Below are positions 1-64,000 of a DNA stretch of 64,000 bases, in pieces; the stretch's first letter is position 1, and the number at the start of each line of letters is the position of its first letter. The translations under genes were made by a program, and so were the position numbers. Below the pieces are notes generated by a model. That model ran no database searches. It saw nothing but the letters and a program-made list of their open reading frames with translations, and had not been told where the DNA came from. Source of the DNA: Treponema primitia ZAS-2 (GTDB taxonomy: Bacteria > Spirochaetota > Spirochaetia > Treponematales > Breznakiellaceae); assembly GCF_000214375.1 (NCBI RefSeq), contig NC_015578.1:372001-436000 (forward strand), in the 5' to 3' direction.

Positions 1-893
1 TGCTGCTTTCTTCCCGGAAAATTCTGGGGGGGATAAACTGGATGGCTTCCATTGCCGGTAAGGCCGATGAGGTTCCGGATCTGGTGGAAAAGGAAAAATC
101 CCGCTTTGAGGGGCCTGAAATCCGGGGAAAGACCTTGGGAGTGGTGGGCCTCGGCGCCGTGGGGGTGATGGTGGCCAACGATGCCATTGCCCTGGGCATG
201 GAAGTTATCGGTTACGATCCTTTCATATCCGTTGATGCAGCCTGGAACCTGTCCCGCTCGGTTCAGCGAGCGGATACCCTGGAGGGGCTTCTGTCCCGCT
301 CGGATTATGTCAGCCTCCACCTCCCCCTCAGTGAAACTACCAAGGGACTCCTGAATGCAGACAAATTTCGGCTCATGAAAAAAGGCGCACGGGTCATCAA
401 CTTTGCCCGGGGAGGGCTGGTAAACGAGGCGGACATTATCGCCGCCTTGGATGCAGAAAAACTCTCCGCCTATGTCACGGACTTTCCATCCGCAGAACTT
501 CTATCTAATAGTAAAGTCATCTGTGTCCCCCATCTGGGGGCCTCTACCCCGGAAGCGGAAGATAACTGTGCTATCATGGCAGCACAGCAGCTCATGGGAT
601 TTCTGGAATCCGGGAGTATTAAAAATTCAGTGAACTATCCGCGGTGTCAACTGGACCAGCGAGCCCCCTTCAGGCTATTGGTGATCAATCGGAACATCCC
701 CAATATGGTGGGGCAGATCACTACTACCCTTGCGGGAATGAGCATTAATATTACAGACCTTATCAATCACCACCGGGAGGACTACGCCTACAATATTATT
801 GATACGGAACAACAGATACCCGAAGAAGCCCTTGCCAAACTCCAGGCGGTGGATGGAATCATCCGGGTGCGGACCATAGCGAAGGGAGAGTAA
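1..893 (+). CDS. serA: D-3-phosphoglycerate dehydrogenase, C-terminal part (5' end outside window)
   Basis: First enzyme of serine synthesis: NAD-dependent oxidation of 3-phosphoglycerate in the cytoplasm. The frame is open from base 3 upstream of the first ATG (base 42) and already reads family sequence (SSRKILGGINWM), so the gene is 5'-truncated by the window. Visible are the Rossmann NAD-binding loop GLGAVGVMVA, the catalytic-Arg segment NFARGGLVNEADI, the catalytic-His segment PHLGASTPEAE, and a C-terminal ACT domain (about the last 75 residues, from RLLVINRNIPNMVGQI) that in this family senses serine. Stop at 891-893. The 2-hydroxyacid dehydrogenase family is certain; serA rather than another member rests on the ACT domain. 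Confidence 0.93.
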   Translation, partial: LLSSRKILGGINWMASIAGKADEVPDLVEKEKSRFEGPEIRGKTLGVVGLGAVGVMVANDAIALGMEVIGYDPFISVDAAWNLSRSVQRADTLEGLLSRSDYVSLHLPLSETTKGLLNADKFRLMKKGARVINFARGGLVNEADIIAALDAEKLSAYVTDFPSAELLSNSKVICVPHLGASTPEAEDNCAIMAAQQLMGFLESGSIKNSVNYPRCQLDQRAPFRLLVINRNIPNMVGQITTTLAGMSINITDLINHHREDYAYNIIDTEQQIPEEALAKLQAVDGIIRVRTIAKGE

Positions 894-895
894 AA

Positions 896-943
896 AAACT
901 AAAAAAAACCCCAGGCGCATTGTATCGCGGGATGCGCCTGGGG
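896..943 (-). terminator. Rho-independent terminator, minus strand
   Basis: A 12-bp perfect stem (CCCCAGGCGCAT at 909-920, ATGCGCCTGGGG at 932-943) with an 11-nt loop. The plus strand has an A-rich run at 896-908, so the T-run follows the stem on the minus strand. It would stop minus-strand transcription coming from the flavodoxin gene before it reaches serA. It may also act weakly on serA, which ends just before it. Confidence 0.8.
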
Positions 944-1000
944 TAAACATGGAGAGTATGCTTTTTTTAAATAACCCATATACCTTTCTGAGTTTTACTG

Positions 1001-1059
1001 TGCACGGAAACTCCGTGCAAGTGGTGTTTTTGCCGAGAGAGGTGAACGACAAAAACACC
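1001..1059. other. Two adjacent hairpins downstream of the flavodoxin gene
   Basis: Two inverted repeats lie side by side: TGCACGGA (1001-1008) with TCCGTGCA (1012-1019), loop of three; and GGTGTTTTTG (1023-1032) with CAAAAACACC (1050-1059), loop of 17. Neither has a T-run directly after it, so they are not typical terminators. They would form in the 3' untranslated region of the flavodoxin mRNA on the minus strand. Function unknown. Confidence 0.5.
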
Positions 1060-1077
1060 CTCAGTATTGGCCAATAA

Positions 1078-1506
1078 TTAAGTTGCCAGCCTTTTGCCCA
1101 GTTCGGAGCATTTAGCCAGTTCCGCTTCCCCGGGCACAAGCTGGGCGATAATCCCTTCGCCGTCAAGTTTTGCCCCCAGTCCCTTCATCCTGTCAGTCCA
1201 GCTACGCATCCACTGACCGTCCCCCCAGTCATAGGACCCAAAGAGCCCCAAGGGTTTATCCTTCAGAATATCCGCCCCCAGGGAGGCGATGAAGGGTTCC
1301 ATCTCATCTTCTTCAATAAGTTCATCCCCCATAGCCGGGGATCCAAAAGCCAGGGCATCCGCCGACTTTACCAGTTCCGCTAAGCCCGCTTCCGGGGTCT
1401 TGAGAATCGCCTCGCCACCCCCATCGGTAACCCCCTTGGCCACCGATTTGGCCATGGTCTCAGTATTGCCGCTGCTGCTCCAATATACGATTAAAACCTT
1501 TTTCAT
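1078..1506 (-). CDS. Flavodoxin
   Basis: Small FMN-binding electron carrier of about 142 residues, the normal size for short-chain flavodoxins. The N-terminal strand VLIVYWSSSGNTE holds the phosphate-binding loop, and GSYDWGDGQWM forms the second FMN loop with its aromatic residues. I place the start at the ATG ending at 1506, which has AAAGGA eight bases upstream. A TTG two codons earlier also lies in frame. The gene stands alone, with an AT-rich upstream region (1513-1676) and a terminator at 896-943. It probably serves as an electron donor for anaerobic redox enzymes; the partner cannot be read from the sequence. Confidence 0.93.
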   Translation of the reverse strand: MKKVLIVYWSSSGNTETMAKSVAKGVTDGGGEAILKTPEAGLAELVKSADALAFGSPAMGDELIEEDEMEPFIASLGADILKDKPLGLFGSYDWGDGQWMRSWTDRMKGLGAKLDGEGIIAQLVPGEAELAKCSELGKRLAT

Positions 1507-1676
1507 ATACAAATTCCTTTAGTTAGTTTTTAATAACAATCTTATATAAAACTAACATATATCATCGGAAAAACTTTGTAAAGGGGTTTTTGCAAAAAAT
1601 TTACAAAAATTTAATAATTATTGATAATTTTAAAAAAAGGCGGAAAATATGAAATATATAAAGGCATTTTAATTAA

Positions 1677-3989
1677 TCATTCCAGGGCGAAAGGTAATGC
1701 TGTGGGCGGGGGCGTTTTGTCCCGGGCCAGGAGCCGCAATTGGTGTGCAGCCCAGTGGGAAATGAGGAGTTTAAGCCGCTCATAGGAGTTGAATTCATCA
1801 TCCAGCACTAATTCCGAGAGGACTATCCGGATCAGCTCATGGATTTGCTCATCCGGGAGTTCCAGTATCCACCGTGACAGGGGGGCGCCCCTGGATTCGT
1901 TCATGTAAGCCCCTACCGCAGGCTGCAGCGCCTTGGCCTGTTTGGTATTGAAAAGGCGTTTATCCTGCTGGGAAGCCCTCTGGCCCTTCTGTTCCGCCAT
2001 GTAAGCCTCGAAGGCAATTTCGGCTTCGTCTATGGCCAAAATGGGCGCCCGGGATAGATCCTCCAGCAAATGGACCAGCAGGGGATAAAATTTATTCTGA
2101 ATGTCCAGGATGCTTGCCATGGCCAGGATCACTTCGTCCCGGAGGTAGGGCGGGGGGTCCGTCACCCGCAGGGTATCCAGGAGAGTTGTAAGAGAAGTAG
2201 GGGAGCCGTAGAGCCCCAGGGCTTCAACCCCCATCATTTTAAGCCGGGGATTTTTTGTTTTGAAGATGATCCGTTCTATCTGGGGGCGGAAAGCTTCGTC
2301 CCGGAGCTTCGCCAGGGCGATCATGGCCTCCCCAGCCAGCATATAGTCCTTGGAAACCGCCAGTTCCTGGAGCACCGGTATGGCGGAGAAGTACCCGTGG
2401 TTCCCCAGGATGCGGGCGGAGAGGTAGGCGGTGGTATAGGGATTGTTGACCAGATCTGCCATCAGTGCCTGTTCCCCGTCTTCGCCAAGGTTTTCCATGG
2501 CCCCCATGGCCCGAATGGCGTCTGAGCGGGTGGCAAGCCGGGGGGATTTGGCCTTTTCCAGAAGCCCTGCCAGGGCCAGCTTTGAGGGGGAGTCATACAG
2601 GGCTTCCAGGAGGATTTCCTCTTCTTCGGAATCTTCGGATTTCTTCAGCTTGTCCAGGAGGGTGATGGCCCGGAGATCCCTGTAGGAGAACATTATTTCT
2701 AGAGCCCCCTTTAGCGGAAGGGAACCCAGGGACACCAGTTTCTTCTGAAAGTAGAAAACCACCGCGAGGATTATTAATAGAAGAACAAAAAGCACCTTAA
2801 AGGTAAGGAATACTGAAAGGCCGAGCAGAGTGAAGGTATCCAGGAACAGCCCTGCCAGGAAGGAGCCCCCGGCGCCGGCGATACCAAAGATGAAAAAGTA
2901 GAGGATGCCAAGGTCCAGCATCTCCTCTGCGGGGATCAGGGTGAGAAAATAGGTCTGGGCAATCCCTTCAGCGCCGACGAAACCGAAATTTACCATGAAA
3001 AACAGGAAGCTCAGGTAGGGTATGACCGAAAAGGGGTTGTCCACCGCCCCCAGGGGAAAGAACACCGCCGGGAGAAGGCTGATAAAGCCCACGATGATGC
3101 AGGTAAGGTACAGGGGCTTGGCCCCGATCCGGTCCACCAGGAATTTGATGATCGTCCCCATCATCAGGGCGCCCAAGCCCCCGAATACCGTATATAGGGA
3201 CACCATGCCATCCCCCTGGGAGAACACCTCCCTAGCGTAAACGACGATGAATATACGGGCAATGGCGGAAACCAGGGCAACCAGGAGGAAAAGGATCATA
3301 AAGTTCCGGAAAGCGGGCTTGGAAAAAGCGTTCCTGGTAACCGTCCAGAGACCGCCCACTGTTTTTTTCGACTCCTTGGGAGGTTCGGGAATTTTTTGGA
3401 GTTTTATGCCGCTGAACACCCCTCCCACAATGCCTGCCGCCATGATAAGCGCATAGAGTCCAAGGGAGGGATTCCGCCCCAAGAGCATGGCCAGGGCAAA
3501 ACTGGCAAACATGGCCACCGCGTTGTTGATGATCTGGATCAGGGTCATATAGCTGCCCCGGTCAGGTCCCACCGCCAACTCGTCAAGTACCGGATTGTTG
3601 GCGATCAGCCCTATACCCCGGAAGAAATGAAACAGGCTTACCCCCAGGATGGTCAGGCTCAAGGCGGCGCTATGGCGGCCTGCAGCTTCCATAAAGGGTA
3701 CAAAGAGCAAGGGTATTATGGAAACGGACCGCAGCATCCAGGTTATGGAGTATATCTTTACAATAGGAAAGATTTTACAGAGGCTTTTTCCCAGGGGCAG
3801 GAAAAAATATGAGATATACACCAGGGCGTTGAGGAGCCCGATCATGGTGGAAGACGCATTAAGCCGCATGGCGAAAAGGGTGATGATATTCCCCGCTATC
3901 AGGGCATAGGAAAGGGCGTTAAAGAAATTGAAGACATTGTACTGATCCCGAGCTTTTCCAAGGCGGTAAGGCGAGAGTGCTGCTGGCAT
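1677..3989 (-). CDS. MFS transporter fused to a C-terminal HEAT-like repeat domain
   Basis: A 770-residue protein in two parts. Residues ~15-425 contain about 12 hydrophobic membrane segments of major-facilitator type (e.g. NFFNALSYALIAGNIITLFA near the N-terminus). Residues ~430-770 are hydrophilic and built from helical repeats with HEAT-like character (e.g. ARILGNHGYFSAIPVLQELA; MMGVEALGLYGSPTSLTTLL). A plain MFS protein is ~400 residues, so the tail nearly doubles it and should lie in the cytoplasm. The substrate cannot be predicted. The gene has no Shine-Dalgarno sequence; a TTGATA-17-TATTAC promoter (3998-4026) ends eight bases before the ATG, suggesting a leaderless mRNA. It is transcribed divergently from the DUF1638-addBA run. 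Confidence 0.8.
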   Translation of the reverse strand: MPAALSPYRLGKARDQYNVFNFFNALSYALIAGNIITLFAMRLNASSTMIGLLNALVYISYFFLPLGKSLCKIFPIVKIYSITWMLRSVSIIPLLFVPFMEAAGRHSAALSLTILGVSLFHFFRGIGLIANNPVLDELAVGPDRGSYMTLIQIINNAVAMFASFALAMLLGRNPSLGLYALIMAAGIVGGVFSGIKLQKIPEPPKESKKTVGGLWTVTRNAFSKPAFRNFMILFLLVALVSAIARIFIVVYAREVFSQGDGMVSLYTVFGGLGALMMGTIIKFLVDRIGAKPLYLTCIIVGFISLLPAVFFPLGAVDNPFSVIPYLSFLFFMVNFGFVGAEGIAQTYFLTLIPAEEMLDLGILYFFIFGIAGAGGSFLAGLFLDTFTLLGLSVFLTFKVLFVLLLIILAVVFYFQKKLVSLGSLPLKGALEIMFSYRDLRAITLLDKLKKSEDSEEEEILLEALYDSPSKLALAGLLEKAKSPRLATRSDAIRAMGAMENLGEDGEQALMADLVNNPYTTAYLSARILGNHGYFSAIPVLQELAVSKDYMLAGEAMIALAKLRDEAFRPQIERIIFKTKNPRLKMMGVEALGLYGSPTSLTTLLDTLRVTDPPPYLRDEVILAMASILDIQNKFYPLLVHLLEDLSRAPILAIDEAEIAFEAYMAEQKGQRASQQDKRLFNTKQAKALQPAVGAYMNESRGAPLSRWILELPDEQIHELIRIVLSELVLDDEFNSYERLKLLISHWAAHQLRLLARDKTPPPTALPFALE

Positions 3990-3997
3990 ATATGTAA

Positions 3998-4026
3998 GTA
4001 ATACCCCTTGGCCGGGGAAATATCAA
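3998..4026 (-). promoter_or_regulatory. Promoter of the MFS-HEAT gene, probably leaderless
   Basis: On the minus strand, -35 TTGATA (4021-4026), a 17-bp spacer and -10 TATTAC (3998-4003). Transcription would begin at or next to the ATG whose A is at 3989. Confidence 0.55.
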
Positions 4027-4119
4027 GACGTTATTCGGGCAACAGCGGTATCCTGGCCACTTGATGGAAAGAAGCTGCTATGGTATAAATTTTGTTGTAC
4101 CTAGCGGGGGGAAGAGAAC

Positions 4120-4851
4120 ATGGGCGCGGAGAAAGGTAAGCGGTATAAGCTCATCGCGTGTGAGATTTTCAGAACCGAAGTGGAAACCCTGGTTCCTCAA
4201 TGCGGTAACCATGTGGACGTTGAGATTTTGCCCATCGGTCTTCATTCGATTGGTAAGGAAAAAATGTCGGCGGAACTTCAGACGGCCCTTGATAGGGTGG
4301 ACGTTTCCCGTTACGATGCGGTGCTTCTCCTCTATGGTATGTGCAGTTACGGTACCTGCGGGCTGCGTTCGCCGCTTCCCATGGTCATTACCAAGGCCCA
4401 TGATTGTATTACCCTTTTTATGGGCTCCCGATCTTTCTATAAAGAATACTTTGACGCCCATCCGGGGACATTCTATGCAACCTCGAATATCATGAACAGT
4501 GATCTTAGTCTGGACCGTATAGCGGTGAAATACGATGAACAGGTAGCTTCTTTTAAAGAAAAATACGATGGTGAAGACTTGGAATACCTCCTGGAAACCT
4601 TAAGCGATCCCCTCAAAGACTACAGCCGCATTGCTTATGTGAATAATGGTGTCGGGAATATTGAAGATGGGATGAAAAAAACCGCCGCCTTCGCGGAGTC
4701 ACGTTCATGGACCTTTGATGAAGTTGCAGGCAATACTTCCCTTATTGAACGTCTCCTTGCGGGGGATTGGGATGAAAATGTTTTCCTGGTTGTTCCTCCG
4801 GGGAAAACTCCGGGCCCCAGCTATGAAGAGGATGTTCTTCATACGGTCTGA
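4120..4851 (+). CDS. DUF1638 domain protein
   Basis: A 243-residue protein of the DUF1638 family, whose biochemical role is unknown to me. Family hallmarks seen are the N-terminal KLIACEIFRTEVETL, the Cys-rich LLYGMCSYGTCGLRS, and the central AHDCITLFMGSRSFYKEYF. Relatives are known mainly from anaerobes, often beside corrinoid methyltransferase genes, which are absent here. The start at 4120 follows GGGGGGAAG. The stop overlaps the start of the addB-like gene by one base, so the two are almost certainly co-transcribed; whether this means shared function is open. Confidence 0.8.
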   Translation: MGAEKGKRYKLIACEIFRTEVETLVPQCGNHVDVEILPIGLHSIGKEKMSAELQTALDRVDVSRYDAVLLLYGMCSYGTCGLRSPLPMVITKAHDCITLFMGSRSFYKEYFDAHPGTFYATSNIMNSDLSLDRIAVKYDEQVASFKEKYDGEDLEYLLETLSDPLKDYSRIAYVNNGVGNIEDGMKKTAAFAESRSWTFDEVAGNTSLIERLLAGDWDENVFLVVPPGKTPGPSYEEDVLHTV

Positions 4852-7800
4852 TGTCAGCAGAAACCCAATATAACCACGTAGAGTCTATACTCCTCAAAAA
4901 TATTGACGACCCCACTGCACTTTTTGTATTCCCAACAGATATCGCGGTGAGTCATTGGGTAGACCAGCTTTTGACTTTGCGTGGCGGCGGGACCGTTGCA
5001 ATGGACCAGTTTACTGCCTGGGATACCTTTAAACAAGAATCTATAAGGGCACAAAAACAGGATAAGAAAAGTGTGCCCGCAGTTTTACGGAAAATCTTTG
5101 TGAGCCGTCTGATTCAGGAAAACAGTGAGCTTTACAGGGCCGGGGGGGCGCCTTTATTCACCTTTCTTATACCCCCCGAATATGCCTATGCCGGCGCCTC
5201 CTTTGTTTCCTGGTTTACCAGGATACTGCCCCAGCTTGGTTCGTGGTTTGAAAAAACCTCAGGTGTTCCGGTGGCGCTTATCAACGAAAAAAACGGTCTT
5301 CTTGCCGGAGAGGGTTTGGAGGGTGATGATCGGGATCTTTACACCCTGGCCTTAAGGTATCAGCAGTTTCTGGATGCCCACGGGCTCTTTGAGCCCGCCT
5401 GGGAAAAGCCGCCCTTTGAGGATACAGGAAAAAAATGTTTTATTTTTTTCCCCGAGTCTCTGATGGACTACAGCGAATATGCGGAGCTGCTGGAAAATAC
5501 CGGTCATGTTACGCCGGTACGGGTCTCTGCGGGAAGTACCTATGCCGGCGTGGTAGATAAGCCTTACAATACTTTTTTTTACACTAATTCCCGGAGGGAG
5601 ATAAGCGAGGCTGCCCTGTATATCCGGGGTTTACACGAAAAGCAGGGGGTGCCCTTTGAATCAATCGTGGTCAGTATCCCGGATACAGAAAACTACGAAC
5701 CCTATGTGCTCCGGGAATTTACCAATCGCAACATTCCTTTTGTGCGCCGGGCAGGGAAACCTCTGGCTTCCTATGCTGCGGGACAGCTCTTTGCTACTCT
5801 TTCGGATTGCGCTTCTCGGGATTTCCCTTTTGATGCAATAGCAGGGCTTCTGCTGAATAGGCATCTTCCCTGGAAAGATAATGAAGTAATCAATCAACTT
5901 ATTAATTTTGGAATCAGGAATAACTGTATTACTTCTTGGAAAGAGGCCGATGACAAGGGAACCGGACAAACAGAAATTCATGTATGGGAGGATGCCTTTA
6001 AGTCTCCCATGGGGAACAGGGAAGAGCGCGCCCGCTTGTTTTATGAAAGCCTCAAAGGGAGTGTGGAAAAACTATGCTCTGCCGTTTCTTTTGCTGATCT
6101 ACGGAACCGGTACTTTGTTTTCCGGGAAAAATTTCTTAACATGGATGAATGTCTTCCGGAAACTGATTTAATTCTTTCCCGTTGCGTATCGGAATTATTA
6201 TCCCTGATAGAAATTGAGAAATCATTTCCTGATATTATAATCCCCGATCCCTATACATTTTTTGTTGAATATCTCCAGGAAAAAAACTACCTTCCCCAGC
6301 AGTATTCCGCCGGGGTAACCATCCTTCCTTACAGAACTGCTGCGCCGGTGCCCTTTGGGTGCCACATCATTCTTGGATCAACCCAGGACAACCTTTCGAC
6401 GGTCTTTTCGCGGCTTGGATTCCTGTCCAGGGCAAAGCGGGAGGAACTCGGCCTGAAAGACGATGATGCCTCTGAAGCCTTTATCAACCTGCATAAACTG
6501 AATTCCAGTCTCCCCGCAGTTTTCTTCTGCGCCCAGGAAACTTTTGCAGGGTATGCCATCCCCCACAGCCGTCTCAATGTTACTGAAAAGCCCCGTATGC
6601 GGTATGGTGAAGGTAGTTCTGATCAAACAGATACGCCGGCTGGTATCTTTGAGGCGGACCTCTTTGACGCCGAGCGGGAATTTTACCTAGCCCTGCAAAC
6701 TGCTGCTTCTCCGGCTTTCCCGCACAGTATTCATCAGGGACAGAGCTGTGGGTTTAATGCCTGGGCAGAGCGGAGAAGTCAGGACGGTACAGTTGATGAA
6801 AAGAGATGGAAAGCGGACCAGGCGCTTCTTGATTTAATCGGGGAGCGTTACTGTTACAGTGAAGAATTTCCCGGAAAATTCAGCGTGTCCGCCTCATCCC
6901 TGGAGCCATACTATAACTGCGCTCTGGTATGGCTTTTTCAGAGGGTTCTCAACCTTGAAAATATCCGCATTGAAACAAGCCTGATGGCAGAAAACATTAT
7001 GGGTTCCGTGTATCATGCAATACTGAATTGTTTTTTTGAAGCGGTAAAAAAAGATGGGAGCATACTTTCCCGGCTTCAAAACGGTTTCCTTCCCCATGAT
7101 TATAGTACCCTGCTTACAAAATGTATTCAAACCATATTTGACGGACTTCCCGCACTGCTGCCCCGTAAGAAGCCTGAGATGAGCGCCCTTACGGTCCGGT
7201 TGATCCGTGCCGGAAAAAAAAGTGTTGGGGAAAATCTTGAGCGGCTGCTTACAGCCTTTCTTAGTTTTTTTTCCGGATACCGTATTATAGGGAGTGAAAC
7301 TTCCTGGAAATCTGATAAAGGATCCTACTATCTCAATGGTACTGTGGATTGTATGCTTGAAGCCCCCCTGAAAAATACGGAAACCAGGGGCACGGTAATT
7401 GTGGATTTTAAGCTGTTTTATATGCCGGATCGGAACGCCTGTACCGCAAAGGAAGATGATGGGCTTACGAATTTTCAGCTTCCTCTGTATATGACCCTGG
7501 CAGAAGACAAGGGCGGAAAGCCTGTAGATACGGCGCTTTTTTTTAGCATTGTGAAGGCTGCGCCCCAGGTACTGTTCGGTGTGATTGAAAACAGCGAAAC
7601 CGGCGATTCCCTGCCCAAAGCAGAGGGCCGGATTCTGCGGACTGGTGCAGCTGAAGACCAGTTCCGGCTAATAATGGATGAATTTCGGGAAAAGGCGGAT
7701 CGATACGCTGCGGAAATCAGTACCGGTAATTTTTCTACTTTCAGTAACAGCTTTAGAAAATGCGTCGGATGTTCTTATCAGCCTGTTTGCCGTACAAGTT

Positions 7801-7853
7801 ATGCGGTAGACAGGGAGTCAAATCTACTGAAATGGAGCGCAGCCGGTGGGTGA
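4851..7853 (+). CDS. addB: AddB-type PD-(D/E)XK nuclease subunit
   Basis: A 1000-residue partner of AddA in the AddAB (RecBCD-like) complex that processes double-strand breaks for recombination. The C-terminal nuclease motif is VIVDFKL (Asp852, Lys854). Four cysteines have the spacing of the AddB iron-sulphur staple: Cys690 (in EPYYNCALVW) and Cys971/974/980 (CVGCSYQPVC). The N-terminal half is the inactive helicase-like part; I see no clean Walker A, and it is somewhat shorter than Bacillus AddB. It overlaps the next gene by eight bases (GTG start inside its last codons), indicating translational coupling with addA. Confidence 0.85.
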   Translation: MSAETQYNHVESILLKNIDDPTALFVFPTDIAVSHWVDQLLTLRGGGTVAMDQFTAWDTFKQESIRAQKQDKKSVPAVLRKIFVSRLIQENSELYRAGGAPLFTFLIPPEYAYAGASFVSWFTRILPQLGSWFEKTSGVPVALINEKNGLLAGEGLEGDDRDLYTLALRYQQFLDAHGLFEPAWEKPPFEDTGKKCFIFFPESLMDYSEYAELLENTGHVTPVRVSAGSTYAGVVDKPYNTFFYTNSRREISEAALYIRGLHEKQGVPFESIVVSIPDTENYEPYVLREFTNRNIPFVRRAGKPLASYAAGQLFATLSDCASRDFPFDAIAGLLLNRHLPWKDNEVINQLINFGIRNNCITSWKEADDKGTGQTEIHVWEDAFKSPMGNREERARLFYESLKGSVEKLCSAVSFADLRNRYFVFREKFLNMDECLPETDLILSRCVSELLSLIEIEKSFPDIIIPDPYTFFVEYLQEKNYLPQQYSAGVTILPYRTAAPVPFGCHIILGSTQDNLSTVFSRLGFLSRAKREELGLKDDDASEAFINLHKLNSSLPAVFFCAQETFAGYAIPHSRLNVTEKPRMRYGEGSSDQTDTPAGIFEADLFDAEREFYLALQTAASPAFPHSIHQGQSCGFNAWAERRSQDGTVDEKRWKADQALLDLIGERYCYSEEFPGKFSVSASSLEPYYNCALVWLFQRVLNLENIRIETSLMAENIMGSVYHAILNCFFEAVKKDGSILSRLQNGFLPHDYSTLLTKCIQTIFDGLPALLPRKKPEMSALTVRLIRAGKKSVGENLERLLTAFLSFFSGYRIIGSETSWKSDKGSYYLNGTVDCMLEAPLKNTETRGTVIVDFKLFYMPDRNACTAKEDDGLTNFQLPLYMTLAEDKGGKPVDTALFFSIVKAAPQVLFGVIENSETGDSLPKAEGRILRTGAAEDQFRLIMDEFREKADRYAAEISTGNFSTFSNSFRKCVGCSYQPVCRTSYAVDRESNLLKWSAAGG

Positions 7854-10800
7854 TAAGAGAACGATTCCGGAACTGAATGCAGAACAGCAGGCCGCCGCCT
7901 ATTGTAAAGAAAACGCGGTGGTTGCCGCCGGCGCCGGGTCAGGGAAGACTTCGGTACTCGCGAGCCGCTTTGCGTACCTTTTAACCGAAAAAGGGTACCG
8001 GGTAGATCAGATTCTTACCCTTACATTTACAAAGAAAGCTGCGGCGGAAATGTACCAGCGTATTTACAGTACCCTCAGTTTTATTGCAACAAATGATCCT
8101 GGTATCAAAGGGGAGCGGGCGAGAGAGGGTATACGCGAATTTACCCATGCCAGAATACAAACCCTGGATTCTTACAGTGTTTCTATTGTCAAACAGGCGT
8201 CATCCCGGTACGGTATACGCCCTGACTTTACCAATGATGAAGATCGGTGTTATGCCCTGGCCGGAGAAGAAGCTCTGCCCTTTTTAATCGGCCACCGGCA
8301 TCATCCGGCTATTGAGCGCTTGTATTCACAAAAGGACCCAGAGGGCATTGCAAAAGAAATTTTTGCGGATACGGTCTTTAATTTCAGCCATATTGATGAC
8401 CCTCCTGATTTTATGGCGGATGTGAGAAAACAGTTCGATGTAATCTGCGCTGAATGGAAAATATTGACCGGAAAAATCACAGAAAATCTGAATAAACTGG
8501 CGGAGCTCTTTGTCGGTAAGGATGGGGATAAGCTGCTTCCGGATGCGGCCTCCCTGGTTGGTAAATTTACATCCGGAAGTGTTGGCTTTCCTGCTGAAGA
8601 AGAAATTCGCACTTATTTTGATTCGTTGCTGCCACTTGATGATACCGAATGTATTGCTCACTCTGAATCCCATCCAATCAGGACTGCCCTCTTGGAGATA
8701 CTCAAGTTTCTGGGAGAATTATCTTCAATCAATCTGCGCAGGGGCAAGAAAAGTGATAATCCTGCTAAGGATATTATTAAGAAAATTAAGGCCCCTCTAT
8801 TCGGTTCTTTTTCGTCACTGACGGTTTTCTGTATGCAGGCAGGTTTTATACTCTCGGTGATGTCCCTTTTGGGGGATCTTCAGAAGATATACCTTGAAAA
8901 AAAACGGGCTGAAGGAGTCCTCACCTTCACTGATGTGGCCCGGCTTTCCAGGACCATACTCAGGGATCAGAGTGATATCAGAAAAAGTGAAAAGAAGTCT
9001 TTTGAAGCTATCATGATTGATGAGTTTCAGGATAATAACGAACTGCAAAAAGAACTGCTCTTCCTGCTAGCGGAAAACCCGGAACGGATGGATAAGAGTA
9101 TACCCTCTGCCGGGGAACTTGTGCCGGATAAACTCTTTTTTGTGGGGGATGAAAAACAGTCTGTCTACCGTTTCCGGGGCGCCGATGTTTCGGTATTCAG
9201 GAAATTGAAGGATGAACTGGCCTCCGGAGATTTACCCCTTAAAATCAACTATCGATCGGCGCCGGAACTTATTGGGGCTTTTAACACTTTTTTTGGCGGA
9301 AGCGAATTTGATCCCAATGGTGAAAAGCCCTTGGGGGAATTTGCTTCAGTGTTTGCCCCGGCGGGCATTCCCGGTAACGATTCTGATCAGCTTGGTTTAC
9401 CATTGCCCCTTTATGAAGCGGCTTACAGCCCTTTGAAGGCAGGAAGCCTAAATAAAGGGAAGTTCACCGTATGTATACTCAACACCGATGATGACATCTC
9501 TGATGAAATGCCTGCTGGTTCAGGCGGAACCGAGCAACTCATTCCTATTGAGAATGAGGCTCGTTTTACCGCCGAACGTATACAGGCGTTGTTGGCCGAA
9601 AAAAACGAAGCTGGTGAACCAAAGTACAGGCCCGATGATATTGCTGTTCTTTTCCGTGCCCATAGCCCGCAGCAATTGTTTGAGAAACATCTCAGGCTAC
9701 TGAATATTCCCTATGCCAGTGAAGCTATCAATGGGTTTTTTTATGGCGGACCTGTTAATGATATTATGTCTGTACTCCGCCTCGTTGCTTATCCCTTGGA
9801 CACGGAAGCCTATGCGGTGATGCTCCGTTCCCCCTTTGTGGGACTCACTCTGCAAGGCCTTGCTGTCTGTCTTGCGGTTTTTAGCCGGGCAGCGGATAAA
9901 GACGTAGAAGCTCTCCCTCCGCAGCCTTTCTCCGATGATGCCCTCTCCCGGCTTTCAGAAACAGAGCAGGCTAAATTTATCTGTGGCCGGGAACTGTACC
10001 GGCGTATCCGCGGAAAGGCGTCCCAGGAAACAGTAAGCGCCCTAGTCAGCGAGTTATGGTACACCGAAGGGTACCGGTATGAGACTGAATGGCATTCCCA
10101 GACGATTGTTTACCGTGAATTGTATGACTATCTGTTTCACCTTGCTGCTAAAACTGACGAGGACGGGCTGGGGCTTGCCGCTTTTACCGATTCAATACAA
10201 AACCTGCGGGATAGCGGCGGGAAGCTGGAGAAAATTGATATTCCTCTGGAACGTTCCGGCGCAGTGCGGTTGATGACCGTCCATAAAAGTAAAGGCCTTG
10301 AATTTCCCGTAGTATTTCTTTGCGGCTGCGGCAAGTGGAGTAAAAGGGGCGGCGATTCTGCTGATGTGTATGAAACCACTATTGGAGGTGTATCTTTTAA
10401 TCCCCCCATGCCGTCGGATTGTTCAGGCATACCCGGTGTTAAGAGAAATTTTTTCTATGAGCATTCTTCCGCAGAAGAAAAGCGAAAAAAAACAGCGGAA
10501 CTGCGGCGTCTCCTCTATGTTGCCATGACCAGGGCAGAGAAGGAATTATACGTCACGGGAAGTTTGAATCTTGGAGAATCCGAGGGTGATTTTTCACTTC
10601 TCCTGAAGGCTTTTGTTGATAAACAGCGGACGAAGATTAAGCCGGCTGAACGTATCGCCGGAGACCTCATCCTGGATAATGACACTTTCTTCGGTCTGTT
10701 TCTCCCTGCCCTGGGGGATCATATTTCAGCAGATGGATTGACTGCCCAGCCGTCTTTTTTTAACCTGGAACCTATTCCGGTATATACCGAAGATTATATT

Positions 10801-11655
10801 AATAGCCGGGAGCACCAGGGGACCCTGTTCTTCAATGACCGTAAAGGAATTGGCGCGTTTATAGAAAAGGCGGCGCCGTTTTATAATTCCGCAGAGATAA
10901 TTACTACTTTAAAAATCGAGAACAAACACCGAACTCCCACATCTTTCCGGGAATTGAATAAGTCAGATGATGTATCACTTAGTTTTACTGTGGATAAAAA
11001 CTATTCTGGTGAAAGCAGCGATGAAATATTCAGTAAAGTCGATGGTGTCCTCAAGCGATTTGCCCTGGAAGGGGATGGTAGAGAAACCGGCCCTGGAGCG
11101 GTTCCCCCCCGGGAGGCATCATTCACCCCCGCTGATTTCGGGACCATTGCCCACGCCTGTGTGGAAGCCCTGATGAACCATATAATACCGGAGATACCTT
11201 CCAGGCTTGCAGGTCCCCTTTCCCCCCAGGAAGCAGATACCCTTCTTGATGCGGGGGTGAAGCTTGCAAAACGATTCCTTTCATCATCCCTGGGAAAAGC
11301 TGCTGAAGGCGCGTCTTTACGGAAAAGCGAATACCGGTTCCGGAGCCTCTACGGAGAGACCGGGCATGCGCAGCATACCGGGCATGCAGAGCATGCCTTC
11401 ATAAACGGGACCATTGACCTTCTGTTTGAGAATGGGGAAGCCGTTTATGTGGTGGACTTTAAAACCGACAGCCGGGAAGACCCTGCCGAACATGCCGCGC
11501 AGATGGCTTTTTATTATAAGGCAGCCATGGATCTTTTGGGTTTTCCCCATAAAAAGGATTGCCGGGTATTCCTCTTTTATCTCCGTACCGGACACGCGGT
11601 GGAAATGACCCAAGCGGCGAAGCAATTCAATCTGGAAAAAATATTTCACCTTTGA
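7846..11655 (+). CDS. addA: AddA-type helicase-nuclease subunit (UvrD superfamily)
   Basis: A 1269-residue UvrD/Rep-family 3'-5' helicase fused to a PD-(D/E)XK nuclease, the catalytic motor of AddAB. Motifs in order: Walker A GAGSGKT (~residues 29-35), Ia TLTFTKKAAAEM, Walker B IMIDEFQD (~389), motif III FFVGDEKQSVYRFRGAD, motif V VHKSKGLEFPVVFL, motif VI LLYVAMTRAEKELYV, and the nuclease motif VYVVDFKTD (~1204). The GTG start lies within the 3' end of addB, with GGAG a few bases before. It is followed 12 bp later by tex. Confidence 0.93.
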   Translation: MGDKRTIPELNAEQQAAAYCKENAVVAAGAGSGKTSVLASRFAYLLTEKGYRVDQILTLTFTKKAAAEMYQRIYSTLSFIATNDPGIKGERAREGIREFTHARIQTLDSYSVSIVKQASSRYGIRPDFTNDEDRCYALAGEEALPFLIGHRHHPAIERLYSQKDPEGIAKEIFADTVFNFSHIDDPPDFMADVRKQFDVICAEWKILTGKITENLNKLAELFVGKDGDKLLPDAASLVGKFTSGSVGFPAEEEIRTYFDSLLPLDDTECIAHSESHPIRTALLEILKFLGELSSINLRRGKKSDNPAKDIIKKIKAPLFGSFSSLTVFCMQAGFILSVMSLLGDLQKIYLEKKRAEGVLTFTDVARLSRTILRDQSDIRKSEKKSFEAIMIDEFQDNNELQKELLFLLAENPERMDKSIPSAGELVPDKLFFVGDEKQSVYRFRGADVSVFRKLKDELASGDLPLKINYRSAPELIGAFNTFFGGSEFDPNGEKPLGEFASVFAPAGIPGNDSDQLGLPLPLYEAAYSPLKAGSLNKGKFTVCILNTDDDISDEMPAGSGGTEQLIPIENEARFTAERIQALLAEKNEAGEPKYRPDDIAVLFRAHSPQQLFEKHLRLLNIPYASEAINGFFYGGPVNDIMSVLRLVAYPLDTEAYAVMLRSPFVGLTLQGLAVCLAVFSRAADKDVEALPPQPFSDDALSRLSETEQAKFICGRELYRRIRGKASQETVSALVSELWYTEGYRYETEWHSQTIVYRELYDYLFHLAAKTDEDGLGLAAFTDSIQNLRDSGGKLEKIDIPLERSGAVRLMTVHKSKGLEFPVVFLCGCGKWSKRGGDSADVYETTIGGVSFNPPMPSDCSGIPGVKRNFFYEHSSAEEKRKKTAELRRLLYVAMTRAEKELYVTGSLNLGESEGDFSLLLKAFVDKQRTKIKPAERIAGDLILDNDTFFGLFLPALGDHISADGLTAQPSFFNLEPIPVYTEDYINSREHQGTLFFNDRKGIGAFIEKAAPFYNSAEIITTLKIENKHRTPTSFRELNKSDDVSLSFTVDKNYSGESSDEIFSKVDGVLKRFALEGDGRETGPGAVPPREASFTPADFGTIAHACVEALMNHIIPEIPSRLAGPLSPQEADTLLDAGVKLAKRFLSSSLGKAAEGASLRKSEYRFRSLYGETGHAQHTGHAEHAFINGTIDLLFENGEAVYVVDFKTDSREDPAEHAAQMAFYYKAAMDLLGFPHKKDCRVFLFYLRTGHAVEMTQAAKQFNLEKIFHL

Positions 11656-11661
11656 TACAAT
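11633..11661 (+). promoter_or_regulatory. Possible internal promoter for tex
   Basis: TGGAAA (11633-11638), 17-bp spacer, TACAAT (11656-11661). The predicted start falls on the tex ATG at 11668, which has only a weak GGA upstream. The -35 match is poor; the -10 is good. Confidence 0.35.
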
Positions 11662-11667
11662 GGATAA

Positions 11668-14190
11668 ATGGAATTAACGCAAGAATTTATCGACGGCCTC
11701 ACGGTCAACGAAGTGAACATCATGAAGGGTATCGCTGAAAAGCTGGGGGTTAACCTGGGGCAGGTTTCGGCGGTTGTGGGTCTTTTGGCTGAGGGGAGCA
11801 CGGTCCCCTTTATCGCCCGGTACCGGAAAGAGCAGACCGGCACCCTGGATGAGGTCCAGGTCCGGGATGTGGACCATCTTTTTTCCAGTGGGAAGAACCT
11901 GGAAACCCGGCGACTGGAGATTGTCCGTGGGATTTTTGATCAGGGAAAGCTTACGGAGCCCCTCTATGAGAATATCACCAAGGCCGCCACCCTGACGGAG
12001 CTTGAGGATATATATGCCCCCTATAAGCGGAAGAAAAAGACCCGTGGTATGGTGGCTGCTGAGAAGGGCCTGGAGCCCCTAGCGGAGGCCATGCTGGAGC
12101 TGGCGGATGCCGCCCTGGTAGCAAAGGCGGCGGAGTTTATCACCGAAAACGCCGAGAACCCCACACTGTCCGTGGCCAGCGCCGAAGAGGCCCTTCAAGG
12201 GGCCATGGACATACTCGCCGAGCGAGCTGCCCAGGAACCGGAGAACCGGGCCTCCATTAAGAGCTTCTATAGAACGGACGGGCGGATCATTGTCAAGGGG
12301 ATCGGGGACGATGAGGTCAAGAAGACTTCCACCTATCAGATGTACTGGGACTATACAGAATCTCTTTCCCAGATCAAGCCCCACCGGGTGCTGGCGGTGA
12401 ACCGGGGCGAGCGGGAAAACCTTCTTGAAGTTACCATTGATGTGGACGAAAATACCGCAGCAGAACTGTTGCAGAGAAAGTACGTTTTGAACAACGATTA
12501 TCATAAAACCGCCATCGAGGACGGGCTTAAGCGGCTCCTCTCCCCGGCGGTGATCCGGGAAATCCGGGGGGATCAGGGGGATACTGCGGATGATCACGGA
12601 ATTTCTGTGTTCAGCCAGAACCTCAAAAACCTTCTGATGCAGCAGCCCATCAAGGGGACCCGGGTGCTGGGTATTGACCCGGGTATCAGGACCGGAACCA
12701 AATGCGCCTTCCTGGATGATACCGGAAAGTACTTGGCTAATTTTGTTATCTATAATCACAAAATCGAAGAAGCAAAACGGCTCCTTCTGAATGGTATTAA
12801 AAATTACGATGTGCAGCTTATCGCCGTGGGGAACGGAACCGGTTCCAAGGATGTGCAGGAAGTCGTCACTGCGGTGATCGCCGAGAACAATCTTGAGGTC
12901 CTCTATACCGTGGTGGACGAGGACGGTGCTTCGGTGTACTCCGCCAGTGATATTGCCCGGGAGGAATTTCCCGAACTGGACCTGACCATACGGGGGGCCA
13001 TCTCTATAGGGCGGCGTCTCCAGGACCCCCTGGCTGAATTGGTAAAGATCGATCCCAAGTCTATCGGGGTAGGGCTCTACCAGCATGATGTGAACCAAAA
13101 GAAACTCTCCGAAACCCTGGACGAAGTGGTCTCTTCGGTGGTGAACAACGTTGGTGTCAACCTCAATACCGCAAGCGCCTCCCTGCTCCGGTATGTGTCA
13201 GGCATCAACGGCCCCCTGGCAAAGAAGATCGTCAAGTACCGGGATGAGAAGGGGAAGATCGCCTCCCGTGAAGAGCTGACCTCGGTACCCGGCATGGGCC
13301 CGAAAAGCTTTGAACAGTGCGCAGGTTTCCTCAAGATACCAGAAAGCGCTAACCCCCTGGACAATACCTGGGTTCACCCGGAAAATTACGCCATAGCCAA
13401 GATTATCAGGGATACTATTACCGCCACAGGCAATCTCGCCTCTGTGGAAAGCAAGGCTTTACAGGAACAGTACGGGGTGGGAAGCACCACCATCAGTGAT
13501 ATTGTGGAGGAACTCAAAAAGCCCAACCGGGACCCTCGTGAAGGCTATCCTAAACCCATTATGCAGAAGGGGGTGGTAAACTTTGAGGACCTTAGTGAAG
13601 GGATGATGATCACCGGAAAGATAAAGAACGTGGTTGACTTCGGCGCCTTTGTGGACCTGGGCATTAAAGAAACGGCATTGGTGCACATTTCCGAACTGAG
13701 CGACCATTTTGTGAAGGATCCCATGGACGCGGTCAAGGTGGGGGATGTGCTGGAATTCCGCATCATCGGCCTGGACCTGGACCGCCGCCGGATCAGCCTT
13801 TCCCGGAAAAGTCCCGGCGCAGATACTGGCGGACATGGCGCTGCCGGACAGAGCAGCAATGCTGCCGCCGGGCCTGGCGGAGAGGGCCGGAAAAAAGTGG
13901 TGGTGGTGAAGAAGGGCGATACCGCCGGAAACCCCGGCCACGGTAATGGGGGCAGTGCAGGGGGAAGGAGCGGCGGCAGTTCTGGTAACAGCGGTAATGC
14001 AGGCGCCGGCGGAAGGGCCGGTAGCGGCCCCGGAAACGGAGATACCCGTCCGAATAGAAGCGGCGCTTATGCCGGCAGGGGCGGCGCAGATTCCCAGCGT
14101 TCCTCCAGAGACCGCCCCCCCGCCGATGACGATGGCACCATGTACAATCCCTTTGCGGAAGCCTTTAAGAAAATGAAGGAAAAGAAGTAG
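11668..14190 (+). CDS. tex: Tex-family RNA-binding transcription accessory protein
   Basis: An 840-residue cytoplasmic Tex protein. Domains in order: N-terminal helical region with TVPFIARYRKEQTGTLDE; YqgF/RNase-H-like fold around RVLGIDPGIRTGTKCAFLD (~residues 330-350); helix-hairpin-helix segments (~500-560, SREELTSVPGMGPKSFEQCA); and an S1 RNA-binding domain (~645-712, GMMITGKIKNVVDFGAFVDL). Unlike most Tex proteins, it continues for about 125 residues as a Gly/Ser/Arg-rich low-complexity tail ending in a charged helix. Tex acts in transcription and RNA metabolism; the exact reaction is not settled. It is followed five bases later by rsmG. Confidence 0.94.
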   Translation: MELTQEFIDGLTVNEVNIMKGIAEKLGVNLGQVSAVVGLLAEGSTVPFIARYRKEQTGTLDEVQVRDVDHLFSSGKNLETRRLEIVRGIFDQGKLTEPLYENITKAATLTELEDIYAPYKRKKKTRGMVAAEKGLEPLAEAMLELADAALVAKAAEFITENAENPTLSVASAEEALQGAMDILAERAAQEPENRASIKSFYRTDGRIIVKGIGDDEVKKTSTYQMYWDYTESLSQIKPHRVLAVNRGERENLLEVTIDVDENTAAELLQRKYVLNNDYHKTAIEDGLKRLLSPAVIREIRGDQGDTADDHGISVFSQNLKNLLMQQPIKGTRVLGIDPGIRTGTKCAFLDDTGKYLANFVIYNHKIEEAKRLLLNGIKNYDVQLIAVGNGTGSKDVQEVVTAVIAENNLEVLYTVVDEDGASVYSASDIAREEFPELDLTIRGAISIGRRLQDPLAELVKIDPKSIGVGLYQHDVNQKKLSETLDEVVSSVVNNVGVNLNTASASLLRYVSGINGPLAKKIVKYRDEKGKIASREELTSVPGMGPKSFEQCAGFLKIPESANPLDNTWVHPENYAIAKIIRDTITATGNLASVESKALQEQYGVGSTTISDIVEELKKPNRDPREGYPKPIMQKGVVNFEDLSEGMMITGKIKNVVDFGAFVDLGIKETALVHISELSDHFVKDPMDAVKVGDVLEFRIIGLDLDRRRISLSRKSPGADTGGHGAAGQSSNAAAGPGGEGRKKVVVVKKGDTAGNPGHGNGGSAGGRSGGSSGNSGNAGAGGRAGSGPGNGDTRPNRSGAYAGRGGADSQRSSRDRPPADDDGTMYNPFAEAFKKMKEKK

Positions 14191-14195
14191 GCGGT

Positions 14196-14993
14196 ATGAC
14201 GCCGGAATCTGCGAAGCTTCCCGCAGCACATCCAGCGAAGCTCCCCGCGGACATGGAGCTCTTGCGGGAAGGACTCCTAAAGCTGCGGGAAGCGGATAAA
14301 GATGCAGACCGTCTTTTGGGTCCCCGCATGGAAGAAATTATAAGCCTACTCAACAGATATACTGATGAGATAGAACTCTTCAACCCTGCCTACGGACTGG
14401 TAGGCGCTGCGGACCGGCAGGAACTGACGGTAAAGCATATCCTGGATTCCCTTGCCCCAATAGAGATACTCCTGCGTATTATGGAGGCTCATTTTCCGGA
14501 CGCCGGTTTCCCGGGCAGTGGGCAGTCGGCTGAAAGCCCGGACCAGGCGCTGGAAACACATATCCTACGAATTGCCGATGTGGGTTCCGGTGCGGGTTTT
14601 CCGGGTATACCCCTGGCTGTAGCTATGCCGAACTGTTCCTTTACATTGATTGAGCGCATGGGCCGCCGGGTGGGCTTTCTTAAAAACACTCTGGCAGTTC
14701 TGGGGCTGTCCAATGCGGGGATCGAGGAAAAGGAAATGGAACGAGCCGCCCCGGCTCGTTTTGATCTCATTACTTTTCGTGCGTTCCGGCCCTTGGAATC
14801 GGATATAATTAAAGGATTGTTCCGGCTCCTTGCCCCTGGAGGAATACTTGCGGCTTACAAAGGGCGGCGGGATAAAATAGAAGAAGAAATGAAAATGGTA
14901 CAGGACTTCACAGTTACCTGGGACATATATCCCTGCCCCGTCCCTTTTCTTGATGAAGAGCGCCACCTGGTGGTAATATGCAGAAAGTCATAA
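14196..14993 (+). CDS. rsmG: 16S rRNA (guanine-527-N7)-methyltransferase RsmG (GidB)
   Basis: SAM-dependent methylation of G527 of 16S rRNA. The SAM-binding signature is IADVGSGAGFPGIPLAVAM, followed by the FTLIERMGRRVGFLKNTL strand-helix typical of GidB, and ITFRAFRPLE. At 265 residues it is longer than the usual ~210, mainly through an N-terminal extension of ~30 residues and an acidic insert before the SAM motif. It starts five bases after tex and its last 16 bases overlap the DUF3943 gene. Confidence 0.93.
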   Translation: MTPESAKLPAAHPAKLPADMELLREGLLKLREADKDADRLLGPRMEEIISLLNRYTDEIELFNPAYGLVGAADRQELTVKHILDSLAPIEILLRIMEAHFPDAGFPGSGQSAESPDQALETHILRIADVGSGAGFPGIPLAVAMPNCSFTLIERMGRRVGFLKNTLAVLGLSNAGIEEKEMERAAPARFDLITFRAFRPLESDIIKGLFRLLAPGGILAAYKGRRDKIEEEMKMVQDFTVTWDIYPCPVPFLDEERHLVVICRKS

Positions 14994-16363
14994 TACTTTT
15001 AGTTTTGTTTTTGGCAATATTCGGACAGATTGGTGCACAGGAAACAGAGGGCACAGAAGATGAAAAGAAATCATTGTACCCGGCTTTGCTTGGCGGAGTG
15101 TTTACAAATACTGTATTCCATTTAACAAGCCGGCTATTCGGAGCAGATTTTGCCCAGACAAGTTTAGAAAGCATTAAAACGAATCTTGAATCTCCGTGGA
15201 TATGGGATAGCGATGCATTTTTGTTTAACCATCCCGGGCATCCGTATCAGGGCGGATTGTACCATGCGGCGGCCCGCTCAAATGGTTTTAATTTTTACGA
15301 ATCTATTCTCTTTGATGCGACAGGAAGTTTAACATGGGAATTATTTGGTGAAACTGATATTCCTTCGTTAAATGACCTGGTTGTTACTACTTTTGGCGGT
15401 GCAGCCTTCGGTGAAATGCTTCATCTTCTTTATTTGGAGATAGATAACCCCTGGGCAGCTGCTTTGGTAAGCCCAATGGATGCGCTTAATAATGCAGTAT
15501 TGCAAAAAAAGCCGCCAAGGACAAACAACCTCTATTATATTTCCGCATCTTTAGCGCCGGGATGGATACGATCAATTAAAGAAGACAGGCAGATACTGCG
15601 CCAACTTCGGGATAGTGATATTAATCTGACACCGTCTAATATATATACAATAAATATGGACGGAGAAGTAATTTACGGAGATCCGTTTATTCATAATTCG
15701 AAGAAACCTTATTCTCAATTTGAAGTTAAATGGCAGCTGGGTGGTTCATTTGATTTTTCATGGTTTGACTGGACTTTACTAACCGATGGTTATCTTATAT
15801 CAATTAATCCAATAGATACGGAAAAAAATAGTTTATCCACAGGATTATCCATGCAATATGATATGATTGTAGGCAATAACACTAATTTTGCCAGTAATGC
15901 GCTTGACTGGTCGCAAAAATGGAAGCATACATTTAAAAATACTACCCTGGAATTAAAAACGCATATCGGATGGACATTTCTCGGTTCATCAGAATACTAC
16001 CCTTTTGCGGAATTGTCGGGCATGAATTTAGATCCCCATGAAACGGATAATGATTACGGAATAGGCGGTAATGGGAAAATATTTTTTACCTTACAAAATT
16101 CAAAATATGGAAAATTGACACTGGGATCATGTAACTATTTACTCTATATAATCCCTTGGAATAAACCCGAGTCCAAAGGCAGAGAATATTTGCATATGTC
16201 CTTTTTTGAATACGCTTATTCATTTACAGAAAAATTTTCTATCTTTGTAAATGATTCGCTGTATATAAAGACCGGAACATCGCATAGAAGAGCTAATGTG
16301 GTCTCTGTTGCCGATCGCATTCTTCTTGGTGTACAATGGACATTTTTAAACAAAAACCTATAG
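14978..16363 (+). CDS. DUF3943 outer-membrane protein with signal peptide
   Basis: A 461-residue protein with an N-terminal signal peptide (hydrophobic VIILLVLFLAIFGQIGA, likely cleaved before QETEG). The DUF3943 signature reads WDSDAFLFNHPGHPYQGGLY, then AARSNGFNFYESI and PSLNDLVVTTFGG. The remainder has alternating beta-strand character suggesting an outer-membrane or periplasmic barrel; function unknown. The ATG overlaps the rsmG 3' end by 16 bases. Base composition is clearly more AT-rich than the upstream genes, suggesting a separate origin although the overlap ties it to their transcript. Confidence 0.8.
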   Translation: MQKVIILLVLFLAIFGQIGAQETEGTEDEKKSLYPALLGGVFTNTVFHLTSRLFGADFAQTSLESIKTNLESPWIWDSDAFLFNHPGHPYQGGLYHAAARSNGFNFYESILFDATGSLTWELFGETDIPSLNDLVVTTFGGAAFGEMLHLLYLEIDNPWAAALVSPMDALNNAVLQKKPPRTNNLYYISASLAPGWIRSIKEDRQILRQLRDSDINLTPSNIYTINMDGEVIYGDPFIHNSKKPYSQFEVKWQLGGSFDFSWFDWTLLTDGYLISINPIDTEKNSLSTGLSMQYDMIVGNNTNFASNALDWSQKWKHTFKNTTLELKTHIGWTFLGSSEYYPFAELSGMNLDPHETDNDYGIGGNGKIFFTLQNSKYGKLTLGSCNYLLYIIPWNKPESKGREYLHMSFFEYAYSFTEKFSIFVNDSLYIKTGTSHRRANVVSVADRILLGVQWTFLNKNL

Positions 16364-16450
16364 GGATTTTTTGAAAATACAGTTTCAGGGGCGCCCTTTG
16401 GGGTAAAATTAAATAATGAACTGAGCCAAATTAAAAATGCCCTAATGAAC

Positions 16451-16496
16451 TTGACAAACTAATCATATTAGTTATATATTATGTATATTAGTTTGT
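16451..16496 (+). promoter_or_regulatory. Promoter with palindromic TetR-type operator
   Basis: -35 TTGACA (16451-16456), 18-bp spacer, -10 TATATT (16475-16480). A 10-bp inverted repeat, ACAAACTAAT (16454-16463) and ATTAGTTTGT (16487-16496), brackets the -10. A further inner ATTAGT (16467-16472) makes a perfect ACTAAT-CAT-ATTAGT dyad with the left arm. A repressor bound here would block RNA polymerase. The adjacent tetR gene is the obvious candidate for autoregulation. Confidence 0.75.
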
Positions 16497-16508
16497 AAGG
16501 AAAGCAGT

Positions 16509-17099
16509 ATGGGGCAAAAAAGAGGATTGGATGATGAGGCGATTCTTTCTGCAGCGGTAACTCTTACCGAATCCCAGGGCTTTGAAGGCTTGAGTCTGCA
16601 AAGCCTGGCTGCCGCTTTGGAGGTAAAACCGCCGTCCCTCTATAACCATATCAATGGCCTGGAAGATTTGCGGATACGCCTGGCTCAATTTGCCCTGGAG
16701 TTCATGGAAAAGAGTATCCGGGACAGGGTTGTGGGCCGCTCCCGGGAACAGGCGATCAGGGAAATTGCGACGGCCTACCGGGATTTTGCAAAAAAACACC
16801 CCGAATTGTATAAAGCCTTCTCCATTATACCCCAGTCGGAAAATGCTGAACTCAAGGAAACGGCCCATTCCCTGCAAAATACATTATTCCGGATTCTGGA
16901 ACCCTACAAATTGAAACCCAATGATGAAATACACTTTATCCGTTTTATACGGAGCAGCCTGCATGGATTTGTCTCCCTTGAAGCCATGGGGTTCTTTCGC
17001 CAAGGCCGCGGAGTGCATAAAGAGGCAAGTTTCAACGAAATAGTAAATATGTTTATTATTATGCTGAAAAACTACCAAAAAAAGAGAGTGCGCCTATGA
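16509..17099 (+). CDS. TetR/AcrR-family transcriptional regulator
   Basis: A 196-residue repressor. The N-terminal TetR helix-turn-helix reads AILSAAVTLTESQGFEGLSL followed by LAAALEVKPPSLYNHINGLE. The ligand-binding half resembles the WHG/TetR_C_33 subgroup (SSLHGFVSLEAMGFF). AAGGAAAG provides the ribosome site. It is the first gene of a four-gene run and overlaps the next by four bases (ATGA). The operator at 16451-16496 indicates that it controls itself and the downstream exporter genes. The inducer is unknown. Confidence 0.9.
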   Translation: MGQKRGLDDEAILSAAVTLTESQGFEGLSLQSLAAALEVKPPSLYNHINGLEDLRIRLAQFALEFMEKSIRDRVVGRSREQAIREIATAYRDFAKKHPELYKAFSIIPQSENAELKETAHSLQNTLFRILEPYKLKPNDEIHFIRFIRSSLHGFVSLEAMGFFRQGRGVHKEASFNEIVNMFIIMLKNYQKKRVRL

Positions 17100-17743
17100 A
17101 AATAGCTGAGGGTATCTATTCTCTGGACTGTGCAGGGCATGGTCATGTATTTTACCTCGAGGATGAACAAACCCTGATTGACACAGGTATGCCGAATAAG
17201 GGACGGCGTATTTTGAAGGAACTCTCCCGGCTCGGCATAAAACCGGAAGGCATAAAACGGATTTTTTTAACCCACCACGATGTGGATCATGCCGGTAATG
17301 TTCGGTTTCTTGAAGAAAAAGCCGGAGCCGAAATTTTTATCGGTAAAGAAGATCTACCCTATCTTATGAACCAAAGGGCAAGGCCGGGAATAAAAAAATA
17401 CCTGACAAAACTTTTAGGGCTAGTTCCTCCAAAGCACGCCAAGACATTCGAGGTTATGGGGAATTCCTCTGGGATACAGACGTATTATACGCCAGGACAC
17501 ACTCCTGGGCATCATGTTTTTCTTTATGGGGGCATACTTTTTGCAGGTGATCTTTTCAGGATTGAAGGGGATCGTGTAAAAGCCATGAATCCCAAAATGA
17601 ACTGGAATGGGGATATTCTGGGGAATTCCATTTCCCTGATCAAGGAAATTCCGTTTACTGTTGTCTGCCCGTCCCATGGAAATCCTATGACGAGAGAAAA
17701 AATGCTGCCGCTTATTGAAGAATTAGGAGGAAAACAACCATGA
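17096..17743 (+). CDS. MBL-fold metallo-hydrolase
   Basis: A 215-residue metallo-beta-lactamase-fold protein. The metal-binding motif is LTHHDVDHAGN (~residues 60-70), with the later ligands in TPGHTPGHHVFLYGG and LFAGDLF and the last His in CPSHGNP. It is of the general hydrolase type (glyoxalase II/lactonase-like) rather than a true lactamase; the substrate cannot be assigned. It overlaps tetR and the next gene by four bases each, so it is translationally coupled in the efflux operon and may act on the same compound. Confidence 0.88.
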   Translation: MKIAEGIYSLDCAGHGHVFYLEDEQTLIDTGMPNKGRRILKELSRLGIKPEGIKRIFLTHHDVDHAGNVRFLEEKAGAEIFIGKEDLPYLMNQRARPGIKKYLTKLLGLVPPKHAKTFEVMGNSSGIQTYYTPGHTPGHHVFLYGGILFAGDLFRIEGDRVKAMNPKMNWNGDILGNSISLIKEIPFTVVCPSHGNPMTREKMLPLIEELGGKQP

Positions 17744-18915
17744 ATGCGCTGCAAATTTTTAAACACGGTTTAAAGTCAAGCCTGCGTAAACCGGGTAGCA
17801 TTTTCGCAACAATACTGATACTTGTCGTTCCGGTAATGTATCCATTATTTTGGTTACAGGCATTCTGGAATCCCTATGCAAATATTGGTAATCTACCCGT
17901 TGCGTTCGTCAACGAGGATTCAGGTGTTTACGGGGCAGGCCTTGAACAACAGCTGCGTAATTCGATTGATGTTAAATGGTCTTTCCCCGGCAGAAAATCC
18001 GCCGACAGCGGGCTGAAAGATAAGACCTACTATGCAGTGTTTGTCATCCCCGAAAATTTCTCCCAGAGCATATCTAACGTACGGACAGCAAACATTGAAA
18101 CCTATGTAAACGGCAAAAACAACTTTATGGCGACGCTTCTCGCTTCACAGATTGAAAAAAGGCTTGAGGAACAAATTTCCGCGCAAATAGTGCAAAACGT
18201 GACCGGGAAATTACCCGGAGGAGATATGGTGGCGGCATTTGCGGCAAACCCTATTGAGGGCAAACAAATCGACATCAACCCCGTGGCAAATACAGGAACG
18301 GGATTCGCTCCCTATTTTTCATCCCTTGCGCTGTGGATAGGCGCGCTTTTGATCTCCCTTGTACTGGGCCGGCGCGTTGATAAATCAAAACTATTGTCCC
18401 CGGACGGCGTAAATCTCACCCTGGGGCGTTTTCTTTTGTTCGCCTGTGCGGGCTTGGTACAGGCTGTATTATTGACAGCAATAATCTATGCGCTTAGAAT
18501 AGATGTCCAGAGCGGTTTATTGACCTTAGCCGCGCTGGCGGTGTCGGCACTGACGAGTATAGCCCTGGTATCAACACTTATCAGCATATTCGGAATGTTC
18601 GGGCAAATGTTGTCCATGTTCTTGCTGATATTCCAGCTTACCGCAAGTGGCGGCACTTTTCCGACTGAACTCACCCAGGGCGGATTGTTTATAGCGCTTC
18701 ACCCGTTTGTACCCTTCACGTATTCGCTGAACGCGCTGCGTGAAACAATTTCCGGGGTTCCACCGGACGGAAATGTATTGGTACGATCTCTCGCCGTACA
18801 GATCGCAGTTTTAACCGGTGCATTAATTATCTGCGCGGCAGTTGAAACGTTTCGCGGCAGAGGGCAAACAAAATTATCCGGGCGGGAACTGATCTTGCCC
18901 CAGGGGAATAGCTGA
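17740..18915 (+). CDS. YhgE/Pip-type ABC-2 membrane protein
   Basis: A 391-residue membrane protein. One N-terminal membrane segment (ILILVVPVMYPLFWLQAF) is followed by a ~200-residue extracytoplasmic domain with the YhgE/Pip signature (NLPVAFVNEDSG, YAVFVIPENFSQS). About five or six membrane segments make up the ABC-2 permease-like C-terminal half. No ATPase gene is adjacent. Family members include phage-infection proteins and type VII-related or drug-export membrane proteins, so the role is uncertain. It sits between the metallo-hydrolase (4-bp overlap) and MATE genes in the TetR operon. Confidence 0.85.
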   Translation: MNALQIFKHGLKSSLRKPGSIFATILILVVPVMYPLFWLQAFWNPYANIGNLPVAFVNEDSGVYGAGLEQQLRNSIDVKWSFPGRKSADSGLKDKTYYAVFVIPENFSQSISNVRTANIETYVNGKNNFMATLLASQIEKRLEEQISAQIVQNVTGKLPGGDMVAAFAANPIEGKQIDINPVANTGTGFAPYFSSLALWIGALLISLVLGRRVDKSKLLSPDGVNLTLGRFLLFACAGLVQAVLLTAIIYALRIDVQSGLLTLAALAVSALTSIALVSTLISIFGMFGQMLSMFLLIFQLTASGGTFPTELTQGGLFIALHPFVPFTYSLNALRETISGVPPDGNVLVRSLAVQIAVLTGALIICAAVETFRGRGQTKLSGRELILPQGNS

Positions 18916-18918
18916 TTT

Positions 18919-20307
18919 ATGGAACAAACAATGAAGGATGATCAGCAGAACGAAAAATTTATTAAAATGACCACCGCGCCAATTGGCCCGCTTATCATCG
19001 GCCTTGCCATTCCATCTGCAATAATCATGCTTATCAGCGCCCTGTATAATATGGCAGATACCTTTTTTGTGAGCTTCCTGGGAACCAGCGCCACTGCGGC
19101 AGTGGGGGTAAGCTTTCCCCTTATGGCGGTGATACAGGCCGTTGGGTTTTTCTTCGGCCATGGATCAGGTAATTATATTGCCCGCGAGTTGGGAGCACAA
19201 AATTATACAAACGCCTCAAAAATGGCGGCAACCGGCTTTTTTTCGGCCTTTATTGCCGGTGTATTGCTTGCGATTTTTGGTGTCTTATTTTTGGAACCCC
19301 TGGTCCGCCTGCTTGGCGCCACGGATACTATTCTTCCTTTTGCACGGGAGTACCTGCGTTTTATTCTTATAGGCGCACCTTTTATGATGTGTTCCCTGAT
19401 GCAGAATAACCTGCTGCGTTATCAGGGCAGTTCTTTTTACGGCATGATTGGCATGGTGAGCGGGGCGCTTATTAATATTGCTCTTGATCCGTTATTCATC
19501 TTTGTTTTCCATTTAGGATCAGGCGGGGCGGGGCTTGCTACTATGATCAGTCAGTTTATTAGTTTTTGTATTCTCTTAATAGCGTCGGGTAAAAAAGATA
19601 ATGTGCGCATAAGGTTTAAATATTTTTCCCCCAGTTTGGCAAATTACCGGGAAATGTTGCGGGGCGGCCTGCCTTCCCTGGCACGGCAGGGAATAGCCAG
19701 CATATCCGGTATTTGCATGAATAACTTTGCCGGAAGCTTCGGAGATGAAGCTATCGCGGCAATAACCATAGTGCAGCGTGTCTTTATGATGGCAGCGTCA
19801 CTGGTAGCCGGTATAGGCCAGGGATTTCAGCCGGTATGCGGTTTCAATTACGGAGCAAAATTATACCCCCGGGTAAAACAGGGGTTTCTTTTTTCGATGC
19901 TTGTCATGACCATTCCTTTGATACCCCTCGGCATTTTAGGTTTTATATTTGCACCCCAGATCATTGCACTGTTCAGGCCGGATGATACTCTGCTCATAGA
20001 AATCGGCGCCAGGGTATTCCGGTATCAATGTTACACCATCCCCCTGCTCGGCTGGGTAACTATCAACAGTATGATGATGCAGACCATGGGTAAGGCGTTC
20101 AAGGCAAGCCTTTTGGCAATAGCCCGCCAGGGCTTGTTTATGCTGCCCCTGCTGTTCCTGCTCACTCCGCTTTTTGGGTTTACCGGGATTGCGGTCAGCC
20201 AGCCCCTGGCCGATTTTGGTACGTTTATTTTGTCAATTCCCCTTTCCATAAGCGTTTTTCGTGAAATGAAACACGATAGTCCTGGTGCGATTACAATCAA
20301 AAAATAA
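18919..20307 (+). CDS. MATE-family multidrug/metabolite efflux transporter
   Basis: A 462-residue protein of 12 membrane segments belonging to the NorM/DinF superfamily of cation-coupled exporters. Characteristic stretches are LYNMADTFFVSFLGTSA at the start of the first bundle, GHGSGNYIARELGAQ, and VAGIGQGFQPVCGFNYGA in the second bundle. It begins three bases after the preceding stop and ends the TetR operon. The cargo is unknown; the TetR operator suggests induction by a toxic compound. Confidence 0.93.
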   Translation: MEQTMKDDQQNEKFIKMTTAPIGPLIIGLAIPSAIIMLISALYNMADTFFVSFLGTSATAAVGVSFPLMAVIQAVGFFFGHGSGNYIARELGAQNYTNASKMAATGFFSAFIAGVLLAIFGVLFLEPLVRLLGATDTILPFAREYLRFILIGAPFMMCSLMQNNLLRYQGSSFYGMIGMVSGALINIALDPLFIFVFHLGSGGAGLATMISQFISFCILLIASGKKDNVRIRFKYFSPSLANYREMLRGGLPSLARQGIASISGICMNNFAGSFGDEAIAAITIVQRVFMMAASLVAGIGQGFQPVCGFNYGAKLYPRVKQGFLFSMLVMTIPLIPLGILGFIFAPQIIALFRPDDTLLIEIGARVFRYQCYTIPLLGWVTINSMMMQTMGKAFKASLLAIARQGLFMLPLLFLLTPLFGFTGIAVSQPLADFGTFILSIPLSISVFREMKHDSPGAITIKK

Positions 20308-20380
20308 CACGGACTTGCTCAGCGGTTTTTAATGGCAAGCGGATGGTCCCTTGATACCCCCTTGCCCTCCCCGCCCCATA

Positions 20381-20403
20381 CATGGTAAATTTTCTTTACC
20401 ATG
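20381..20403 (+). promoter_or_regulatory. Inverted repeat over the purE start codon and probable leaderless start
   Basis: CATGGTAAA (20381-20389) and TTTACCATG (20395-20403) form a perfect 9-bp inverted repeat with a 5-nt loop. The right arm contains the purE ATG. No Shine-Dalgarno sequence is present. TTGCCC (20362-20367), 18 bp, TAAATT (20386-20391) would start transcription a few bases before the ATG. The dyad could be an operator, or a hairpin masking the start codon. Confidence 0.45.
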
Positions 20404-20895
20404 AAAGCCGCCATTATCTTCGGATCTACGTCGGATAAAGCTGTAATGAAGAAAGCCGCCGATGTTTTACGGGAATTCGGGGTGGAGTTTTCTGCCCATG
20501 TCATTTCCGCACACCGGACCCCGGAATTGCTTACCGAAACCCTCAAAACTCTGGAAGCCCAGGGGGTGGAGGTGATTATCGCCGGGGCGGGGCTTGCGGC
20601 CCATTTGCCCGGGGTTATCGCCAGCCAGACCCAGGTTCCGGTCATCGGAGTGCCTATTAGCTCCGGTGGGCTTGGCGGGCTGGACGCCCTGTTGTCTATC
20701 GTACAGATGCCAAAGCCCATACCGGTGGCTTCAGTGGGGGTGGACAATGGGGCCAACGCGGCCTACCTTGCCTGTGAGATTCTTTCTATTAAATACAGTG
20801 AATTAAAAGAGAAGTTGGCGGCTTTCAGGATTAAGATGAAGGCCGATTTTGCCAGGGATAACTCGTTATCGAAAGACGGAGGAGTAGAATTATGA
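20401..20895 (+). CDS. purE: PurE, class I N5-carboxyaminoimidazole ribonucleotide mutase
   Basis: Purine step 6: rearranges N5-CAIR to CAIR. Class I markers are [15 protein letters not shown], the SAHRTPELL motif with its catalytic His, and [19 protein letters not shown]. Class I enzymes normally need PurK to supply N5-CAIR, and no purK lies in this window. Treponema denticola is known for a class II enzyme, so this differs. The 164-residue length is typical. The stop overlaps purC by four bases. Confidence 0.93.
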
Positions 20896-21611
20896 GTGAG
20901 GTAAAGCAGGGCGCCCAGCTCTACGAGGGCAAGGCTAAGCAGGTATACGCTCTTATCGGAGCGGATGATCAGGTTATCATCCATTACAAAGATGACGCCA
21001 CAGCCTTTAACGGGGAGAAGAAGGGGCAGATCGAGGATAAGGGGATCATGAATAACAAGATCGCCTCCGGGCTTTTTGAACTTCTGGAAAAATCCGGGAT
21101 ACCCACTCACTTTATTTCCCGTCTGAATGAACGGGACATGCTCTGCAAAAAAGTTAGTATCGTTCCCCTGGAGGTGATAGTCCGGAATGTGGCTGCCGGG
21201 TCAATGGCTAAGCGGCTGGGCCTTGCGGAAGGGACGGCGCTTAAGACAACTGTTTTTGAGCTTTCCTACAAGGACGATTCCCTGGGCGACCCCTTGATCA
21301 ACGACTACCACGCAGTTGCTATCGGCGCATCTACCTTTGAAGAAATTGAAAAGATTAAAACTATTACTTTTAAGATCAATGAACTTCTCTCTGCATTTTT
21401 TCTAAAGAAGGGTATCAAGCTTATCGACTTTAAACTTGAATTTGGGCGTACTGTAAAAACCGGCGATCTGGTTTTGGCGGATGAAATTTCCCCGGACACC
21501 TGTCGTTTCTGGGATGCCAAGACCAATGAGAAACTCGACAAGGATAGGTTCCGCCGGGATCTGGGGAATGTAAAGGAAGCCTACATTGAAATCCTCAATC
21601 GAATTGGTTGA
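20892..21611 (+). CDS. purC: Phosphoribosylaminoimidazole-succinocarboxamide (SAICAR) synthase
   Basis: Purine step 7: ATP-dependent joining of CAIR and aspartate. The N-terminus [12 protein letters not shown] carries the nucleotide-binding loop, and [34 protein letters not shown] and [16 protein letters not shown] are family signatures. It is 239 residues, of normal length for the bacterial monofunctional enzyme. GGAGGAG precedes the ATG. It overlaps purE by four bases and its 3' end overlaps the longer purF reading. Confidence 0.96.
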
Positions 21612-23058
21612 TAAGATGACGGCCTATGAAGTTTGTTGTCCTGAGGATGATAAGCTGCACGAAGAGTGCGGGGTCTTCGGGGTGTTCCTTTCTGATCCCC
21701 AGCGGGATGCAGCGTCCCTGACCTACTACGGACTTCTGTCCCTGCAGCACCGTGGGCAGGAGAGCGCAGGTATCGCGGCGGTCCATGAAAAGACAATAGA
21801 ATGCAGAAAGGGTATGGGTCTGGTGGGGGATGTTTTTAACCCCGATACTGTTGCCCAGTTAAAGGGTCCCGCCGCGGTAGGCCATGTGCGGTATTCCACC
21901 GCCGGGGGTTCCTGTGTTGAGAACGCCCAGCCCTTTGTGAGCCGTTTTAAACTGGGGTCCATTGCGGTGGCTCATAACGGTACTCTTACTAACGCAGATG
22001 TGGTACGGGAACTGCTGGAAGACGCAGGCATAGGGTTTACATCCTCCAGTGATAGTGAAGTTATCGTCAATCTGATCGCCAAAAACTACAAGAAGGGGCT
22101 GGAAAAAGCCCTGACCGACACGATTAAATTTATTAAGGGTTCCTACGCCCTGGTGGTCCTTACCGATGACGCCCTGGTGGGCGCTCGGGACCCCAACGGC
22201 ATACGGCCCCTATGTCTGGGAAAACTGACCGAGGGCAGCAAGAGTGAAGGCACCGCCGGCTGGATCCTGGCTAGCGAATCCTGCGCCATCGATGCTGTGG
22301 GGGGAGAGTTCGTCAGGGACATAGAGCCCGGTGAAGTGATTATTATCAATAACGAAGAGGTTCTCTCATTCAGTTTCAGTGAAAAAACCCGGCGGGCGGT
22401 ATGTTCCTTTGAATACGTTTATTTTGCACGACCGGACAGTATTATTGATAAGGTTGATGTCTACGGCTCCCGTATCAGGGCAGGAGAAATCCTGGGAAGG
22501 GAATCGGCAGTTTCCGCAGACCTGGTCATCGGGGTTCCCGATTCGGGGGTACCCGCAGCAATCGGCTACGGTAGGGCCACAGGCACGCTTTTTGGGCTGG
22601 GGATAGTCAAGAGCAAATATGTGGGACGCACCTTTATTGCGCCGGATCAGGCTATGCGGGAAAAGGCGGTTTCAGTCAAGCATAATGTGATAGACCGGGA
22701 AGTCCGGGGTAAACGGGTGGTGGTTATTGACGATTCCATAGTCCGGGGTACCACCAGCAGGCGGCTGGTTTCTATCCTGCGGAATGCCGGGGCTAAGGAA
22801 GTGCATATCAGGATCTGTTCACCCCCGGTACGTTTTCCCTGCTACTTCGGCATTGACACCCCCCACCGTAAGGACCTGATCAGTAACGGTAACAGTGTTC
22901 CCGAACTTTGTAAGTCCCTGGGCGCAGATAGCCTGGCCTTTATCTCTGTGGAAGGTCTTCTGGAATCCCTGGACGCAGACGAGGAACACTCTTACTGCTT
23001 GGGATGCTTTACCGGGGAGTACCCTATACCGGTTTCAGGGGAGACCAGGGGAGAGTAG
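21586..23058 (+). CDS. purF: Amidophosphoribosyltransferase
   Basis: First committed purine step: PRPP plus glutamine to phosphoribosylamine. The N-terminal-nucleophile Cys follows a propeptide ([10 protein letters not shown]). The PRPP loop is [16 protein letters not shown]. Four cysteines ([21 protein letters not shown]) match the 4Fe-4S ligands of the Bacillus-type oxygen-labile enzyme. Start is uncertain: TTG at 21586 has AAAGGAAG six bases upstream, while ATG at 21616 lies four bases past the purC stop without a clear ribosome site. I chose the TTG. It is last in the purE-purC-purF run. Confidence 0.95.
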
Positions 23059-23157
23059 AAGAGGTGATCAACTCTATGGAGTTGTAGCTTAATTCTGGTA
23101 CAACACTTCCTAAGGAAGACTGTCGATTTAGTCAGAATATCGGAGGATTTTTAAAGC

Positions 23158-23508
23158 CTATACTTCAGGATTCTCCACTTCGATCTTGTCCGTTTCCTGA
23201 AAGGGCGCCAGGGTGGATACCATGCGCATCACTGCGCCGGAACGGTTAAGCACATAATGAACCTCCCGGGGTTCGATGTGGATAAACTGCCCCTTAGTAA
23301 GGGTGTGGGGTACATTGTCCACCACGATGGTAGCCGTTCCTTCCAAAATATAGAAGTTTTCTTCCATAATTTCGTGGTAATGGGCGCGAAAATCCTGGCC
23401 GGGCATAAACTGCACTATCGCAAAATTGCTCCGGGGGCCTTTCATCAGATACTTGGGGCCGTTATCACCTGAACGGTATTCCCTGTCTTTTTCATCAATT
23501 ATAAACAT
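23158..23508 (-). CDS. Single-domain cupin protein
   Basis: A 116-residue one-cupin protein. The first cupin motif reads FRAHYHEIMEENFYILEG (metal ligands His-x-His and Glu) and the second GQFIHIEPREVHYV (last His). Such small cupins are isomerases, dioxygenases or sugar-binding proteins; this one is not assignable by sequence. AGGAGG precedes the ATG. It lies 30 bp downstream of lsrK on the same strand, so it is probably co-transcribed and may act on a phosphorylated AI-2 or sugar product. Confidence 0.85.
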   Translation of the reverse strand: MFIIDEKDREYRSGDNGPKYLMKGPRSNFAIVQFMPGQDFRAHYHEIMEENFYILEGTATIVVDNVPHTLTKGQFIHIEPREVHYVLNRSGAVMRMVSTLAPFQETDKIEVENPEV

Positions 23509-23538
23509 ACTTAATCCTCCTGTGTGTAGTAATACTAA

Positions 23539-25161
23539 TTATAAGCCCGGGGCAGACCACATGTGCCTGGTACTGTTTTCATCACTAAGCCGTAGTTGTG
23601 CTGCGTACACGGTCTGCCAGGCATTATAGGCTTTCTGATACACCCCCTGATTTTCCGGGTTTGGGGTAAATTCCTTTTCAATCTTTACCAGCCTACGGGC
23701 CGCTTCCTTTATATCCGGGTACAGGCCGATTCCCTTGCCGGCCAGCAGGGCTGCGCCCAGGGATGTTGCCTCTTTGACCACCGGCACCTGGACCGGGATG
23801 CCGAGGACGTCGGCCAGTATCTGGGGCCAGAGTGCGCTCTTGGAGGCACCGCCGGCAAACACTACCTTTCCGAGCCGGTTCCCTGTGGCCTGTTCCACCA
23901 ACCGCAGATGCCCCAGGGTTATGAGGGCGGTGTTTTCCATGATCGCCCGGTAAAAGGTGTACTTGTTAAACTGTGCGGGATCAATCCCAAAATTAGTAAA
24001 GGTGGGGGCGGCGTGCCTCCAGGAAATATAGTTCATCACATCAGAGAAGGCGCAGATCATGCCGTGGCTTCCTGCGGGGATCTTCATCGCTTCCTGATCC
24101 ATTACCGCATAGGGGTCGGTGTTTTTTTCAGCGGCTATGCGGACTTCCTCCTGGCAGAAGGCGTCCCGGTACCAGCGCATCACCAGGCCGGGATTGAAGG
24201 CCAGGGCTTCGTATTGCCACTGGGATTCCAGGGCGTGGCAGTTTACCCGGACATCGCACTTGGGAGAGGTCTTTCCGGTGCCGGTATTGTACTCGTACTG
24301 CCAGAAACTTCCGCCGAATACACCGGCGTCGTTCACGTCAACCATGCCGACACCCAGGGACCCGGCTTGACAGTCCCCGGCGCCTACCACCAGGGGTGTC
24401 CCCTCCAAAAGCCCGGAGTCCGCTGCGCCCTGCCGGGAAATTGTTGCAGCCTGGGTTCCGCATTCCTGGACTTCAGGAAAGATATCGTCTCTGAGTCCGC
24501 AGCGGCGGGCTATGGTTTTGTCCCAGGTCCTGGTTTGGAGGTCGAAGAGCCCGGTGGTAGAACCATTGCTGGGCTCTACCGCCAGTACCCCGGTGTTACC
24601 GGCGAAACTTCCTGCGGTGTTTCCGTTGGTTTTAGCCTGAGGGCTTCCCGCAGAAAGGCGGTAGATGAGCCAGTCGTTGAACATACCCAGGCGGGCGATC
24701 TTTTTGTATACTTCCGGGAGTTTGTTTTTTACCCAGAGCAGCCGGGGCAGGGCGCCTAATGCAAAGGTCTGTCCTGATTCAATGTAGATTTCCTTTTCCA
24801 AATCCGCAGAAATAGCCTTGAGCTGCCCTACCTCGTCGTTGCTCCGGGCGTCCACATTTGCGCAGGCCCAGATTTCTTTGCCCGCCGAATCGTAGAGCAC
24901 TATACCCTCACGCATACAGGTGGTGGAAACTGCGGCGATTTGGGAAGCTGTGACGCCTGTTTTCTCCAGGGCCTCCCGGGTGCAGGTACAGGCCAGCTTC
25001 CAGTTGACGGCCCAGTCAAAGTCCATGCTGCCGGGATATTGGGGGTCCTCCCGGTGGAGCCACTCCCTTTGGCTATAGCCGATCTGGTTCCCCAGGGTGT
25101 CAAAAATGACTGCCCTGACGCTGCCTGTTCCTGCGTCAATAGCCATCACATAATCAGACAT
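23539..25161 (-). CDS. lsrK: Autoinducer-2 kinase LsrK (FGGY family)
   Basis: Phosphorylates imported autoinducer-2 (the DPD open form) with ATP. FGGY-kinase features are AIDAGTGSVRAVIFD at the N-terminus and VVFAGGASKSALWPQILADV near the C-terminus. LsrK-specific stretches are TCMREGIVLYDSAGKEIWAC followed by ANVDARSNDEV. It is 540 residues, as expected. The start is the ATG ending at 25161 with GGGAGGAG five bases upstream; reading further upstream lacks support. It is divergent from lsrF with a strong promoter at 25186-25214. No lsrACDB transporter, lsrG or lsrR is in the window. A related sugar kinase is the alternative reading. Confidence 0.85.
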   Translation of the reverse strand: MSDYVMAIDAGTGSVRAVIFDTLGNQIGYSQREWLHREDPQYPGSMDFDWAVNWKLACTCTREALEKTGVTASQIAAVSTTCMREGIVLYDSAGKEIWACANVDARSNDEVGQLKAISADLEKEIYIESGQTFALGALPRLLWVKNKLPEVYKKIARLGMFNDWLIYRLSAGSPQAKTNGNTAGSFAGNTGVLAVEPSNGSTTGLFDLQTRTWDKTIARRCGLRDDIFPEVQECGTQAATISRQGAADSGLLEGTPLVVGAGDCQAGSLGVGMVDVNDAGVFGGSFWQYEYNTGTGKTSPKCDVRVNCHALESQWQYEALAFNPGLVMRWYRDAFCQEEVRIAAEKNTDPYAVMDQEAMKIPAGSHGMICAFSDVMNYISWRHAAPTFTNFGIDPAQFNKYTFYRAIMENTALITLGHLRLVEQATGNRLGKVVFAGGASKSALWPQILADVLGIPVQVPVVKEATSLGAALLAGKGIGLYPDIKEAARRLVKIEKEFTPNPENQGVYQKAYNAWQTVYAAQLRLSDENSTRHMWSAPGL

Positions 25162-25185
25162 AGGCTCCTCCCTTATCCGATCGCA

Positions 25186-25214
25186 ATTATAAAGCAAGCA
25201 GGCTGATTTGCCAA
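25186..25214 (-). promoter_or_regulatory. lsrK promoter
   Basis: On the minus strand, -35 TTGGCA (25209-25214), 17-bp spacer, -10 TATAAT (25186-25191), 24 bases before the lsrK ATG. Confidence 0.7.
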
Positions 25215-25237
25215 TGAGAAGTTTTAGCTATTTGAAA

Positions 25238-25266
25238 TTGACAGTTTTCTGTTTCAGGCATATAGT
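25238..25266 (+). promoter_or_regulatory. lsrF promoter
   Basis: -35 TTGACA (25238-25243), 17-bp spacer, -10 TATAGT (25261-25266). A downstream inverted repeat CCGAT/ATCGG (25273-25277, 25287-25291) lies in the leader and could be an operator or hairpin. Back-to-back with the lsrK promoter, so one regulator could control both. Confidence 0.7.
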
Positions 25267-25322
25267 TAAGGGCCGATTGATACCGGATCGGTAAAACGCA
25301 AAAAACAAAGCAGGGGCACAAT

Positions 25323-26201
25323 ATGGCTGATCTGGACGGAATTAAGGTTGATAAAAATTATCATTTGGACAAAGAATTTGCCACGGATGGCAATTTTCAT
25401 GTCAAGGGCGCGGCTAATCTTGACTGGGGCATGAAGAAACGGCTGACCAATATTTTTAACCCCAAAAGCGGCAACACGGTTATGTTTGCCTTTGACCACG
25501 GGTATTTTATGGGTTCCGTATCCGGCCTTGAACGGCTTGATATTCTTATCCCCCAGTTGATCGATCATGTTGATGTGCTCATGGCCACCAGGGGCGCCCT
25601 GCGTACTTCAGTTAAACCCGGTTTCAGAAAAGGTGTTGCCCTGCGGGTTTCTTCGGGTTCCTCCATGCTGAACGACGATCTTAGCCATGAAATTGTTGCG
25701 GTGGATATTGAGGACGCCATACGGTTGGATGTGGACTGTTTGGCGGTCCAGGTGTTTATCGGCGCCGAGGGGCAACTGGAAAGTATTGATAACCTGTCCA
25801 GGGTTATTAATGCCGGTAACCGGTACAGCATACCTACTCTGGGTGTTGTGGCGGTGGGGAAGGACATGGAGCGGACGGATCAGTATTTCAAGCTGGCCAC
25901 CCGTATCCTCGCCGAAATGGGGGTCTCCATTGTCAAGACCTACTATTGCGATAAATTTGAAGAGGTGGTCGCCGCCTGCCCGGTACCTATTGTGGTGGCC
26001 GGGGGCAAAAAGCTCCCGGAAAAGGAGGCCTTGGAAATGGCTTACAATTCCATGCAGGGTGGGGCCCGGGGACTTGATATGGGCAGAAACATTTTCCAAA
26101 GCTACCACCCGTCCCAGATGGCTGATGCTATCGGCAAGATTGTACATGAGAAATTTACCGCCAAGGAAGCCTGGGACTATTATTCGCAAGCTATCCGCTA
26201 A
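25323..26201 (+). CDS. lsrF: LsrF-type 3-hydroxy-5-phosphonooxypentane-2,4-dione thiolase
   Basis: Class I aldolase-fold enzyme that in enteric bacteria transfers an acetyl group from the isomerised phospho-AI-2 to CoA. It is closely LsrF-like over its whole 292 residues: LDWGMKKRLTNIFNPKSGNT, VMFAFDHGYFMG, the Schiff-base Lys segment IVKTYYCDKFEEVV, and PIVVAGGKKLPEKEALEMAY. It is divergent from lsrK and ends 41 bp before purM, which has its own promoter. The pairing with lsrK supports AI-2 breakdown rather than fructose-bisphosphate aldolase activity. Confidence 0.88.
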   Translation: MADLDGIKVDKNYHLDKEFATDGNFHVKGAANLDWGMKKRLTNIFNPKSGNTVMFAFDHGYFMGSVSGLERLDILIPQLIDHVDVLMATRGALRTSVKPGFRKGVALRVSSGSSMLNDDLSHEIVAVDIEDAIRLDVDCLAVQVFIGAEGQLESIDNLSRVINAGNRYSIPTLGVVAVGKDMERTDQYFKLATRILAEMGVSIVKTYYCDKFEEVVAACPVPIVVAGGKKLPEKEALEMAYNSMQGGARGLDMGRNIFQSYHPSQMADAIGKIVHEKFTAKEAWDYYSQAIR

Positions 26202-26205
26202 CTTG

Positions 26206-26234
26206 TAGTCAAGCCCTATAAATATTCTTATAAT
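26206..26234 (+). promoter_or_regulatory. purM promoter, probably leaderless
   Basis: TAGTCA (26206-26211), 17-bp spacer, perfect TATAAT (26229-26234). Transcription would start at or just before the purM ATG (26243), and no ribosome site is visible. Confidence 0.5.
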
Positions 26235-26242
26235 GGCCATAT

Positions 26243-27343
26243 ATGGATTATAAGCAGGCAGGGGTGAATATCGAGGAGGGCTACCGGGCAGTGGGAAAGT
26301 ACCGGGACCTGGCAGCCTCCACAGGTAACGCCTCGGTGTTAAACGGCCTGGGCAGTTTTGCGGGAATGCTCTCCATCGGGGACCTGATCCGCGCCGGGCA
26401 GGGTATGGAGGAACCGGTTTTGGTTTCCGGTACCGACGGGGTGGGTACCAAGCTGGATATCGCCTTCAGGTTGAAAAAATACGATACTGTGGGAATCGAC
26501 TGTGTGGCCATGTGTGTAAATGACGTGCTCTGCCACGGAGCTCGGCCCCTGTTCTTTCTGGACTACCTGGCCTGCGGCAAGCTGGACGCCGATGTGGCGG
26601 CGGATTTTGTAAAAGGGGTGGCAACAGGCTGCCGGGAAACCGGGAGCGTCCTCCTGGGTGGGGAAACCGCCGAAATGCCCGGCTTCTACGACGAAGGAAA
26701 GTACGATATCGCCGGCTTCTCCGTGGGTATTGTGGATAAAGAAAAGATCGTTGACGGCAGATGCATTCAGGATGGGGATCTGCTGGTGGGGATCGCCTCT
26801 TCGGGGCCCCACTCCAACGGATTCAGCCTGATACGCAGGGTTCTGCCCGACCTGGGCGAGGACTTTGGCGGCATTTCCCTGGGCCAGGTCCTGCTGGAGC
26901 CGACCCGGCTCTATGTCAAACCCATCCTTACCCTGCTGGAACAGGTTGCTATCCGGGGTATGGCCCATATCACCGGCGGCGGGTTCTACGAAAACATCCC
27001 CCGGATGTTTTTTGCGGAAGATGGCAAAACCTGGGGCTTTGACGCGGTTATAAAAAACGGGTCCTGGCCCATCCCGCCTATATTTGCCCGGATAGCCTAC
27101 GGGGTTAACGGCGGTGCTCTTACCGGCGCGGCGGCCCGGGAAACAGGGGCAAAGCTTCTGGAAACCGACGCCGCTTTAAGAAAACTGATGTTCAATACTT
27201 ACAATATGGGAATAGGCTTTGTGCTGGCCCTGGCACCTGGGGACAGCGGCAGGGCGATAGAGTTTCTGAATGGCGCGGGCTTCCCCGCCCGGGTAATAGG
27301 CCGGGTGGAAGCTGGTGGAAGCGGAGAACTGCGCTTTGAATGA
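26243..27343 (+). CDS. purM: Phosphoribosylformylglycinamidine cyclo-ligase (AIR synthetase)
   Basis: Purine step 5: ATP-dependent ring closure of FGAM to AIR. Family features are the N-terminal YKQAGVNIEEGYRAV, SGTDGVGTKLDIAF (metal/ATP site), GIDCVAMCVNDVLCHGARPL, GGETAEMPGFY and ITGGGFYENIPRMF. The 366-residue length is normal. It overlaps by eight bases a 51-codon reading frame that in turn overlaps purN, making a coupled purM-small ORF-purN unit. Confidence 0.96.
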   Translation: MDYKQAGVNIEEGYRAVGKYRDLAASTGNASVLNGLGSFAGMLSIGDLIRAGQGMEEPVLVSGTDGVGTKLDIAFRLKKYDTVGIDCVAMCVNDVLCHGARPLFFLDYLACGKLDADVAADFVKGVATGCRETGSVLLGGETAEMPGFYDEGKYDIAGFSVGIVDKEKIVDGRCIQDGDLLVGIASSGPHSNGFSLIRRVLPDLGEDFGGISLGQVLLEPTRLYVKPILTLLEQVAIRGMAHITGGGFYENIPRMFFAEDGKTWGFDAVIKNGSWPIPPIFARIAYGVNGGALTGAAARETGAKLLETDAALRKLMFNTYNMGIGFVLALAPGDSGRAIEFLNGAGFPARVIGRVEAGGSGELRFE

Positions 27344-27491
27344 TAGTGTTACTCCTAAGAAGACCGGGAAGGATAAAAAAATAACCCTTTCCCCTTTTCT
27401 TGTCCGCCTTATTCGCATTGGCGGTTTGATTATCTTCATCTTGGCGGCTTGTCTCTTTGGATTTTTAATTTCTTCCCGGGCGGCGAAGTGA
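27336..27491 (+). CDS. Small single-span membrane protein between purM and purN
   Basis: A 51-codon frame beginning with TTG at 27336, with GGAGAA eight bases upstream inside the purM 3' end. It overlaps purM by eight bases and ends in TGA (27489-27491), overlapping the purN GTG by four. The product has a lysine-rich N-terminus (TPKKTGKDKK) followed by one hydrophobic segment (IGGLIIFILAACLFGFLI) and a short basic tail. The exact packing and ribosome site argue that it is translated; no relative is recognised and its role is unknown. Confidence 0.55.
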   Translation: MNDSVTPKKTGKDKKITLSPFLVRLIRIGGLIIFILAACLFGFLISSRAAK

Positions 27492-28099
27492 ATATCCTTG
27501 TCCTGGTTTCCGGGGGGGGTACCAACCTCCAGGCCCTGATCGATGCGGAACGGGCCGGCCGGCTGGGGCCGGGGAAAATAGTTGCGGTGATTTCAGATTG
27601 CCGGTCAGCCTATGCCCTGGAACGGGCCAGGGCTGCAGGGATTCCTGCCCTGATCGAAGCGCCGGACAGGGGGCTCCCGGAAGATACGCGGCTTCCGGAA
27701 CTTTCGGATCGGATACTTCGCCGTGCCCGGGAACTGGATGCGGGCCTGATTATCCTGGCGGGGTTCCTCTCCATACTTGGGGGGGAGCTTATCGGAGCCT
27801 ATGCTGGAAGGATCATCAACCTGCACCCGAGCCTGCTGCCCAAATTCGGCGGGCCGGGCATGTACGGGGAACATGTCCACCGGGCTGTTTTGGCTGCCGG
27901 GGAAACGGAGTCGGGGTGTACGGTGCATCTGGTGGACGCCGGGACCGACACCGGGACTATTTTACTGCAGCGGAAGGTTCCGGTTCTGAGCGGGGATACT
28001 CAGGATACCCTGGCAGCGCGGATCCACAAAGAAGAACATATCGCCATTGTCGAGGTCGCGGCCTTGATGGCGAAAAAGTTAAATACCCTTGCCGGATAA
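27488..28099 (+). CDS. purN: Phosphoribosylglycinamide formyltransferase
   Basis: Purine step 3: transfers a formyl group from 10-formyl-tetrahydrofolate to GAR. The N-terminus NILVLVSGGGTNLQALID follows a GTG start overlapping the preceding small frame (GTGA); an upstream ATG at 27449 would add residues unlike the family. Catalytic region: INLHPSLLPKFGG (with His) and the Asp segment HLVDAGTDTGTILLQ. About 203 residues, as usual. Confidence 0.95.
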   Translation: MNILVLVSGGGTNLQALIDAERAGRLGPGKIVAVISDCRSAYALERARAAGIPALIEAPDRGLPEDTRLPELSDRILRRARELDAGLIILAGFLSILGGELIGAYAGRIINLHPSLLPKFGGPGMYGEHVHRAVLAAGETESGCTVHLVDAGTDTGTILLQRKVPVLSGDTQDTLAARIHKEEHIAIVEVAALMAKKLNTLAG

Positions 28100-28129
28100 G
28101 CTGGTGGTGGAAAACAATGGAGGTACAAG

Positions 28130-29299
28130 ATGGTAGAGAAACGATTAATTAAAAAAAGCGGCGAAGAACTTTCCCTTTTGGGCTTCGGCCTGATGCGGCT
28201 GCCCTTAAAACCGGGCACCAAGGATATTGACAAAGCTTTGGCCTTAGAAATGGTGGACTATGCGAAAAATAAGGGTATCAATTATTTTGATACTGCCTAC
28301 GTGTACCATGAGGGGAATTCAGAACTTTTCGCAGGGGAAGCATTGTCGCGGTATGACCGGAACTCTTATAACTTGGCCAGCAAGATGCCCCTGATGGTTG
28401 TGCGGAGCGAAGCGGATGTGGAGCGGATTTTCGAGGAACAGCTCAAAAAGTGCCGGGTCGAGTATTTTGATTACTACCTGCTGCACAGCATGAATGTGCA
28501 TCACCTGAAGATCGCCGAAGACAACAAGGTCTATGAGCAGCTCAAGGAAAAACAGAGGCAGGGAAAAATTCGCCGGCTCGGTTTCTCCTTTCATGATGCG
28601 CCGGAAGTGTTGACGCAGATAGTGGCAAAATGGGACTGGGACTTTGCGCAGATCCAGCTTAACTACTTGGACTGGGAACAACAGGACGCCAAAGGGCAGT
28701 ACAAAATACTCAACGATAAAGGAATCCCGGTAACCGTGATGGAGCCTGTCCGTGGCGGGTCTCTGGCGAGCCTCGGCGATGAAGCGGATAGTATATTCAA
28801 GGCGGCTGATCCCAAAGCCAGCGTTTCATCCTGGGCGATCCGGTTTGCAGCGACGCTGCCGGGCGTACAGGTTGTTTTGAGCGGTATGTCCAATCTGGAT
28901 CAGATGAAGGACAATATCAGCACCATGGAGAATTTCAAACCCATTAACGAAGCAGATCAAAAGGTGATCGATAAGGCCGTGCTGGCCTTCCGGACCACCG
29001 GGGCTGTTCCCTGCACGGGTTGCCGGTACTGCATGGAGTGTCCCCAGGGCGTCGACATTCCCCGGAACCTGGCGCTCTACAACGCCTACCTCTTTAATAA
29101 AGAGCGGAACCGGCCAAACTACCAGTTTGGCTTTATGATGGAATACAACGGGATGGGCAAAGCGAAGCAGGCGCAGAACTGCGTGGAATGCAAACAGTGT
29201 GAGGAAAAATGCCCCCAGCACATTGAAATTTCCAAGCAGATGGGCTTGATCCAGGAAGTGAATAAAACGGTGACAGCCTCCCTGCCGCCCAGGCACTAA
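28130..29299 (+). CDS. Aldo/keto reductase with C-terminal ferredoxin-like 4Fe-4S domain
   Basis: A 389-residue oxidoreductase: a TIM-barrel aldo-keto reductase (FGLMRLPL, catalytic YFDTAYVYHEGNSE, Lys in LASKMPL, His in YYLLHSMN) joined to a C-terminal domain with two cysteine sets (CTGCRYCMECP and CVECKQCEEKCP). This type is common in anaerobes; substrates are mostly unknown and the clusters may pass electrons to or from the nucleotide site. GGAGG precedes the ATG. It lies between purN and purH on the same strand with short gaps (30 and 14 bp), so it is probably in the purine transcript without an obvious pathway link. Confidence 0.92.
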   Translation: MVEKRLIKKSGEELSLLGFGLMRLPLKPGTKDIDKALALEMVDYAKNKGINYFDTAYVYHEGNSELFAGEALSRYDRNSYNLASKMPLMVVRSEADVERIFEEQLKKCRVEYFDYYLLHSMNVHHLKIAEDNKVYEQLKEKQRQGKIRRLGFSFHDAPEVLTQIVAKWDWDFAQIQLNYLDWEQQDAKGQYKILNDKGIPVTVMEPVRGGSLASLGDEADSIFKAADPKASVSSWAIRFAATLPGVQVVLSGMSNLDQMKDNISTMENFKPINEADQKVIDKAVLAFRTTGAVPCTGCRYCMECPQGVDIPRNLALYNAYLFNKERNRPNYQFGFMMEYNGMGKAKQAQNCVECKQCEEKCPQHIEISKQMGLIQEVNKTVTASLPPRH

Positions 29300-29313
29300 G
29301 ACAATTTGGAGTA

Positions 29314-30978
29314 ATGATGAAAAAGCGGGCCTTAATAAGTGTCTTTTACAAGGATGGTATTCTGGAACTCGCTTCGTATTTATACGGGGCGGGCTGGGAG
29401 ATTGTATCCACCGGGGGAACTGCGAAGCACCTGCAGGAAAATAATCTTCCTGTTACCGATGTGTCAACAGTGACGGGTTTCCCCGAATGTCTTGACGGCA
29501 GAGTAAAGACCCTGCATCCGGCTATCCACGCCGGGCTTCTTGCCCGGCGGGATCTGGCCTCCCATATGGAGACCCTGGAACGGCAAAGCTTTTCTACCAT
29601 TGATTTAGTCTGCGTCAACCTCTATCCGTTTTTTGAAAAAGTTCAGGCAGGGCTTTCCCTGGAGGAGACGGTGGAGTTCATCGATATCGGTGGACCCACC
29701 ATGCTCCGTTCGGCGGCAAAAAACTACCGGGACGTACTTGTCCTGACTGATCCCGGGGATTATGCGGAAACCATTAAAGGCCTTAAAGCCGATAGTATTT
29801 CTGCGGAATTCCGTAAACACCTAGCAGGAAAAGTGTTCAATCTTACCTCCGCCTACGACGCCGCCATTTCCCGGTATCTCCTGGAAACCGGGAGCCCGGA
29901 GCCGGTGGAGGAATACCCCGCCTACTGGTCCATATCCCTTAAAAAAGCGCAGGAACTGCGTTACGGCGAGAATGGTCACCAGTCCGCGTCTTTCTACGTT
30001 AATACCGACCGTACCGGCGCATTGGGCGCCATGGAGCAGCTTCAAGGCAAGGAGCTGAGTTACAACAATATCCGTGACCTGGACCTGGCCTGGAAAGCGG
30101 TCTGTGCTTTCGGCCTTCCCTCAGATAAACTGGCGCCCCAGGGGGAAGATGACGTGATCCGGTTTCTGCCGGAATACCGTTTCAGTTCCCAGGATGCACA
30201 GGTTTGCTGCGTGGCGGTTAAACACAATACCCCCTGCGGCATTGCCTTGGGGGGGACCCTCGGTGAAGCCTATGCCAAGGCCTTTGCCTGCGATCCGGTT
30301 TCCATCTTCGGGGGTATTGTGGCCTCCAATGTTATCATGGACGCTGTCACAGCAGAAAAGCTGGGGGAGCTCTTTTTGGAAATAGTCGTGGCCCCGGGCT
30401 ATGAGCCCGCAGCTCTGGCGATTTTACAAAAGAAGAAGAACCTCCGGGTCATGCGGGCCCCCAGGGGCCCCCGGGAAAAACAGGAATGTGTTTCTGTAGA
30501 CGGTGGCCTCCTGGTGCAGGAAGCCAACCGGAAACTTCTGGAAAAATGGGATGTGGTTACAAAAGCTGCGCCTGACCCGGCGGATATACCGGATATGCTT
30601 TTCGGTATGAGGGCGGTAAGCTACGTCAAGTCCAATGCCATTGTGGCGGTGAAAGACCGGGCCGCAGTGGGCATAGGAGGCGGGGAAACCAACCGCATCT
30701 GGGCGGCGGAACTGGCCCTGAGCCGGGGCGCCCGGACCGTTGCTGATGCGGCGGAAACGGGGAAGGGTAGCGCCATTAGTCCCGACGGCGCCCCCCCAAG
30801 GGTGCTGGCATCGGATGCCTTCTTCCCCTTCCCGGATGTGGCGGAGGCCGCTGCCGATGCGGGGATCAGGACCATCATCCAGGTGGGGGGTTCCAACAAC
30901 GACAACCTTTCTATTGAGGCCTGCGATAAACTGGGGCTTGCCATGGTCTTTACCGGTACCCGGCATTTCAAACATTAA
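29314..30978 (+). CDS. purH: Bifunctional AICAR transformylase/IMP cyclohydrolase
   Basis: Last two steps of IMP synthesis. The N-terminal cyclohydrolase domain begins RALISVFYKDGILELA, with STGGTAKHLQ and GRVKTLHPAIHAGLLARR. The C-terminal transformylase has the KHNTPCGIALGG active-site motif and SIFGGIVASN. The 554-residue length is slightly above average. Two ATGs adjoin (29314, 29317); GGAG at 29308-29311 is better spaced for the second. It follows the aldo-keto reductase by 14 bp. Confidence 0.96.
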   Translation: MMKKRALISVFYKDGILELASYLYGAGWEIVSTGGTAKHLQENNLPVTDVSTVTGFPECLDGRVKTLHPAIHAGLLARRDLASHMETLERQSFSTIDLVCVNLYPFFEKVQAGLSLEETVEFIDIGGPTMLRSAAKNYRDVLVLTDPGDYAETIKGLKADSISAEFRKHLAGKVFNLTSAYDAAISRYLLETGSPEPVEEYPAYWSISLKKAQELRYGENGHQSASFYVNTDRTGALGAMEQLQGKELSYNNIRDLDLAWKAVCAFGLPSDKLAPQGEDDVIRFLPEYRFSSQDAQVCCVAVKHNTPCGIALGGTLGEAYAKAFACDPVSIFGGIVASNVIMDAVTAEKLGELFLEIVVAPGYEPAALAILQKKKNLRVMRAPRGPREKQECVSVDGGLLVQEANRKLLEKWDVVTKAAPDPADIPDMLFGMRAVSYVKSNAIVAVKDRAAVGIGGGETNRIWAAELALSRGARTVADAAETGKGSAISPDGAPPRVLASDAFFPFPDVAEAAADAGIRTIIQVGGSNNDNLSIEACDKLGLAMVFTGTRHFKH

Positions 30979-31001
30979 CAGTAATACTGCGACGGAAAAT
31001 T

Positions 31002-31979
31002 ATGAGATTGGACTTAAAAAGAGACTTTGAAACGGTTCCTTTAACAAAGGAAGAAGCCCTGGATATCCTTGATTGGGATGATCGGGATTTGCCGACCCTT
31101 CTGGATGCCGTATATAAGTTACGTAAAAAGTACAAAGGCAACACCGTGGGCATCCAGATCCTCACCAACGGCAGGAGCGGGAACTGTTCCCAAAACTGCG
31201 CCTACTGCGCCCAGTCCCGGGAATCCAGTGCAGAGATAGACACCTACCGCCTGGTACCCTACGAAAAACTTGCCCGGGACGATCGGCTGGTTAAGGAGAA
31301 AGGGCTTGCCCGGCACTGCATAGGTCTAAGCGGTATCAGCTTTACTGATGAGGAAATTGACGAGTTTGCTACCTATGTGCGGAGCCTGAAAAAAGAATCG
31401 GGTACACACATTTGCTGTTCCATTGGGTTCCTCACAGCAGATCAGGGGCGAAAGCTTAAAGAGGCAGGGGTAAACCGGATTAACCACAATCTCAACTCCA
31501 GCCGTAGCTACTATCCTCAAATATGCACCACCCACACTTGGGATGAGCGGGCAGCCAACATTAAAATGCTCCAGGGCCTGGGTTTTGAAATCTGCTGTGG
31601 GGGCATAGTGGGCCTGGGGGAGGCTAGGGCTGATGTGGCGGATCTGCTCCTCTCTATCAGGGAAATTAATCCCCAGTCGGTGCCAATCAACTTTCTCCTG
31701 CCCCTGAAGGGGACTCCTCTGGAAAGCCAGGATACTTCCTTTCTTACGGCGGAATACTGCCTCAAGGTACTCTGTCTTGCCCGTCTTATGGTCCCCGCAT
31801 CGGATATACGTTGCGCCGCCGGAAGGGAAGTGTACCTGAAAGGCCGGGAACGGCAGATGTTCATGGCCGTGGATTCGATCTTTGCTTCCGGCTATCTTAC
31901 TGCGGGAGGCCAGGGGGTTGATGATACTATCAAGGTTATTACCGATGCAGGATTTGAGTACATGGTAGAGGGTACATAA
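31002..31979 (+). CDS. bioB: Biotin synthase BioB
   Basis: Radical-SAM enzyme inserting sulphur into dethiobiotin. CSQNCAYC (Cys62, 66, 69) holds the SAM-binding 4Fe-4S cluster. Other BioB stretches are NRINHNLNSSRSYY, CCGGIVGLGE and DIRCAAGREVYLKGRERQM. 325 residues, normal. It lies 23 bp after purH and is probably co-transcribed; no other biotin gene is in the window, so dethiobiotin must come from elsewhere. A bidirectional terminator follows at 32025-32071. Confidence 0.92.
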   Translation: MRLDLKRDFETVPLTKEEALDILDWDDRDLPTLLDAVYKLRKKYKGNTVGIQILTNGRSGNCSQNCAYCAQSRESSAEIDTYRLVPYEKLARDDRLVKEKGLARHCIGLSGISFTDEEIDEFATYVRSLKKESGTHICCSIGFLTADQGRKLKEAGVNRINHNLNSSRSYYPQICTTHTWDERAANIKMLQGLGFEICCGGIVGLGEARADVADLLLSIREINPQSVPINFLLPLKGTPLESQDTSFLTAEYCLKVLCLARLMVPASDIRCAAGREVYLKGRERQMFMAVDSIFASGYLTAGGQGVDDTIKVITDAGFEYMVEGT

Positions 31980-32024
31980 AACGGCGTACCCCGGGTCCCC
32001 ATTGTTAATTTTCTATTTGTGTTG

Positions 32025-32071
32025 CTTGATATAAAAAACGGCCCCTTATGGGGCCGCTATTTTATATCAAG
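32025..32071. terminator. Bidirectional terminator between convergent bioB and barrel gene
   Basis: Stem CGGCCCC (32039-32045) and GGGGCCG (32050-32056) with TTAT loop. It is extended by flanking complementary A-rich and T-rich arms (CTTGATATAAAA at 32025-32036; TTTTATATCAAG at 32060-32071). It has T-runs on both strands and serves both converging genes. Confidence 0.88.
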
Positions 32072-32092
32072 GGGCTTCCGCTTCTCCGGTTT

Positions 32093-33622
32093 CTAGTATT
32101 TAACAGTAGCCAGGAGGCTTAAAGTTGTAAGATCAATATTAAAGTTCTGAGATGTATCTGTAGGGGCAAAATTAAGATCAAGGGAAAGCATGTTATTAAA
32201 GGTAAGTGTTCCGCCTATCCCAAAACTGGGTATAAGCGCAAACGTGGTGGTACTTGTTTTTTTCAGCGATTGCCCTGTGGCCAGCTTATCCTCCCAAGAT
32301 TCGCTCATAAAAGTGGGGCTGATACAGAGGCCTCCGTTCAAGCTGAAAACAGTGGGGACTATTTGGTATACGAAACCGAGGGAGAAGGAGGGGGCAATCC
32401 AGAAACTGGAACTATCCTCATTTTTTGTAACCCTGGGATATGGGGCCGGAGTTCCATCCGGTAAGTCGTATGTATAGGCAGTTCCAAGAGTATCGGACTC
32501 TTTTTGTGTTATTTTTTGCGTATCGGAATTTATTTTAAAGGCGATATCAAAGCCGAACCCTGTGGAAAACCGGTCGGAGACTTCGTAGGTTTTTTTAAGG
32601 CCGATACTCAGATAATTAGACAGAGAGCTGCTATCCTGGGTTTTTTCCTCAGTTTTTGTATATTCCGGGGTTCCCTCAATAGCCGGGCTTTCCCCAGCAG
32701 CTGGGATTCCCTCAACAGCCAGGGTCTTAATTTCCTTCTTCTCCAAGGCATCGGGATAAAAACCCAGAGACAGGTATTCATCGAAAACCAAGGCTAACTG
32801 GGAATTTCCTTTCTTTGCAAATTCATATTCCCCCCGCAGCCCAATGTTTAAAGAGGAATGGCCGGGATTGGATGTAATGGTCTCAAGGACGTTGGTATAG
32901 GCCTTGTCAACCACTTTAGCCAGGTCAATACTGCCCCCCAGTTCGATCTCCGGTTTAAACGACCCGCCTCCCAGTCCGATTTTTTTGCCCCACAGGACTG
33001 ATAAATCTAAGGCGCCCATGTTGGAATTGGTCGTGGTGTTTAAGCTACCATCGCTGTTAAAACTCTTGGAGGAGTTATCACCGGTCTTTTCCCCCGGGGG
33101 AGTGGTGATGTCTCTTCTATCCGAATCAAGAACTATGTCTGCCAAATTAATACTGAGTTTAATGCCCCCAAAAAAAGGGCTGCCCAGCAGGAATGCAAAT
33201 TGATCGGTCAGAATAAAACCAGTGTCATCTCCGGCACTTATAGTTTTGATTGCATTTGTTGGGTCTCTGCGGCTTTCTATAGTAAGGACATCATTCCATC
33301 CTTCATTGCCATCCTCTGCTTTGATATTCTGACCACGAAGGATATTACCATTGTAGTAGAGTCCTAAATACAGGCTGCCAAGATGGGTGGCGAACCCGCC
33401 TGCCACCCAACCATTACCACTCCCCTGGAGGAGTACAAAAAATTTACTAAAGTCCACATCTTGAAAATCGTTTACATCAAGATAGGCATCCGCATCAGTC
33501 GTGAAAAGCCTATAGGTGTTTTCACCGGTAAGAGATCCGGGCGCTGCAGTTTGGGCTACCAGTGACGGGACAGCGATTAATGCTGCCAGGCATATTCCAA
33601 CAGCGCTTAAGCGAAATTTCAT
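32093..33622 (-). CDS. Outer-membrane beta-barrel-like protein, function unknown
   Basis: A 509-residue secreted protein. The signal peptide is MKFRLSAVGICLAALIAVPS, cleaved after LVAQT or nearby. The mature part is rich in Ser/Thr/Gly with alternating hydrophobic strands (e.g. LGSLYLGLYYNGNI, SFSLGFVYQIVPTVFSLNGG) and ends in LSLLATVKY, a C-terminal aromatic residue usual for outer-membrane barrels. No known domain recognised. AAAGGAG precedes the ATG. It stands alone and convergent with bioB. Confidence 0.75.
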   Translation of the reverse strand: MKFRLSAVGICLAALIAVPSLVAQTAAPGSLTGENTYRLFTTDADAYLDVNDFQDVDFSKFFVLLQGSGNGWVAGGFATHLGSLYLGLYYNGNILRGQNIKAEDGNEGWNDVLTIESRRDPTNAIKTISAGDDTGFILTDQFAFLLGSPFFGGIKLSINLADIVLDSDRRDITTPPGEKTGDNSSKSFNSDGSLNTTTNSNMGALDLSVLWGKKIGLGGGSFKPEIELGGSIDLAKVVDKAYTNVLETITSNPGHSSLNIGLRGEYEFAKKGNSQLALVFDEYLSLGFYPDALEKKEIKTLAVEGIPAAGESPAIEGTPEYTKTEEKTQDSSSLSNYLSIGLKKTYEVSDRFSTGFGFDIAFKINSDTQKITQKESDTLGTAYTYDLPDGTPAPYPRVTKNEDSSSFWIAPSFSLGFVYQIVPTVFSLNGGLCISPTFMSESWEDKLATGQSLKKTSTTTFALIPSFGIGGTLTFNNMLSLDLNFAPTDTSQNFNIDLTTLSLLATVKY

Positions 33623-33771
33623 GCAAACTCCTTTGAATTTAAGAGATTTCCTGTATTATTATCGGTTTTTTTGTGTTTTTGTTAATTATTTTACCGCCCC
33701 TCGAAGACTTGTTTCCCCGAATCTCCCTCTGTGCTATGATTGATCTACAAATCTTATTGTAGGGGATAACC

Positions 33772-35103
33772 ATGAAGGTATTGATCATCGGTTCCGGGGG
33801 CCGGGAACATGCCCTGGCCTGGAAGCTTGCCGGATCGGAACAGGTGGAGCGGGTGTATGTTGCCCCGGGAAACGGGGGGACCGCCTTGGAGGAAAAGTGC
33901 GAAAACGTTCCGGCCGGCCTGGGGGATCCCGCAAGCGAAGCGGGGCAAGAAGCCCTGGCAGGCTTTGTCCGGCAGGCGGGGATTGGCCTTACCGTGGTGG
34001 GCCCCGAGGTCCCTCTGGCTGAGGGCATCGTTGATCGGTTCCGCGCCGTAGGGCTCGCCATAGTGGGTCCTGATAAAAAGGCTGCCCGGCTTGAGGCCAG
34101 CAAGGTCTTTTCCAAGGCCTTCATGAACAAATACGGGGTTCGTGCTGCAGGAAGCAGGGACTTCATCGACCCTGCAAAGGCTCTGGACCATGCAAAAGAC
34201 CATTTTTCCGGCCCAGCCCCGGCGCCCCTGGTAATAAAGGCTGATGGGCTTGCCGCAGGAAAAGGGGTGGTGATTGCCGCTGACCTGGCAGAGGCGGAAA
34301 CCTGCCTTTCTTCCTTTATGAAGGATGGAGCCCTGGGCGCCGCAGGCAGTTCAGTGGTGCTGGAGGAATTTCTTGAAGGGAAGGAAGTGTCGGTTCTGGC
34401 GGCGGTGAGTGTCCGCCCGGGCAGCAAGGGGGTGATTAAGCCCTTTGTGTCCGCCCGGGATCACAAGCGCCGCTTTGATGGCGCCCAGGGGCCTAATACA
34501 GGCGGTATGGGGTCCATAGCCCCGGTCCCGGATTTTACCGCCGCCGCCCAGAAAGACTTTGAAACCGCTATACTCCAAACCACCCTCAAGGGCATGGAAG
34601 CGGAGGGTATGGATTACCGGGGCTTTATCTTTTTCGGCCTTATGGTAAAAAACGACCGCTGTTCCCTTTTGGAGTACAATGTACGTTTAGGGGACCCGGA
34701 AACCCAGGCGGTGCTGCCCCTCTCTGACTTTGACTTTGCCGGCCTGTGTGCCGCCATCCTGGACAACACCCTGGAAAAGTTCCCCCTCACCTGGAAGGCC
34801 GGCGCGGTCTGCGCCCCCGTGGCAGTGGCTGACGGTTACCCCGGTGCCTACCGCAAAGGGGACCCCATTGCGGTAAACGAAGCTGCCCTCGCCAAAACCG
34901 GTGCCCGGCTCTTCATCGCCGGCGCCGAAAAGGTGACTGACACCGTTTTGCGGAGTTCCGGGGGACGGGTCCTGGCAGTCTCCGCCTGGGGTGCCGATGC
35001 GGACCAGGCCTGGGCCAGGGCATACGAGGCTCTGGGGGCGGTCAGCTTTGAAGGGATGGCTTACCGGAAAGATATAGGGCGGGAATCAACAAGCTCGCCC
35101 TAA
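33772..35103 (+). CDS. purD: Phosphoribosylamine-glycine ligase (GAR synthetase)
   Basis: Purine step 2, ATP-grasp ligase. Family sequence: KVLIIGSGGREHALAWKLA at the N-terminus, VGPEVPLAEGIVDRF, the ATP-grasp lid VIKADGLAAGKGVVIA, ARDHKRRFDGAQGPNTGGMG and NVRLGDPETQAVLP. 443 residues, slightly long. AGGGG precedes the ATG. It is set apart from the other purine genes by the barrel gene. Its last seven codons and stop lie inside an intergenic repeat (35084-35171), so the C-terminal tail (after KDIG) appears to be borrowed from that repeat. Confidence 0.96.
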   Translation: MKVLIIGSGGREHALAWKLAGSEQVERVYVAPGNGGTALEEKCENVPAGLGDPASEAGQEALAGFVRQAGIGLTVVGPEVPLAEGIVDRFRAVGLAIVGPDKKAARLEASKVFSKAFMNKYGVRAAGSRDFIDPAKALDHAKDHFSGPAPAPLVIKADGLAAGKGVVIAADLAEAETCLSSFMKDGALGAAGSSVVLEEFLEGKEVSVLAAVSVRPGSKGVIKPFVSARDHKRRFDGAQGPNTGGMGSIAPVPDFTAAAQKDFETAILQTTLKGMEAEGMDYRGFIFFGLMVKNDRCSLLEYNVRLGDPETQAVLPLSDFDFAGLCAAILDNTLEKFPLTWKAGAVCAPVAVADGYPGAYRKGDPIAVNEAALAKTGARLFIAGAEKVTDTVLRSSGGRVLAVSAWGADADQAWARAYEALGAVSFEGMAYRKDIGRESTSSP

Positions 35104-35171
35104 ATGGTGAGGTATGTTGTTCTTATAAGGTAGTTATATTCGGGGGTCTAATACCCCGCAATACGAATAAA
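35084..35171 (+). repeat. REP-like palindromic intergenic repeat, copy 1
   Basis: Shares near-identical blocks with 45824-45946: AATCAACAA then CTCGCCCTAAA, GAGGTATGTTGTTCT and ATAAGGTA, TTATATTCGGGG, and a final ACGAATAAA. It folds as two hairpins: CAACA...TGTTG around a CTC/GAG stem, and CGGGG...CCCCG within TATTCG/CGAATA arms. It overlaps the end of purD and fills the gap before argA. Confidence 0.75.
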
Positions 35172-35197
35172 AGGGTGATTTCATTCGTAAGAGCGCT

Positions 35198-36550
35198 TCA
35201 CAACTCCAATGCAAAGGCCTTGCTTTTCCGGTTCCGGTCATAAATACGCCGCTTCCGTTCAGGGAGGCTTTCTATGGGGCATTCCTTGAAGCCCAGGAAT
35301 TCAAACCAGTCCTGGGTGCGGGTGGTCAGTACGAAGACCCGGCGGAAACCCTGGCGTTGGGCCCGGTCGATAAGGTAGCGGACAATGCGCCCGCCCAGGC
35401 CCATGTCGGCATAGGCTGGGTCGGTGGCCAGGGCTGCTATTTCGCCCTGGCTTTCCCCCCAGTCATGGAGGGCCCCGCAGGCGTGGACCGAACCATCTAT
35501 CTCAAACACTGCATAATCCCCCATCTTTTCCTGGATATCCTCGGGGCGCCGCCGCAAAAGGATGCCCTGCTGCATTAAGGGTTCCATGAGCCGGAGCAGG
35601 TCCGGGATGTCCTGGGGTTTGAGGGCCCGTATGGATTCGTAATCATCGGCGTAGACCATGGTCCCGACCCCCAGGTTGGAGAAAAGTTCCCTGAGTACCG
35701 CCCCTTCTTCCCGGCCGTTGATAATGTGCACCCGCTCTACCCCGGCCCGGGAAGCCCCCAGGGCCAGCCGCAGTTCCTCCAGAGGCTTGTCCCCCGCTTT
35801 ATCGCTGTTCATTCCCAGAATAGCCTCCGCTTCCTGGGGGGTAAGCCGGACTATGCGGCCCTTTTCCCCGACCTGGATGTTTTCCGGCAGCCTATATGCC
35901 CCGGCCCGCAGCCCCGGATCCAGGGATACTATGAAAAGCTTGATTGCACCCAGGGCAGTGGAGGCCGCCAGGGCGATTTCATCACTGGATACATTGTAGG
36001 GCTTTCCTGCGGAGCTCCAGCCTATGCAGGGGAGTATGGGGACCATCTCCAGATTCAAAACCCGGCCAATGGGGTCCGTAAGTATCCGGTCCACCATGCC
36101 GGTATGCTCCATATCGACCCCGCTTTCTACCCCAAGCCCTCGGGCGCGGACAAAATTCCCGATCACCGCATCGACCCGGCCCGTGACATCGCTGGGGGAA
36201 CTTCCTGCAGCAAGGCCGGTCATGACCCGGGTGGCCACGTGGAAGGCGGCCATTTCCACAAAGGGGATGGCTGCGCCGGTGGTTATCCGCTTTGTTCCCG
36301 CATAATTTGACACGATCCCGTGTTCCAGCAGCACCGAATCGATCCATTCCTTGGCGCCCGGAACAATGACCACCCGGAACCCGGTCCGGGCCAGCAGAGC
36401 CAGGTCCTTCATCAGGTAGGAAAAGCCCGGGTCCTCGGTAACAGGAAAATCGATCTTAAAGACCATGGTAGAGCTCTCAAAACGGCTTTGGTAATGAAAA
36501 GCCTCCCTGATCAGGTCCACCTGGGAGCTTTCTGAAACGGAATTGTCCAT
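35198..36550 (-). CDS. argA: N-acetylglutamate synthase (amino-acid N-acetyltransferase)
   Basis: First step of arginine synthesis. 450 residues in the two-domain ArgA layout: amino-acid-kinase-like domain (~25-270, e.g. GFRVVIVPGAKEWIDSVL, PILPCIGWSSAGKPYNVSSD) and a C-terminal GNAT acetyltransferase domain (~300-450, with AALATDPAYADMGLGGRIVR for acetyl-CoA). GGAGG precedes the ATG. No other arg gene is adjacent. The kinase-like domain is normally catalytically inert and binds arginine. Confidence 0.92.
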   Translation of the reverse strand: MDNSVSESSQVDLIREAFHYQSRFESSTMVFKIDFPVTEDPGFSYLMKDLALLARTGFRVVIVPGAKEWIDSVLLEHGIVSNYAGTKRITTGAAIPFVEMAAFHVATRVMTGLAAGSSPSDVTGRVDAVIGNFVRARGLGVESGVDMEHTGMVDRILTDPIGRVLNLEMVPILPCIGWSSAGKPYNVSSDEIALAASTALGAIKLFIVSLDPGLRAGAYRLPENIQVGEKGRIVRLTPQEAEAILGMNSDKAGDKPLEELRLALGASRAGVERVHIINGREEGAVLRELFSNLGVGTMVYADDYESIRALKPQDIPDLLRLMEPLMQQGILLRRRPEDIQEKMGDYAVFEIDGSVHACGALHDWGESQGEIAALATDPAYADMGLGGRIVRYLIDRAQRQGFRRVFVLTTRTQDWFEFLGFKECPIESLPERKRRIYDRNRKSKAFALEL

Positions 36551-36614
36551 GGTTCCTCCGTTTGGTATTATACCTTTAGCGAATGGAAAAATCAGCCGAT
36601 AATTAAGAAAATAG

Positions 36615-36644
36615 TTGATTATACTAAAAAAAATAGTGTAGTAT
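36615..36644 (+). promoter_or_regulatory. Bacteriohemerythrin promoter
   Basis: TTGATT (36615-36620), 18-bp spacer, TAGTAT (36639-36644), 35 bases before the ATG and followed by a GGAG ribosome site. Confidence 0.5.
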
Positions 36645-36678
36645 TAAGATAGAATTGCGCTTTTAGGAGAAGCAGCTT

Positions 36679-37149
36679 ATGGACGATCATGAAATAGTCA
36701 AATGGAGTCCTACCTATTCAATAGGTATCCGTATAGTTGACGAACAGCATCAGGGGCTTATCAGGCTGACCAATGAGCTTTTTATCAGCTGCCTAAAGGG
36801 TGGGGAAGTGGCCAATGCCCGGTTCCTAAAGACCATCCGCGAGACCGTTCAGTATGTACAGTTCCATTTTGCCACTGAAGAAGCCATTCAGAAGCGGGTA
36901 CATTACCCGGATTATGCGGCCCATAAAAAAGAACACGAGTCTTTTGTGAAGGAAGTGCTCCTTTCTGTGGCAGAATTCAATTCCGGAAAGAAGTTCCTCC
37001 CCAACAAATTTGCCAAATACCTCCGGGACTGGGTTCTGACCCACATTGCGGTATCAGACAAGAAACTGGGTGATTACATCCAGACCCTACGGGAAAAAGC
37101 CAGCCGTTCAGGCCAGGGCGCAAAGGCCCCGGTCCGCGCAGGAAACTGA
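36679..37149 (+). CDS. Bacteriohemerythrin
   Basis: Non-haem di-iron O2-binding protein of 156 residues. All seven ligands are present with family spacing: His24 (DEQHQ), His63 and Glu67 (QFHFATEE), His82 and His86 (AAHKKEH), His122 and Asp127 (LTHIAVSD). In anaerobes and microaerophiles such proteins are thought to bind or sense oxygen. It is a single gene with its own promoter, followed by ~450 bp of repeats before lon. Confidence 0.95.
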   Translation: MDDHEIVKWSPTYSIGIRIVDEQHQGLIRLTNELFISCLKGGEVANARFLKTIRETVQYVQFHFATEEAIQKRVHYPDYAAHKKEHESFVKEVLLSVAEFNSGKKFLPNKFAKYLRDWVLTHIAVSDKKLGDYIQTLREKASRSGQGAKAPVRAGN

Positions 37150-37203
37150 ACTCGCAACCCGGTAACATTTTTTATAAAGCCAACTCAAATTTCTCAGTTT
37201 GCG

Positions 37204-37371
37204 ATAACGCATTACCATAAACCCCAGCCAACCATAACTCCAGCTAACCATAACGGCATGTATTACCGTAAACCCCCGCTAACCATAACCGTATGCATTA
37301 CCGTAACCCCCACCCAACCATACCAGCACGCAATACCTTAGGCCAAAGTTAACCATACCATCACGCAAAAC
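37204..37371 (+). repeat. 35-bp imperfect tandem repeat
   Basis: Four 35-bp units (37204-37238, 37255-37289, 37290-37324, 37325-37359), each with an ATTACC-like left part and ending AACCATAAC or AACCATACC. A 16-bp partial unit (37239-37254) follows unit 1 and another partial follows unit 4. Units are directly adjacent without unique spacers, so this is not a CRISPR array. Strongly C/A-biased on this strand, with no plausible reading frame. Confidence 0.75.
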
Positions 37372-37395
37372 TTGTTTTATCATACTGACCCAAGT

Positions 37396-37524
37396 CGGAG
37401 GGGGCGGGCAAATCCATCCCTCACCCGTTTCTGGAATTCTCTGCCGTAGCAGACTCGCAAAGCGAGGCTGACGAAGGCAGGTTCTACAGGTTAGGGTGAG
37501 GGGTGGATTTGCCCGCCCCCTCCG
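37396..37524 (+). repeat. Structured intergenic element, copy A
   Basis: Arms at 37396-37426 and 37494-37524 are complementary over 31 bp with a single G-U pair. They enclose a 67-nt core that matches copy B (49280-49342) almost base for base: TCTGGAATTC, CTGCCGTAGCAGAC, CTGACG, AGGCAG, TTCTACAGGTTA. Inside, CTGCC can pair with GGCAG around a small hairpin CTCGC-AAA-GCGAG. The outer arms differ in sequence from copy B yet still pair, which points to a selected structure. With the tandem repeat it fills the gap between hemerythrin and lon, 82 bases before the lon ATG. Confidence 0.8.
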
Positions 37525-37570
37525 GTATGAGCCATCATATTTGCTTAAACCAAGAATCGCGTCACTAACC

Positions 37571-37599
37571 TTGCCTTTCTTGTAAATTTTTACGATATT
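37571..37599 (+). promoter_or_regulatory. lon promoter, probably leaderless
   Basis: TTGCCT (37571-37576), 17-bp spacer, GATATT (37594-37599). The predicted start is at the lon ATG (37606), which has no ribosome site. A GTAAA/TTTAC dyad lies within the spacer. Confidence 0.45.
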
Positions 37600-37605
37600 T
37601 GGTAT

Positions 37606-40047
37606 ATGCCAGAACAAAGTGTGGTGCCCATAGATCAAATTCTTCCCAATAAACTTCCCTTGGTAGCCCTGATGGGCCGGCCTATTTTCCCGGGGATTTT
37701 TACCCCCATCATGATCGGTAATCCTGCGGACGTAAAGGTTATCGACGATGCGGTGACCAGAGACGGGCTCATCGGCTTGGTTATGCTGATGAACGAATCC
37801 GATACCCCCAGCATTAACGATCTCTACAAGGTGGGGACCGCCGCCAAGATCGTTAAGAAGATCAACCTTCCCGATGGTGGGGTAAATATTTTCATTTCTA
37901 CTTTAAAGCGCTTCAAGGTAAAGAAAACCCTGAATCCCACAGCCCCTATCGTGGCTGTGGTAGCCTACCTGGAGGACGAGGAAGACGATACCAGTGAGGT
38001 AAAGGCCCTGACCAGGGCTTTGATCAGCGAGATGAAGCAGATCTCCGAGAACAACCCCCTGTTTTCCGAAGAAATGCGGCTCAACATGATCAACATCGAC
38101 CACCCCGGAAAGATCGCCGACTTTATCGCCAGTATCCTCAATATCGATAAAACCGAGCAGCAAAAAATACTGGAGATCCTCAATGTCCGTAAACGAATGG
38201 AGCAGGTCCTGGTTTTTATTAAAAAAGAGCAGGAACTTCTACGGATCCAGAAGAAAATTCAGAAAGAAATCAATGAAAAGATAGAAAAGTCCCAGCGTGA
38301 GTACTTCCTCAAAGAGGAACTCAAGGCCATCAAGGGCGAATTGGGGATGACCACCGATGCCAAGAGCTCCGAATACCAGCGTTTTAAGGACAAGGCCGAC
38401 GAATTCAAGTTTGAAGGTGAAATTAAAGAAACCGTGGACCAGGAATTGGAGAAATTCAGCCTCATGGACCCAAATTCGTCGGAATTTATCGTTACTCGGA
38501 ACTATCTGGACGTGATTGTGAACCTTCCCTGGAAGGATCCGGAGCCGGAGCTCTTAGACCTCAGGAAGGCCCGGGATATTCTGGAAGAAGACCATTACGG
38601 CCTCAAGGATGTGAAGAGCCGAATCGTGGAATACTTGGCGGTTCGTAAGCTCCGTAAGGACACCAAGGGCTCGATTGTGTGCCTGGTGGGGCCTCCGGGT
38701 GTGGGTAAAACCTCTGTAGGCCGGTCCATAGCCCGGTCCTTGAATAAGCAGTTCTTCCGGTTTTCCGTTGGAGGAATGCGGGATGAGGCGGAAATCAAGG
38801 GCCACCGCCGCACCTATATCGGGGCCATGCCGGGGAAGATCATCCAGGGGCTTAAGATCGTCAAGTCTAAGGACCCGGTATTCATGATCGACGAGATCGA
38901 CAAGATGGGACAGAGTTACCAGGGGGACCCGGCCAGCGCGCTTTTGGAGGTGTTGGACCCGGAGCAGAACTTCAGTTTCCGGGATCATTACCTGGACCTG
39001 CCCTTTGATATTTCCCGGATATTTTTTATTGTTACCGCCAATACCCTGGATACTATTCCGCCTCCCCTGGTGGACCGCATGGAGATCATCCAGCTTCCCG
39101 GGTACATTGACACGGAAAAACTGGAGATTGCCAAGCGCTACCTGGTTCCTAAAAGCCTAGATAAGAACGGCCTTAAGAAAAGCCAGGTGTCCTATAACCG
39201 GGAATCCCTGCTCCACATCGCCAATGGCTATGCCCGTGAGGCGGGGGTGCGGAACTTTGAGAAGAACCTGGACAAGATTCACCGGAAGCTGGCCAAACAA
39301 ATCGTAGAGAAGTTCGAGGAACAGAATTCGCCGACGCCTGAGAATAAAAAGACGGAAGCGGCGGCGGGCAAAAAGGCGACAGCGGGTAAAAAGACAAAAC
39401 AAGCCCCTGCACCGGTGGAAAAATTCATCATTGACAAGAAGCTCATTGAGGAAAACCTGGGGAAGCCCATATTTCCCGAGGAGATTACCAAAAGGGCGGA
39501 CCGGCCCGGCATGTCCGTGGGGCTGGCCTGGACCAGCATGGGTGGGGACACCCTGGTTATAGAGGCCACCTCGGTGCCCGGCAAGGAGGGGCTTACCCTC
39601 ACCGGCAAGATGGGGGACACCATGAAGGAGTCCGCCACCATTGCCATGACCGTGGCCCGCAAGCTGGGGGCGGAACGGTACGGAATCTCCAATGAGTGGT
39701 TTGAAAAGAACCATATCCACCTGCATATTCCCGAAGGCGCCACCCCAAAGGACGGCCCCTCTGCGGGGATCACCATGGCCATTGCCCTGCTTTCCCTGAT
39801 ACGGAACAAGACCATCGTGGATCGGCTGGTTATGACCGGGGAATTGAGTCTTACCGGCCAGGTGCTACCCATCGGGGGGCTCAAGGAAAAGACCATCGCC
39901 GCCCGGCGTAACAAGGCCCAGCACATCATCATCCCCAAGCAGAACCTTCGGGACCTGGATGAGATTCCCGATCACGTTAAGAAGGGCATCACCTTCCACC
40001 CGGTGGAACGTTTTGAAGAGGTGTTAGCCCTGGCGCTGCCCGGTTAA
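37606..40047 (+). CDS. lon: ATP-dependent Lon protease
   Basis: An 813-residue cytoplasmic AAA+ serine protease degrading damaged and regulatory proteins. N-terminal LON domain (~residues 15-210), coiled-coil, Walker A GPPGVGKTSVGRS (~362), Walker B VFMIDEIDKMG, and the protease domain with Ser719 (PKDGPSAGITM) and Lys762 (GLKEKT), 43 residues apart as in other Lon proteins. A ~35-residue Lys/Ala/Pro-rich linker (e.g. AAAGKKATAGKKTKQAPAP) is inserted between the AAA and protease domains. It is followed five bases later by a small gene. Confidence 0.97.
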   Translation: MPEQSVVPIDQILPNKLPLVALMGRPIFPGIFTPIMIGNPADVKVIDDAVTRDGLIGLVMLMNESDTPSINDLYKVGTAAKIVKKINLPDGGVNIFISTLKRFKVKKTLNPTAPIVAVVAYLEDEEDDTSEVKALTRALISEMKQISENNPLFSEEMRLNMINIDHPGKIADFIASILNIDKTEQQKILEILNVRKRMEQVLVFIKKEQELLRIQKKIQKEINEKIEKSQREYFLKEELKAIKGELGMTTDAKSSEYQRFKDKADEFKFEGEIKETVDQELEKFSLMDPNSSEFIVTRNYLDVIVNLPWKDPEPELLDLRKARDILEEDHYGLKDVKSRIVEYLAVRKLRKDTKGSIVCLVGPPGVGKTSVGRSIARSLNKQFFRFSVGGMRDEAEIKGHRRTYIGAMPGKIIQGLKIVKSKDPVFMIDEIDKMGQSYQGDPASALLEVLDPEQNFSFRDHYLDLPFDISRIFFIVTANTLDTIPPPLVDRMEIIQLPGYIDTEKLEIAKRYLVPKSLDKNGLKKSQVSYNRESLLHIANGYAREAGVRNFEKNLDKIHRKLAKQIVEKFEEQNSPTPENKKTEAAAGKKATAGKKTKQAPAPVEKFIIDKKLIEENLGKPIFPEEITKRADRPGMSVGLAWTSMGGDTLVIEATSVPGKEGLTLTGKMGDTMKESATIAMTVARKLGAERYGISNEWFEKNHIHLHIPEGATPKDGPSAGITMAIALLSLIRNKTIVDRLVMTGELSLTGQVLPIGGLKEKTIAARRNKAQHIIIPKQNLRDLDEIPDHVKKGITFHPVERFEEVLALALPG

Positions 40048-40052
40048 GGCCC

Positions 40053-40454
40053 ATGTACACCCATCCCAAGCTCGTTGCTTTTACCGGGACCCTGGAAGCC
40101 CTGTTTCGGGAGGTGGATGAGTTTCTTGAAGATGAATGGGGCTCGAGTTTTTCCCTCCACCCAAACCGGCCCCAGCGGGGGGAAACCAACAACCCCGAGA
40201 TGGATGGTTTGTACAACATAGGCCCGGATTTTACTACCGGGCTGGGTTCAGAAAAGGGCAGGGGTTACGTGATTTCCCTTAAAGCTGCAACCTTGGAAAA
40301 GGTGAGCCCGGAACAGTTTGAATTCCTCATGGAGCAGGCTGCTCTGCTAATACGGAAAAAACTTCCCGAATACTTCCCCGGCCGCAACCTGGAGGTGGTT
40401 CGGGATGGGCGGGCCTTCAAAATAATCGGGGATTTTTCTCTGGGTGAAGCGTAA
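40053..40454 (+). CDS. Conserved-looking hypothetical protein downstream of lon
   Basis: A 133-residue soluble, acidic protein that I do not recognise. No signal peptide, membrane segment or cysteine motif. It mixes predicted helix (LEALFREVDEFLEDEWG) with a basic C-terminal part (LIRKKLPEYFPGRNLEVVRD). It begins five bases after lon, so it is co-transcribed; a Lon-related role is only a guess from position. Confidence 0.7.
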   Translation: MYTHPKLVAFTGTLEALFREVDEFLEDEWGSSFSLHPNRPQRGETNNPEMDGLYNIGPDFTTGLGSEKGRGYVISLKAATLEKVSPEQFEFLMEQAALLIRKKLPEYFPGRNLEVVRDGRAFKIIGDFSLGEA

Positions 40455-40547
40455 AGAATCTGCCCGACAATGTTGTTTTTTCCTGCTGTTTACTATATGT
40501 TCTACAATAGCAAGAACCGGACTCGCTTTTTGCATTCGGGAGTTTCT

Positions 40548-41408
40548 ATGCGTAATTTTGTTTTTATACTAATCCTGAGTCTCTGGGTATTCACCGGACC
40601 TGCAGCGCAAAGCAGCGGATCCGGCGTCCTTGGCTTGGATATTTCCGACGCTTTTTCTCAGATGGATGCCGCTCTTGCGGAGAATGATATGAGTCCCGAG
40701 GATTTCTATTATATGGGCAGGGCGGTGGCGGCAAATATACTCACCCGTTACCGCTTATATACACAAAAACCAGCCCAGACCCTTTACCTGAACACGATCT
40801 GTTCCGCCATTACTGTCAATTCCCCTCAACCGAATCTTTACAATGGCTATCATGTGATGATCCTGGATACTCCGGAGCTTAACGCCTTTGCTACACCGGG
40901 GGGCCATATCTTTATAACCCGGGGTATGTTGGAGGCGGCCAATTCCGAAGATGCCCTGGCTGCGGTTATTGCTCATGAAATTGCCCATATCCAACTGAAC
41001 CACGGCGCCACACTCATCAAAGAGATGAAGGATATCCGGGATCTTTCCAACGTGGCGGACCGGGCGGCGGCTATCGCCACACGGGAAGCTTCGCTGAATG
41101 AGCGTACCATGCTCTTTGACAATTCAGTGAGAGAAATGGTAAACACCCTGATCCAAAACGGCTATGCCCGGGAGCAAGAATTTGCCGCGGATACCTATGC
41201 CCTGAGGCTTCTGTCACTCGCAGGATATGTACCATCAAGTCTGGTGGATGTTTTAAATAGTATACAAAAAACCGGGACATCCGGGGGGATCAACGGTACC
41301 CACCCATCACCGGCCCAGCGCATTACCAATGTCCAGAGAGAACTGCCGCGGTACCGGACTCAGGACACCCGGTCCTTCCGGGCATCCCGCTTTACGGTGA
41401 CAAAATAG
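40548..41408 (+). CDS. M48-family metalloprotease, exported
   Basis: A 286-residue zinc protease. The start is the ATG at 40548, with CGGGAG six bases upstream and an N-terminal signal peptide (FVFILILSLWVFTGPAAQ); the frame extends further upstream, but without signal-peptide logic. The zinc motif is AHEIAHIQLNH (His143, Glu144, His147) and the third ligand lies in EQEFAADTYALRLL. The domain layout resembles periplasmic BepA/YfgC-like proteases that tend outer-membrane protein assembly, although no TPR follows. The role is inferred from family. Confidence 0.88.
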   Translation: MRNFVFILILSLWVFTGPAAQSSGSGVLGLDISDAFSQMDAALAENDMSPEDFYYMGRAVAANILTRYRLYTQKPAQTLYLNTICSAITVNSPQPNLYNGYHVMILDTPELNAFATPGGHIFITRGMLEAANSEDALAAVIAHEIAHIQLNHGATLIKEMKDIRDLSNVADRAAAIATREASLNERTMLFDNSVREMVNTLIQNGYAREQEFAADTYALRLLSLAGYVPSSLVDVLNSIQKTGTSGGINGTHPSPAQRITNVQRELPRYRTQDTRSFRASRFTVTK

Positions 41409-41414
41409 GGACGC

Positions 41415-42713
41415 TTAGGCCAGGTCCCCGCTTCCCAGGTACTCCCGGGCTACCGGGTCTTCAGGTTCCAGCTCCAGAACGGTGCGGAAAAAGCCCGCCG
41501 CTTCATCATCGTCGCCCTTACGCAGGGCCAGCACTCCCAGGTTAGAAATTATTTTCACGTTTTCCGGTTCTTCACGCAGGGCGGTTTCCAGTTCACGCCG
41601 GGCTGCCTGGTAATCACCCTGTTCCATCAGGCAGATGGCCAGTTCGTTCCGGGTATCGCTGTTGTCACCCCCCAGATCAAGGGCGTGGCTAAAGGCGGCG
41701 GCGGCATCATTCCAACGGGAAAGCCGGCGCAGTCCCCAGCCCAGGATGAACCAGCCGTTCCACACCAGGGGGTGCTGTTCCAGGAAAACCCGGATTTTTT
41801 CCAGCCCCTTCTGTTCTTCTCCCAGCCGGATAAAGTCGTAGGCTTGCCGGAAAATCTCGTCATCCAGGCTGCGGCTTTCTATCTCCCGGACTATTTCCCG
41901 GGCTTTGTTCCGCTTTTCTGAAGGAAGCTTTACCGGAAGGGCCGTGGGGAGCTTTCCGACTGAAATCGATGTTGCCGGGTCTGCCTCCGCCTCCAGGGCA
42001 AGGTAGGATGAAAAACAGTCCCTGGCTTTGGAAAAATTCCGCCGCCGCATGTAGAAAAAGCCTGCATTAAAAAGGCCGTCCGGAAAAGACGGGTGCAGGG
42101 CAAGCAGTTCTTTATAGGCTTCGTGGGCCAGGTCGTATTCGATATCGGTCTCTTCAGCATCAGCGGTTTCCCCAAGGGATCGCTCCAGGGCTTCCGCCCG
42201 GTTTTCCAGGATCAGAGCCCGGTCAAGGAGTATCACCGGTGAACCCGGGAAGAGTCCCCGTACGGCCCCTATAATTTCCAGGGCCATGTCGTAATCGCCG
42301 TTCCTGGCCTTGAGGATAGCCGCTTCGGTAAATTCCCCCAGGATATCCGGCCGCACCGCCAGAACAAAGCGACGGTAGTAGTCTGCGTCCTCCACGCTGA
42401 TTTCCGGATCAGCCCCAGGAACAGCGGAATTTCCGACGAAGTCAGAAACGACCCGGAGCATCCCGGAGATTATCATTTCCCAGGAAAGCTGCTCCAGGTC
42501 CAGCTTGGTTTCCCCCTGGGGCAGTTCCACCGGGATAGGGATGGCCGGATCTATGGAAAAGCCCTCCTCGTCATCGGTTTCCAGTTCTTCATCTTCCTCA
42601 TCGTCATGATCGTGGTCATGTTCGTGATGATGAGGTCGGGGTAGGGTTTCCATTTGCCCTCGGAGAGATTCGGGAACCGATAAAAAGACAATACTATTTC
42701 TTTTGATTTCCAT
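41415..42713 (-). CDS. TPR-repeat protein with His/Asp/Glu-rich N-terminal segment
   Basis: A 432-residue cytoplasmic protein. Residues ~27-50 hold a striking His-then-acidic run (PHHHEHDHDHDDEEDEE). Several tetratricopeptide repeats follow (e.g. PLVWNGWFILGWGLRRLSRW; NLGVLALRKGDDDEAAGFFR). TPRs mediate protein contacts; the His-rich stretch may bind metal. It starts one base after the PilZ gene stop, so the two are translated from one mRNA, and it converges on the M48 gene six bases away. Confidence 0.85.
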   Translation of the reverse strand: MEIKRNSIVFLSVPESLRGQMETLPRPHHHEHDHDHDDEEDEELETDDEEGFSIDPAIPIPVELPQGETKLDLEQLSWEMIISGMLRVVSDFVGNSAVPGADPEISVEDADYYRRFVLAVRPDILGEFTEAAILKARNGDYDMALEIIGAVRGLFPGSPVILLDRALILENRAEALERSLGETADAEETDIEYDLAHEAYKELLALHPSFPDGLFNAGFFYMRRRNFSKARDCFSSYLALEAEADPATSISVGKLPTALPVKLPSEKRNKAREIVREIESRSLDDEIFRQAYDFIRLGEEQKGLEKIRVFLEQHPLVWNGWFILGWGLRRLSRWNDAAAAFSHALDLGGDNSDTRNELAICLMEQGDYQAARRELETALREEPENVKIISNLGVLALRKGDDDEAAGFFRTVLELEPEDPVAREYLGSGDLA

Positions 42714-42714
42714 T

Positions 42715-43659
42715 TTATTTTATGACCGCGTCTTCCGCCGGAGCTTCCGGGGCCGCGTTTTTTTCGGCCTTTGCTTTGGCGGAGTCTTCCTTAAGTTTGG
42801 AGATAGCGGCTTCCGCCTGGTTATGCTCATCCTGAGCCTGCGCCGCATCACCCCGGTTATCCGCCCGGACCACGCTCAGGAAGTCGTTCAGCCGCACCTT
42901 ATAGCCCATGGGGATCACCCCTTCATCGAAGGTTATCGCCAAGGCTATCAGTTCCTTCCGGCCTTCCACGGTTTCAGCCCGGATAAACTTTCCCCGGACC
43001 AGAAAACTCTCCCGGGGGTCCTCAAAATCCAGTCGCAATGCGGTTTCCCGGTCTACCAGGAATTTGGCTACTCCCATCATGATGATTTTGGCGCCCGAAA
43101 AGGAAAGATCCCGGAGTATACAGCGCCGGGGTACTTTTTCGATAAAGGCGGCAGTATCCTTGGACATGACCTTCAGTTTCCGTATAGAATCCGCCGTAAG
43201 GAGTACCCGTTCATCTTTCCGTTTTGTTGAATTGATATTGGCGTCCAGAATCCGCCCCATAATTTCAATCAGGTCATCCGGCGGGCGTTGGGTAAATAGG
43301 AGGGTGAACAGGGCAGTATCACTGGAACCCCCGTAGGGGCTGTACCCCGCCACCCGGGCGGTTACAAAGAAGGTCACCGGGCTTGCCGAGTCAGCGCTCT
43401 TAAAACACAGCCTGAGGCTGACTGAGTTATTTGCCTGCTGCAATTTCTCTGTCAATCCCGACTTGATATTGGCCACCACTTTGGCCCCTTGAAAGGAAGA
43501 CGAATATATCACGCAGGGCCAGAAATCCCCCACGCATTTGAGTAAGACCTGTTGCGTAATCAACCCGGTAACCTGGATGATTTCTTTGGTAAAGGTGACA
43601 TCAATCTCCTTATACCGTTCGTAGTAAGAGGCTATTTTCTGGCTGGTAAGTACGCTCAT
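42715..43659 (-). CDS. PilZ-domain (c-di-GMP-binding) protein
   Basis: A 314-residue protein. An N-terminal YcgR-like region (~1-140) is followed by a PilZ domain (~150-265) with basic residues KRKDERVLL and PRRCILRDLSFSGAKIIM, which carries the D-x-S-x-x-G motif. The C-terminus is a charged Ala/Lys/Glu-rich helix. PilZ proteins bind cyclic di-GMP and in spirochaetes affect motility. First gene of a two-gene operon with the TPR protein; it has no membrane segment. Confidence 0.85.
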   Translation of the reverse strand: MSVLTSQKIASYYERYKEIDVTFTKEIIQVTGLITQQVLLKCVGDFWPCVIYSSSFQGAKVVANIKSGLTEKLQQANNSVSLRLCFKSADSASPVTFFVTARVAGYSPYGGSSDTALFTLLFTQRPPDDLIEIMGRILDANINSTKRKDERVLLTADSIRKLKVMSKDTAAFIEKVPRRCILRDLSFSGAKIIMMGVAKFLVDRETALRLDFEDPRESFLVRGKFIRAETVEGRKELIALAITFDEGVIPMGYKVRLNDFLSVVRADNRGDAAQAQDEHNQAEAAISKLKEDSAKAKAEKNAAPEAPAEDAVIK

Positions 43660-43735
43660 CTCCCTCTAATATAAAGCCCTTTTGGGTATACGTCAATGAA
43701 GTTGATACCCATCCAATCATTTTGGAGGGTTTTCT

Positions 43736-43849
43736 ATGGGGAGGAAACCCCCTGGGAAGGCCCCCAAGGGCCGAGGGCTTGGGTCAATATTGGAGAAAAC
43801 AGATATTCCGTACCATTGCGTATGGCTGCCCAGGGGATATTTACCTTGA
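43736..43849 (+). CDS. Possible 37-residue small protein
   Basis: A 37-codon frame with a well-placed GGAGGG seven bases before its ATG. The basic N-terminal half (GRKPPGKAPKGRGLGSIL) resembles the first residues of ParB-type proteins but nothing follows. The stop overlaps the -35 of the next promoter. Also rich in G/C dyads, so an RNA structure is an equal alternative. Weak evidence. Confidence 0.25.
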   Translation: MGRKPPGKAPKGRGLGSILEKTDIPYHCVWLPRGYLP

Positions 43850-43874
43850 CAGATACCGCTTACCACGGTTAAAC
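43846..43874 (+). promoter_or_regulatory. Promoter of the polyferredoxin gene
   Basis: Perfect -35 TTGACA (43846-43851), 17-bp spacer, -10 TTAAAC (43869-43874), 26 bases before the ATG, with GGGAG between. Confidence 0.6.
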
Positions 43875-43900
43875 TAGCCCCATCGCGGGAGAATAAACTC

Positions 43901-44329
43901 ATGAAGAAATTAGCTATCAGGGATCAGAGCGCCTGTATGTTCTGTCTGACCTGTGAGAATGCTTGTGCCCAGGCATTCTACAAAGGTGAGAACACACAGA
44001 AACAGGATCTGTCCTGCATTCACGTGTTGGGGACTGATGTTCCCAATAAATTCAAGATCACGGTTTGTGTGCAGTGCGGTAAGTGCTCCAAGGCTTGTGA
44101 GGCAGGGGCCATCACCCAGAACGCCCAGGGTGTGTATATGCTGAACAAGAAACTTTGTGTGAACTGCGGCAAGTGCCTCGAAGCCTGCCCCTTTGGGGTC
44201 ATGGTGAAAGCCGAGGACAAACCCAGCCCCACTAAGTGCATAGCTTGTGGCATCTGCGTTAAGGCCTGTCCTCAGGATGTCCTCTACATTAAAGAAGACG
44301 CCAAAGAAGCAGCCAAGGCCACAGCGTAA
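43901..44329 (+). CDS. 4Fe-4S polyferredoxin-like protein
   Basis: A 142-residue protein with four CxxCxxCxxxC sets: CMFCLTCENAC (~12-22), CVQCGKCSKAC, CVNCGKCLEACP and CIACGICVKACP, enough for up to four 4Fe-4S clusters. It resembles the electron-transfer subunits (HycB/CooF type) of hydrogenases, formate dehydrogenases or aldehyde oxidoreductases, but no catalytic subunit gene is adjacent. The C-terminal tail is Lys/Ala-rich. Own promoter upstream. Confidence 0.88.
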   Translation: MKKLAIRDQSACMFCLTCENACAQAFYKGENTQKQDLSCIHVLGTDVPNKFKITVCVQCGKCSKACEAGAITQNAQGVYMLNKKLCVNCGKCLEACPFGVMVKAEDKPSPTKCIACGICVKACPQDVLYIKEDAKEAAKATA

Positions 44330-44367
44330 GCGAAGGCTCGGAGCAGCAGCTACCTTATCGGTCTAAT

Positions 44368-44400
44368 CTCCCGGTTTTTGCCTTATTAATAGGCCGGGAG
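44368..44400 (+). terminator. Possible terminator after the polyferredoxin gene
   Basis: CTCCCGG (44368-44374) and CCGGGAG (44394-44400) form a 7-bp stem with a 19-nt loop. It is followed by TGGTTTATCC, a poor T-run, so confidence is modest. Confidence 0.4.
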
Positions 44401-44511
44401 TGGTTTATCCTTTTCCTCAGCATGGCAGAGCTTGCCCCTTAGGAGATTCCGAAGGAGTCAGGTGGAAGCCCCTCTTAATCAAATTTGATAATTATGATAC
44501 TTTAAATTCCT

Positions 44512-44994
44512 ATGATAGAATACAGAAAGGCAAAGCTTGATGACATTGAAGCGTTAACTGAGCTGAGGATTAATATGCTCCTTGACCAAGAAAAGTGTTC
44601 AGGGTCCTTTGTTGGCAAATTTGGTAATGTTAATAATGCCTATTTGCAAAAAAGCATAACCGATGGATCCTATATTATTTTTGTTGCTTATGAGAACAGT
44701 AGTATTATAGCAATGTGCGGTATAGCACTATTTACATTGCCGCCAAACACCTGGTGTATAACGGGGAAGACTGCATATCTGAGCAGCTTGTATACAAAGA
44801 AAGAATATAGAAATAACGGGATTGCCTCAAAACTTTTAACAATGGTAATGGAGGAAATTAAAAATAGTAATATTGAACGTGTATTATTACACACAACAGA
44901 ACAAGGGGAAGCCTTATATAAAAAAATCGGATTTGAATATTCTGAAGATACAATGGCATTTTACCCCCTTGGAAAAGATTTTGAAAAGATATAG
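44512..44994 (+). CDS. GNAT-family N-acetyltransferase
   Basis: A 160-residue acetyl-CoA-dependent acetyltransferase. The acetyl-CoA pyrophosphate loop is KEYRNNGIASKLL, with AYLSSLYTKK before it and EALYKKIGFEYSEDTM as the C-terminal motif. Substrate unknown. Base composition is markedly more AT-rich than the flanking genes, suggesting recent transfer. No clear ribosome site precedes the ATG. Confidence 0.9.
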   Translation: MIEYRKAKLDDIEALTELRINMLLDQEKCSGSFVGKFGNVNNAYLQKSITDGSYIIFVAYENSSIIAMCGIALFTLPPNTWCITGKTAYLSSLYTKKEYRNNGIASKLLTMVMEEIKNSNIERVLLHTTEQGEALYKKIGFEYSEDTMAFYPLGKDFEKI

Positions 44995-45097
44995 AGGGTA
45001 TCTATACAGTATTTTCGTAATATGCTAAAAATAAATAAGGGAATTTTAAAAAACTTTAGTTTTAGAGTCGCCCGCAATTTATTTTATAGGAGCATTC

Positions 45098-45595
45098 ATG
45101 CCGAAATTAGCACAGACCCCCGGAACCGTCCTCAAATCCTTATTGGACGAGTATCAACTATCCACCGCCAAATTAGCCCAGGCAATAGGACTAAGCAATT
45201 CAGCGGTCTACCAAATAGCCATAGGCAAAACCAGAGTAAGCGCCCCGGTAGCCCTCCGGCTTGCAAAGTATTTTGGGCAGACTCCCGCCTATTGGCTTGA
45301 GTTGCAGACCAAAACAGACCTTGCCGAAGCTGCCGGGGACAAGAAACTTTCTTCCGATATCAAAGCCATAAGCAAAGCGAAAAAGCCTAAAGCCCCAAAG
45401 GTGGTAAAAGCCAGCAAACCGGCAAAGGGTGCTGGCGCTAAGAAAGCCCCGGCAAAGAAGGCTGCCGGGAAAGCCACAGTCAGGAAGGTCTCTGCCAAGA
45501 AAGCTGTCCGGAAGGCCGAAAAGGCCCCTGCCCCCAGGAAACCGGCTGTCATATTAATTAAAAAATCTGCACCCACTTCGGAAATAACGAATTAA
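45098..45595 (+). CDS. HigA-like HTH protein with histone-H1-like Lys/Ala tail
   Basis: A 165-residue protein. Residues ~1-75 are an XRE-type helix-turn-helix of the HigA antitoxin class (STAKLAQAIGLSNSAVYQIA; ALRLAKYFGQTPAYWLELQ). Residues ~90-150 are a Lys/Ala/Pro-rich low-complexity tail (e.g. KGAGAKKAPAKKAAGKATV) like bacterial histone-H1-like DNA-compacting proteins. No HigB toxin gene adjoins, so it is an orphan. AGGAG precedes the ATG; a strong terminator follows. It may be a DNA-binding or nucleoid protein rather than an antitoxin. Confidence 0.82.
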   Translation: MPKLAQTPGTVLKSLLDEYQLSTAKLAQAIGLSNSAVYQIAIGKTRVSAPVALRLAKYFGQTPAYWLELQTKTDLAEAAGDKKLSSDIKAISKAKKPKAPKVVKASKPAKGAGAKKAPAKKAAGKATVRKVSAKKAVRKAEKAPAPRKPAVILIKKSAPTSEITN

Positions 45596-45639
45596 CCGGC
45601 AGACTTTTTTTTGAATACCGGATTGGTATTGCAAGCTTT

Positions 45640-45673
45640 AAAAAGGCGGTACTGGCACAAGTACCGCCTTTTT
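45640..45673 (+). terminator. Rho-independent terminator
   Basis: AAAAAGGCGGTACT (45640-45653), 6-nt loop, AGTACCGCCTTTTT (45660-45673). Symmetrical A/T ends allow use from either side; it closes the HTH gene. The sequence from here to 45790 shows no gene. Confidence 0.9.
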
Positions 45674-45790
45674 GCTGAAATTTTGTGATGAATTCACATT
45701 CTTTTCTATAAAATTATAACATAGTAATCACCTGTGTATTATAGGACTTGAACAATTTCTTGCTTTTTCTTATAATAAAATCAATGGCCC

Positions 45791-45946
45791 TGCCCTAAGG
45801 GGGGGGTATTAAACCCGCTTGTGAATCAACAACCTCGCCCTAAAGGGACGAGGTATGTTGTTCTCATAAGGTATTTATATTCGGGGTTTAATACCCTTTT
45901 TAAGCGCCCTAAAGGGCGGGGTATTAAACCCCTCAACACGAATAAA
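45791..45946 (+). repeat. REP-like palindromic intergenic repeat, copy 2 with partial copy
   Basis: 45824-45946 repeats the blocks of 35084-35171 but with a longer second hairpin: GGGGTTTAATACCC pairs with GGGTATTAAACCCC around an inner GCCCTAAAGGGC palindrome. The first hairpin is CCTCG-CCC-TAAA-GGG-CGAGG. A partial unit (45791-45818, GCCCTAAGGGG... GGTATTAAACCC) precedes it. The repeat ends just before the AAGGAGG ribosome site of the ECF S gene. This type of imperfect palindrome resembles elements mobilised by REP/IS200-like transposases, but none is seen here. Confidence 0.75.
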
Positions 45947-45963
45947 CCTAAGGAGGTTTTAGT

Positions 45964-46515
45964 ATGGCAAAGAAAGTGATTTCCGTAAGAACCGTGGTGG
46001 CTGTTGGTATAGGCGCTGCCCTGGTGTTCGTATTGATGCGTTTTGTGGCTATCCCTTCGGGGGTTCCTAATACCAACCTGAACCTGGCGTCGGGGATTTT
46101 GGCGATCTTCGCGGCAATTTTTGGGCCCATAGCGGGGTTCCTTATCGCCTTCATCGGGCATACCCTGACGGACCTTACCTGGGGTGGAGTTTGGTGGAGC
46201 TGGGTCATTGCCGATGCCGTGTTCGGCCTGCTGATCGGCCTTTTCTGGAAGCTCTATAAAATCGAAGAGGGCGAATTCGGGATAAAAAATGCGGTGATTT
46301 TCAACGTGGTCCAGATACTTGCCAACGCTATTGCCTGGGTCGCCCTGGCGCCCACATTGGATATACTTATCTATCAGGAGCCGGCGGACAAGGTCTATCT
46401 TCAGGGGCTGGTTGCCGGCGGCCTGAACAGCGCAGTGATTCTAATCCTGGGTACCCTCCTGGCATTCGGCTACAGCCGCACCAAGGTGAAGGCGGGAAGC
46501 TTGAAGGAAGAGTAA
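45964..46515 (+). CDS. ECF transporter S component, UPF0397 family
   Basis: A 183-residue substrate-binding membrane protein of an energy-coupling-factor vitamin transporter. Family stretches: TVVAVGIGAALVFVLMRFVA, IAFIGHTLTDLTWGGVWWSW, KNAVIFNVVQILANAIAWV and APTLDILIYQEPADKVY. About five or six membrane segments. The substrate is not established for this family. AAGGAGG is six bases before the ATG. First gene of a complete S-A-T module. Confidence 0.9.
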   Translation: MAKKVISVRTVVAVGIGAALVFVLMRFVAIPSGVPNTNLNLASGILAIFAAIFGPIAGFLIAFIGHTLTDLTWGGVWWSWVIADAVFGLLIGLFWKLYKIEEGEFGIKNAVIFNVVQILANAIAWVALAPTLDILIYQEPADKVYLQGLVAGGLNSAVILILGTLLAFGYSRTKVKAGSLKEE

Positions 46516-46516
46516 G

Positions 46517-48310
46517 ATTTCCGATCCATCGGCGGCCCTTTGTTTTAAGGATTTTTCTTTCCAATATCGGTCCCAGTCCGGGCCTACTCTGTTTGATATC
46601 AACCTGACCGTGGGGCGGGGAGAGAAGATCCTTATCCTGGGGCCTTCAGGGTCCGGGAAGTCTACCCTGGCCCATTGCATCAACGGACTGATTCCCCATG
46701 CCTTTAAGGGAACCATAGGCGGTTCATACACTATCATGGGTGAGGACGGGCAGGGGCTGGATATTTTTGCCCTTTCAAAAAAAGTAGGCACCCTGCTGCA
46801 GGATACGGACGGGCAGTTCGTGGGGCTCAGCGCCGGGGAGGATATTGCCTTTGCGGCGGAGAATGATTGTGTTTCCGTAGAAGAGATGCACCGCCGGGTG
46901 CCGGAAGCGGCAAGACTGGTTCATATTGAGGATCACCTGGCAAAGCCGCCCCAGGATCTATCCGGGGGGCAGAAACAGCGGGTGTCCCTGGCGGGGCTCC
47001 TGATGAACGATGTGGAACTTCTCCTTTTCGATGAGCCCCTGGCAAACTTGGATCCCGCCACGGGGAAAGAAGCAATAGAACTGATTGACCGGCTTCACCG
47101 GGAAACGGGAAAAACCGTTATCATCGTGGAACACCGACTGGAGGATGTCCTGCACCGTCCGGTGGACCGCATCATTGTTATTGAAAAAGGGCGTATCATG
47201 GCGGATCTGCCCCCGGCGGAACTGCTGGCTTCGGATCTGCTGGGAAAGGCCGGTATACGGGAGCCCTTCTATGTAGGCGCCCTGCGGTATGCCGGTGTTG
47301 AGCTGAAACCGGATATGGGGCTTGAATCGGTAGAAACACTGCGCTTTGATCCCCGGATTTTGAAAGATTGGGATGCAGGGCTTAAAGAAGATGCGCCGGA
47401 TAAGCCGGCCCCGGTTCTCCTGGAAGTCCGGGGCTTACAGTATCGCTACCCTGATGTTGCCGATCCTTCACCGGGGGCAAAACAGGTGCTAGATGGGGTG
47501 TCTTTTTCCCTGGCTAAGGGGGAGTGTATCAGCATGGTGGGCCGGAATGGGGCGGGGAAGTCCACCCTGGCAAAACTCATCGCCGGGTTCATTCGTCCCG
47601 ATGCGGGTCAGATTTTTTTTGACGGTAAGGATCTGGCGGCCTATTCTATAAAGGAGCGTTCCGAACATATCGGCTATGTAATGCAGAACCCGAACCAGAT
47701 GATCTCCTTTCCCCTGATCTTTGACGAGACCGCCCTGGCCCTGCGGAACCGGGGGATCAATGAAAATGAGACACGGGACCGGGTGTTTGAGGCCCTGGGC
47801 GTCTGTGGGCTCTATCAGTTCCGGAACTGGCCGGTGAACGCCCTGAGCTTCGGTCAGAAGAAGCGGCTTACCATTGCGTCAGTGTTAGTGATGGGACCTT
47901 CCCTGATCATCCTGGACGAACCTACCGCCGGGCAGGATTACCGCCACTATTCGGAGATCATGGAATTTTTGCGGAAGCTCAACCGGGAACAAGGGCTCAG
48001 TTTTCTGCTGATTACCCACGACATGCACCTGATGCTGGAATACACTCGCCGAGCCCTGGTTCTTTCCGAAGGAAAGCTGCTGACCCGGGACGGTCCCGGG
48101 GGCGGGGATACTCCAGCGGCGGTCCTCACCGACGATTTTCTGGTAGAAGCGGCAAGCCTGAAACGGACCAGCCTCTACGATTTGGCAATTAAGGCTGGCA
48201 TGACGGATCCCCGGGCTTTTGTGCGGCGCTTTATTGACCACGAGCAAAGCCGCCGGGAAGCGCAGCTTGATGCGGGGCTGAGGGCTTCAGCCCAAGGGGC
48301 CACGCCATGA
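46517..48310 (+). CDS. ECF transporter ATPase, two fused ABC domains
   Basis: Energises the ECF transporter. Two ABC cassettes: Walker A GPSGSGKST, signature LSGGQKQR, Walker B LLLFDEPLA; then Walker A GRNGAGKST, LSFGQKKR and LIILDEPTA. The first conventional start in frame (GTG, 46610) would cut off the first ABC beta-strand. The frame is open upstream to 46505 and reads CFKDFSFQYRSQSGPTLFDI, which belongs to the domain, with no ATG/GTG/TTG there. The best start is ATT at 46517, six bases after GGAAG and one base past the S-component stop. It overlaps the T gene by four bases. Confidence 0.88.
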   Translation: MSDPSAALCFKDFSFQYRSQSGPTLFDINLTVGRGEKILILGPSGSGKSTLAHCINGLIPHAFKGTIGGSYTIMGEDGQGLDIFALSKKVGTLLQDTDGQFVGLSAGEDIAFAAENDCVSVEEMHRRVPEAARLVHIEDHLAKPPQDLSGGQKQRVSLAGLLMNDVELLLFDEPLANLDPATGKEAIELIDRLHRETGKTVIIVEHRLEDVLHRPVDRIIVIEKGRIMADLPPAELLASDLLGKAGIREPFYVGALRYAGVELKPDMGLESVETLRFDPRILKDWDAGLKEDAPDKPAPVLLEVRGLQYRYPDVADPSPGAKQVLDGVSFSLAKGECISMVGRNGAGKSTLAKLIAGFIRPDAGQIFFDGKDLAAYSIKERSEHIGYVMQNPNQMISFPLIFDETALALRNRGINENETRDRVFEALGVCGLYQFRNWPVNALSFGQKKRLTIASVLVMGPSLIILDEPTAGQDYRHYSEIMEFLRKLNREQGLSFLLITHDMHLMLEYTRRALVLSEGKLLTRDGPGGGDTPAAVLTDDFLVEAASLKRTSLYDLAIKAGMTDPRAFVRRFIDHEQSRREAQLDAGLRASAQGATP

Positions 48311-49137
48311 GCCGCTTCATGCTTTCCTATGTGGACCGGCCTTCCCCGGTTCACCGGCTTACCGGGGCGACCAAGCTGATAATTTTTCTGCTTTGGTCAG
48401 TGCTGACCATGGCGGGCTACGATACCCGGGTTATGCTGATCATGAGTGTTTTAGGAATTGCAGCCTTTGGGGTCTCAAAGGTCAGGTTTCGGGATGTGGC
48501 GTTTATTTTTAAAATGCTCATCCTGTTCATGGTCCTTAATATTATTACGATTTATCTTTTTGCACCCGAACAAGGGGTGGAGGTCTACGGAACCCGGCAT
48601 ATCATCCTTAAGGGTATCGGGCGTTTTACCCTTACCCGGGAACAGCTTTTCTACGAGTTCAACATACTGCTGAAATACTCCATGATGGTTCCCATGGCAA
48701 TAATCCTGATCGTCACCACCCATCCCAGCGAGTTTGCGGCATCATTGAACCGTATAGGGGTAAACTATTCCATAGCCTACGCAGTAAGCCTGGCCCTGCG
48801 TTATATCCCGGATGTGCAGCGGGACTACGAAAGCATATCCCAGGCCCAGCAAGCCCGGGGCGTTGAGCTTTCCCGGAAGGTGTCCTGGGTAAAGCGCCTG
48901 AAGGGCGCATCGGCGATACTCCTCCCCCTGGTGTTTTCATCCCTGGACCGCATCGACGTGGTAAGCCACGCCATGGAACTGCGCAGTTTTGGCAAACACA
49001 AACGCCGCACCTGGTATTCCGGGCGGCCCTTTACCAGGGCGGATGCGCTGGTACTGATTCTGGGGACGGTCCTGTTCGGCTTAGGGATCTGGTTCACTTT
49101 TAAAGACGGGAGCCGGTTTTACAATCCTTTTGAGTAG
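48307..49137 (+). CDS. ECF transporter T component (EcfT)
   Basis: A 276-residue transmembrane scaffold linking the S component and ATPase. Hydrophobic segments include KLIIFLLWSVLTMAGY and KMLILFMVLNIITIYLF. The coupling-helix motif is QAQQARGVELS (Ala-Arg-Gly). It overlaps the ATPase gene (ATGA). Downstream a GGTGAC-A-GTCACC dyad (49165-49177) lies in the 3' region, then the structured element copy B. Confidence 0.92.
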   Translation: MSRFMLSYVDRPSPVHRLTGATKLIIFLLWSVLTMAGYDTRVMLIMSVLGIAAFGVSKVRFRDVAFIFKMLILFMVLNIITIYLFAPEQGVEVYGTRHIILKGIGRFTLTREQLFYEFNILLKYSMMVPMAIILIVTTHPSEFAASLNRIGVNYSIAYAVSLALRYIPDVQRDYESISQAQQARGVELSRKVSWVKRLKGASAILLPLVFSSLDRIDVVSHAMELRSFGKHKRRTWYSGRPFTRADALVLILGTVLFGLGIWFTFKDGSRFYNPFE

Positions 49138-49251
49138 CTGCTCTCCGATCTTTTGTACCCAAAAGGTGACAGTCACCACTTTGGAGCCAAGTTTCGACCT
49201 TTCCACCAGTTTTCCCCCCGTGACTATGATAGCTGTAATGTGATAACGGCA

Positions 49252-49370
49252 GGGGAGGGAGGGCAAAGCCCCCCGGCCCGTCTCTGGAATTCCCTGCCGT
49301 AGCAGACCCGAAGGGGCTGACGGAGGCAGATTCTACAGGTTAGGGCTGGGGGGCTTTGCCCTCCCTCCCC
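49252..49370 (+). repeat. Structured intergenic element, copy B
   Basis: Arms at 49252-49279 and 49343-49370 pair over 28 bp with one G-U pair. The 63-nt core (49280-49342) matches copy A apart from a few bases and the inner hairpin, which here is CCC-GAAG-GGG instead of CTCGC-AAA-GCGAG. The arms (purine-rich GGGGAGGGAGGGC) are unlike those of copy A, apart from G-richness and a shared GGGCAAA, yet equally complementary. It ends 87 bases before the yjjI ATG, nearly the same spacing as copy A to lon. It fills most of the ecfT-yjjI gap; no gene is supported here. Confidence 0.8.
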
Positions 49371-49421
49371 GATCACTACCCCACTACATCCATCATAAAC
49401 ATCCATCATACCAAGCCATAT

Positions 49422-49450
49422 TTGACTTTTCCCCCTGAAAATACTATTTT
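49422..49450 (+). promoter_or_regulatory. yjjI promoter, probably leaderless
   Basis: TTGACT (49422-49427), 17-bp spacer, TATTTT (49445-49450). The start point would coincide with the ATG at 49457, and there is no ribosome site. Confidence 0.5.
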
Positions 49451-49456
49451 TAGTAT

Positions 49457-50986
49457 ATGCGTACAATAACCATGGAACGGGTGGAAGAAACCCGGCAAGC
49501 CATACTGGATACGGTCTGTAGCGGGGTCCTTACCCACGAACAGAAGGTCACGGGCCTGGAAAAGCTCTCGGAATCCCTGATAGAGGTTCTTGATTTGCCC
49601 CCGGAGTACCTGAAACTAAAGGAAGCGGGGGTTATCTGCGATTTGGGAGAATCCAACGCCCCCCCCAGGCCCCGGTACATCGTGCCGGACTACGACAGGC
49701 TGTTTAAGCGGGGCTGCGAATTCTTGGAATTGACCCCCCCGGCGGACCTGGACGAGGCCCTGAACGTGCTGTCCATTTTCATCCGCCATGTCCCGTCGGT
49801 AACCAACTTCCCGGTATTCATCGGCTTTCTGGACCGGCTCCTGGAACCCTTTGTGCAGCGGGAGGACCCCCTTTACGCTAAAAAAAAGATAGGTCTCTTT
49901 CTGCGCTACGTGGACCGCACTATAACCGACTCCTTCTGCCATGCCGATATCGGCCCCGAAGATACCCGGGCCGGGCGGCTCATCCTGGAATGTGAAAAGG
50001 AGGAGCCCAAAAGCGTGCCCAATATCTCCTTCCTCTACGATCCCCAAACTACCCCGGAGGACTACGCCCTTAAGGCGGCGGAAACCGCCCTGACCAGCGC
50101 CAAGCCCAGTTTTGCCAACCACAAGATGTTCCTTTCGGAACTTGGGGAAGGCTACGCGGTGGTCAGTTGTTATAACGGGCTGCTGGTGGGGGGCGGCTCC
50201 TATACCCTGTCCCGTCTGCGCCTGGGGCATCTGGCCGCCGGCGCAAAAAACCTCGCCGGTTTCTGGCCCCTGCTGGAACAGGCCGCGGAAACCATGATGG
50301 CCTATATGGATTCCCGAATTGCCTTTATGGTTGAACAGTCCGGTTTCTTTGAATCCAACTTCCTTGCCAAAGAGGGCTTCATCAGCAAGGATCGCTTCAC
50401 CGCCATGTTCGGCCTGGTGGGACTTGCGGAATGTGTGAACACCCTCATGGAGCGGGAGGGAAAAAGCGGCCGCTTTGGGCACAGTAAAGATGCGGATGAT
50501 CTTGGGGTAGCAATAATGAAGAAGCTCGACGCCCTGGTCAAGGCCCATCACAATCCCTACTGTTCCGCAACCGGAGGGAACTTCCTCCTCCACGGGCAGG
50601 TCGGCATTGACAGCGATACCGGTGAAAGCCCCGCTACCCGCATCCCCATTGGGGAGGAGCCTGAGGAACTGAGCGATCACCTGGTACACTGTGGGCTTTT
50701 CCACGGCTACTTCCCCGCAGGAACCGGAGACGTCTTTACCCTGGAAGCCACAGCCCTCAGAAACCCTGCCTATCTTCTGGACATGGTGAAGGGCGGCTTT
50801 GCCAAAGGGGGCCGGTACTTCTCAATATACTCAAGCGATTCCGATGTAATCCGGGTAACCGGCTATCTGGTCAAACGCTCCGAGATGGACAAACTGGCTG
50901 CGGGTAAAAGCGTGCTCCAGGATACTACCGCCCTGGGCCTCGGTTCAGCGCGAAACGGACATATCTTGGAGAGGAAACGGAGGTAA
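49457..50986 (+). CDS. yjjI: YjjI-family glycyl-radical enzyme
   Basis: A 509-residue glycyl-radical enzyme of the YjjI group, physiological reaction not known to me. The glycyl-radical site is IRVTGYLVKRSE near the C-terminus (Gly469). A likely active-site Cys lies in AVVSCYNGLLVGGGSYTL (tentative). Also FGLVGLAECVNTLM and PTGT-like loop FPAGTGDVFTLEA. It is shorter than pyruvate formate-lyase (~750) as expected for YjjI. It must be activated anaerobically by the adjacent radical-SAM protein YjjW, 16 bp downstream. Confidence 0.87.
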   Translation: MRTITMERVEETRQAILDTVCSGVLTHEQKVTGLEKLSESLIEVLDLPPEYLKLKEAGVICDLGESNAPPRPRYIVPDYDRLFKRGCEFLELTPPADLDEALNVLSIFIRHVPSVTNFPVFIGFLDRLLEPFVQREDPLYAKKKIGLFLRYVDRTITDSFCHADIGPEDTRAGRLILECEKEEPKSVPNISFLYDPQTTPEDYALKAAETALTSAKPSFANHKMFLSELGEGYAVVSCYNGLLVGGGSYTLSRLRLGHLAAGAKNLAGFWPLLEQAAETMMAYMDSRIAFMVEQSGFFESNFLAKEGFISKDRFTAMFGLVGLAECVNTLMEREGKSGRFGHSKDADDLGVAIMKKLDALVKAHHNPYCSATGGNFLLHGQVGIDSDTGESPATRIPIGEEPEELSDHLVHCGLFHGYFPAGTGDVFTLEATALRNPAYLLDMVKGGFAKGGRYFSIYSSDSDVIRVTGYLVKRSEMDKLAAGKSVLQDTTALGLGSARNGHILERKRR

Positions 50987-51002
50987 TGTCAAAGGAATAC
51001 CC

Positions 51003-51869
51003 GTGGAGGAAAGATCCGTGGACAGTACCCCCGCCAGGGCACCGGTAAATCGCATCCTGCGCTCCAGCATAGTTGACGGGCCCGGTAACCGGGCCGCAGT
51101 ATTCCTGCAAGGCTGCAACTTTGACTGCGTTTATTGCCACAATCCTGAAACCATCACCCTCTGTTCTTCCTGTGGCACCTGCGTCCCGGCCTGTCCCGCA
51201 GGGGCGCTGAGTGTAGGCGAATCAGGGGGCATACTCTGGAACCGTGACGCCTGTACCCTCTGCGACAGCTGCCTCAAAACCTGCCCCCATAATTCCAGCC
51301 CCAGGGTTCGCCTTTTAAGCCCAAAGGAAGTGATGGCTGAAATTGAGCCCTCTATCCCCTTTATCCGGGGCATCACCGTCTCAGGGGGCGAATGTACCCT
51401 ATACCCGGACTTTCTCCGGGAACTGGGGGAACTTGCCCGAGAGCGGTCCCTCAGCTTTTTTCTCGACAGTAACGGCAGCTACGATTTTGCCGCCGACCGG
51501 GGTCTTATGGAAATTACCGACAGTGTTATGCTTGATGTAAAAGCGGACCCGGAAAATGGGGCGGAATACCGCAGGGTTACCGGCAATGACGGAAAGGGCA
51601 TCCTGGACAAGGCAGAATATTTGGCAAAAACAGAAAAACTGTACGAACTCCGCACCGTGGTAAGTCCCGGCCTCTTTGACCCTGTTGCGGTGGTGGAAAA
51701 AGCCTGCCGCCGCATCGTCGGTACTGGGTCCCGATACAAACTGATCCGCTACCGTCCTGTAGGGGTCAGGCAGGAAGCTGCCGCTGCCCTGGCAGAACCG
51801 GATGATCTGTTGATGGAAAAACTTGCCGGAATATGCGCAGGCCACGGCATAGAGGCAGTAATAGTATGA
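51003..51869 (+). CDS. yjjW: YjjW-type glycyl-radical enzyme activase (radical SAM)
   Basis: A 288-residue activase that makes the glycyl radical on YjjI. SIVDGPGNRAAVFLQGCNF leads into CNFDCVYC, the radical-SAM cluster motif. An inserted ferredoxin domain carries CSSCGTCVPACP and CTLCDSCLKTCP for two more 4Fe-4S clusters. GTG start with AAAGGA seven bases upstream. It overlaps psuK by four bases (ATGA), so the activase and the pseudouridine genes are one coupled operon. Confidence 0.9.
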   Translation: MEERSVDSTPARAPVNRILRSSIVDGPGNRAAVFLQGCNFDCVYCHNPETITLCSSCGTCVPACPAGALSVGESGGILWNRDACTLCDSCLKTCPHNSSPRVRLLSPKEVMAEIEPSIPFIRGITVSGGECTLYPDFLRELGELARERSLSFFLDSNGSYDFAADRGLMEITDSVMLDVKADPENGAEYRRVTGNDGKGILDKAEYLAKTEKLYELRTVVSPGLFDPVAVVEKACRRIVGTGSRYKLIRYRPVGVRQEAAAALAEPDDLLMEKLAGICAGHGIEAVIV

Positions 51870-52819
51870 AGATCACGGTTATTGGCGGGGCAAATATTGA
51901 TATTTCCGGCCGCTCAAATGCGCCTCTGGTTGCGGAGGACTCCAACCCCGCCCATGTAAACCTGAGCCCCGGCGGGGTAGGCCGCAATATCGCTGAAAAC
52001 CTGGTCCGCCTCGGGGCGGATGTTTCTTTTATTAGCGCCATCGGGGACGACGGATTTTCCCGGCTCATGGAAGGCTACTTTAACGAAGCCGGCATGGATA
52101 CTGCTCATCTCATACGGCGCAGAGGCATCCACACGGGGCTGTACCTCGCCCTGTTTGAGCCCGCAGGAAAATTCTTCATCGCCGTAAACGATATGGAGGC
52201 GGTTGAATCCATCACCCCGGCTGATATAGATGCTGCGGGGGGTCTTCTGGTACACTCGGATCTGGTTGTACTGGACGCGAATCTGCGCCCTGAAACCTTG
52301 GAAGCTGCCCTTGCCGCCGCAGGCAATGTTCCGGTCATGGCGGACAGCGTGTCCGAGGCCAAGGCGGAACGGCTCAAGGCAATTCTTCCGGGCCTAAGCA
52401 TACTCAAGGCCAACCGCGCCGAAGCGGAGGTGTTAGCCGGTTTCAGTTTTGACACCGATAACGCACTCCGGAAAGGCTGCCGGAAGCTCCTTGACGCCGG
52501 CCCTAAGCAGCTTTATATTACCCTGGGCAAGCAGGGAGCCTGCAGCGCCGTCCGGGGCCATGCCGGCGAGTGTGTGCTGTTCATGCAGCCGGTTCTGCCC
52601 GGCGCCCTGGTGAACGTAAACGGCGCTGGTGACGCCTTTGCCGCCGGGGCGGCTTACAGCTACTGTCTGGGCTATACCGTGGAGGCAAACGGCCTTTTCG
52701 GCGCAGCCTGCGCAGCGATCACCGTGGAATGTGAAGACGGGGTTTCCAAAAACCTTACCAGAGCTGCGGCAGTAGATAGGATGGCCGCTGTCTTGCGTAG
52801 TAATACTGACACTAATTAG
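51866..52819 (+). CDS. psuK: PfkB-family kinase, probable pseudouridine kinase
   Basis: About 317 residues. It starts at the ATG at 51866, overlapping the yjjW stop; reading further upstream adds unrelated residues. Ribokinase-fold motifs are KITVIGGANIDISGRS, LSPGGVGRNIAENLVRLGA and the catalytic NVNGAGDAFAAGAA. Phosphorylates pseudouridine to its 5'-phosphate. The specificity is inferred mainly from the psuG gene nine bases downstream. Confidence 0.9.
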   Translation: MKITVIGGANIDISGRSNAPLVAEDSNPAHVNLSPGGVGRNIAENLVRLGADVSFISAIGDDGFSRLMEGYFNEAGMDTAHLIRRRGIHTGLYLALFEPAGKFFIAVNDMEAVESITPADIDAAGGLLVHSDLVVLDANLRPETLEAALAAAGNVPVMADSVSEAKAERLKAILPGLSILKANRAEAEVLAGFSFDTDNALRKGCRKLLDAGPKQLYITLGKQGACSAVRGHAGECVLFMQPVLPGALVNVNGAGDAFAAGAAYSYCLGYTVEANGLFGAACAAITVECEDGVSKNLTRAAAVDRMAAVLRSNTDTN

Positions 52820-52828
52820 GAGAATTAT

Positions 52829-53752
52829 ATGAAAGCAGTAGAAAAATATCTGGACATACAAGGCGAAGTTCGGGAAGCCCTTGCGAAAGGGCAGGCGGTG
52901 GTCGCCCTGGAATCGACCATCATTTCCCACGGTATGCCCTACCCTGACAACCTGGAATGTGCTGCCGCCTGCGAACGGATAGTGCGGGAACACGGCGCAA
53001 TACCTGCAACCATTGCCATACTCAAGGGCCGGGTAAAGATCGGCCTTACGTCGGAGGATCTTTCCTACCTTGCTTCGGCAAAATCGGTGTTCAAGTGTTC
53101 CCGCCGGGACTTAGGCTATGTGCTGGCCCGGGGCCTGGACGGCGCCACCACCGTAGCCGCCACCATGATCCTGGCCGCCCGGGCAGGGATACGCTTCTTC
53201 GCCACCGGCGGCGTCGGTGGTGTGCACCGGGGCGCTGAGAGCACCATGGACATTTCTGCGGACATGACGGAACTGCAAACTACGGATGTGTGCGTTATCT
53301 CCGCCGGGGTCAAAAGCATCCTTGACATAGGCCGCACCCTGGAATACCTGGAAACCCTGGGTGTCCCGGTGGCGGCCTTTTCCCAGAACCGTTTCCCCGC
53401 CTTCTACACCCCCGACTCAGGCTTCGACGCCCCCCTGCGGCTGGACAGCGCCGAAGACGCAGCAAAGATGATGAAGATAAAGTGGGACTTCGATCTCCAC
53501 GGCGGCGCCATCATAGGCAACCCCATCCCCAAAGAATACGCTGTGCCACCGGAAAAGATAAACGCCGCCATAGACAGTGCCCTGAAGCAGGCCGGAGAAC
53601 GGGGCATCGCCGGAAAGGCGCTCACACCGTTTCTGCTCGATAAGATAAAGGAACTCACCGGTGGTGAAAGCCTGGAGGCGAATAAGCACCTGGTCTACAA
53701 TAACGCTGCCCTGGCTGCGGATATCGCCTCAGCCTTTGCTGCGTTGAAATAG
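52829..53752 (+). CDS. psuG: Pseudouridine-5'-phosphate glycosidase
   Basis: A 307-residue enzyme cleaving pseudouridine 5'-phosphate to uracil and ribose 5-phosphate. Family stretches: VVALESTIISHGMPYP, CSRRDLGYVLARGLDGATTV, FATGGVGGVHRGAEST, ISAGVKSILDIGRTLE and FSQNRFPAFY. It follows psuK with TTAGGAG before its ATG. Together with psuK it recycles pseudouridine from RNA turnover. Confidence 0.95.
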   Translation: MKAVEKYLDIQGEVREALAKGQAVVALESTIISHGMPYPDNLECAAACERIVREHGAIPATIAILKGRVKIGLTSEDLSYLASAKSVFKCSRRDLGYVLARGLDGATTVAATMILAARAGIRFFATGGVGGVHRGAESTMDISADMTELQTTDVCVISAGVKSILDIGRTLEYLETLGVPVAAFSQNRFPAFYTPDSGFDAPLRLDSAEDAAKMMKIKWDFDLHGGAIIGNPIPKEYAVPPEKINAAIDSALKQAGERGIAGKALTPFLLDKIKELTGGESLEANKHLVYNNAALAADIASAFAALK

Positions 53753-53777
53753 TAATTTTACTCAGAAGGAGAAAGAT

Positions 53778-54275
53778 ATGGCAAAGATGCAGATTTTCTA
53801 CGATTATGAATGTCCTTATTGCAAGCGGGGGTATGAATACCTCGGCGAGTTTATCGGGAGTCATCCTGAAATCGAAATTGAATGGCGGCCTGTGGAAGCC
53901 CATCCCCGGCCGGAGAACCATCCGCCCCACACGGATCTGAGCTGTCAGAGTTACTATATTGCCCGGGAACTGGGCGCGGATATGCCCAAGTTCCACGCCG
54001 CCATGTTCCAGGCGGTGGCCGGCGAGCGGCGGGATGTGGAAAAGGCCGATGTCCTGGTTGATATTGTCAAGGGTCTGGTGGACGGAGCGAAGTTCAAAGC
54101 CGTCCTTGAATCGGGTAAGTACGCCAAACAGATTGACGAGAACAACGATCTGGCCTATGAGCAGAGCGGCGTCTGGGCTGTCCCGGCTTTCCGGATGAAC
54201 GGAAAAAAGCTGGACGCTGCGGTAGGGGTTGGGGTTACTAAAGAGCAGGTTAAAGCTTTTCTGGAACAGCGCTGA
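53778..54275 (+). CDS. DsbA-family thioredoxin-fold protein (FrnE-like)
   Basis: A 165-residue thioredoxin-fold protein with the redox motif CPYC in YDYECPYCKRGYEYL, and the cis-Pro loop GVWAVPAFRMNG. No signal peptide, so probably cytoplasmic, like FrnE or HCCA-isomerase relatives rather than a periplasmic DsbA. GAAGGAG lies before the ATG. It is 25 bp after psuG and likely in the same transcript, ended by the terminator at 54281-54335. Confidence 0.88.
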   Translation: MAKMQIFYDYECPYCKRGYEYLGEFIGSHPEIEIEWRPVEAHPRPENHPPHTDLSCQSYYIARELGADMPKFHAAMFQAVAGERRDVEKADVLVDIVKGLVDGAKFKAVLESGKYAKQIDENNDLAYEQSGVWAVPAFRMNGKKLDAAVGVGVTKEQVKAFLEQR

Positions 54276-54280
54276 ATTTC

Positions 54281-54335
54281 AAAAGGCATGCCCATAGAAA
54301 TTCGTGATCTCTATGGGCATGCCTTTTGTTTTTTA
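54281..54335 (+). terminator. Rho-independent terminator
   Basis: A 19-bp perfect stem (54281-54299 with 54311-54329, arms CAAAAGGCATGCCCATAGA and its complement) with 11-nt loop, followed by T-rich sequence. Closes the yjjI-yjjW-psuK-psuG-dsbA unit. Confidence 0.92.
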
Positions 54336-54476
54336 ATTATTTTTTACATAACCCTATTATATTTATGGAGGTAAGAGGGCATTGATACCGGGGCCATTCC
54401 GTTATCGGTATGGCTTTCGCCTTCACAGAGGGGAGTTACCGAGCAACCCGCCACCCCATAAAAACTCCCCGTTTTG

Positions 54477-54508
54477 TGGAGAAATCGGCCCAAAGGCCGA
54501 TTTCTCCA
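54477..54508 (-). terminator. Probable cysK terminator
   Basis: TGGAGAAATCGGCC (54477-54490) and GGCCGATTTCTCCA (54495-54508), a 14-bp perfect stem with CAAA loop. On the minus strand it is followed by CAAAACGGGGAGTTTTT, an imperfect T-run. A second palindrome GAGAGTTTTTAAAACTCTC (54511-54529) overlaps the cysK stop codon. Confidence 0.65.
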
Positions 54509-54526
54509 AGAGAGTTTTTAAAACTC

Positions 54527-55447
54527 TCAGTCGTCCCAAAGCCAGGTAGACAGGTAGCGTTCCCCCGTATCGGGCAGCACCGCCACAATGGTCTTCCCCT
54601 TGTTTTCAGGCCGCTTGGAAATGGTTAGGGCCGCTTCCAGGGCTGCGCCGGAAGAAATACCCACCAGGATACCCTCTTCTTTTGCTGCCCTGCGGGCTGC
54701 TGCCCCGGCTTTAACGTCATCGGTCTGGTAAATCTCGTCAATAATATCTTTGCCGTATACCTGGGGCACAAAGCCCGCGCCAATACCCTGGATCTTGTGG
54801 GGGCCGGGCTGGCCGCCTGACAGGACCGGGGATGCCGAGGGTTCCACGGCGATTACCTTCACCGAGGGTTTCTTGGATTTCAGGTATTTACCCGCCCCGG
54901 TAACGGTTCCGCCGGTGCCGACCCCGCCGATAAGGATATCAACCTCACCCTTGGTATCGTCCCAAATTTCGGGACCCGTGGTTTTCTCGTGAATGTCCGG
55001 GTTAGCAGGGTTGTTGAACTGCTGGGGGATAAAGGAATTGGGAATAGTTGCCGCCAGCTCTTCCGCCTTAGCAATGGCCCCCTTCATACCTTTGGCGCCT
55101 TCGGTCAGCTCCAATTCCGCCCCCAGGGCTTTGAGAAGCTTCCGCCGCTCAATACTCATGGTCTCCGGCATGGTCAGGATGATCCGGTACCCCTTCACCG
55201 CCGCCACAAAGGCCAGGCCGATGCCGGTATTGCCGCTGGTAGGTTCGATAAGAACCGTACCCTTCTTAATTTTCCCATCTTTTTCACCCGCCTCGATCAG
55301 TGCCAGGGCGATCCGGTCTTTAACGCTGGAAAGGGGGTTAAAGCTTTCCAGCTTTACATATACCGTAGCCCCCCCCTCGTTAAGCTTGTTGATTTTCACA
55401 ATAGGGGTTTTCCCTATCAGATCTGTAATTTTGTCTACTCTAGCCAT
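54527..55447 (-). CDS. cysK: Cysteine synthase (O-acetylserine sulfhydrylase)
   Basis: A PLP enzyme making cysteine from O-acetylserine and sulphide; 306 residues as usual. The PLP lysine is Lys43 in [12 protein letters not shown], the substrate loop is [13 protein letters not shown], the phosphate loop is [16 protein letters not shown], and [10 protein letters not shown] lies near the C-terminus. AGGAGG precedes the ATG and a very good promoter lies at 55487-55516. No cysE adjoins. Confidence 0.95.
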
Positions 55448-55468
55448 AATTAACCTCCTGTGTTAATT

Positions 55469-55516
55469 CCTAGTATTAATATAGGCATTATATAAGAAAA
55501 ATCAAGCAAATGTCAA
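55469..55516 (-). promoter_or_regulatory. cysK promoter with downstream dyad
   Basis: On the minus strand, perfect -35 TTGACA (55511-55516), 18-bp spacer, perfect -10 TATAAT (55487-55492). An imperfect dyad CCTAGTATTAATATAGG (55469-55485) sits at the expected transcription start, where a repressor would act. Confidence 0.75.
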
Positions 55517-55588
55517 GCGATTTTTTATGAAATTTGGCAAAATTTTTTCAAGTTTTGTTCGAAGCCTCCATCACCGACATATTGAAAG

Positions 55589-55652
55589 TTGTTCACAAAA
55601 TGAACAAACGGGTATTTGAACGCTTGACATGTTTTATAAAAGCTTGTTATGG
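55589..55652 (+). promoter_or_regulatory. Possible operator and promoter upstream of the poly-C frame
   Basis: Inverted repeat TTGTTCA (55589-55595), 5-nt loop, TGAACAA (55601-55607). It is followed by -35 TTGACA (55624-55629), 17 bp and TTATGG (55647-55652). The only frame just downstream is the small poly-C one. Confidence 0.4.
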
Positions 55653-55690
55653 TTTAGCCGTAGTTTTATTCTGAAAGGGGAATTGTAAGG

Positions 55691-55792
55691 GTGTATTCAC
55701 ACAGGGATACTTATAAAGTACAAATGAACCTCCACAAGTATGTGAGTCTGTACTTGACGTCTGTTACCCCCCCCCCCCCCCCCACGAAATAA
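55691..55792 (+). CDS. Possible phase-variable small frame containing a C17 tract
   Basis: GTG start at 55691 with GAAAGGGG upstream. The frame reads 33 residues, including a proline run encoded by the 17-base poly-C tract, and stops at 55790-55792. With 16 or 19 C residues the frame would instead continue 48 more codons to 55931. No family recognised. The opposite strand also has an open frame over the tract. It could equally be non-coding. Confidence 0.25.
   Translation: MYSHRDTYKVQMNLHKYVSLYLTSVTPPPPPTK
55767..55783. repeat. Poly-C/poly-G homopolymer, 17 bp
   Basis: Seventeen consecutive C on this strand. Such tracts slip during replication, and homopolymeric G tracts act as expression switches in some treponemes. 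The sequence from 55793 to 56088 holds no convincing gene apart from the alternative frame, and a GTGTAC-TGTACAC dyad near 56017. Confidence 0.9.
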
Positions 55793-56088
55793 TTGCTTAT
55801 ACCACAAAGAATTAGCTCAATCATTTGACACTTTAGCTTCTCAAAATGTACCGGTTCCTCTACGGGGATATCGGCTTTTTTATATGCCCATTCCATCCAC
55901 GCGGAGGGCCATCGGCTTTAAGGGGCCGTGACAGCAACCGGATTACATCCCCGATGCTGTTACGGCGCACGGGTAAGTATCTGCGGTAAGACAAGAAAAA
56001 AAACGGGTACAAGAGGTGTACTGTACACTAGGGGAAAATTTGCTCTGACGAAAACACTAATAGTACCTGCACCAGAGGAGGTAGAGGC

Positions 56089-56580
56089 GTGTTTTTAGAT
56101 TCATTTAAGAAAAATATTATTAATCAGCTCGTAGCAGCGGACGACGGTAGGGTCCTGCACACCCCTATGGAACCTTACTTCCTTGCCTTTACCGGCCAGT
56201 TCTCCCCGGGCATGCCCTTTACCTTTTATTTCGAGGACCGGAACAAGCCGGTACTGTTCGTCTACGACCCAACCCCCATTGACCGCCGTTCCAGCCACGC
56301 CTCGTTCCTTGAGCACTGCGAGGGGATAAAGGCAAACATCCTGCCCATCACCAGCTTTATGCAGAAACTAGCCGACGAAGGGTATGTGACGGTACGGCCC
56401 CTGGACTACAATGAGCGCCCTGAATTGCCCCCGGATTATGCCAATCTGTGGCGCAAGTACAAACAGTTTTACAGCGATGTGATGAACGGGTTATCTTTTG
56501 TCTGCTTTTCACGGTTTGTACCGGAGCAGAAGCTCTACGATGTTTGGGTGAAGTTTAATCCTAAGGTGTTGGCGGGGTAG
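56089..56580 (+). CDS. Hypothetical protein
   Basis: A 163-residue soluble protein not matching any family I know. GTG start preceded by GAGGAGG eight bases upstream. Contains TPMEPYFLAFTGQFSPGMPF, FVYDPTPIDRRSSHASFLEH and a basic-aromatic C-terminal part (ANLWRKYKQFYSDVMNGL). No signal peptide, membrane span or cysteine motif. It stands between the poly-C region and a set of decayed genes. Confidence 0.65.
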   Translation: MFLDSFKKNIINQLVAADDGRVLHTPMEPYFLAFTGQFSPGMPFTFYFEDRNKPVLFVYDPTPIDRRSSHASFLEHCEGIKANILPITSFMQKLADEGYVTVRPLDYNERPELPPDYANLWRKYKQFYSDVMNGLSFVCFSRFVPEQKLYDVWVKFNPKVLAG

Positions 56581-56632
56581 AAGGGAAGCGGAAATCCTTG
56601 TTTAGAGGGCAAAATCCCAGTATACTAGGGAA

Positions 56633-57472
56633 ATGAGCCGAAGGTTGCTCATTGGGATACAGGATTTTGCCAGAATTCGAGAGGATGGTTTTTTTTATTA
56701 TAGATAAAACCGCTCGAAATTATGATTTGATTGCCGGATCGAGAGGGACCTTCTCCCTGTCCCGGCCCCGTTATGGGGACCTCTGCGGTATAACCCAGGA
56801 AGAGCTCAAGCGGGATTTTGCACCGGAGATAGGGCAGATTATTTAGGGTAAAAACACTGAAAAGAAAATCTACCTTAATGAACTGAAACGCTGTTATAAC
56901 GGCTATCGGTTTTCAAAAAATCCGCTTACCGTATACAATTCCTTTGATTTATTGAACCATTTTAATAATAGCGGGTTTTTCGATTATTACTGGTATGCTA
57001 CCGGTACTCCGACCTTTCTTATCAAGCTGATTGAAGATCAAAAGATCGACATAGTGAACCTGGAAAACGAAAGCGTCATGATGGCGGATTTCCAAAGGTT
57101 TGATGCAGAAAACATGGAAGCGGTTCCGGTTCTGTATCAAACAGGTTACTTGACCATTGTTGATTATGACGATGAGCTGGATGAATATTTCCTGGACTAT
57201 CCCAATGAAGATGTGCGCACATCATTTTCCAAATCATTGATGGAACACTACATTCATGCGCCGGCAAGCGATTTACGGGCATTGATCAGAACCCTGCCAA
57301 GGGCGCTTATTCAGGGTGACCTTGCCGGTGCGGTAAATGCGATGAAGTCCTTTCTGACTGACGTGCACTACGATATCCAGATAGGGAATGAGAAATACTA
57401 CCAAACCGTGTTTCATCTTATTTTCCGGATGCTGGGTTTATTCTACCGATCCGAAGGGCAGGTTATGAAGGA
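56633..57472 (+). pseudogene. Decayed AAA-ATPase-like/PD-(D/E)XK nuclease-type gene
   Basis: Remnant of the AAA-ATPase-like family with a C-terminal nuclease domain (PF09820/DUF1703 type). The frame starts LLIGIQDFARIREDGFF and then shifts at a T8 run (56689-56696), continuing in another frame as IIDKTARNYDLIAGSRGTFS. After SLSRPR the P-loop and Walker B region is missing and sequence jumps to LCGITQEELKRDF. An in-frame TAG lies at 56844-56846. The later part (RCYNGYRFSKNPLTVYNSFD; ATGTPTFLIKLIEDQ) is well kept. The nuclease end is lost where Fic-like sequence begins. No function expected. Confidence 0.85.
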
Positions 57473-57712
57473 ATATCTCTGGCACTGGCGCAGGACGAAA
57501 ACATGCCCTTCCGTTCATACAGTCTGTCTGCAAAAATAATGCGGAGAAGAAAGGACTATTACCTGATTCTTGAAGATGTGCAGAGCCTCCGGGCAATCAA
57601 GGCGACCGCATTCCGGGAAATAGAGGATATGCATTCCAAGGGATTGCTTACACGTTTGGGCAGCGAGAGAAGTGTGCGGTATGAGCTTGATGGCGGGGTA
57701 AACCAGCCATAA
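57473..57712 (+). pseudogene. C-terminal fragment of a Fic-family protein
   Basis: The frame reads SLALAQDENMPFRSYSLSAK followed by IMRRRKDYYLILEDVQ, matching the region after the catalytic motif of Fic/DUF4172 proteins. It then reads a winged-helix-like end (EDMHSKGLLTRLGSERSVRY). The catalytic HPFxxGNGR motif and everything before it are absent; the fragment abuts the decayed ATPase gene in a different frame. A remnant brought together by deletion. Confidence 0.65.
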
Positions 57713-57722
57713 CACAAGGGGT

Positions 57723-57890
57723 GATACAATTCAAAGGGCTAAGGTTTTTAAAATCGGAAATAGCCAAGTAATATGTGTTCCTACAGAATATCAAGTTGAT
57801 AACGATGAGCTATGTATCTATAAAATTGGCAATAGTCTTTTTTAGAAAAAATGATCCATGGAAGTTGTGTAAGAGAAATATTACTGAAGT
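57723..57890 (+). pseudogene. VapB-type antitoxin remnant
   Basis: The frame reads RAKVFKIGNSQVICVPTEYQ then VDNDELCIYKIGNSLF and a TAG, as in AbrB-fold VapB antitoxins. The usual C-terminal KNDPWKLC follows after a frameshift. No start codon remains in frame, and no VapC toxin follows. From 57891 to 58146 the sequence is AT-rich and degenerate, with only short reading frames and no supported gene. Confidence 0.65.
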
Positions 57891-58146
57891 TTAATTCTCA
57901 GATAGTAATTATGCTTTTAGTGAAGTACGTTATGATATACAAGATGTATATTTAAAAAAATAATTATTAATTCTAAGCGATGATACATTACTTGCAATGA
58001 AATAACACCTGGTTATTTCGAAACATATAAGCAAGATGAGTTATTAAAAAAATATCCAATTCATATATAGTTGATGAAAAGGTTTTAACTAGCAAAGGGA
58101 ACTATATTATTGTATGGGTATTAAATGATGCTTAAGGATTGCTAAT

Positions 58147-58980
58147 ATGTTAATTGGTGGACTTCGATTAAATGGCATTACAAAAAAGTCGCAAGAAAAT
58201 ATGCCATTGATCACGGTTATAACCGTTGTTTATAATGCCAAAGATCAATTGGAAGAAACTATTCTTAGTATAACAGGGCAAACATATAAAAATATTGAAT
58301 ATATTATAATAGATGGCGCTAGTACTGATGGAACATTAGACATCATTAAAAAACATGAGGGTCTAATAGATTATTGGGTAAGCGAACAGGATAATGGTTT
58401 ATATGATGCTATGAATAAAGGTATTGATTTGACTTCGGGTAACTGGATTAACTTTATGAATAGTGGTGATACATTCTATGATAATAAAACTATAGAATTA
58501 TTAGTTTCAAATATTAAATATAATGATAGTATTTCTGTATTTTATGGTGATGCTGAAGTGCATTTCAGGTCGGGCATAAATATTATAAAGGCTCCGCTGG
58601 CAATTCAAGGTAAAATGAACTTTATGAAATTTCGTCATCAAAGTTCATTCACTAAAACGTCTTGTCTTAAAGAAAGGCATTTTGATGTAAAATACAAAAT
58701 TGCTGCGGATTTCGATTTGTTTAGATATTTATATATTAATAATGGCAAATTTTGTTATATCCCAATAGTAATATCAAAATACTATGGCATAGAAGGAGTT
58801 TCAGTTGACAAGCCAGCTGCGTATGAATATGAAAAATGTAAAATAAATGGGTTTCTTGATAAAAAAATTAATTATGCATTTTTATTTTTTATTATAATAT
58901 TTGCAATTGGTAAATATCAACTGAGGAAGATATTTCCGACATTTCTTTTAAAAACATATAGAGATTATAAATTTAAATAG
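58147..58980 (+). CDS. Glycosyltransferase family 2
   Basis: A 277-residue GT-A-fold transferase. ITVITVVYNAKDQLEETILS and YIIIDGASTDGTLDIIKKH form the nucleotide-sugar half, and DNGLYDAMNKGIDLTSGNWI with FMNSGD supply the metal/acceptor region (like colanic-acid WcaA/WcaE enzymes). The short hydrophobic C-terminus (FLFFIIIFAIG) may attach it to the membrane. AAGGA precedes the ATG. First intact gene of the AT-rich polysaccharide cluster. Confidence 0.9.
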   Translation: MLIGGLRLNGITKKSQENMPLITVITVVYNAKDQLEETILSITGQTYKNIEYIIIDGASTDGTLDIIKKHEGLIDYWVSEQDNGLYDAMNKGIDLTSGNWINFMNSGDTFYDNKTIELLVSNIKYNDSISVFYGDAEVHFRSGINIIKAPLAIQGKMNFMKFRHQSSFTKTSCLKERHFDVKYKIAADFDLFRYLYINNGKFCYIPIVISKYYGIEGVSVDKPAAYEYEKCKINGFLDKKINYAFLFFIIIFAIGKYQLRKIFPTFLLKTYRDYKFK

Positions 58981-59009
58981 AAAAGGATTATCAAAAATAA
59001 AGGGTGAAA

Positions 59010-60404
59010 ATGCCTATATATTATACTTTAATGCCACTAATGTTTTTTGGGTCCTTACTGTTGGGTAATATTGCTGGCAGTACAATAAATTTTACACCTA
59101 TTATTATGGCTTTTCTATTTTTCTATTTTATAACCCTTATAAAAGCAATATACATTTTTGGAATATTTTCTCTTTATCCAATTTATCTTTATACAAGCTT
59201 TTTTTTTGTATATACACGTTTATATTTTCATGTAATTGGATATAGATCATTTTTAGATAGTAATACAGTTGTTGGTAGGCATATTTTTAATAATTCAGTT
59301 GGTATTATATTTATTTGTATTATTTTTTTGTCTCATTATATAATTGATATTTTCTACACTTGCTCGTTTAGAAAAATAAATATAAAAAACGAATTAATAT
59401 ACTTACCTAAAATTGAATCCTGTGGATTATTTTTAATGATCCTTTTCTCTCCTGCTATAATTTATAAACTATATCTTCAATTCTTATACGTTTCAGAAAA
59501 TGGCTATGTTTCTATGTATCTTTATGGTTTCAAAAATATTTCTTATCCATTTTGGACAAAGGGAAGCGGGACATTTTTTTTACTCGGTTATTTACTAATT
59601 CTTTTTTCGTATCCGGCGAAAAAAATATTTATATTTGCATCAATTATCTATTTTATATATGCCTTAACGGGTAGTCTGAAGGGATCGCGGGGAACACTTT
59701 TAGTTCCCCTTGTTGCTATAATTTTTTTTTATTATAAGTTATATCACAGTAAAATATCATTTAAAATGATAATGGTTGTCTTGATATTCTTTGTGCTATT
59801 TTCAATAGGACTTGGGAAATATAGAGGCTCTTATGGAAAAAATAAAATTAATGCCTCCATTCAATATGGTATGATTAATTCTTTTTTTTATGGACAGGGT
59901 AGTACTATAGATGTTCCTTTGGGCCTTATTTCGGAAAGTAAAAGAATAGAGAAATACCGCCACTTTCCCTTTATTTTTTCTGCACTCTTAAAACCAATAT
60001 TTTTTCAGCTATATCCTGATAATGGATCTGAACGTTTAATGATAACGTTAGAAAAATATAATAACATGCCAGCTATTGTTACATATATTTTATCGCCTAA
60101 GATTTATTTAACAGGGCAGGGTTTGGGTGGTTCTGTAATAGCAGAAATGTACGATTGTGGGAAATTTGTAGGAATAATAGCTTGGTCATTAATACTAGGA
60201 TTTATCATAAAAATAGTTGATAAAATATTGGTTTTAAGAAATAGGTATATTCCTTTTTGTTGGTTTTTAGTAAATTCGGTTATCGGAATGCCTAGAGATT
60301 ACTTTTTTTCTTTTTCAAACGCAATACCATATATGATCATAATATTTGTTATTATTAATTTAGTTAATATAATATTTTCATCAAAACAAAAGTTATTAAA
60401 TTAA
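59010..60404 (+). CDS. Wzy-like O-antigen polymerase, multi-span membrane protein
   Basis: About 464 residues with some 11-12 hydrophobic segments and a larger external loop in the C-terminal third (around FYGQGSTIDVPLGLISESKR). This layout, with the GKYRGSYGKN and TGSLKGSRGT stretches, fits O-antigen/oligosaccharide repeat-unit polymerases, which are poorly conserved. I take ATG 59010 because AAAGGGTG serves as its ribosome site; a GTG at 59004 is also in frame. Flanking glycosyltransferases support the role. Confidence 0.72.
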   Translation: MPIYYTLMPLMFFGSLLLGNIAGSTINFTPIIMAFLFFYFITLIKAIYIFGIFSLYPIYLYTSFFFVYTRLYFHVIGYRSFLDSNTVVGRHIFNNSVGIIFICIIFLSHYIIDIFYTCSFRKINIKNELIYLPKIESCGLFLMILFSPAIIYKLYLQFLYVSENGYVSMYLYGFKNISYPFWTKGSGTFFLLGYLLILFSYPAKKIFIFASIIYFIYALTGSLKGSRGTLLVPLVAIIFFYYKLYHSKISFKMIMVVLIFFVLFSIGLGKYRGSYGKNKINASIQYGMINSFFYGQGSTIDVPLGLISESKRIEKYRHFPFIFSALLKPIFFQLYPDNGSERLMITLEKYNNMPAIVTYILSPKIYLTGQGLGGSVIAEMYDCGKFVGIIAWSLILGFIIKIVDKILVLRNRYIPFCWFLVNSVIGMPRDYFFSFSNAIPYMIIIFVIINLVNIIFSSKQKLLN

Positions 60405-60423
60405 TGGAAATTTATCGTTAATA

Positions 60424-61467
60424 ATGAATATAGCATTTATATTACCCTCTTTAGCAAATAAAGCTCCAATTAAATTAATAGCAAGTATTTCAAATTATTT
60501 AACATTAACAGGTAATTTGTGTTCTGTCTTTTATTTTGATAATATAGTTGAGTTACAATTTAATTGTAAAATAAATAGAATAAGTATGAAAGAAAAAATC
60601 GAATTTGATAAATATGATATTATTCATAGCAATATGTATCGCCCTGATAAATACCTATATCATTGGCGAAAGGAAATTAGTAATTCAAAGGTAGTCTCGA
60701 CGTTGCATTGTGATATTTTTCATGATTTGTATTATACATATAAAAATATATTATTTGCAAAATTCTTTGAAAATATATGGATATATAGATTGAAATATTT
60801 CGATAAGGTAATTTGTATTTCCCAATATGTAGAAAATATTTATAAAAATAAAATGAAAAATACAACAGTTATATATAATGGTGTTGAAATAAACAAAACC
60901 AGTAATTTTGATTTAGGAATACTAAATAAAATTAATAAATGTCGGGAAGATGGCTATAAATTAATTTTATGCTATGCATATATAACAAAAAGAAAGGGAT
61001 TAGTTCTACCAATACAAGCAATAAAAGATAAAAAAGACTATGTATTATTTATTATTGGCGATGGACCTGAGAAAAAGAAGTTAATACGTCTTGTAAAATT
61101 ATATCAATTAACTGGCAGAGTGTTTTTTTTTAGTCAGCAATTTGATCCTTATCTTTATTTGAAATATTTTGATTTATTTATAATGCCATCAATAAATGAA
61201 GGTTTTGGTCTTGCGCTTGTAGAAGCAATCTTAATGGGAAAACCATGTATATGTTCAGATATTGAAATATTTAAGGAGCTATTTTCTTCGTTACATGTTA
61301 CCTTTTTCAACTTAGAAAATATCAATTCTTTGAAATCTGCTATTGACTATGCATATAAATATGGATTAGAAAAAGCTGAAGTGGCTAAAGAATATGCAAG
61401 TAAATATTATATGGCCAATAGTATGTGTAAAAAATATTATGAATATTATAATTATTTATTATCATAA
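60424..61467 (+). CDS. Glycosyltransferase family 4 (GT-B fold)
   Basis: A 347-residue retaining glycosyltransferase. N-terminal IAFILPSLANKAPIKLIASI, the linker VICISQYVENIYKNKMKNTT and VIYNGVEINKTS. The C-terminal donor-site motif is SINEGFGLALVEAILMGKP with the E-x7-E pair, preceded by LFIIGDGPEKKKL. Very AT-rich with many Lys, Ile and Asn codons, like its neighbours. Adds a sugar to the surface polysaccharide; donor unknown. Confidence 0.9.
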   Translation: MNIAFILPSLANKAPIKLIASISNYLTLTGNLCSVFYFDNIVELQFNCKINRISMKEKIEFDKYDIIHSNMYRPDKYLYHWRKEISNSKVVSTLHCDIFHDLYYTYKNILFAKFFENIWIYRLKYFDKVICISQYVENIYKNKMKNTTVIYNGVEINKTSNFDLGILNKINKCREDGYKLILCYAYITKRKGLVLPIQAIKDKKDYVLFIIGDGPEKKKLIRLVKLYQLTGRVFFFSQQFDPYLYLKYFDLFIMPSINEGFGLALVEAILMGKPCICSDIEIFKELFSSLHVTFFNLENINSLKSAIDYAYKYGLEKAEVAKEYASKYYMANSMCKKYYEYYNYLLS

Positions 61468-61511
61468 AGTTTAAATTACAAATTAACATTATAGAATAAT
61501 AGGAAAAGTCA

Positions 61512-62348
61512 ATGCACTCTGAAAAGATGATTTCAGCCTCAATAGTTCTTTATAATACAGATCCTTTACAATTGCAAAAAGCAATAGCTTCATATAATCC
61601 ATCTGAAGAAAAAATATTATATTTAATTGATAATTCACCAGAACAGACAAATATTAAGCATATATTGAATGATAATGGCAATATTCGATATTACTATACA
61701 GGTAAAAACAAAGGGTATGGGGCAGGACATAATATCGCAATAAGAATGGCATTAAATGAAAATGCACAATATCATGTAGTGTTAAATCCTGACTTGGAAT
61801 TTGAACCGCATATAATAGATGAGATTGTTGAGTTTATGGAAATGGACGTTAGTATTGCACAAGTGATGCCTAAAGTTGTTAACTATAAAAAAGAGATTCA
61901 GTATTTATGCAAGTTAATTCCAACTCCTATTGACCTAATATATAAAAGATTTTTTCCAGGATCTCTTTTTAAAAAACGTTCATTCATATATCAATTAAAA
62001 TTTACCAGTTATAATAAACAAATGAATATCCCTTGTTTATCTGGTTGCTTCATGTTTTTCAGGGTATCTGCCCTGGAAACGGCAGGAATATTTGACGAGC
62101 GGTTTTTTATGTATGCTGAAGATATAGATATTACGCGTAGAATGCATAAGCTGTATAAAACAATATATTATCCTAAAGTGTCCATTATTCATGCTCATGC
62201 AGCGGAATCTTATCATAGTAAGAAAATGATGGTGATGCATATTATTAGTATTATTAAATATTTTAATAAGTGGGGTTGGATATTTGATAATGAACGAACC
62301 ATAATTAATAAAAATATATTAAAAGAATTGGATTATGAGCGGTTATAA
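61512..62348 (+). CDS. Glycosyltransferase family 2, rhamnosyltransferase-like
   Basis: A 278-residue enzyme of the WbbL-like GT2 group: ISASIVLYNTDPLQLQKAI at the N-terminus, GKNKGYGAGHNIAIRMAL, VVLNPDLEFEP (donor/metal site), and CLSGCFMFFRVSALETAGIF with FDERFFMYAEDIDITRR. Donor likely dTDP-rhamnose or similar, by family only. The last of three transferases in the cluster; degenerate sequence follows. Confidence 0.88.
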   Translation: MHSEKMISASIVLYNTDPLQLQKAIASYNPSEEKILYLIDNSPEQTNIKHILNDNGNIRYYYTGKNKGYGAGHNIAIRMALNENAQYHVVLNPDLEFEPHIIDEIVEFMEMDVSIAQVMPKVVNYKKEIQYLCKLIPTPIDLIYKRFFPGSLFKKRSFIYQLKFTSYNKQMNIPCLSGCFMFFRVSALETAGIFDERFFMYAEDIDITRRMHKLYKTIYYPKVSIIHAHAAESYHSKKMMVMHIISIIKYFNKWGWIFDNERTIINKNILKELDYERL

Positions 62349-62744
62349 TATGTCCATTACAATCAAATTGCTAGTGACAGATTTCTAATGGTAGGAAAAA
62401 GAAAATATTTTACATCAATGGCATAAGTTGAAAACATCGCATCTTTTATCCAATATAATATTGATAATACATTCGGGGAATATTTTTCATTGGCTTTATT
62501 CGCTATGTTACGTAGGTGGGTTATGTTTTAAATTATTGTCAAAATTATTACATAAGAAATTACCTATTAGCTCAATTAGGGTAAAAAATATTGAGCAAAC
62601 GCTATGTTTGAATTTTTAAAAATAACAAAAACTATTTTTAAGGTCCTGGTAAAACTCGTTGAAAGGCTTAAAAATACTACAAAAAATGAATTTACTAATA
62701 ACATTGATGTGATTGTATTTTATACGGAATAAATAAACATAATA
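62349..62744 (+). other. Degenerate AT-rich stretch, possible epimerase-gene remnant
   Basis: No intact gene. One frame (about 62428-62619) reads SLCYVGGLCFKLLSKLLHKK then LPISSIRVKNIEQTLC, which resembles the C-terminal region of NAD-dependent sugar epimerases. It lacks the Rossmann part and has no normal start. Other frames are short and interrupted. Confidence 0.4.
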
Positions 62745-64000
62745 ATGAATCTAAATATTTTTACTGAAATACCTAAAAAAATTCGACGGTTACTTACACG
62801 AAAACAAAAAGTTGAGTTTGTTTTCGTGTTTTTCCTCACAATACTATTTTCAATAATTGAAACAATTGCAGTTTCTATTATTATGCCATTTATTTCTGTG
62901 ATTTCAAATCCAGTCATTCTTAATGACGGTTTGTATAAGAAATTGTTTGATGCATTTCGTTTTACGAGTAATAATGGCTTTATTATATTTTTTGGAATTT
63001 TTATTATTTTATTGTACATTTTTCGTTCAGCCTATAATATATTTTATATATATTTATTAAATAGGTTTTCATTTGGAATGTTTCGGTATCTTATTTTCAA
63101 TCTCTTTAAAACATATATAACTTTACCATATAAGGTGTACGTGCAGCGGAATTCAACCCAATTTACGGAAGTAATAACAGGAGAAGCCTTTCAAGTAAGT
63201 TTACTATTACAGAATTTAATACAAATGTTTTCAGAGACATTTACTGTATTATTGCTTTACATATTAATATTTTTAATGGAATGGCGCATTACATTGATAT
63301 TAACTATAATATTTGGTTTATCAGTCTTTGGAATAATGACGATAGTAGCAAAGGTGAGTAAACAACAAGGTATAAAACGCACTGAATCGTATCAGGTATT
63401 ATATCAAATGCTAAGTGAAACTTTTGGGAATTTTAAATTTATTAAGCTTAAAGGAAATGATGGTGGGATATTAAATAATGTAGATCAAACAGCGCAAAAG
63501 ATAGCTCGTACTCAAATAATAAGCAATTCATTTGGTATTATGCCACGAATAATTTTAGAGTGTTTTGGAGTTTCATGTATTGTTAGTTTAGTTATTATTA
63601 TTGTTTGGCAATATCATAATTTTGACAAAGTTATTTCATTGATTATGATGTATGCTCTAGCATTTTATAGAATTTTACCTGCAATATCAAGAATGTTAAC
63701 AAATTTTAATAGTATTATTTATCTTGAGCATCCACTTGATGTTGTTTATAATGATATTTATCAAGAGACAGAGAAGGATGGAAATGATTCAATAATTTTC
63801 AAAGAAACAATAAAACTTAGCGGTATTTCATTTTTTTATCTTCCGGATAAGGAAATTTTAAACAATATTTCTCTTGAAATAAAAAGAGGTGAGAAAATCG
63901 CTATTACAGGTGAAAGCGGAAGTGGTAAATCAACTCTTGCTGATATTATAATTGGAATTAATAAACCCTTGACAGGGACACTTTATATAGACGATATTCC
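62745..64000 (+). CDS. ABC exporter with fused permease and ATPase, PglK-like (3' end outside window)
   Basis: Open from ATG 62745 through the last base: 418 codons seen. The N-terminal half has about six membrane segments (e.g. FVFVFFLTILFSIIETIAVS; IIFFGIFIILLYIFRSAYNI) typical of type IV ABC exporters. The ATPase domain begins near residue 350 with SGISFFYLPDKEILNNISLE, then Walker A ITGESGSGKSTLADII; it is cut off before the signature motif. Among glycosyltransferases and a polymerase, the likely job is flipping a lipid-linked oligosaccharide (PglK/WlaB type). No obvious ribosome site. Confidence 0.88.
   Translation, partial: MNLNIFTEIPKKIRRLLTRKQKVEFVFVFFLTILFSIIETIAVSIIMPFISVISNPVILNDGLYKKLFDAFRFTSNNGFIIFFGIFIILLYIFRSAYNIFYIYLLNRFSFGMFRYLIFNLFKTYITLPYKVYVQRNSTQFTEVITGEAFQVSLLLQNLIQMFSETFTVLLLYILIFLMEWRITLILTIIFGLSVFGIMTIVAKVSKQQGIKRTESYQVLYQMLSETFGNFKFIKLKGNDGGILNNVDQTAQKIARTQIISNSFGIMPRIILECFGVSCIVSLVIIIVWQYHNFDKVISLIMMYALAFYRILPAISRMLTNFNSIIYLEHPLDVVYNDIYQETEKDGNDSIIFKETIKLSGISFFYLPDKEILNNISLEIKRGEKIAITGESGSGKSTLADIIIGINKPLTGTLYIDDI

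What the first reader, a model, noticed from the sequence alone, without database searches (positions are those of the whole stretch)
37396..37524. Undescribed structured element with covarying long stem (copy A, upstream of lon)
Seen directly: 31-bp complementary arms with one G-U pair enclose a 67-nt core that recurs at 49280-49342. The core is nearly invariant (TCTGGAATTC, CTGCCGTAGCAGAC, CTGACG, TTCTACAGGTTA), while the arms are largely different in sequence between the two copies (only general G-richness and a GGGCAAA stretch in common) yet pair fully in both. The inner hairpin changes too (CTCGC-AAA-GCGAG versus CCC-GAAG-GGG) and keeps pairing. Conserved single-stranded core plus covarying helices is the hallmark of a functional RNA or a hairpin DNA substrate. 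I do not recognise it as a known riboswitch, ribozyme or REP family.
Basis: seen in the sequence. Interest (0 to 1): 0.78.

Follow-up and report, generated by a model that had tools for sequence, protein, structure and literature searches.

The report
Mobile structured-RNA repeat of termite-gut treponemes
A hairpin noticed upstream of lon is one of about 50 copies in this genome of an undescribed, strongly covarying RNA-like element that also occurs in some 17 genera of the same spirochaete family and, in at least one lineage, spreads as a small transposable element, which points to a new RNA family carried by mobile DNA.

Summary
Copy A (37396-37524) has 31-bp arms with one G-U pair around a 67-nt core; copy B is at 49252-49370. 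It is not a lon leader. The genome holds about 50 copies. Relatives occur in 49 of 200 genomes of the same family (17 of 57 genera), and none were seen outside the family. Rfam has no match. Sequence-unrelated arms of about 28-33 bp pair in nearly every copy, while a core with two internal loops is conserved across genera. One core pair is C-G, U-A or A-U in 126 of 126 copies.

Remaining arm mismatches are G·U rather than A·C (56:8 in this genome, 38:7 elsewhere), whatever the direction of the flanking genes, but not in the terminal inverted repeats (3:13). So the element's own plus strand folds, most simply as RNA. In one lineage the element has sharp ends, terminal inverted repeats shared with a Tn5/IS50-like IS, and 8-9 bp target-site duplications: there it is a MITE. 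In the window's own genome these ends and duplications are not clear.

I conclude it is a new structured-RNA module carried by MITE-like elements. What the RNA does, and whether it is transcribed, is not shown.

The parts
37396..37426 (+). Copy A, 5' arm of P1 (31 bp, G-rich)
37427..37493 (+). Copy A, conserved 67-nt core (GTTTCTGGAATTC .. TTCTACAGGTTA)
37431..37433 (+). Copy A, P1b 5' side (CTG), pairs with 37487-37489 (CAG); the C-G pair is C-G/U-A/A-U across copies with no violation in 126
37441..37445 (+). Copy A, P2 5' side (CTGCC), pairs with 37476-37480 (GGCAG); varies as TCCCC/GGGGA, CCGCC/GGCGG, CTGCT/AGCAG in other copies
37454..37466 (+). Copy A, apical hairpin P3 (CTCGC-AAA-GCGAG), very variable in sequence and length between copies and genera
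37494..37524 (+). Copy A, 3' arm of P1
37606..40047 (+).
   Evidence: ORF only
49252..49279 (+). Copy B, 5' arm of P1 (28 bp)
49280..49342 (+). Copy B, conserved core
49343..49370 (+). Copy B, 3' arm of P1
49422..49450 (+). Sigma-70-like promoter of the downstream gene (TTGACT-N17-TATTTT); it lies after copy B, so copy B is not in that gene's leader
   Evidence: consensus match only

Best explanation
The finding is one copy of an undescribed family of structured-RNA modules carried by small non-autonomous mobile elements (MITE-like) in the intergenic regions of termite/cockroach-gut treponemes. Shown: about 50 copies in this genome; a fixed architecture of a ~28-33 bp GC-rich stem P1, a conserved asymmetric internal loop with a short helix P1b, a 5-bp helix P2, a small GNA/GNA-like loop and a variable apical hairpin P3; massive covariation; and a pairing constraint that belongs to one strand of the element regardless of its neighbours. 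Shown in one lineage only: mobility, from terminal inverted repeats CTAAACTTGACCCAC, 8-9 bp target-site duplications, and an IS with the same ends encoding a Tn5/IS50-like (IS4-family) transposase. Inferred: the plus strand is transcribed and the conserved head is bound by a protein (host or transposon) in trans, so that selection keeps the RNA shape while the arms drift; and the window copies themselves descend from such insertions although their ends are no longer clear. The hairpin sits nearer to one end of the mobile unit, which would explain why its 3' side usually lies closest to a gene.
For: Copies. Other genera: 49/200 family genomes and 17/57 genera at E<=1e-6; core checked by eye in several genera. 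Covariation: 96.8% of cells paired, 267 double-change cells vs 76 shuffled, score 0.52 vs 0.155, falls to at most 0.17 when the partner is slid; P1b variable pair 126/126 complementary with three pair types; the position next to P2 is C·A 98 / U·G 15, isosteric wobbles. Strand: arms G·U:A·C 56:8 in own genome (P=5.6e-10) and 38:7 elsewhere, same for copies with both neighbours same-strand (17:1) or both opposite (14:2), but 3:13 in the outer terminal repeats. Mobility: sharp element edges in 17 copies of one MAG, 137 terminal-repeat matches with 0 control in that MAG, identity of 8 nt outside the two ends z=6.5 and z=6.6 over 63 elements, 11 with perfect 8- or 9-bp duplications, IS with identical ends and Pfam Tnp_DNA_bind 1.7e-5 and Dimer_Tnp_Tn5 7.6e-6.
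Against: No transcript data: transcription is unproven and no consistent promoter was found upstream of the element. In the window's own genome no consistent terminal repeat or target duplication was found; one 9-bp candidate (CCTGGTAAG at 1498088) is within chance. The Tn5-like domain was not detected in the own genome or the other copy-rich genomes tested, so the mobilising enzyme there is unknown. Sequences flanking the hairpin differ between genera and even between classes in one genome, so 'one MITE family' is too simple; the RNA module may move between element types. The same strand asymmetry could in principle come from a strand-specific single-stranded DNA intermediate.
Confidence: 0.68

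Rival explanations
1. Pure DNA palindrome: a MITE/REP-like repeat whose hairpin is kept perfect by DNA mechanisms (template switching in palindromes, cruciform recognition), with no RNA role.
For: Mobile ends and target duplications in one lineage; long near-perfect palindromes; intergenic; no transcript evidence; bacterial palindromic repeats are common.
Against: DNA processes treat both strands alike, yet G·U outnumbers A·C 94:15 in arms while the terminal repeats show 3:13. The central loops, not the ends, are the most conserved part across genera. C·A/U·G isosteric exchange at one core position.
Confidence: 0.17
2. Single-stranded-DNA substrate: the plus strand folds as ssDNA and is recognised by a strand-specific transposase such as Y1/TnpA-REP (REP/BIME-like) or a recombinase (attC-like).
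For: Strand-specific pairing is expected; copies often occur as inverted pairs as in BIMEs; Y1 genes occur in the own genome (3) and in several relatives; Y1/RAYT-like genes lie between the same terminal repeats (L238, L240).
Against: Copy-rich genomes G021 and G025 show no Y1 gene, and G028 has 28 Y1 genes with no element (the two copy-rich ones are incomplete MAGs). TSDs of 8-9 bp and Tn5-like terminal repeats in one lineage point to a DDE enzyme.
Confidence: 0.1
3. Cis-regulatory leader or riboswitch of the adjacent genes.
For: Both window copies lie about 75-85 nt before a same-strand ORF.
Against: About half of the copies face the 3' end of a convergent gene instead; the promoter of the gene after copy B lies downstream of the hairpin; the strand asymmetry is independent of neighbour orientation; copy number varies from 0 to about 50 between genomes.
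Confidence: 0.02
4. Transcription terminator or 3'-end stabiliser dispersed as a repeat (SPRITE- or REP-like).
For: Copies facing a convergent gene lie a median of 37 nt from its stop codon in other genera, and 1-12 nt in one own-genome class; some insertion targets are GC-rich palindromes.
Against: No U-tract follows the arms; the terminator scan finds none at copy A; the selected strand is opposite to the mRNA of those convergent genes; the conserved internal loops are unnecessary for a terminator.
Confidence: 0.03

Closest known systems
Pneumococcal BOX and RUP repeats (PMC3049150)
   Same: Small interspersed intergenic repeats, tens to over a hundred per genome, proposed to be mobilised in trans by an IS with matching ends, with predicted tightly folded transcripts.
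   Different: Different host and sequence. Here the arms are unrelated in sequence between copies, the core is conserved across genera, and a one-strand G·U excess is shown. That paper's text holds no mention of compensatory changes.
QMITE2 of Coxiella burnetii (described in the review PMC10969869)
   Same: MITE with 7-9 bp direct repeats, terminal repeats and a structured predicted transcript; sRNAs originate from such elements.
   Different: No similarity tested. The present element has a conserved internal-loop core and very long arms and occurs in many genera.
ERIC/IRU, REP/BIME and Correia palindromic repeats
   Same: Dispersed intergenic palindromes; BIME-like inverted pairs.
   Different: From general knowledge those have conserved stem sequences. 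Here stems are free in sequence and the central loops are fixed; no correlation with Y1/RAYT genes.
Repeat RNA motifs in Borrelia plasmid intergenic regions (PMC2674063)
   Same: Spirochaete intergenic repeats with compensatory changes.
   Different: Borrelia plasmids, other motifs; sequence similarity was not tested.
Tn5/IS50 (IS4 family) insertion sequences
   Same: The IS with the same terminal repeats carries Tnp_DNA_bind and Dimer_Tnp_Tn5 domains and duplicates 8-9 bp.
   Different: The RNA element has no ORF; its terminal repeats in the window's own genome differ from this IS.

Membership tests
MITE (non-autonomous IS-derived element) | Terminal inverted repeats with sharp element edges | tested here: met
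   Met in MAG Roe453_bin134 (G025) and related MAGs: CTAAACTTGACCCAC .. GTGGGTCAAGTTTAG. In the own genome only imperfect, class-specific outer repeats.
MITE (non-autonomous IS-derived element) | Target-site duplication | tested here: met
   8-9 bp, z=6.5 and z=6.6 in the CTAAAC-ended elements.
MITE, copies of the window's own genome | Target-site duplication | tested here: inconclusive
   Direct repeats around own copies are at chance level; one 9-bp candidate at 1498088.
MITE (non-autonomous IS-derived element) | Ends shared with an autonomous IS | tested here: met
   IS of about 1.2-1.5 kb in G110, G112, G114 with the same ends and Tn5-like transposase domains, all copies seen with broken reading frames. 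Not found in the own genome.
Functional structured RNA | Compensatory changes beyond shuffles and slid controls | tested here: met
Functional structured RNA | Asymmetry of wobble pairs between strands | tested here: met
   G·U:A·C 56:8 and 38:7 in arms; 3:13 in outer terminal repeats
Functional structured RNA | Transcription | not testable with these tools
   No RNA-seq available; no promoter found by consensus scan
Known Rfam families (release 15) | Score above a family's gathering threshold | tested here: not met
   None at gathering in the window; at permissive E-values essentially only animal/plant miRNA precursors and other below-threshold chance matches
REP/BIME mobilised by RAYT | Copies track presence of a Y1/RAYT gene | tested here: not met
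   caveat of incomplete MAGs
Riboswitch / cis leader | Located in the 5' UTR of a coherent gene set | tested here: not met

The most novel reading that the evidence does not exclude
A new class of structured RNA, with a fixed three-turn double-stranded stem and a conserved internal-loop head, that works in trans as a ribonucleoprotein (for example controlling transposition or host transcripts) and has been captured by several different types of small transposons, which spread tens of copies through genomes of one spirochaete family.
Probability: 0.3. Interest if true: 0.85.

Novelty: new variant of a known kind. Interest (0 to 1): 0.62.

Why it matters
Bacterial palindromic repeats are usually treated as DNA parasites. 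This one gives a clean sequence test that one strand is kept folded in about 50 copies per genome and across many genera, with the outer transposon ends of the same elements as an internal control. If the RNA is made, it is a new RNA family of wide distribution in uncultured gut spirochaetes, with a culturable host (if the genome is T. primitia) in which it can be tested. It would also show how a transposon can distribute a functional RNA.

Tried and rejected
Rfam at gathering and permissive thresholds: only below-threshold hairpin matches such as eukaryotic miRNA precursors. Lon leader or riboswitch: rejected on context. Y1/RAYT partner: no correlation. IS21-family partner: no match over the cut-off in 16 genomes. 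General insertion into palindromes: clear examples exist (L112, L143, L179, L235, L241) but the mean stem at target sites is not above partner-shuffled controls (4.41 vs 4.22, 33 of 300 shuffles at least as high), and folds of 13 reconstructed empty sites are only slightly better than shuffles (mean z -0.8), so it is left as a lead. Own-genome target duplications: at chance level. G055 element ends: no clear terminal repeat or duplication by eye. Virus collection: exact-pattern scan found nothing. Literature searches gave no description of this repeat in the held library.

Full report
Observation. Arms 37396-37426 and 37494-37524 make 31 pairs with one G·U; the core is 37427-37493. Copy B has arms 49252-49279 and 49343-49370 (28 pairs, one G·U). 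Both fold far more stably than dinucleotide shuffles (z -12.5 and -10.1).

Copies in the genome. BLAST with copy A gives 43 places. A covariance model from 36 copies gives about 50 distinct copies after leaving out the reverse-strand echoes of the same hairpins. The genome is one contig of 4,059,867 bp; from memory this length is that of Treponema primitia ZAS-2, which I could not verify here.

Architecture. From outside in: P1 (about 28-33 bp, 5' arm G-rich), an internal loop, P1b (CUG/CAG in most copies), a larger loop (5' GAAUUC, 3' ACUCUA), P2 (5 bp), a small GNA/GNA-type loop, and an apical hairpin P3 that varies from a few to more than 40 nt. P2 alternates between CUGCC/GGCAG, UCCCC/GGGGA, CCGCC/GGCGG and CUGCU/AGCAG. 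On the 36-copy alignment 96.8% of cells are paired, with 267 cells changed on both sides against 76 in shuffles; the covariation score of 0.52 drops to at most 0.17 when partners are slid. The alignment is of paralogues that share ancestry, so these numbers are not independent events. Over 126 copies from many genera the variable pair of P1b is C-G 60, U-A 52 and A-U 14 with no exception, and the position next to P2 is C·A in 98, U·G in 15, U-A in 10 and C-G in 3; C·A and U·G are isosteric wobbles.

Strand. If DNA processes kept the palindrome, G·T and A·C mismatches should be equally frequent, since one is the other read on the opposite strand. In the arms they are 56:8 in this genome (binomial P 5.6e-10) and 38:7 in other genera. 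The excess is the same when both neighbouring genes run with the element (17:1) and when both run against it (14:2). So the constraint belongs to the element's own plus strand, not to the mRNA of its neighbours. In the outer terminal repeats of the mobile form the counts are 3:13, and 10:7 for the inner repeat, which speaks against a general strand-specific mutation bias. A folded single-stranded DNA intermediate remains possible.

Context. By a crude gene finder written for this purpose, the copies lie between genes (at two of 65 places in other genera the estimated edge overlaps a predicted gene end). The 3' side is the nearer to a gene in nearly every copy of this genome and in most copies elsewhere. 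Facing a stop codon it lies a median of 37 nt away in other genera; facing a start codon it lies about 100 nt away, with room for a promoter. For copy B a sigma-70-like promoter lies after the hairpin (49422-49450). Eleven or more intergenic regions carry two copies, always with their 5' ends facing each other. In the mobile form the hairpin is off centre, with about 60-65 nt more on the left, which may explain much of this placement.

Distribution. None of 39 genomes from other families of the order match, and a sample of 393 genomes of the phylum, searched with a second, core-only model, gave hits only in the same family. An exact pattern scan of the named genome collection gave only Treponema/Spirochaetaceae records, nearly all MAGs, whose isolate names suggest insect-gut samples, and the viral collection gave none. 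Copies in one genome share an apical-domain type (for example GCGTATCGAAGATAGCG in G025, a long AT-rich P3 in G012), as expected if they multiply within a lineage. Divergent relatives with the same layout but a different 3' loop occur in other genera.

Mobility. In MAG Roe453_bin134 (G025) 17 aligned copies show conservation that stops sharply at CTAAACTTGACCCACAATTCAGGCGGTAAATTTATTACCC on the left and TTTTGTGGGTCAAGTTTAG on the right; the left end carries the repeat twice, about 64 nt apart. The repeat occurs 137 times in that MAG, with no match of the reversed control pattern. The eight bases outside the two ends are identical far above partner-shuffled controls (z 6.5; z 6.6 over 63 elements), with 11 perfect 8- or 9-bp duplications. 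The repeat occurs in 113 of 200 genomes of the family. Elements of about 1.2-1.5 kb with the same ends encode broken copies of a transposase with Pfam Tnp_DNA_bind (1.7e-5) and Dimer_Tnp_Tn5 (7.6e-6, just under its curated cut-off). From general knowledge Tn5/IS50 makes 9-bp duplications. So in this lineage the element is a MITE of a Tn5-like IS. In the window's own genome the outer sequences fall into at least three classes with other, imperfect outer repeats; target duplications there are at chance level, and the Tn5 dimerisation domain was not found. Mobility of the window copies is therefore inferred from relatives, not shown.

Mechanism. Most likely: a small transposon-borne RNA, transcribed from the plus strand, whose head is recognised by a protein while the stem only needs to be double-stranded and about three turns long. 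The selection on shape and strand is shown; transcription, the binding partner and the effect are inferred. Placement near gene ends may be only tolerance of insertion there. Some targets are clear palindromes (L112 CCCCGGGGCAAGCCCCCGGG, L143 CCGCGGAGCTTGCTCCGCGG, L179 TGGTTTAATACCCCG..CGGGGTATTAAACCA), but the average does not differ from shuffled partners.

Comparison. The nearest known things are RNA-folding MITEs such as pneumococcal BOX and RUP (PMC3049150) and Coxiella QMITE2 (PMC10969869), and palindromic repeats such as ERIC and REP. Rfam holds no relative. It differs in having a conserved head with sequence-free stems and a measurable one-strand pairing constraint across genera.

Verdict. 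A real, undescribed structured element; a new variant of MITE-like repeats that carries what looks like a new RNA family.

Noticed in passing
window 37209-37395: Degenerate tandem units of roughly 35-40 nt (GCATTACCGTAAACCCC..CTAACCATAAC) fill the intergenic stretch before copy A; similar units lie between paired copies elsewhere in the genome.
   Followed up: partly
G000:C1:700325, 802788, 2718216, 2917685 (L075, L076, L099, L102): Four own-genome copies carry a shared inserted domain (..GGCGTGGGGCTCAATAA..AAGCCCCCTT) directly before P2; in the copy at 700325 it visibly splits the GGAATTC loop.
   Followed up: no
G000:C1:940645, 1033968, 1498088; L172, L174, L181, L185, L191: An extra hairpin (for example CCCACGCAAGTGGG or GGACCTGCAAGCAGGTCC) is added next to P1b in copies of two different genera, as if this loop accepts a third helix.
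   Followed up: partly
L238 and L240: Y1/RAYT-like transposase ORFs lie between the same CTAAACTTGACCCAC terminal repeats, as if a Tn5-like IS carries RAYT genes as cargo.
   Followed up: no
L239, L241: Other small elements with the same terminal repeats but unrelated interiors (a 21-nt tandem repeat ATTCATGGAGTCAAGTTTTGA; a 226-bp MITE with duplication AGCTTGCT).
   Followed up: no
L234, L235, L236, L179, L155, L194: Flanks of several insertions look like one palindromic repeat family (..TTTAATACCCCGCC / GGCGGGGTATTAAA.. or GGCGGGGAGGTTCATT), possibly REP sequences used as targets.
   Followed up: partly
G000:C1:2822060 and 114341: Two copies have an arm broken by a long homopolymer (poly-C, poly-G).
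   Followed up: no
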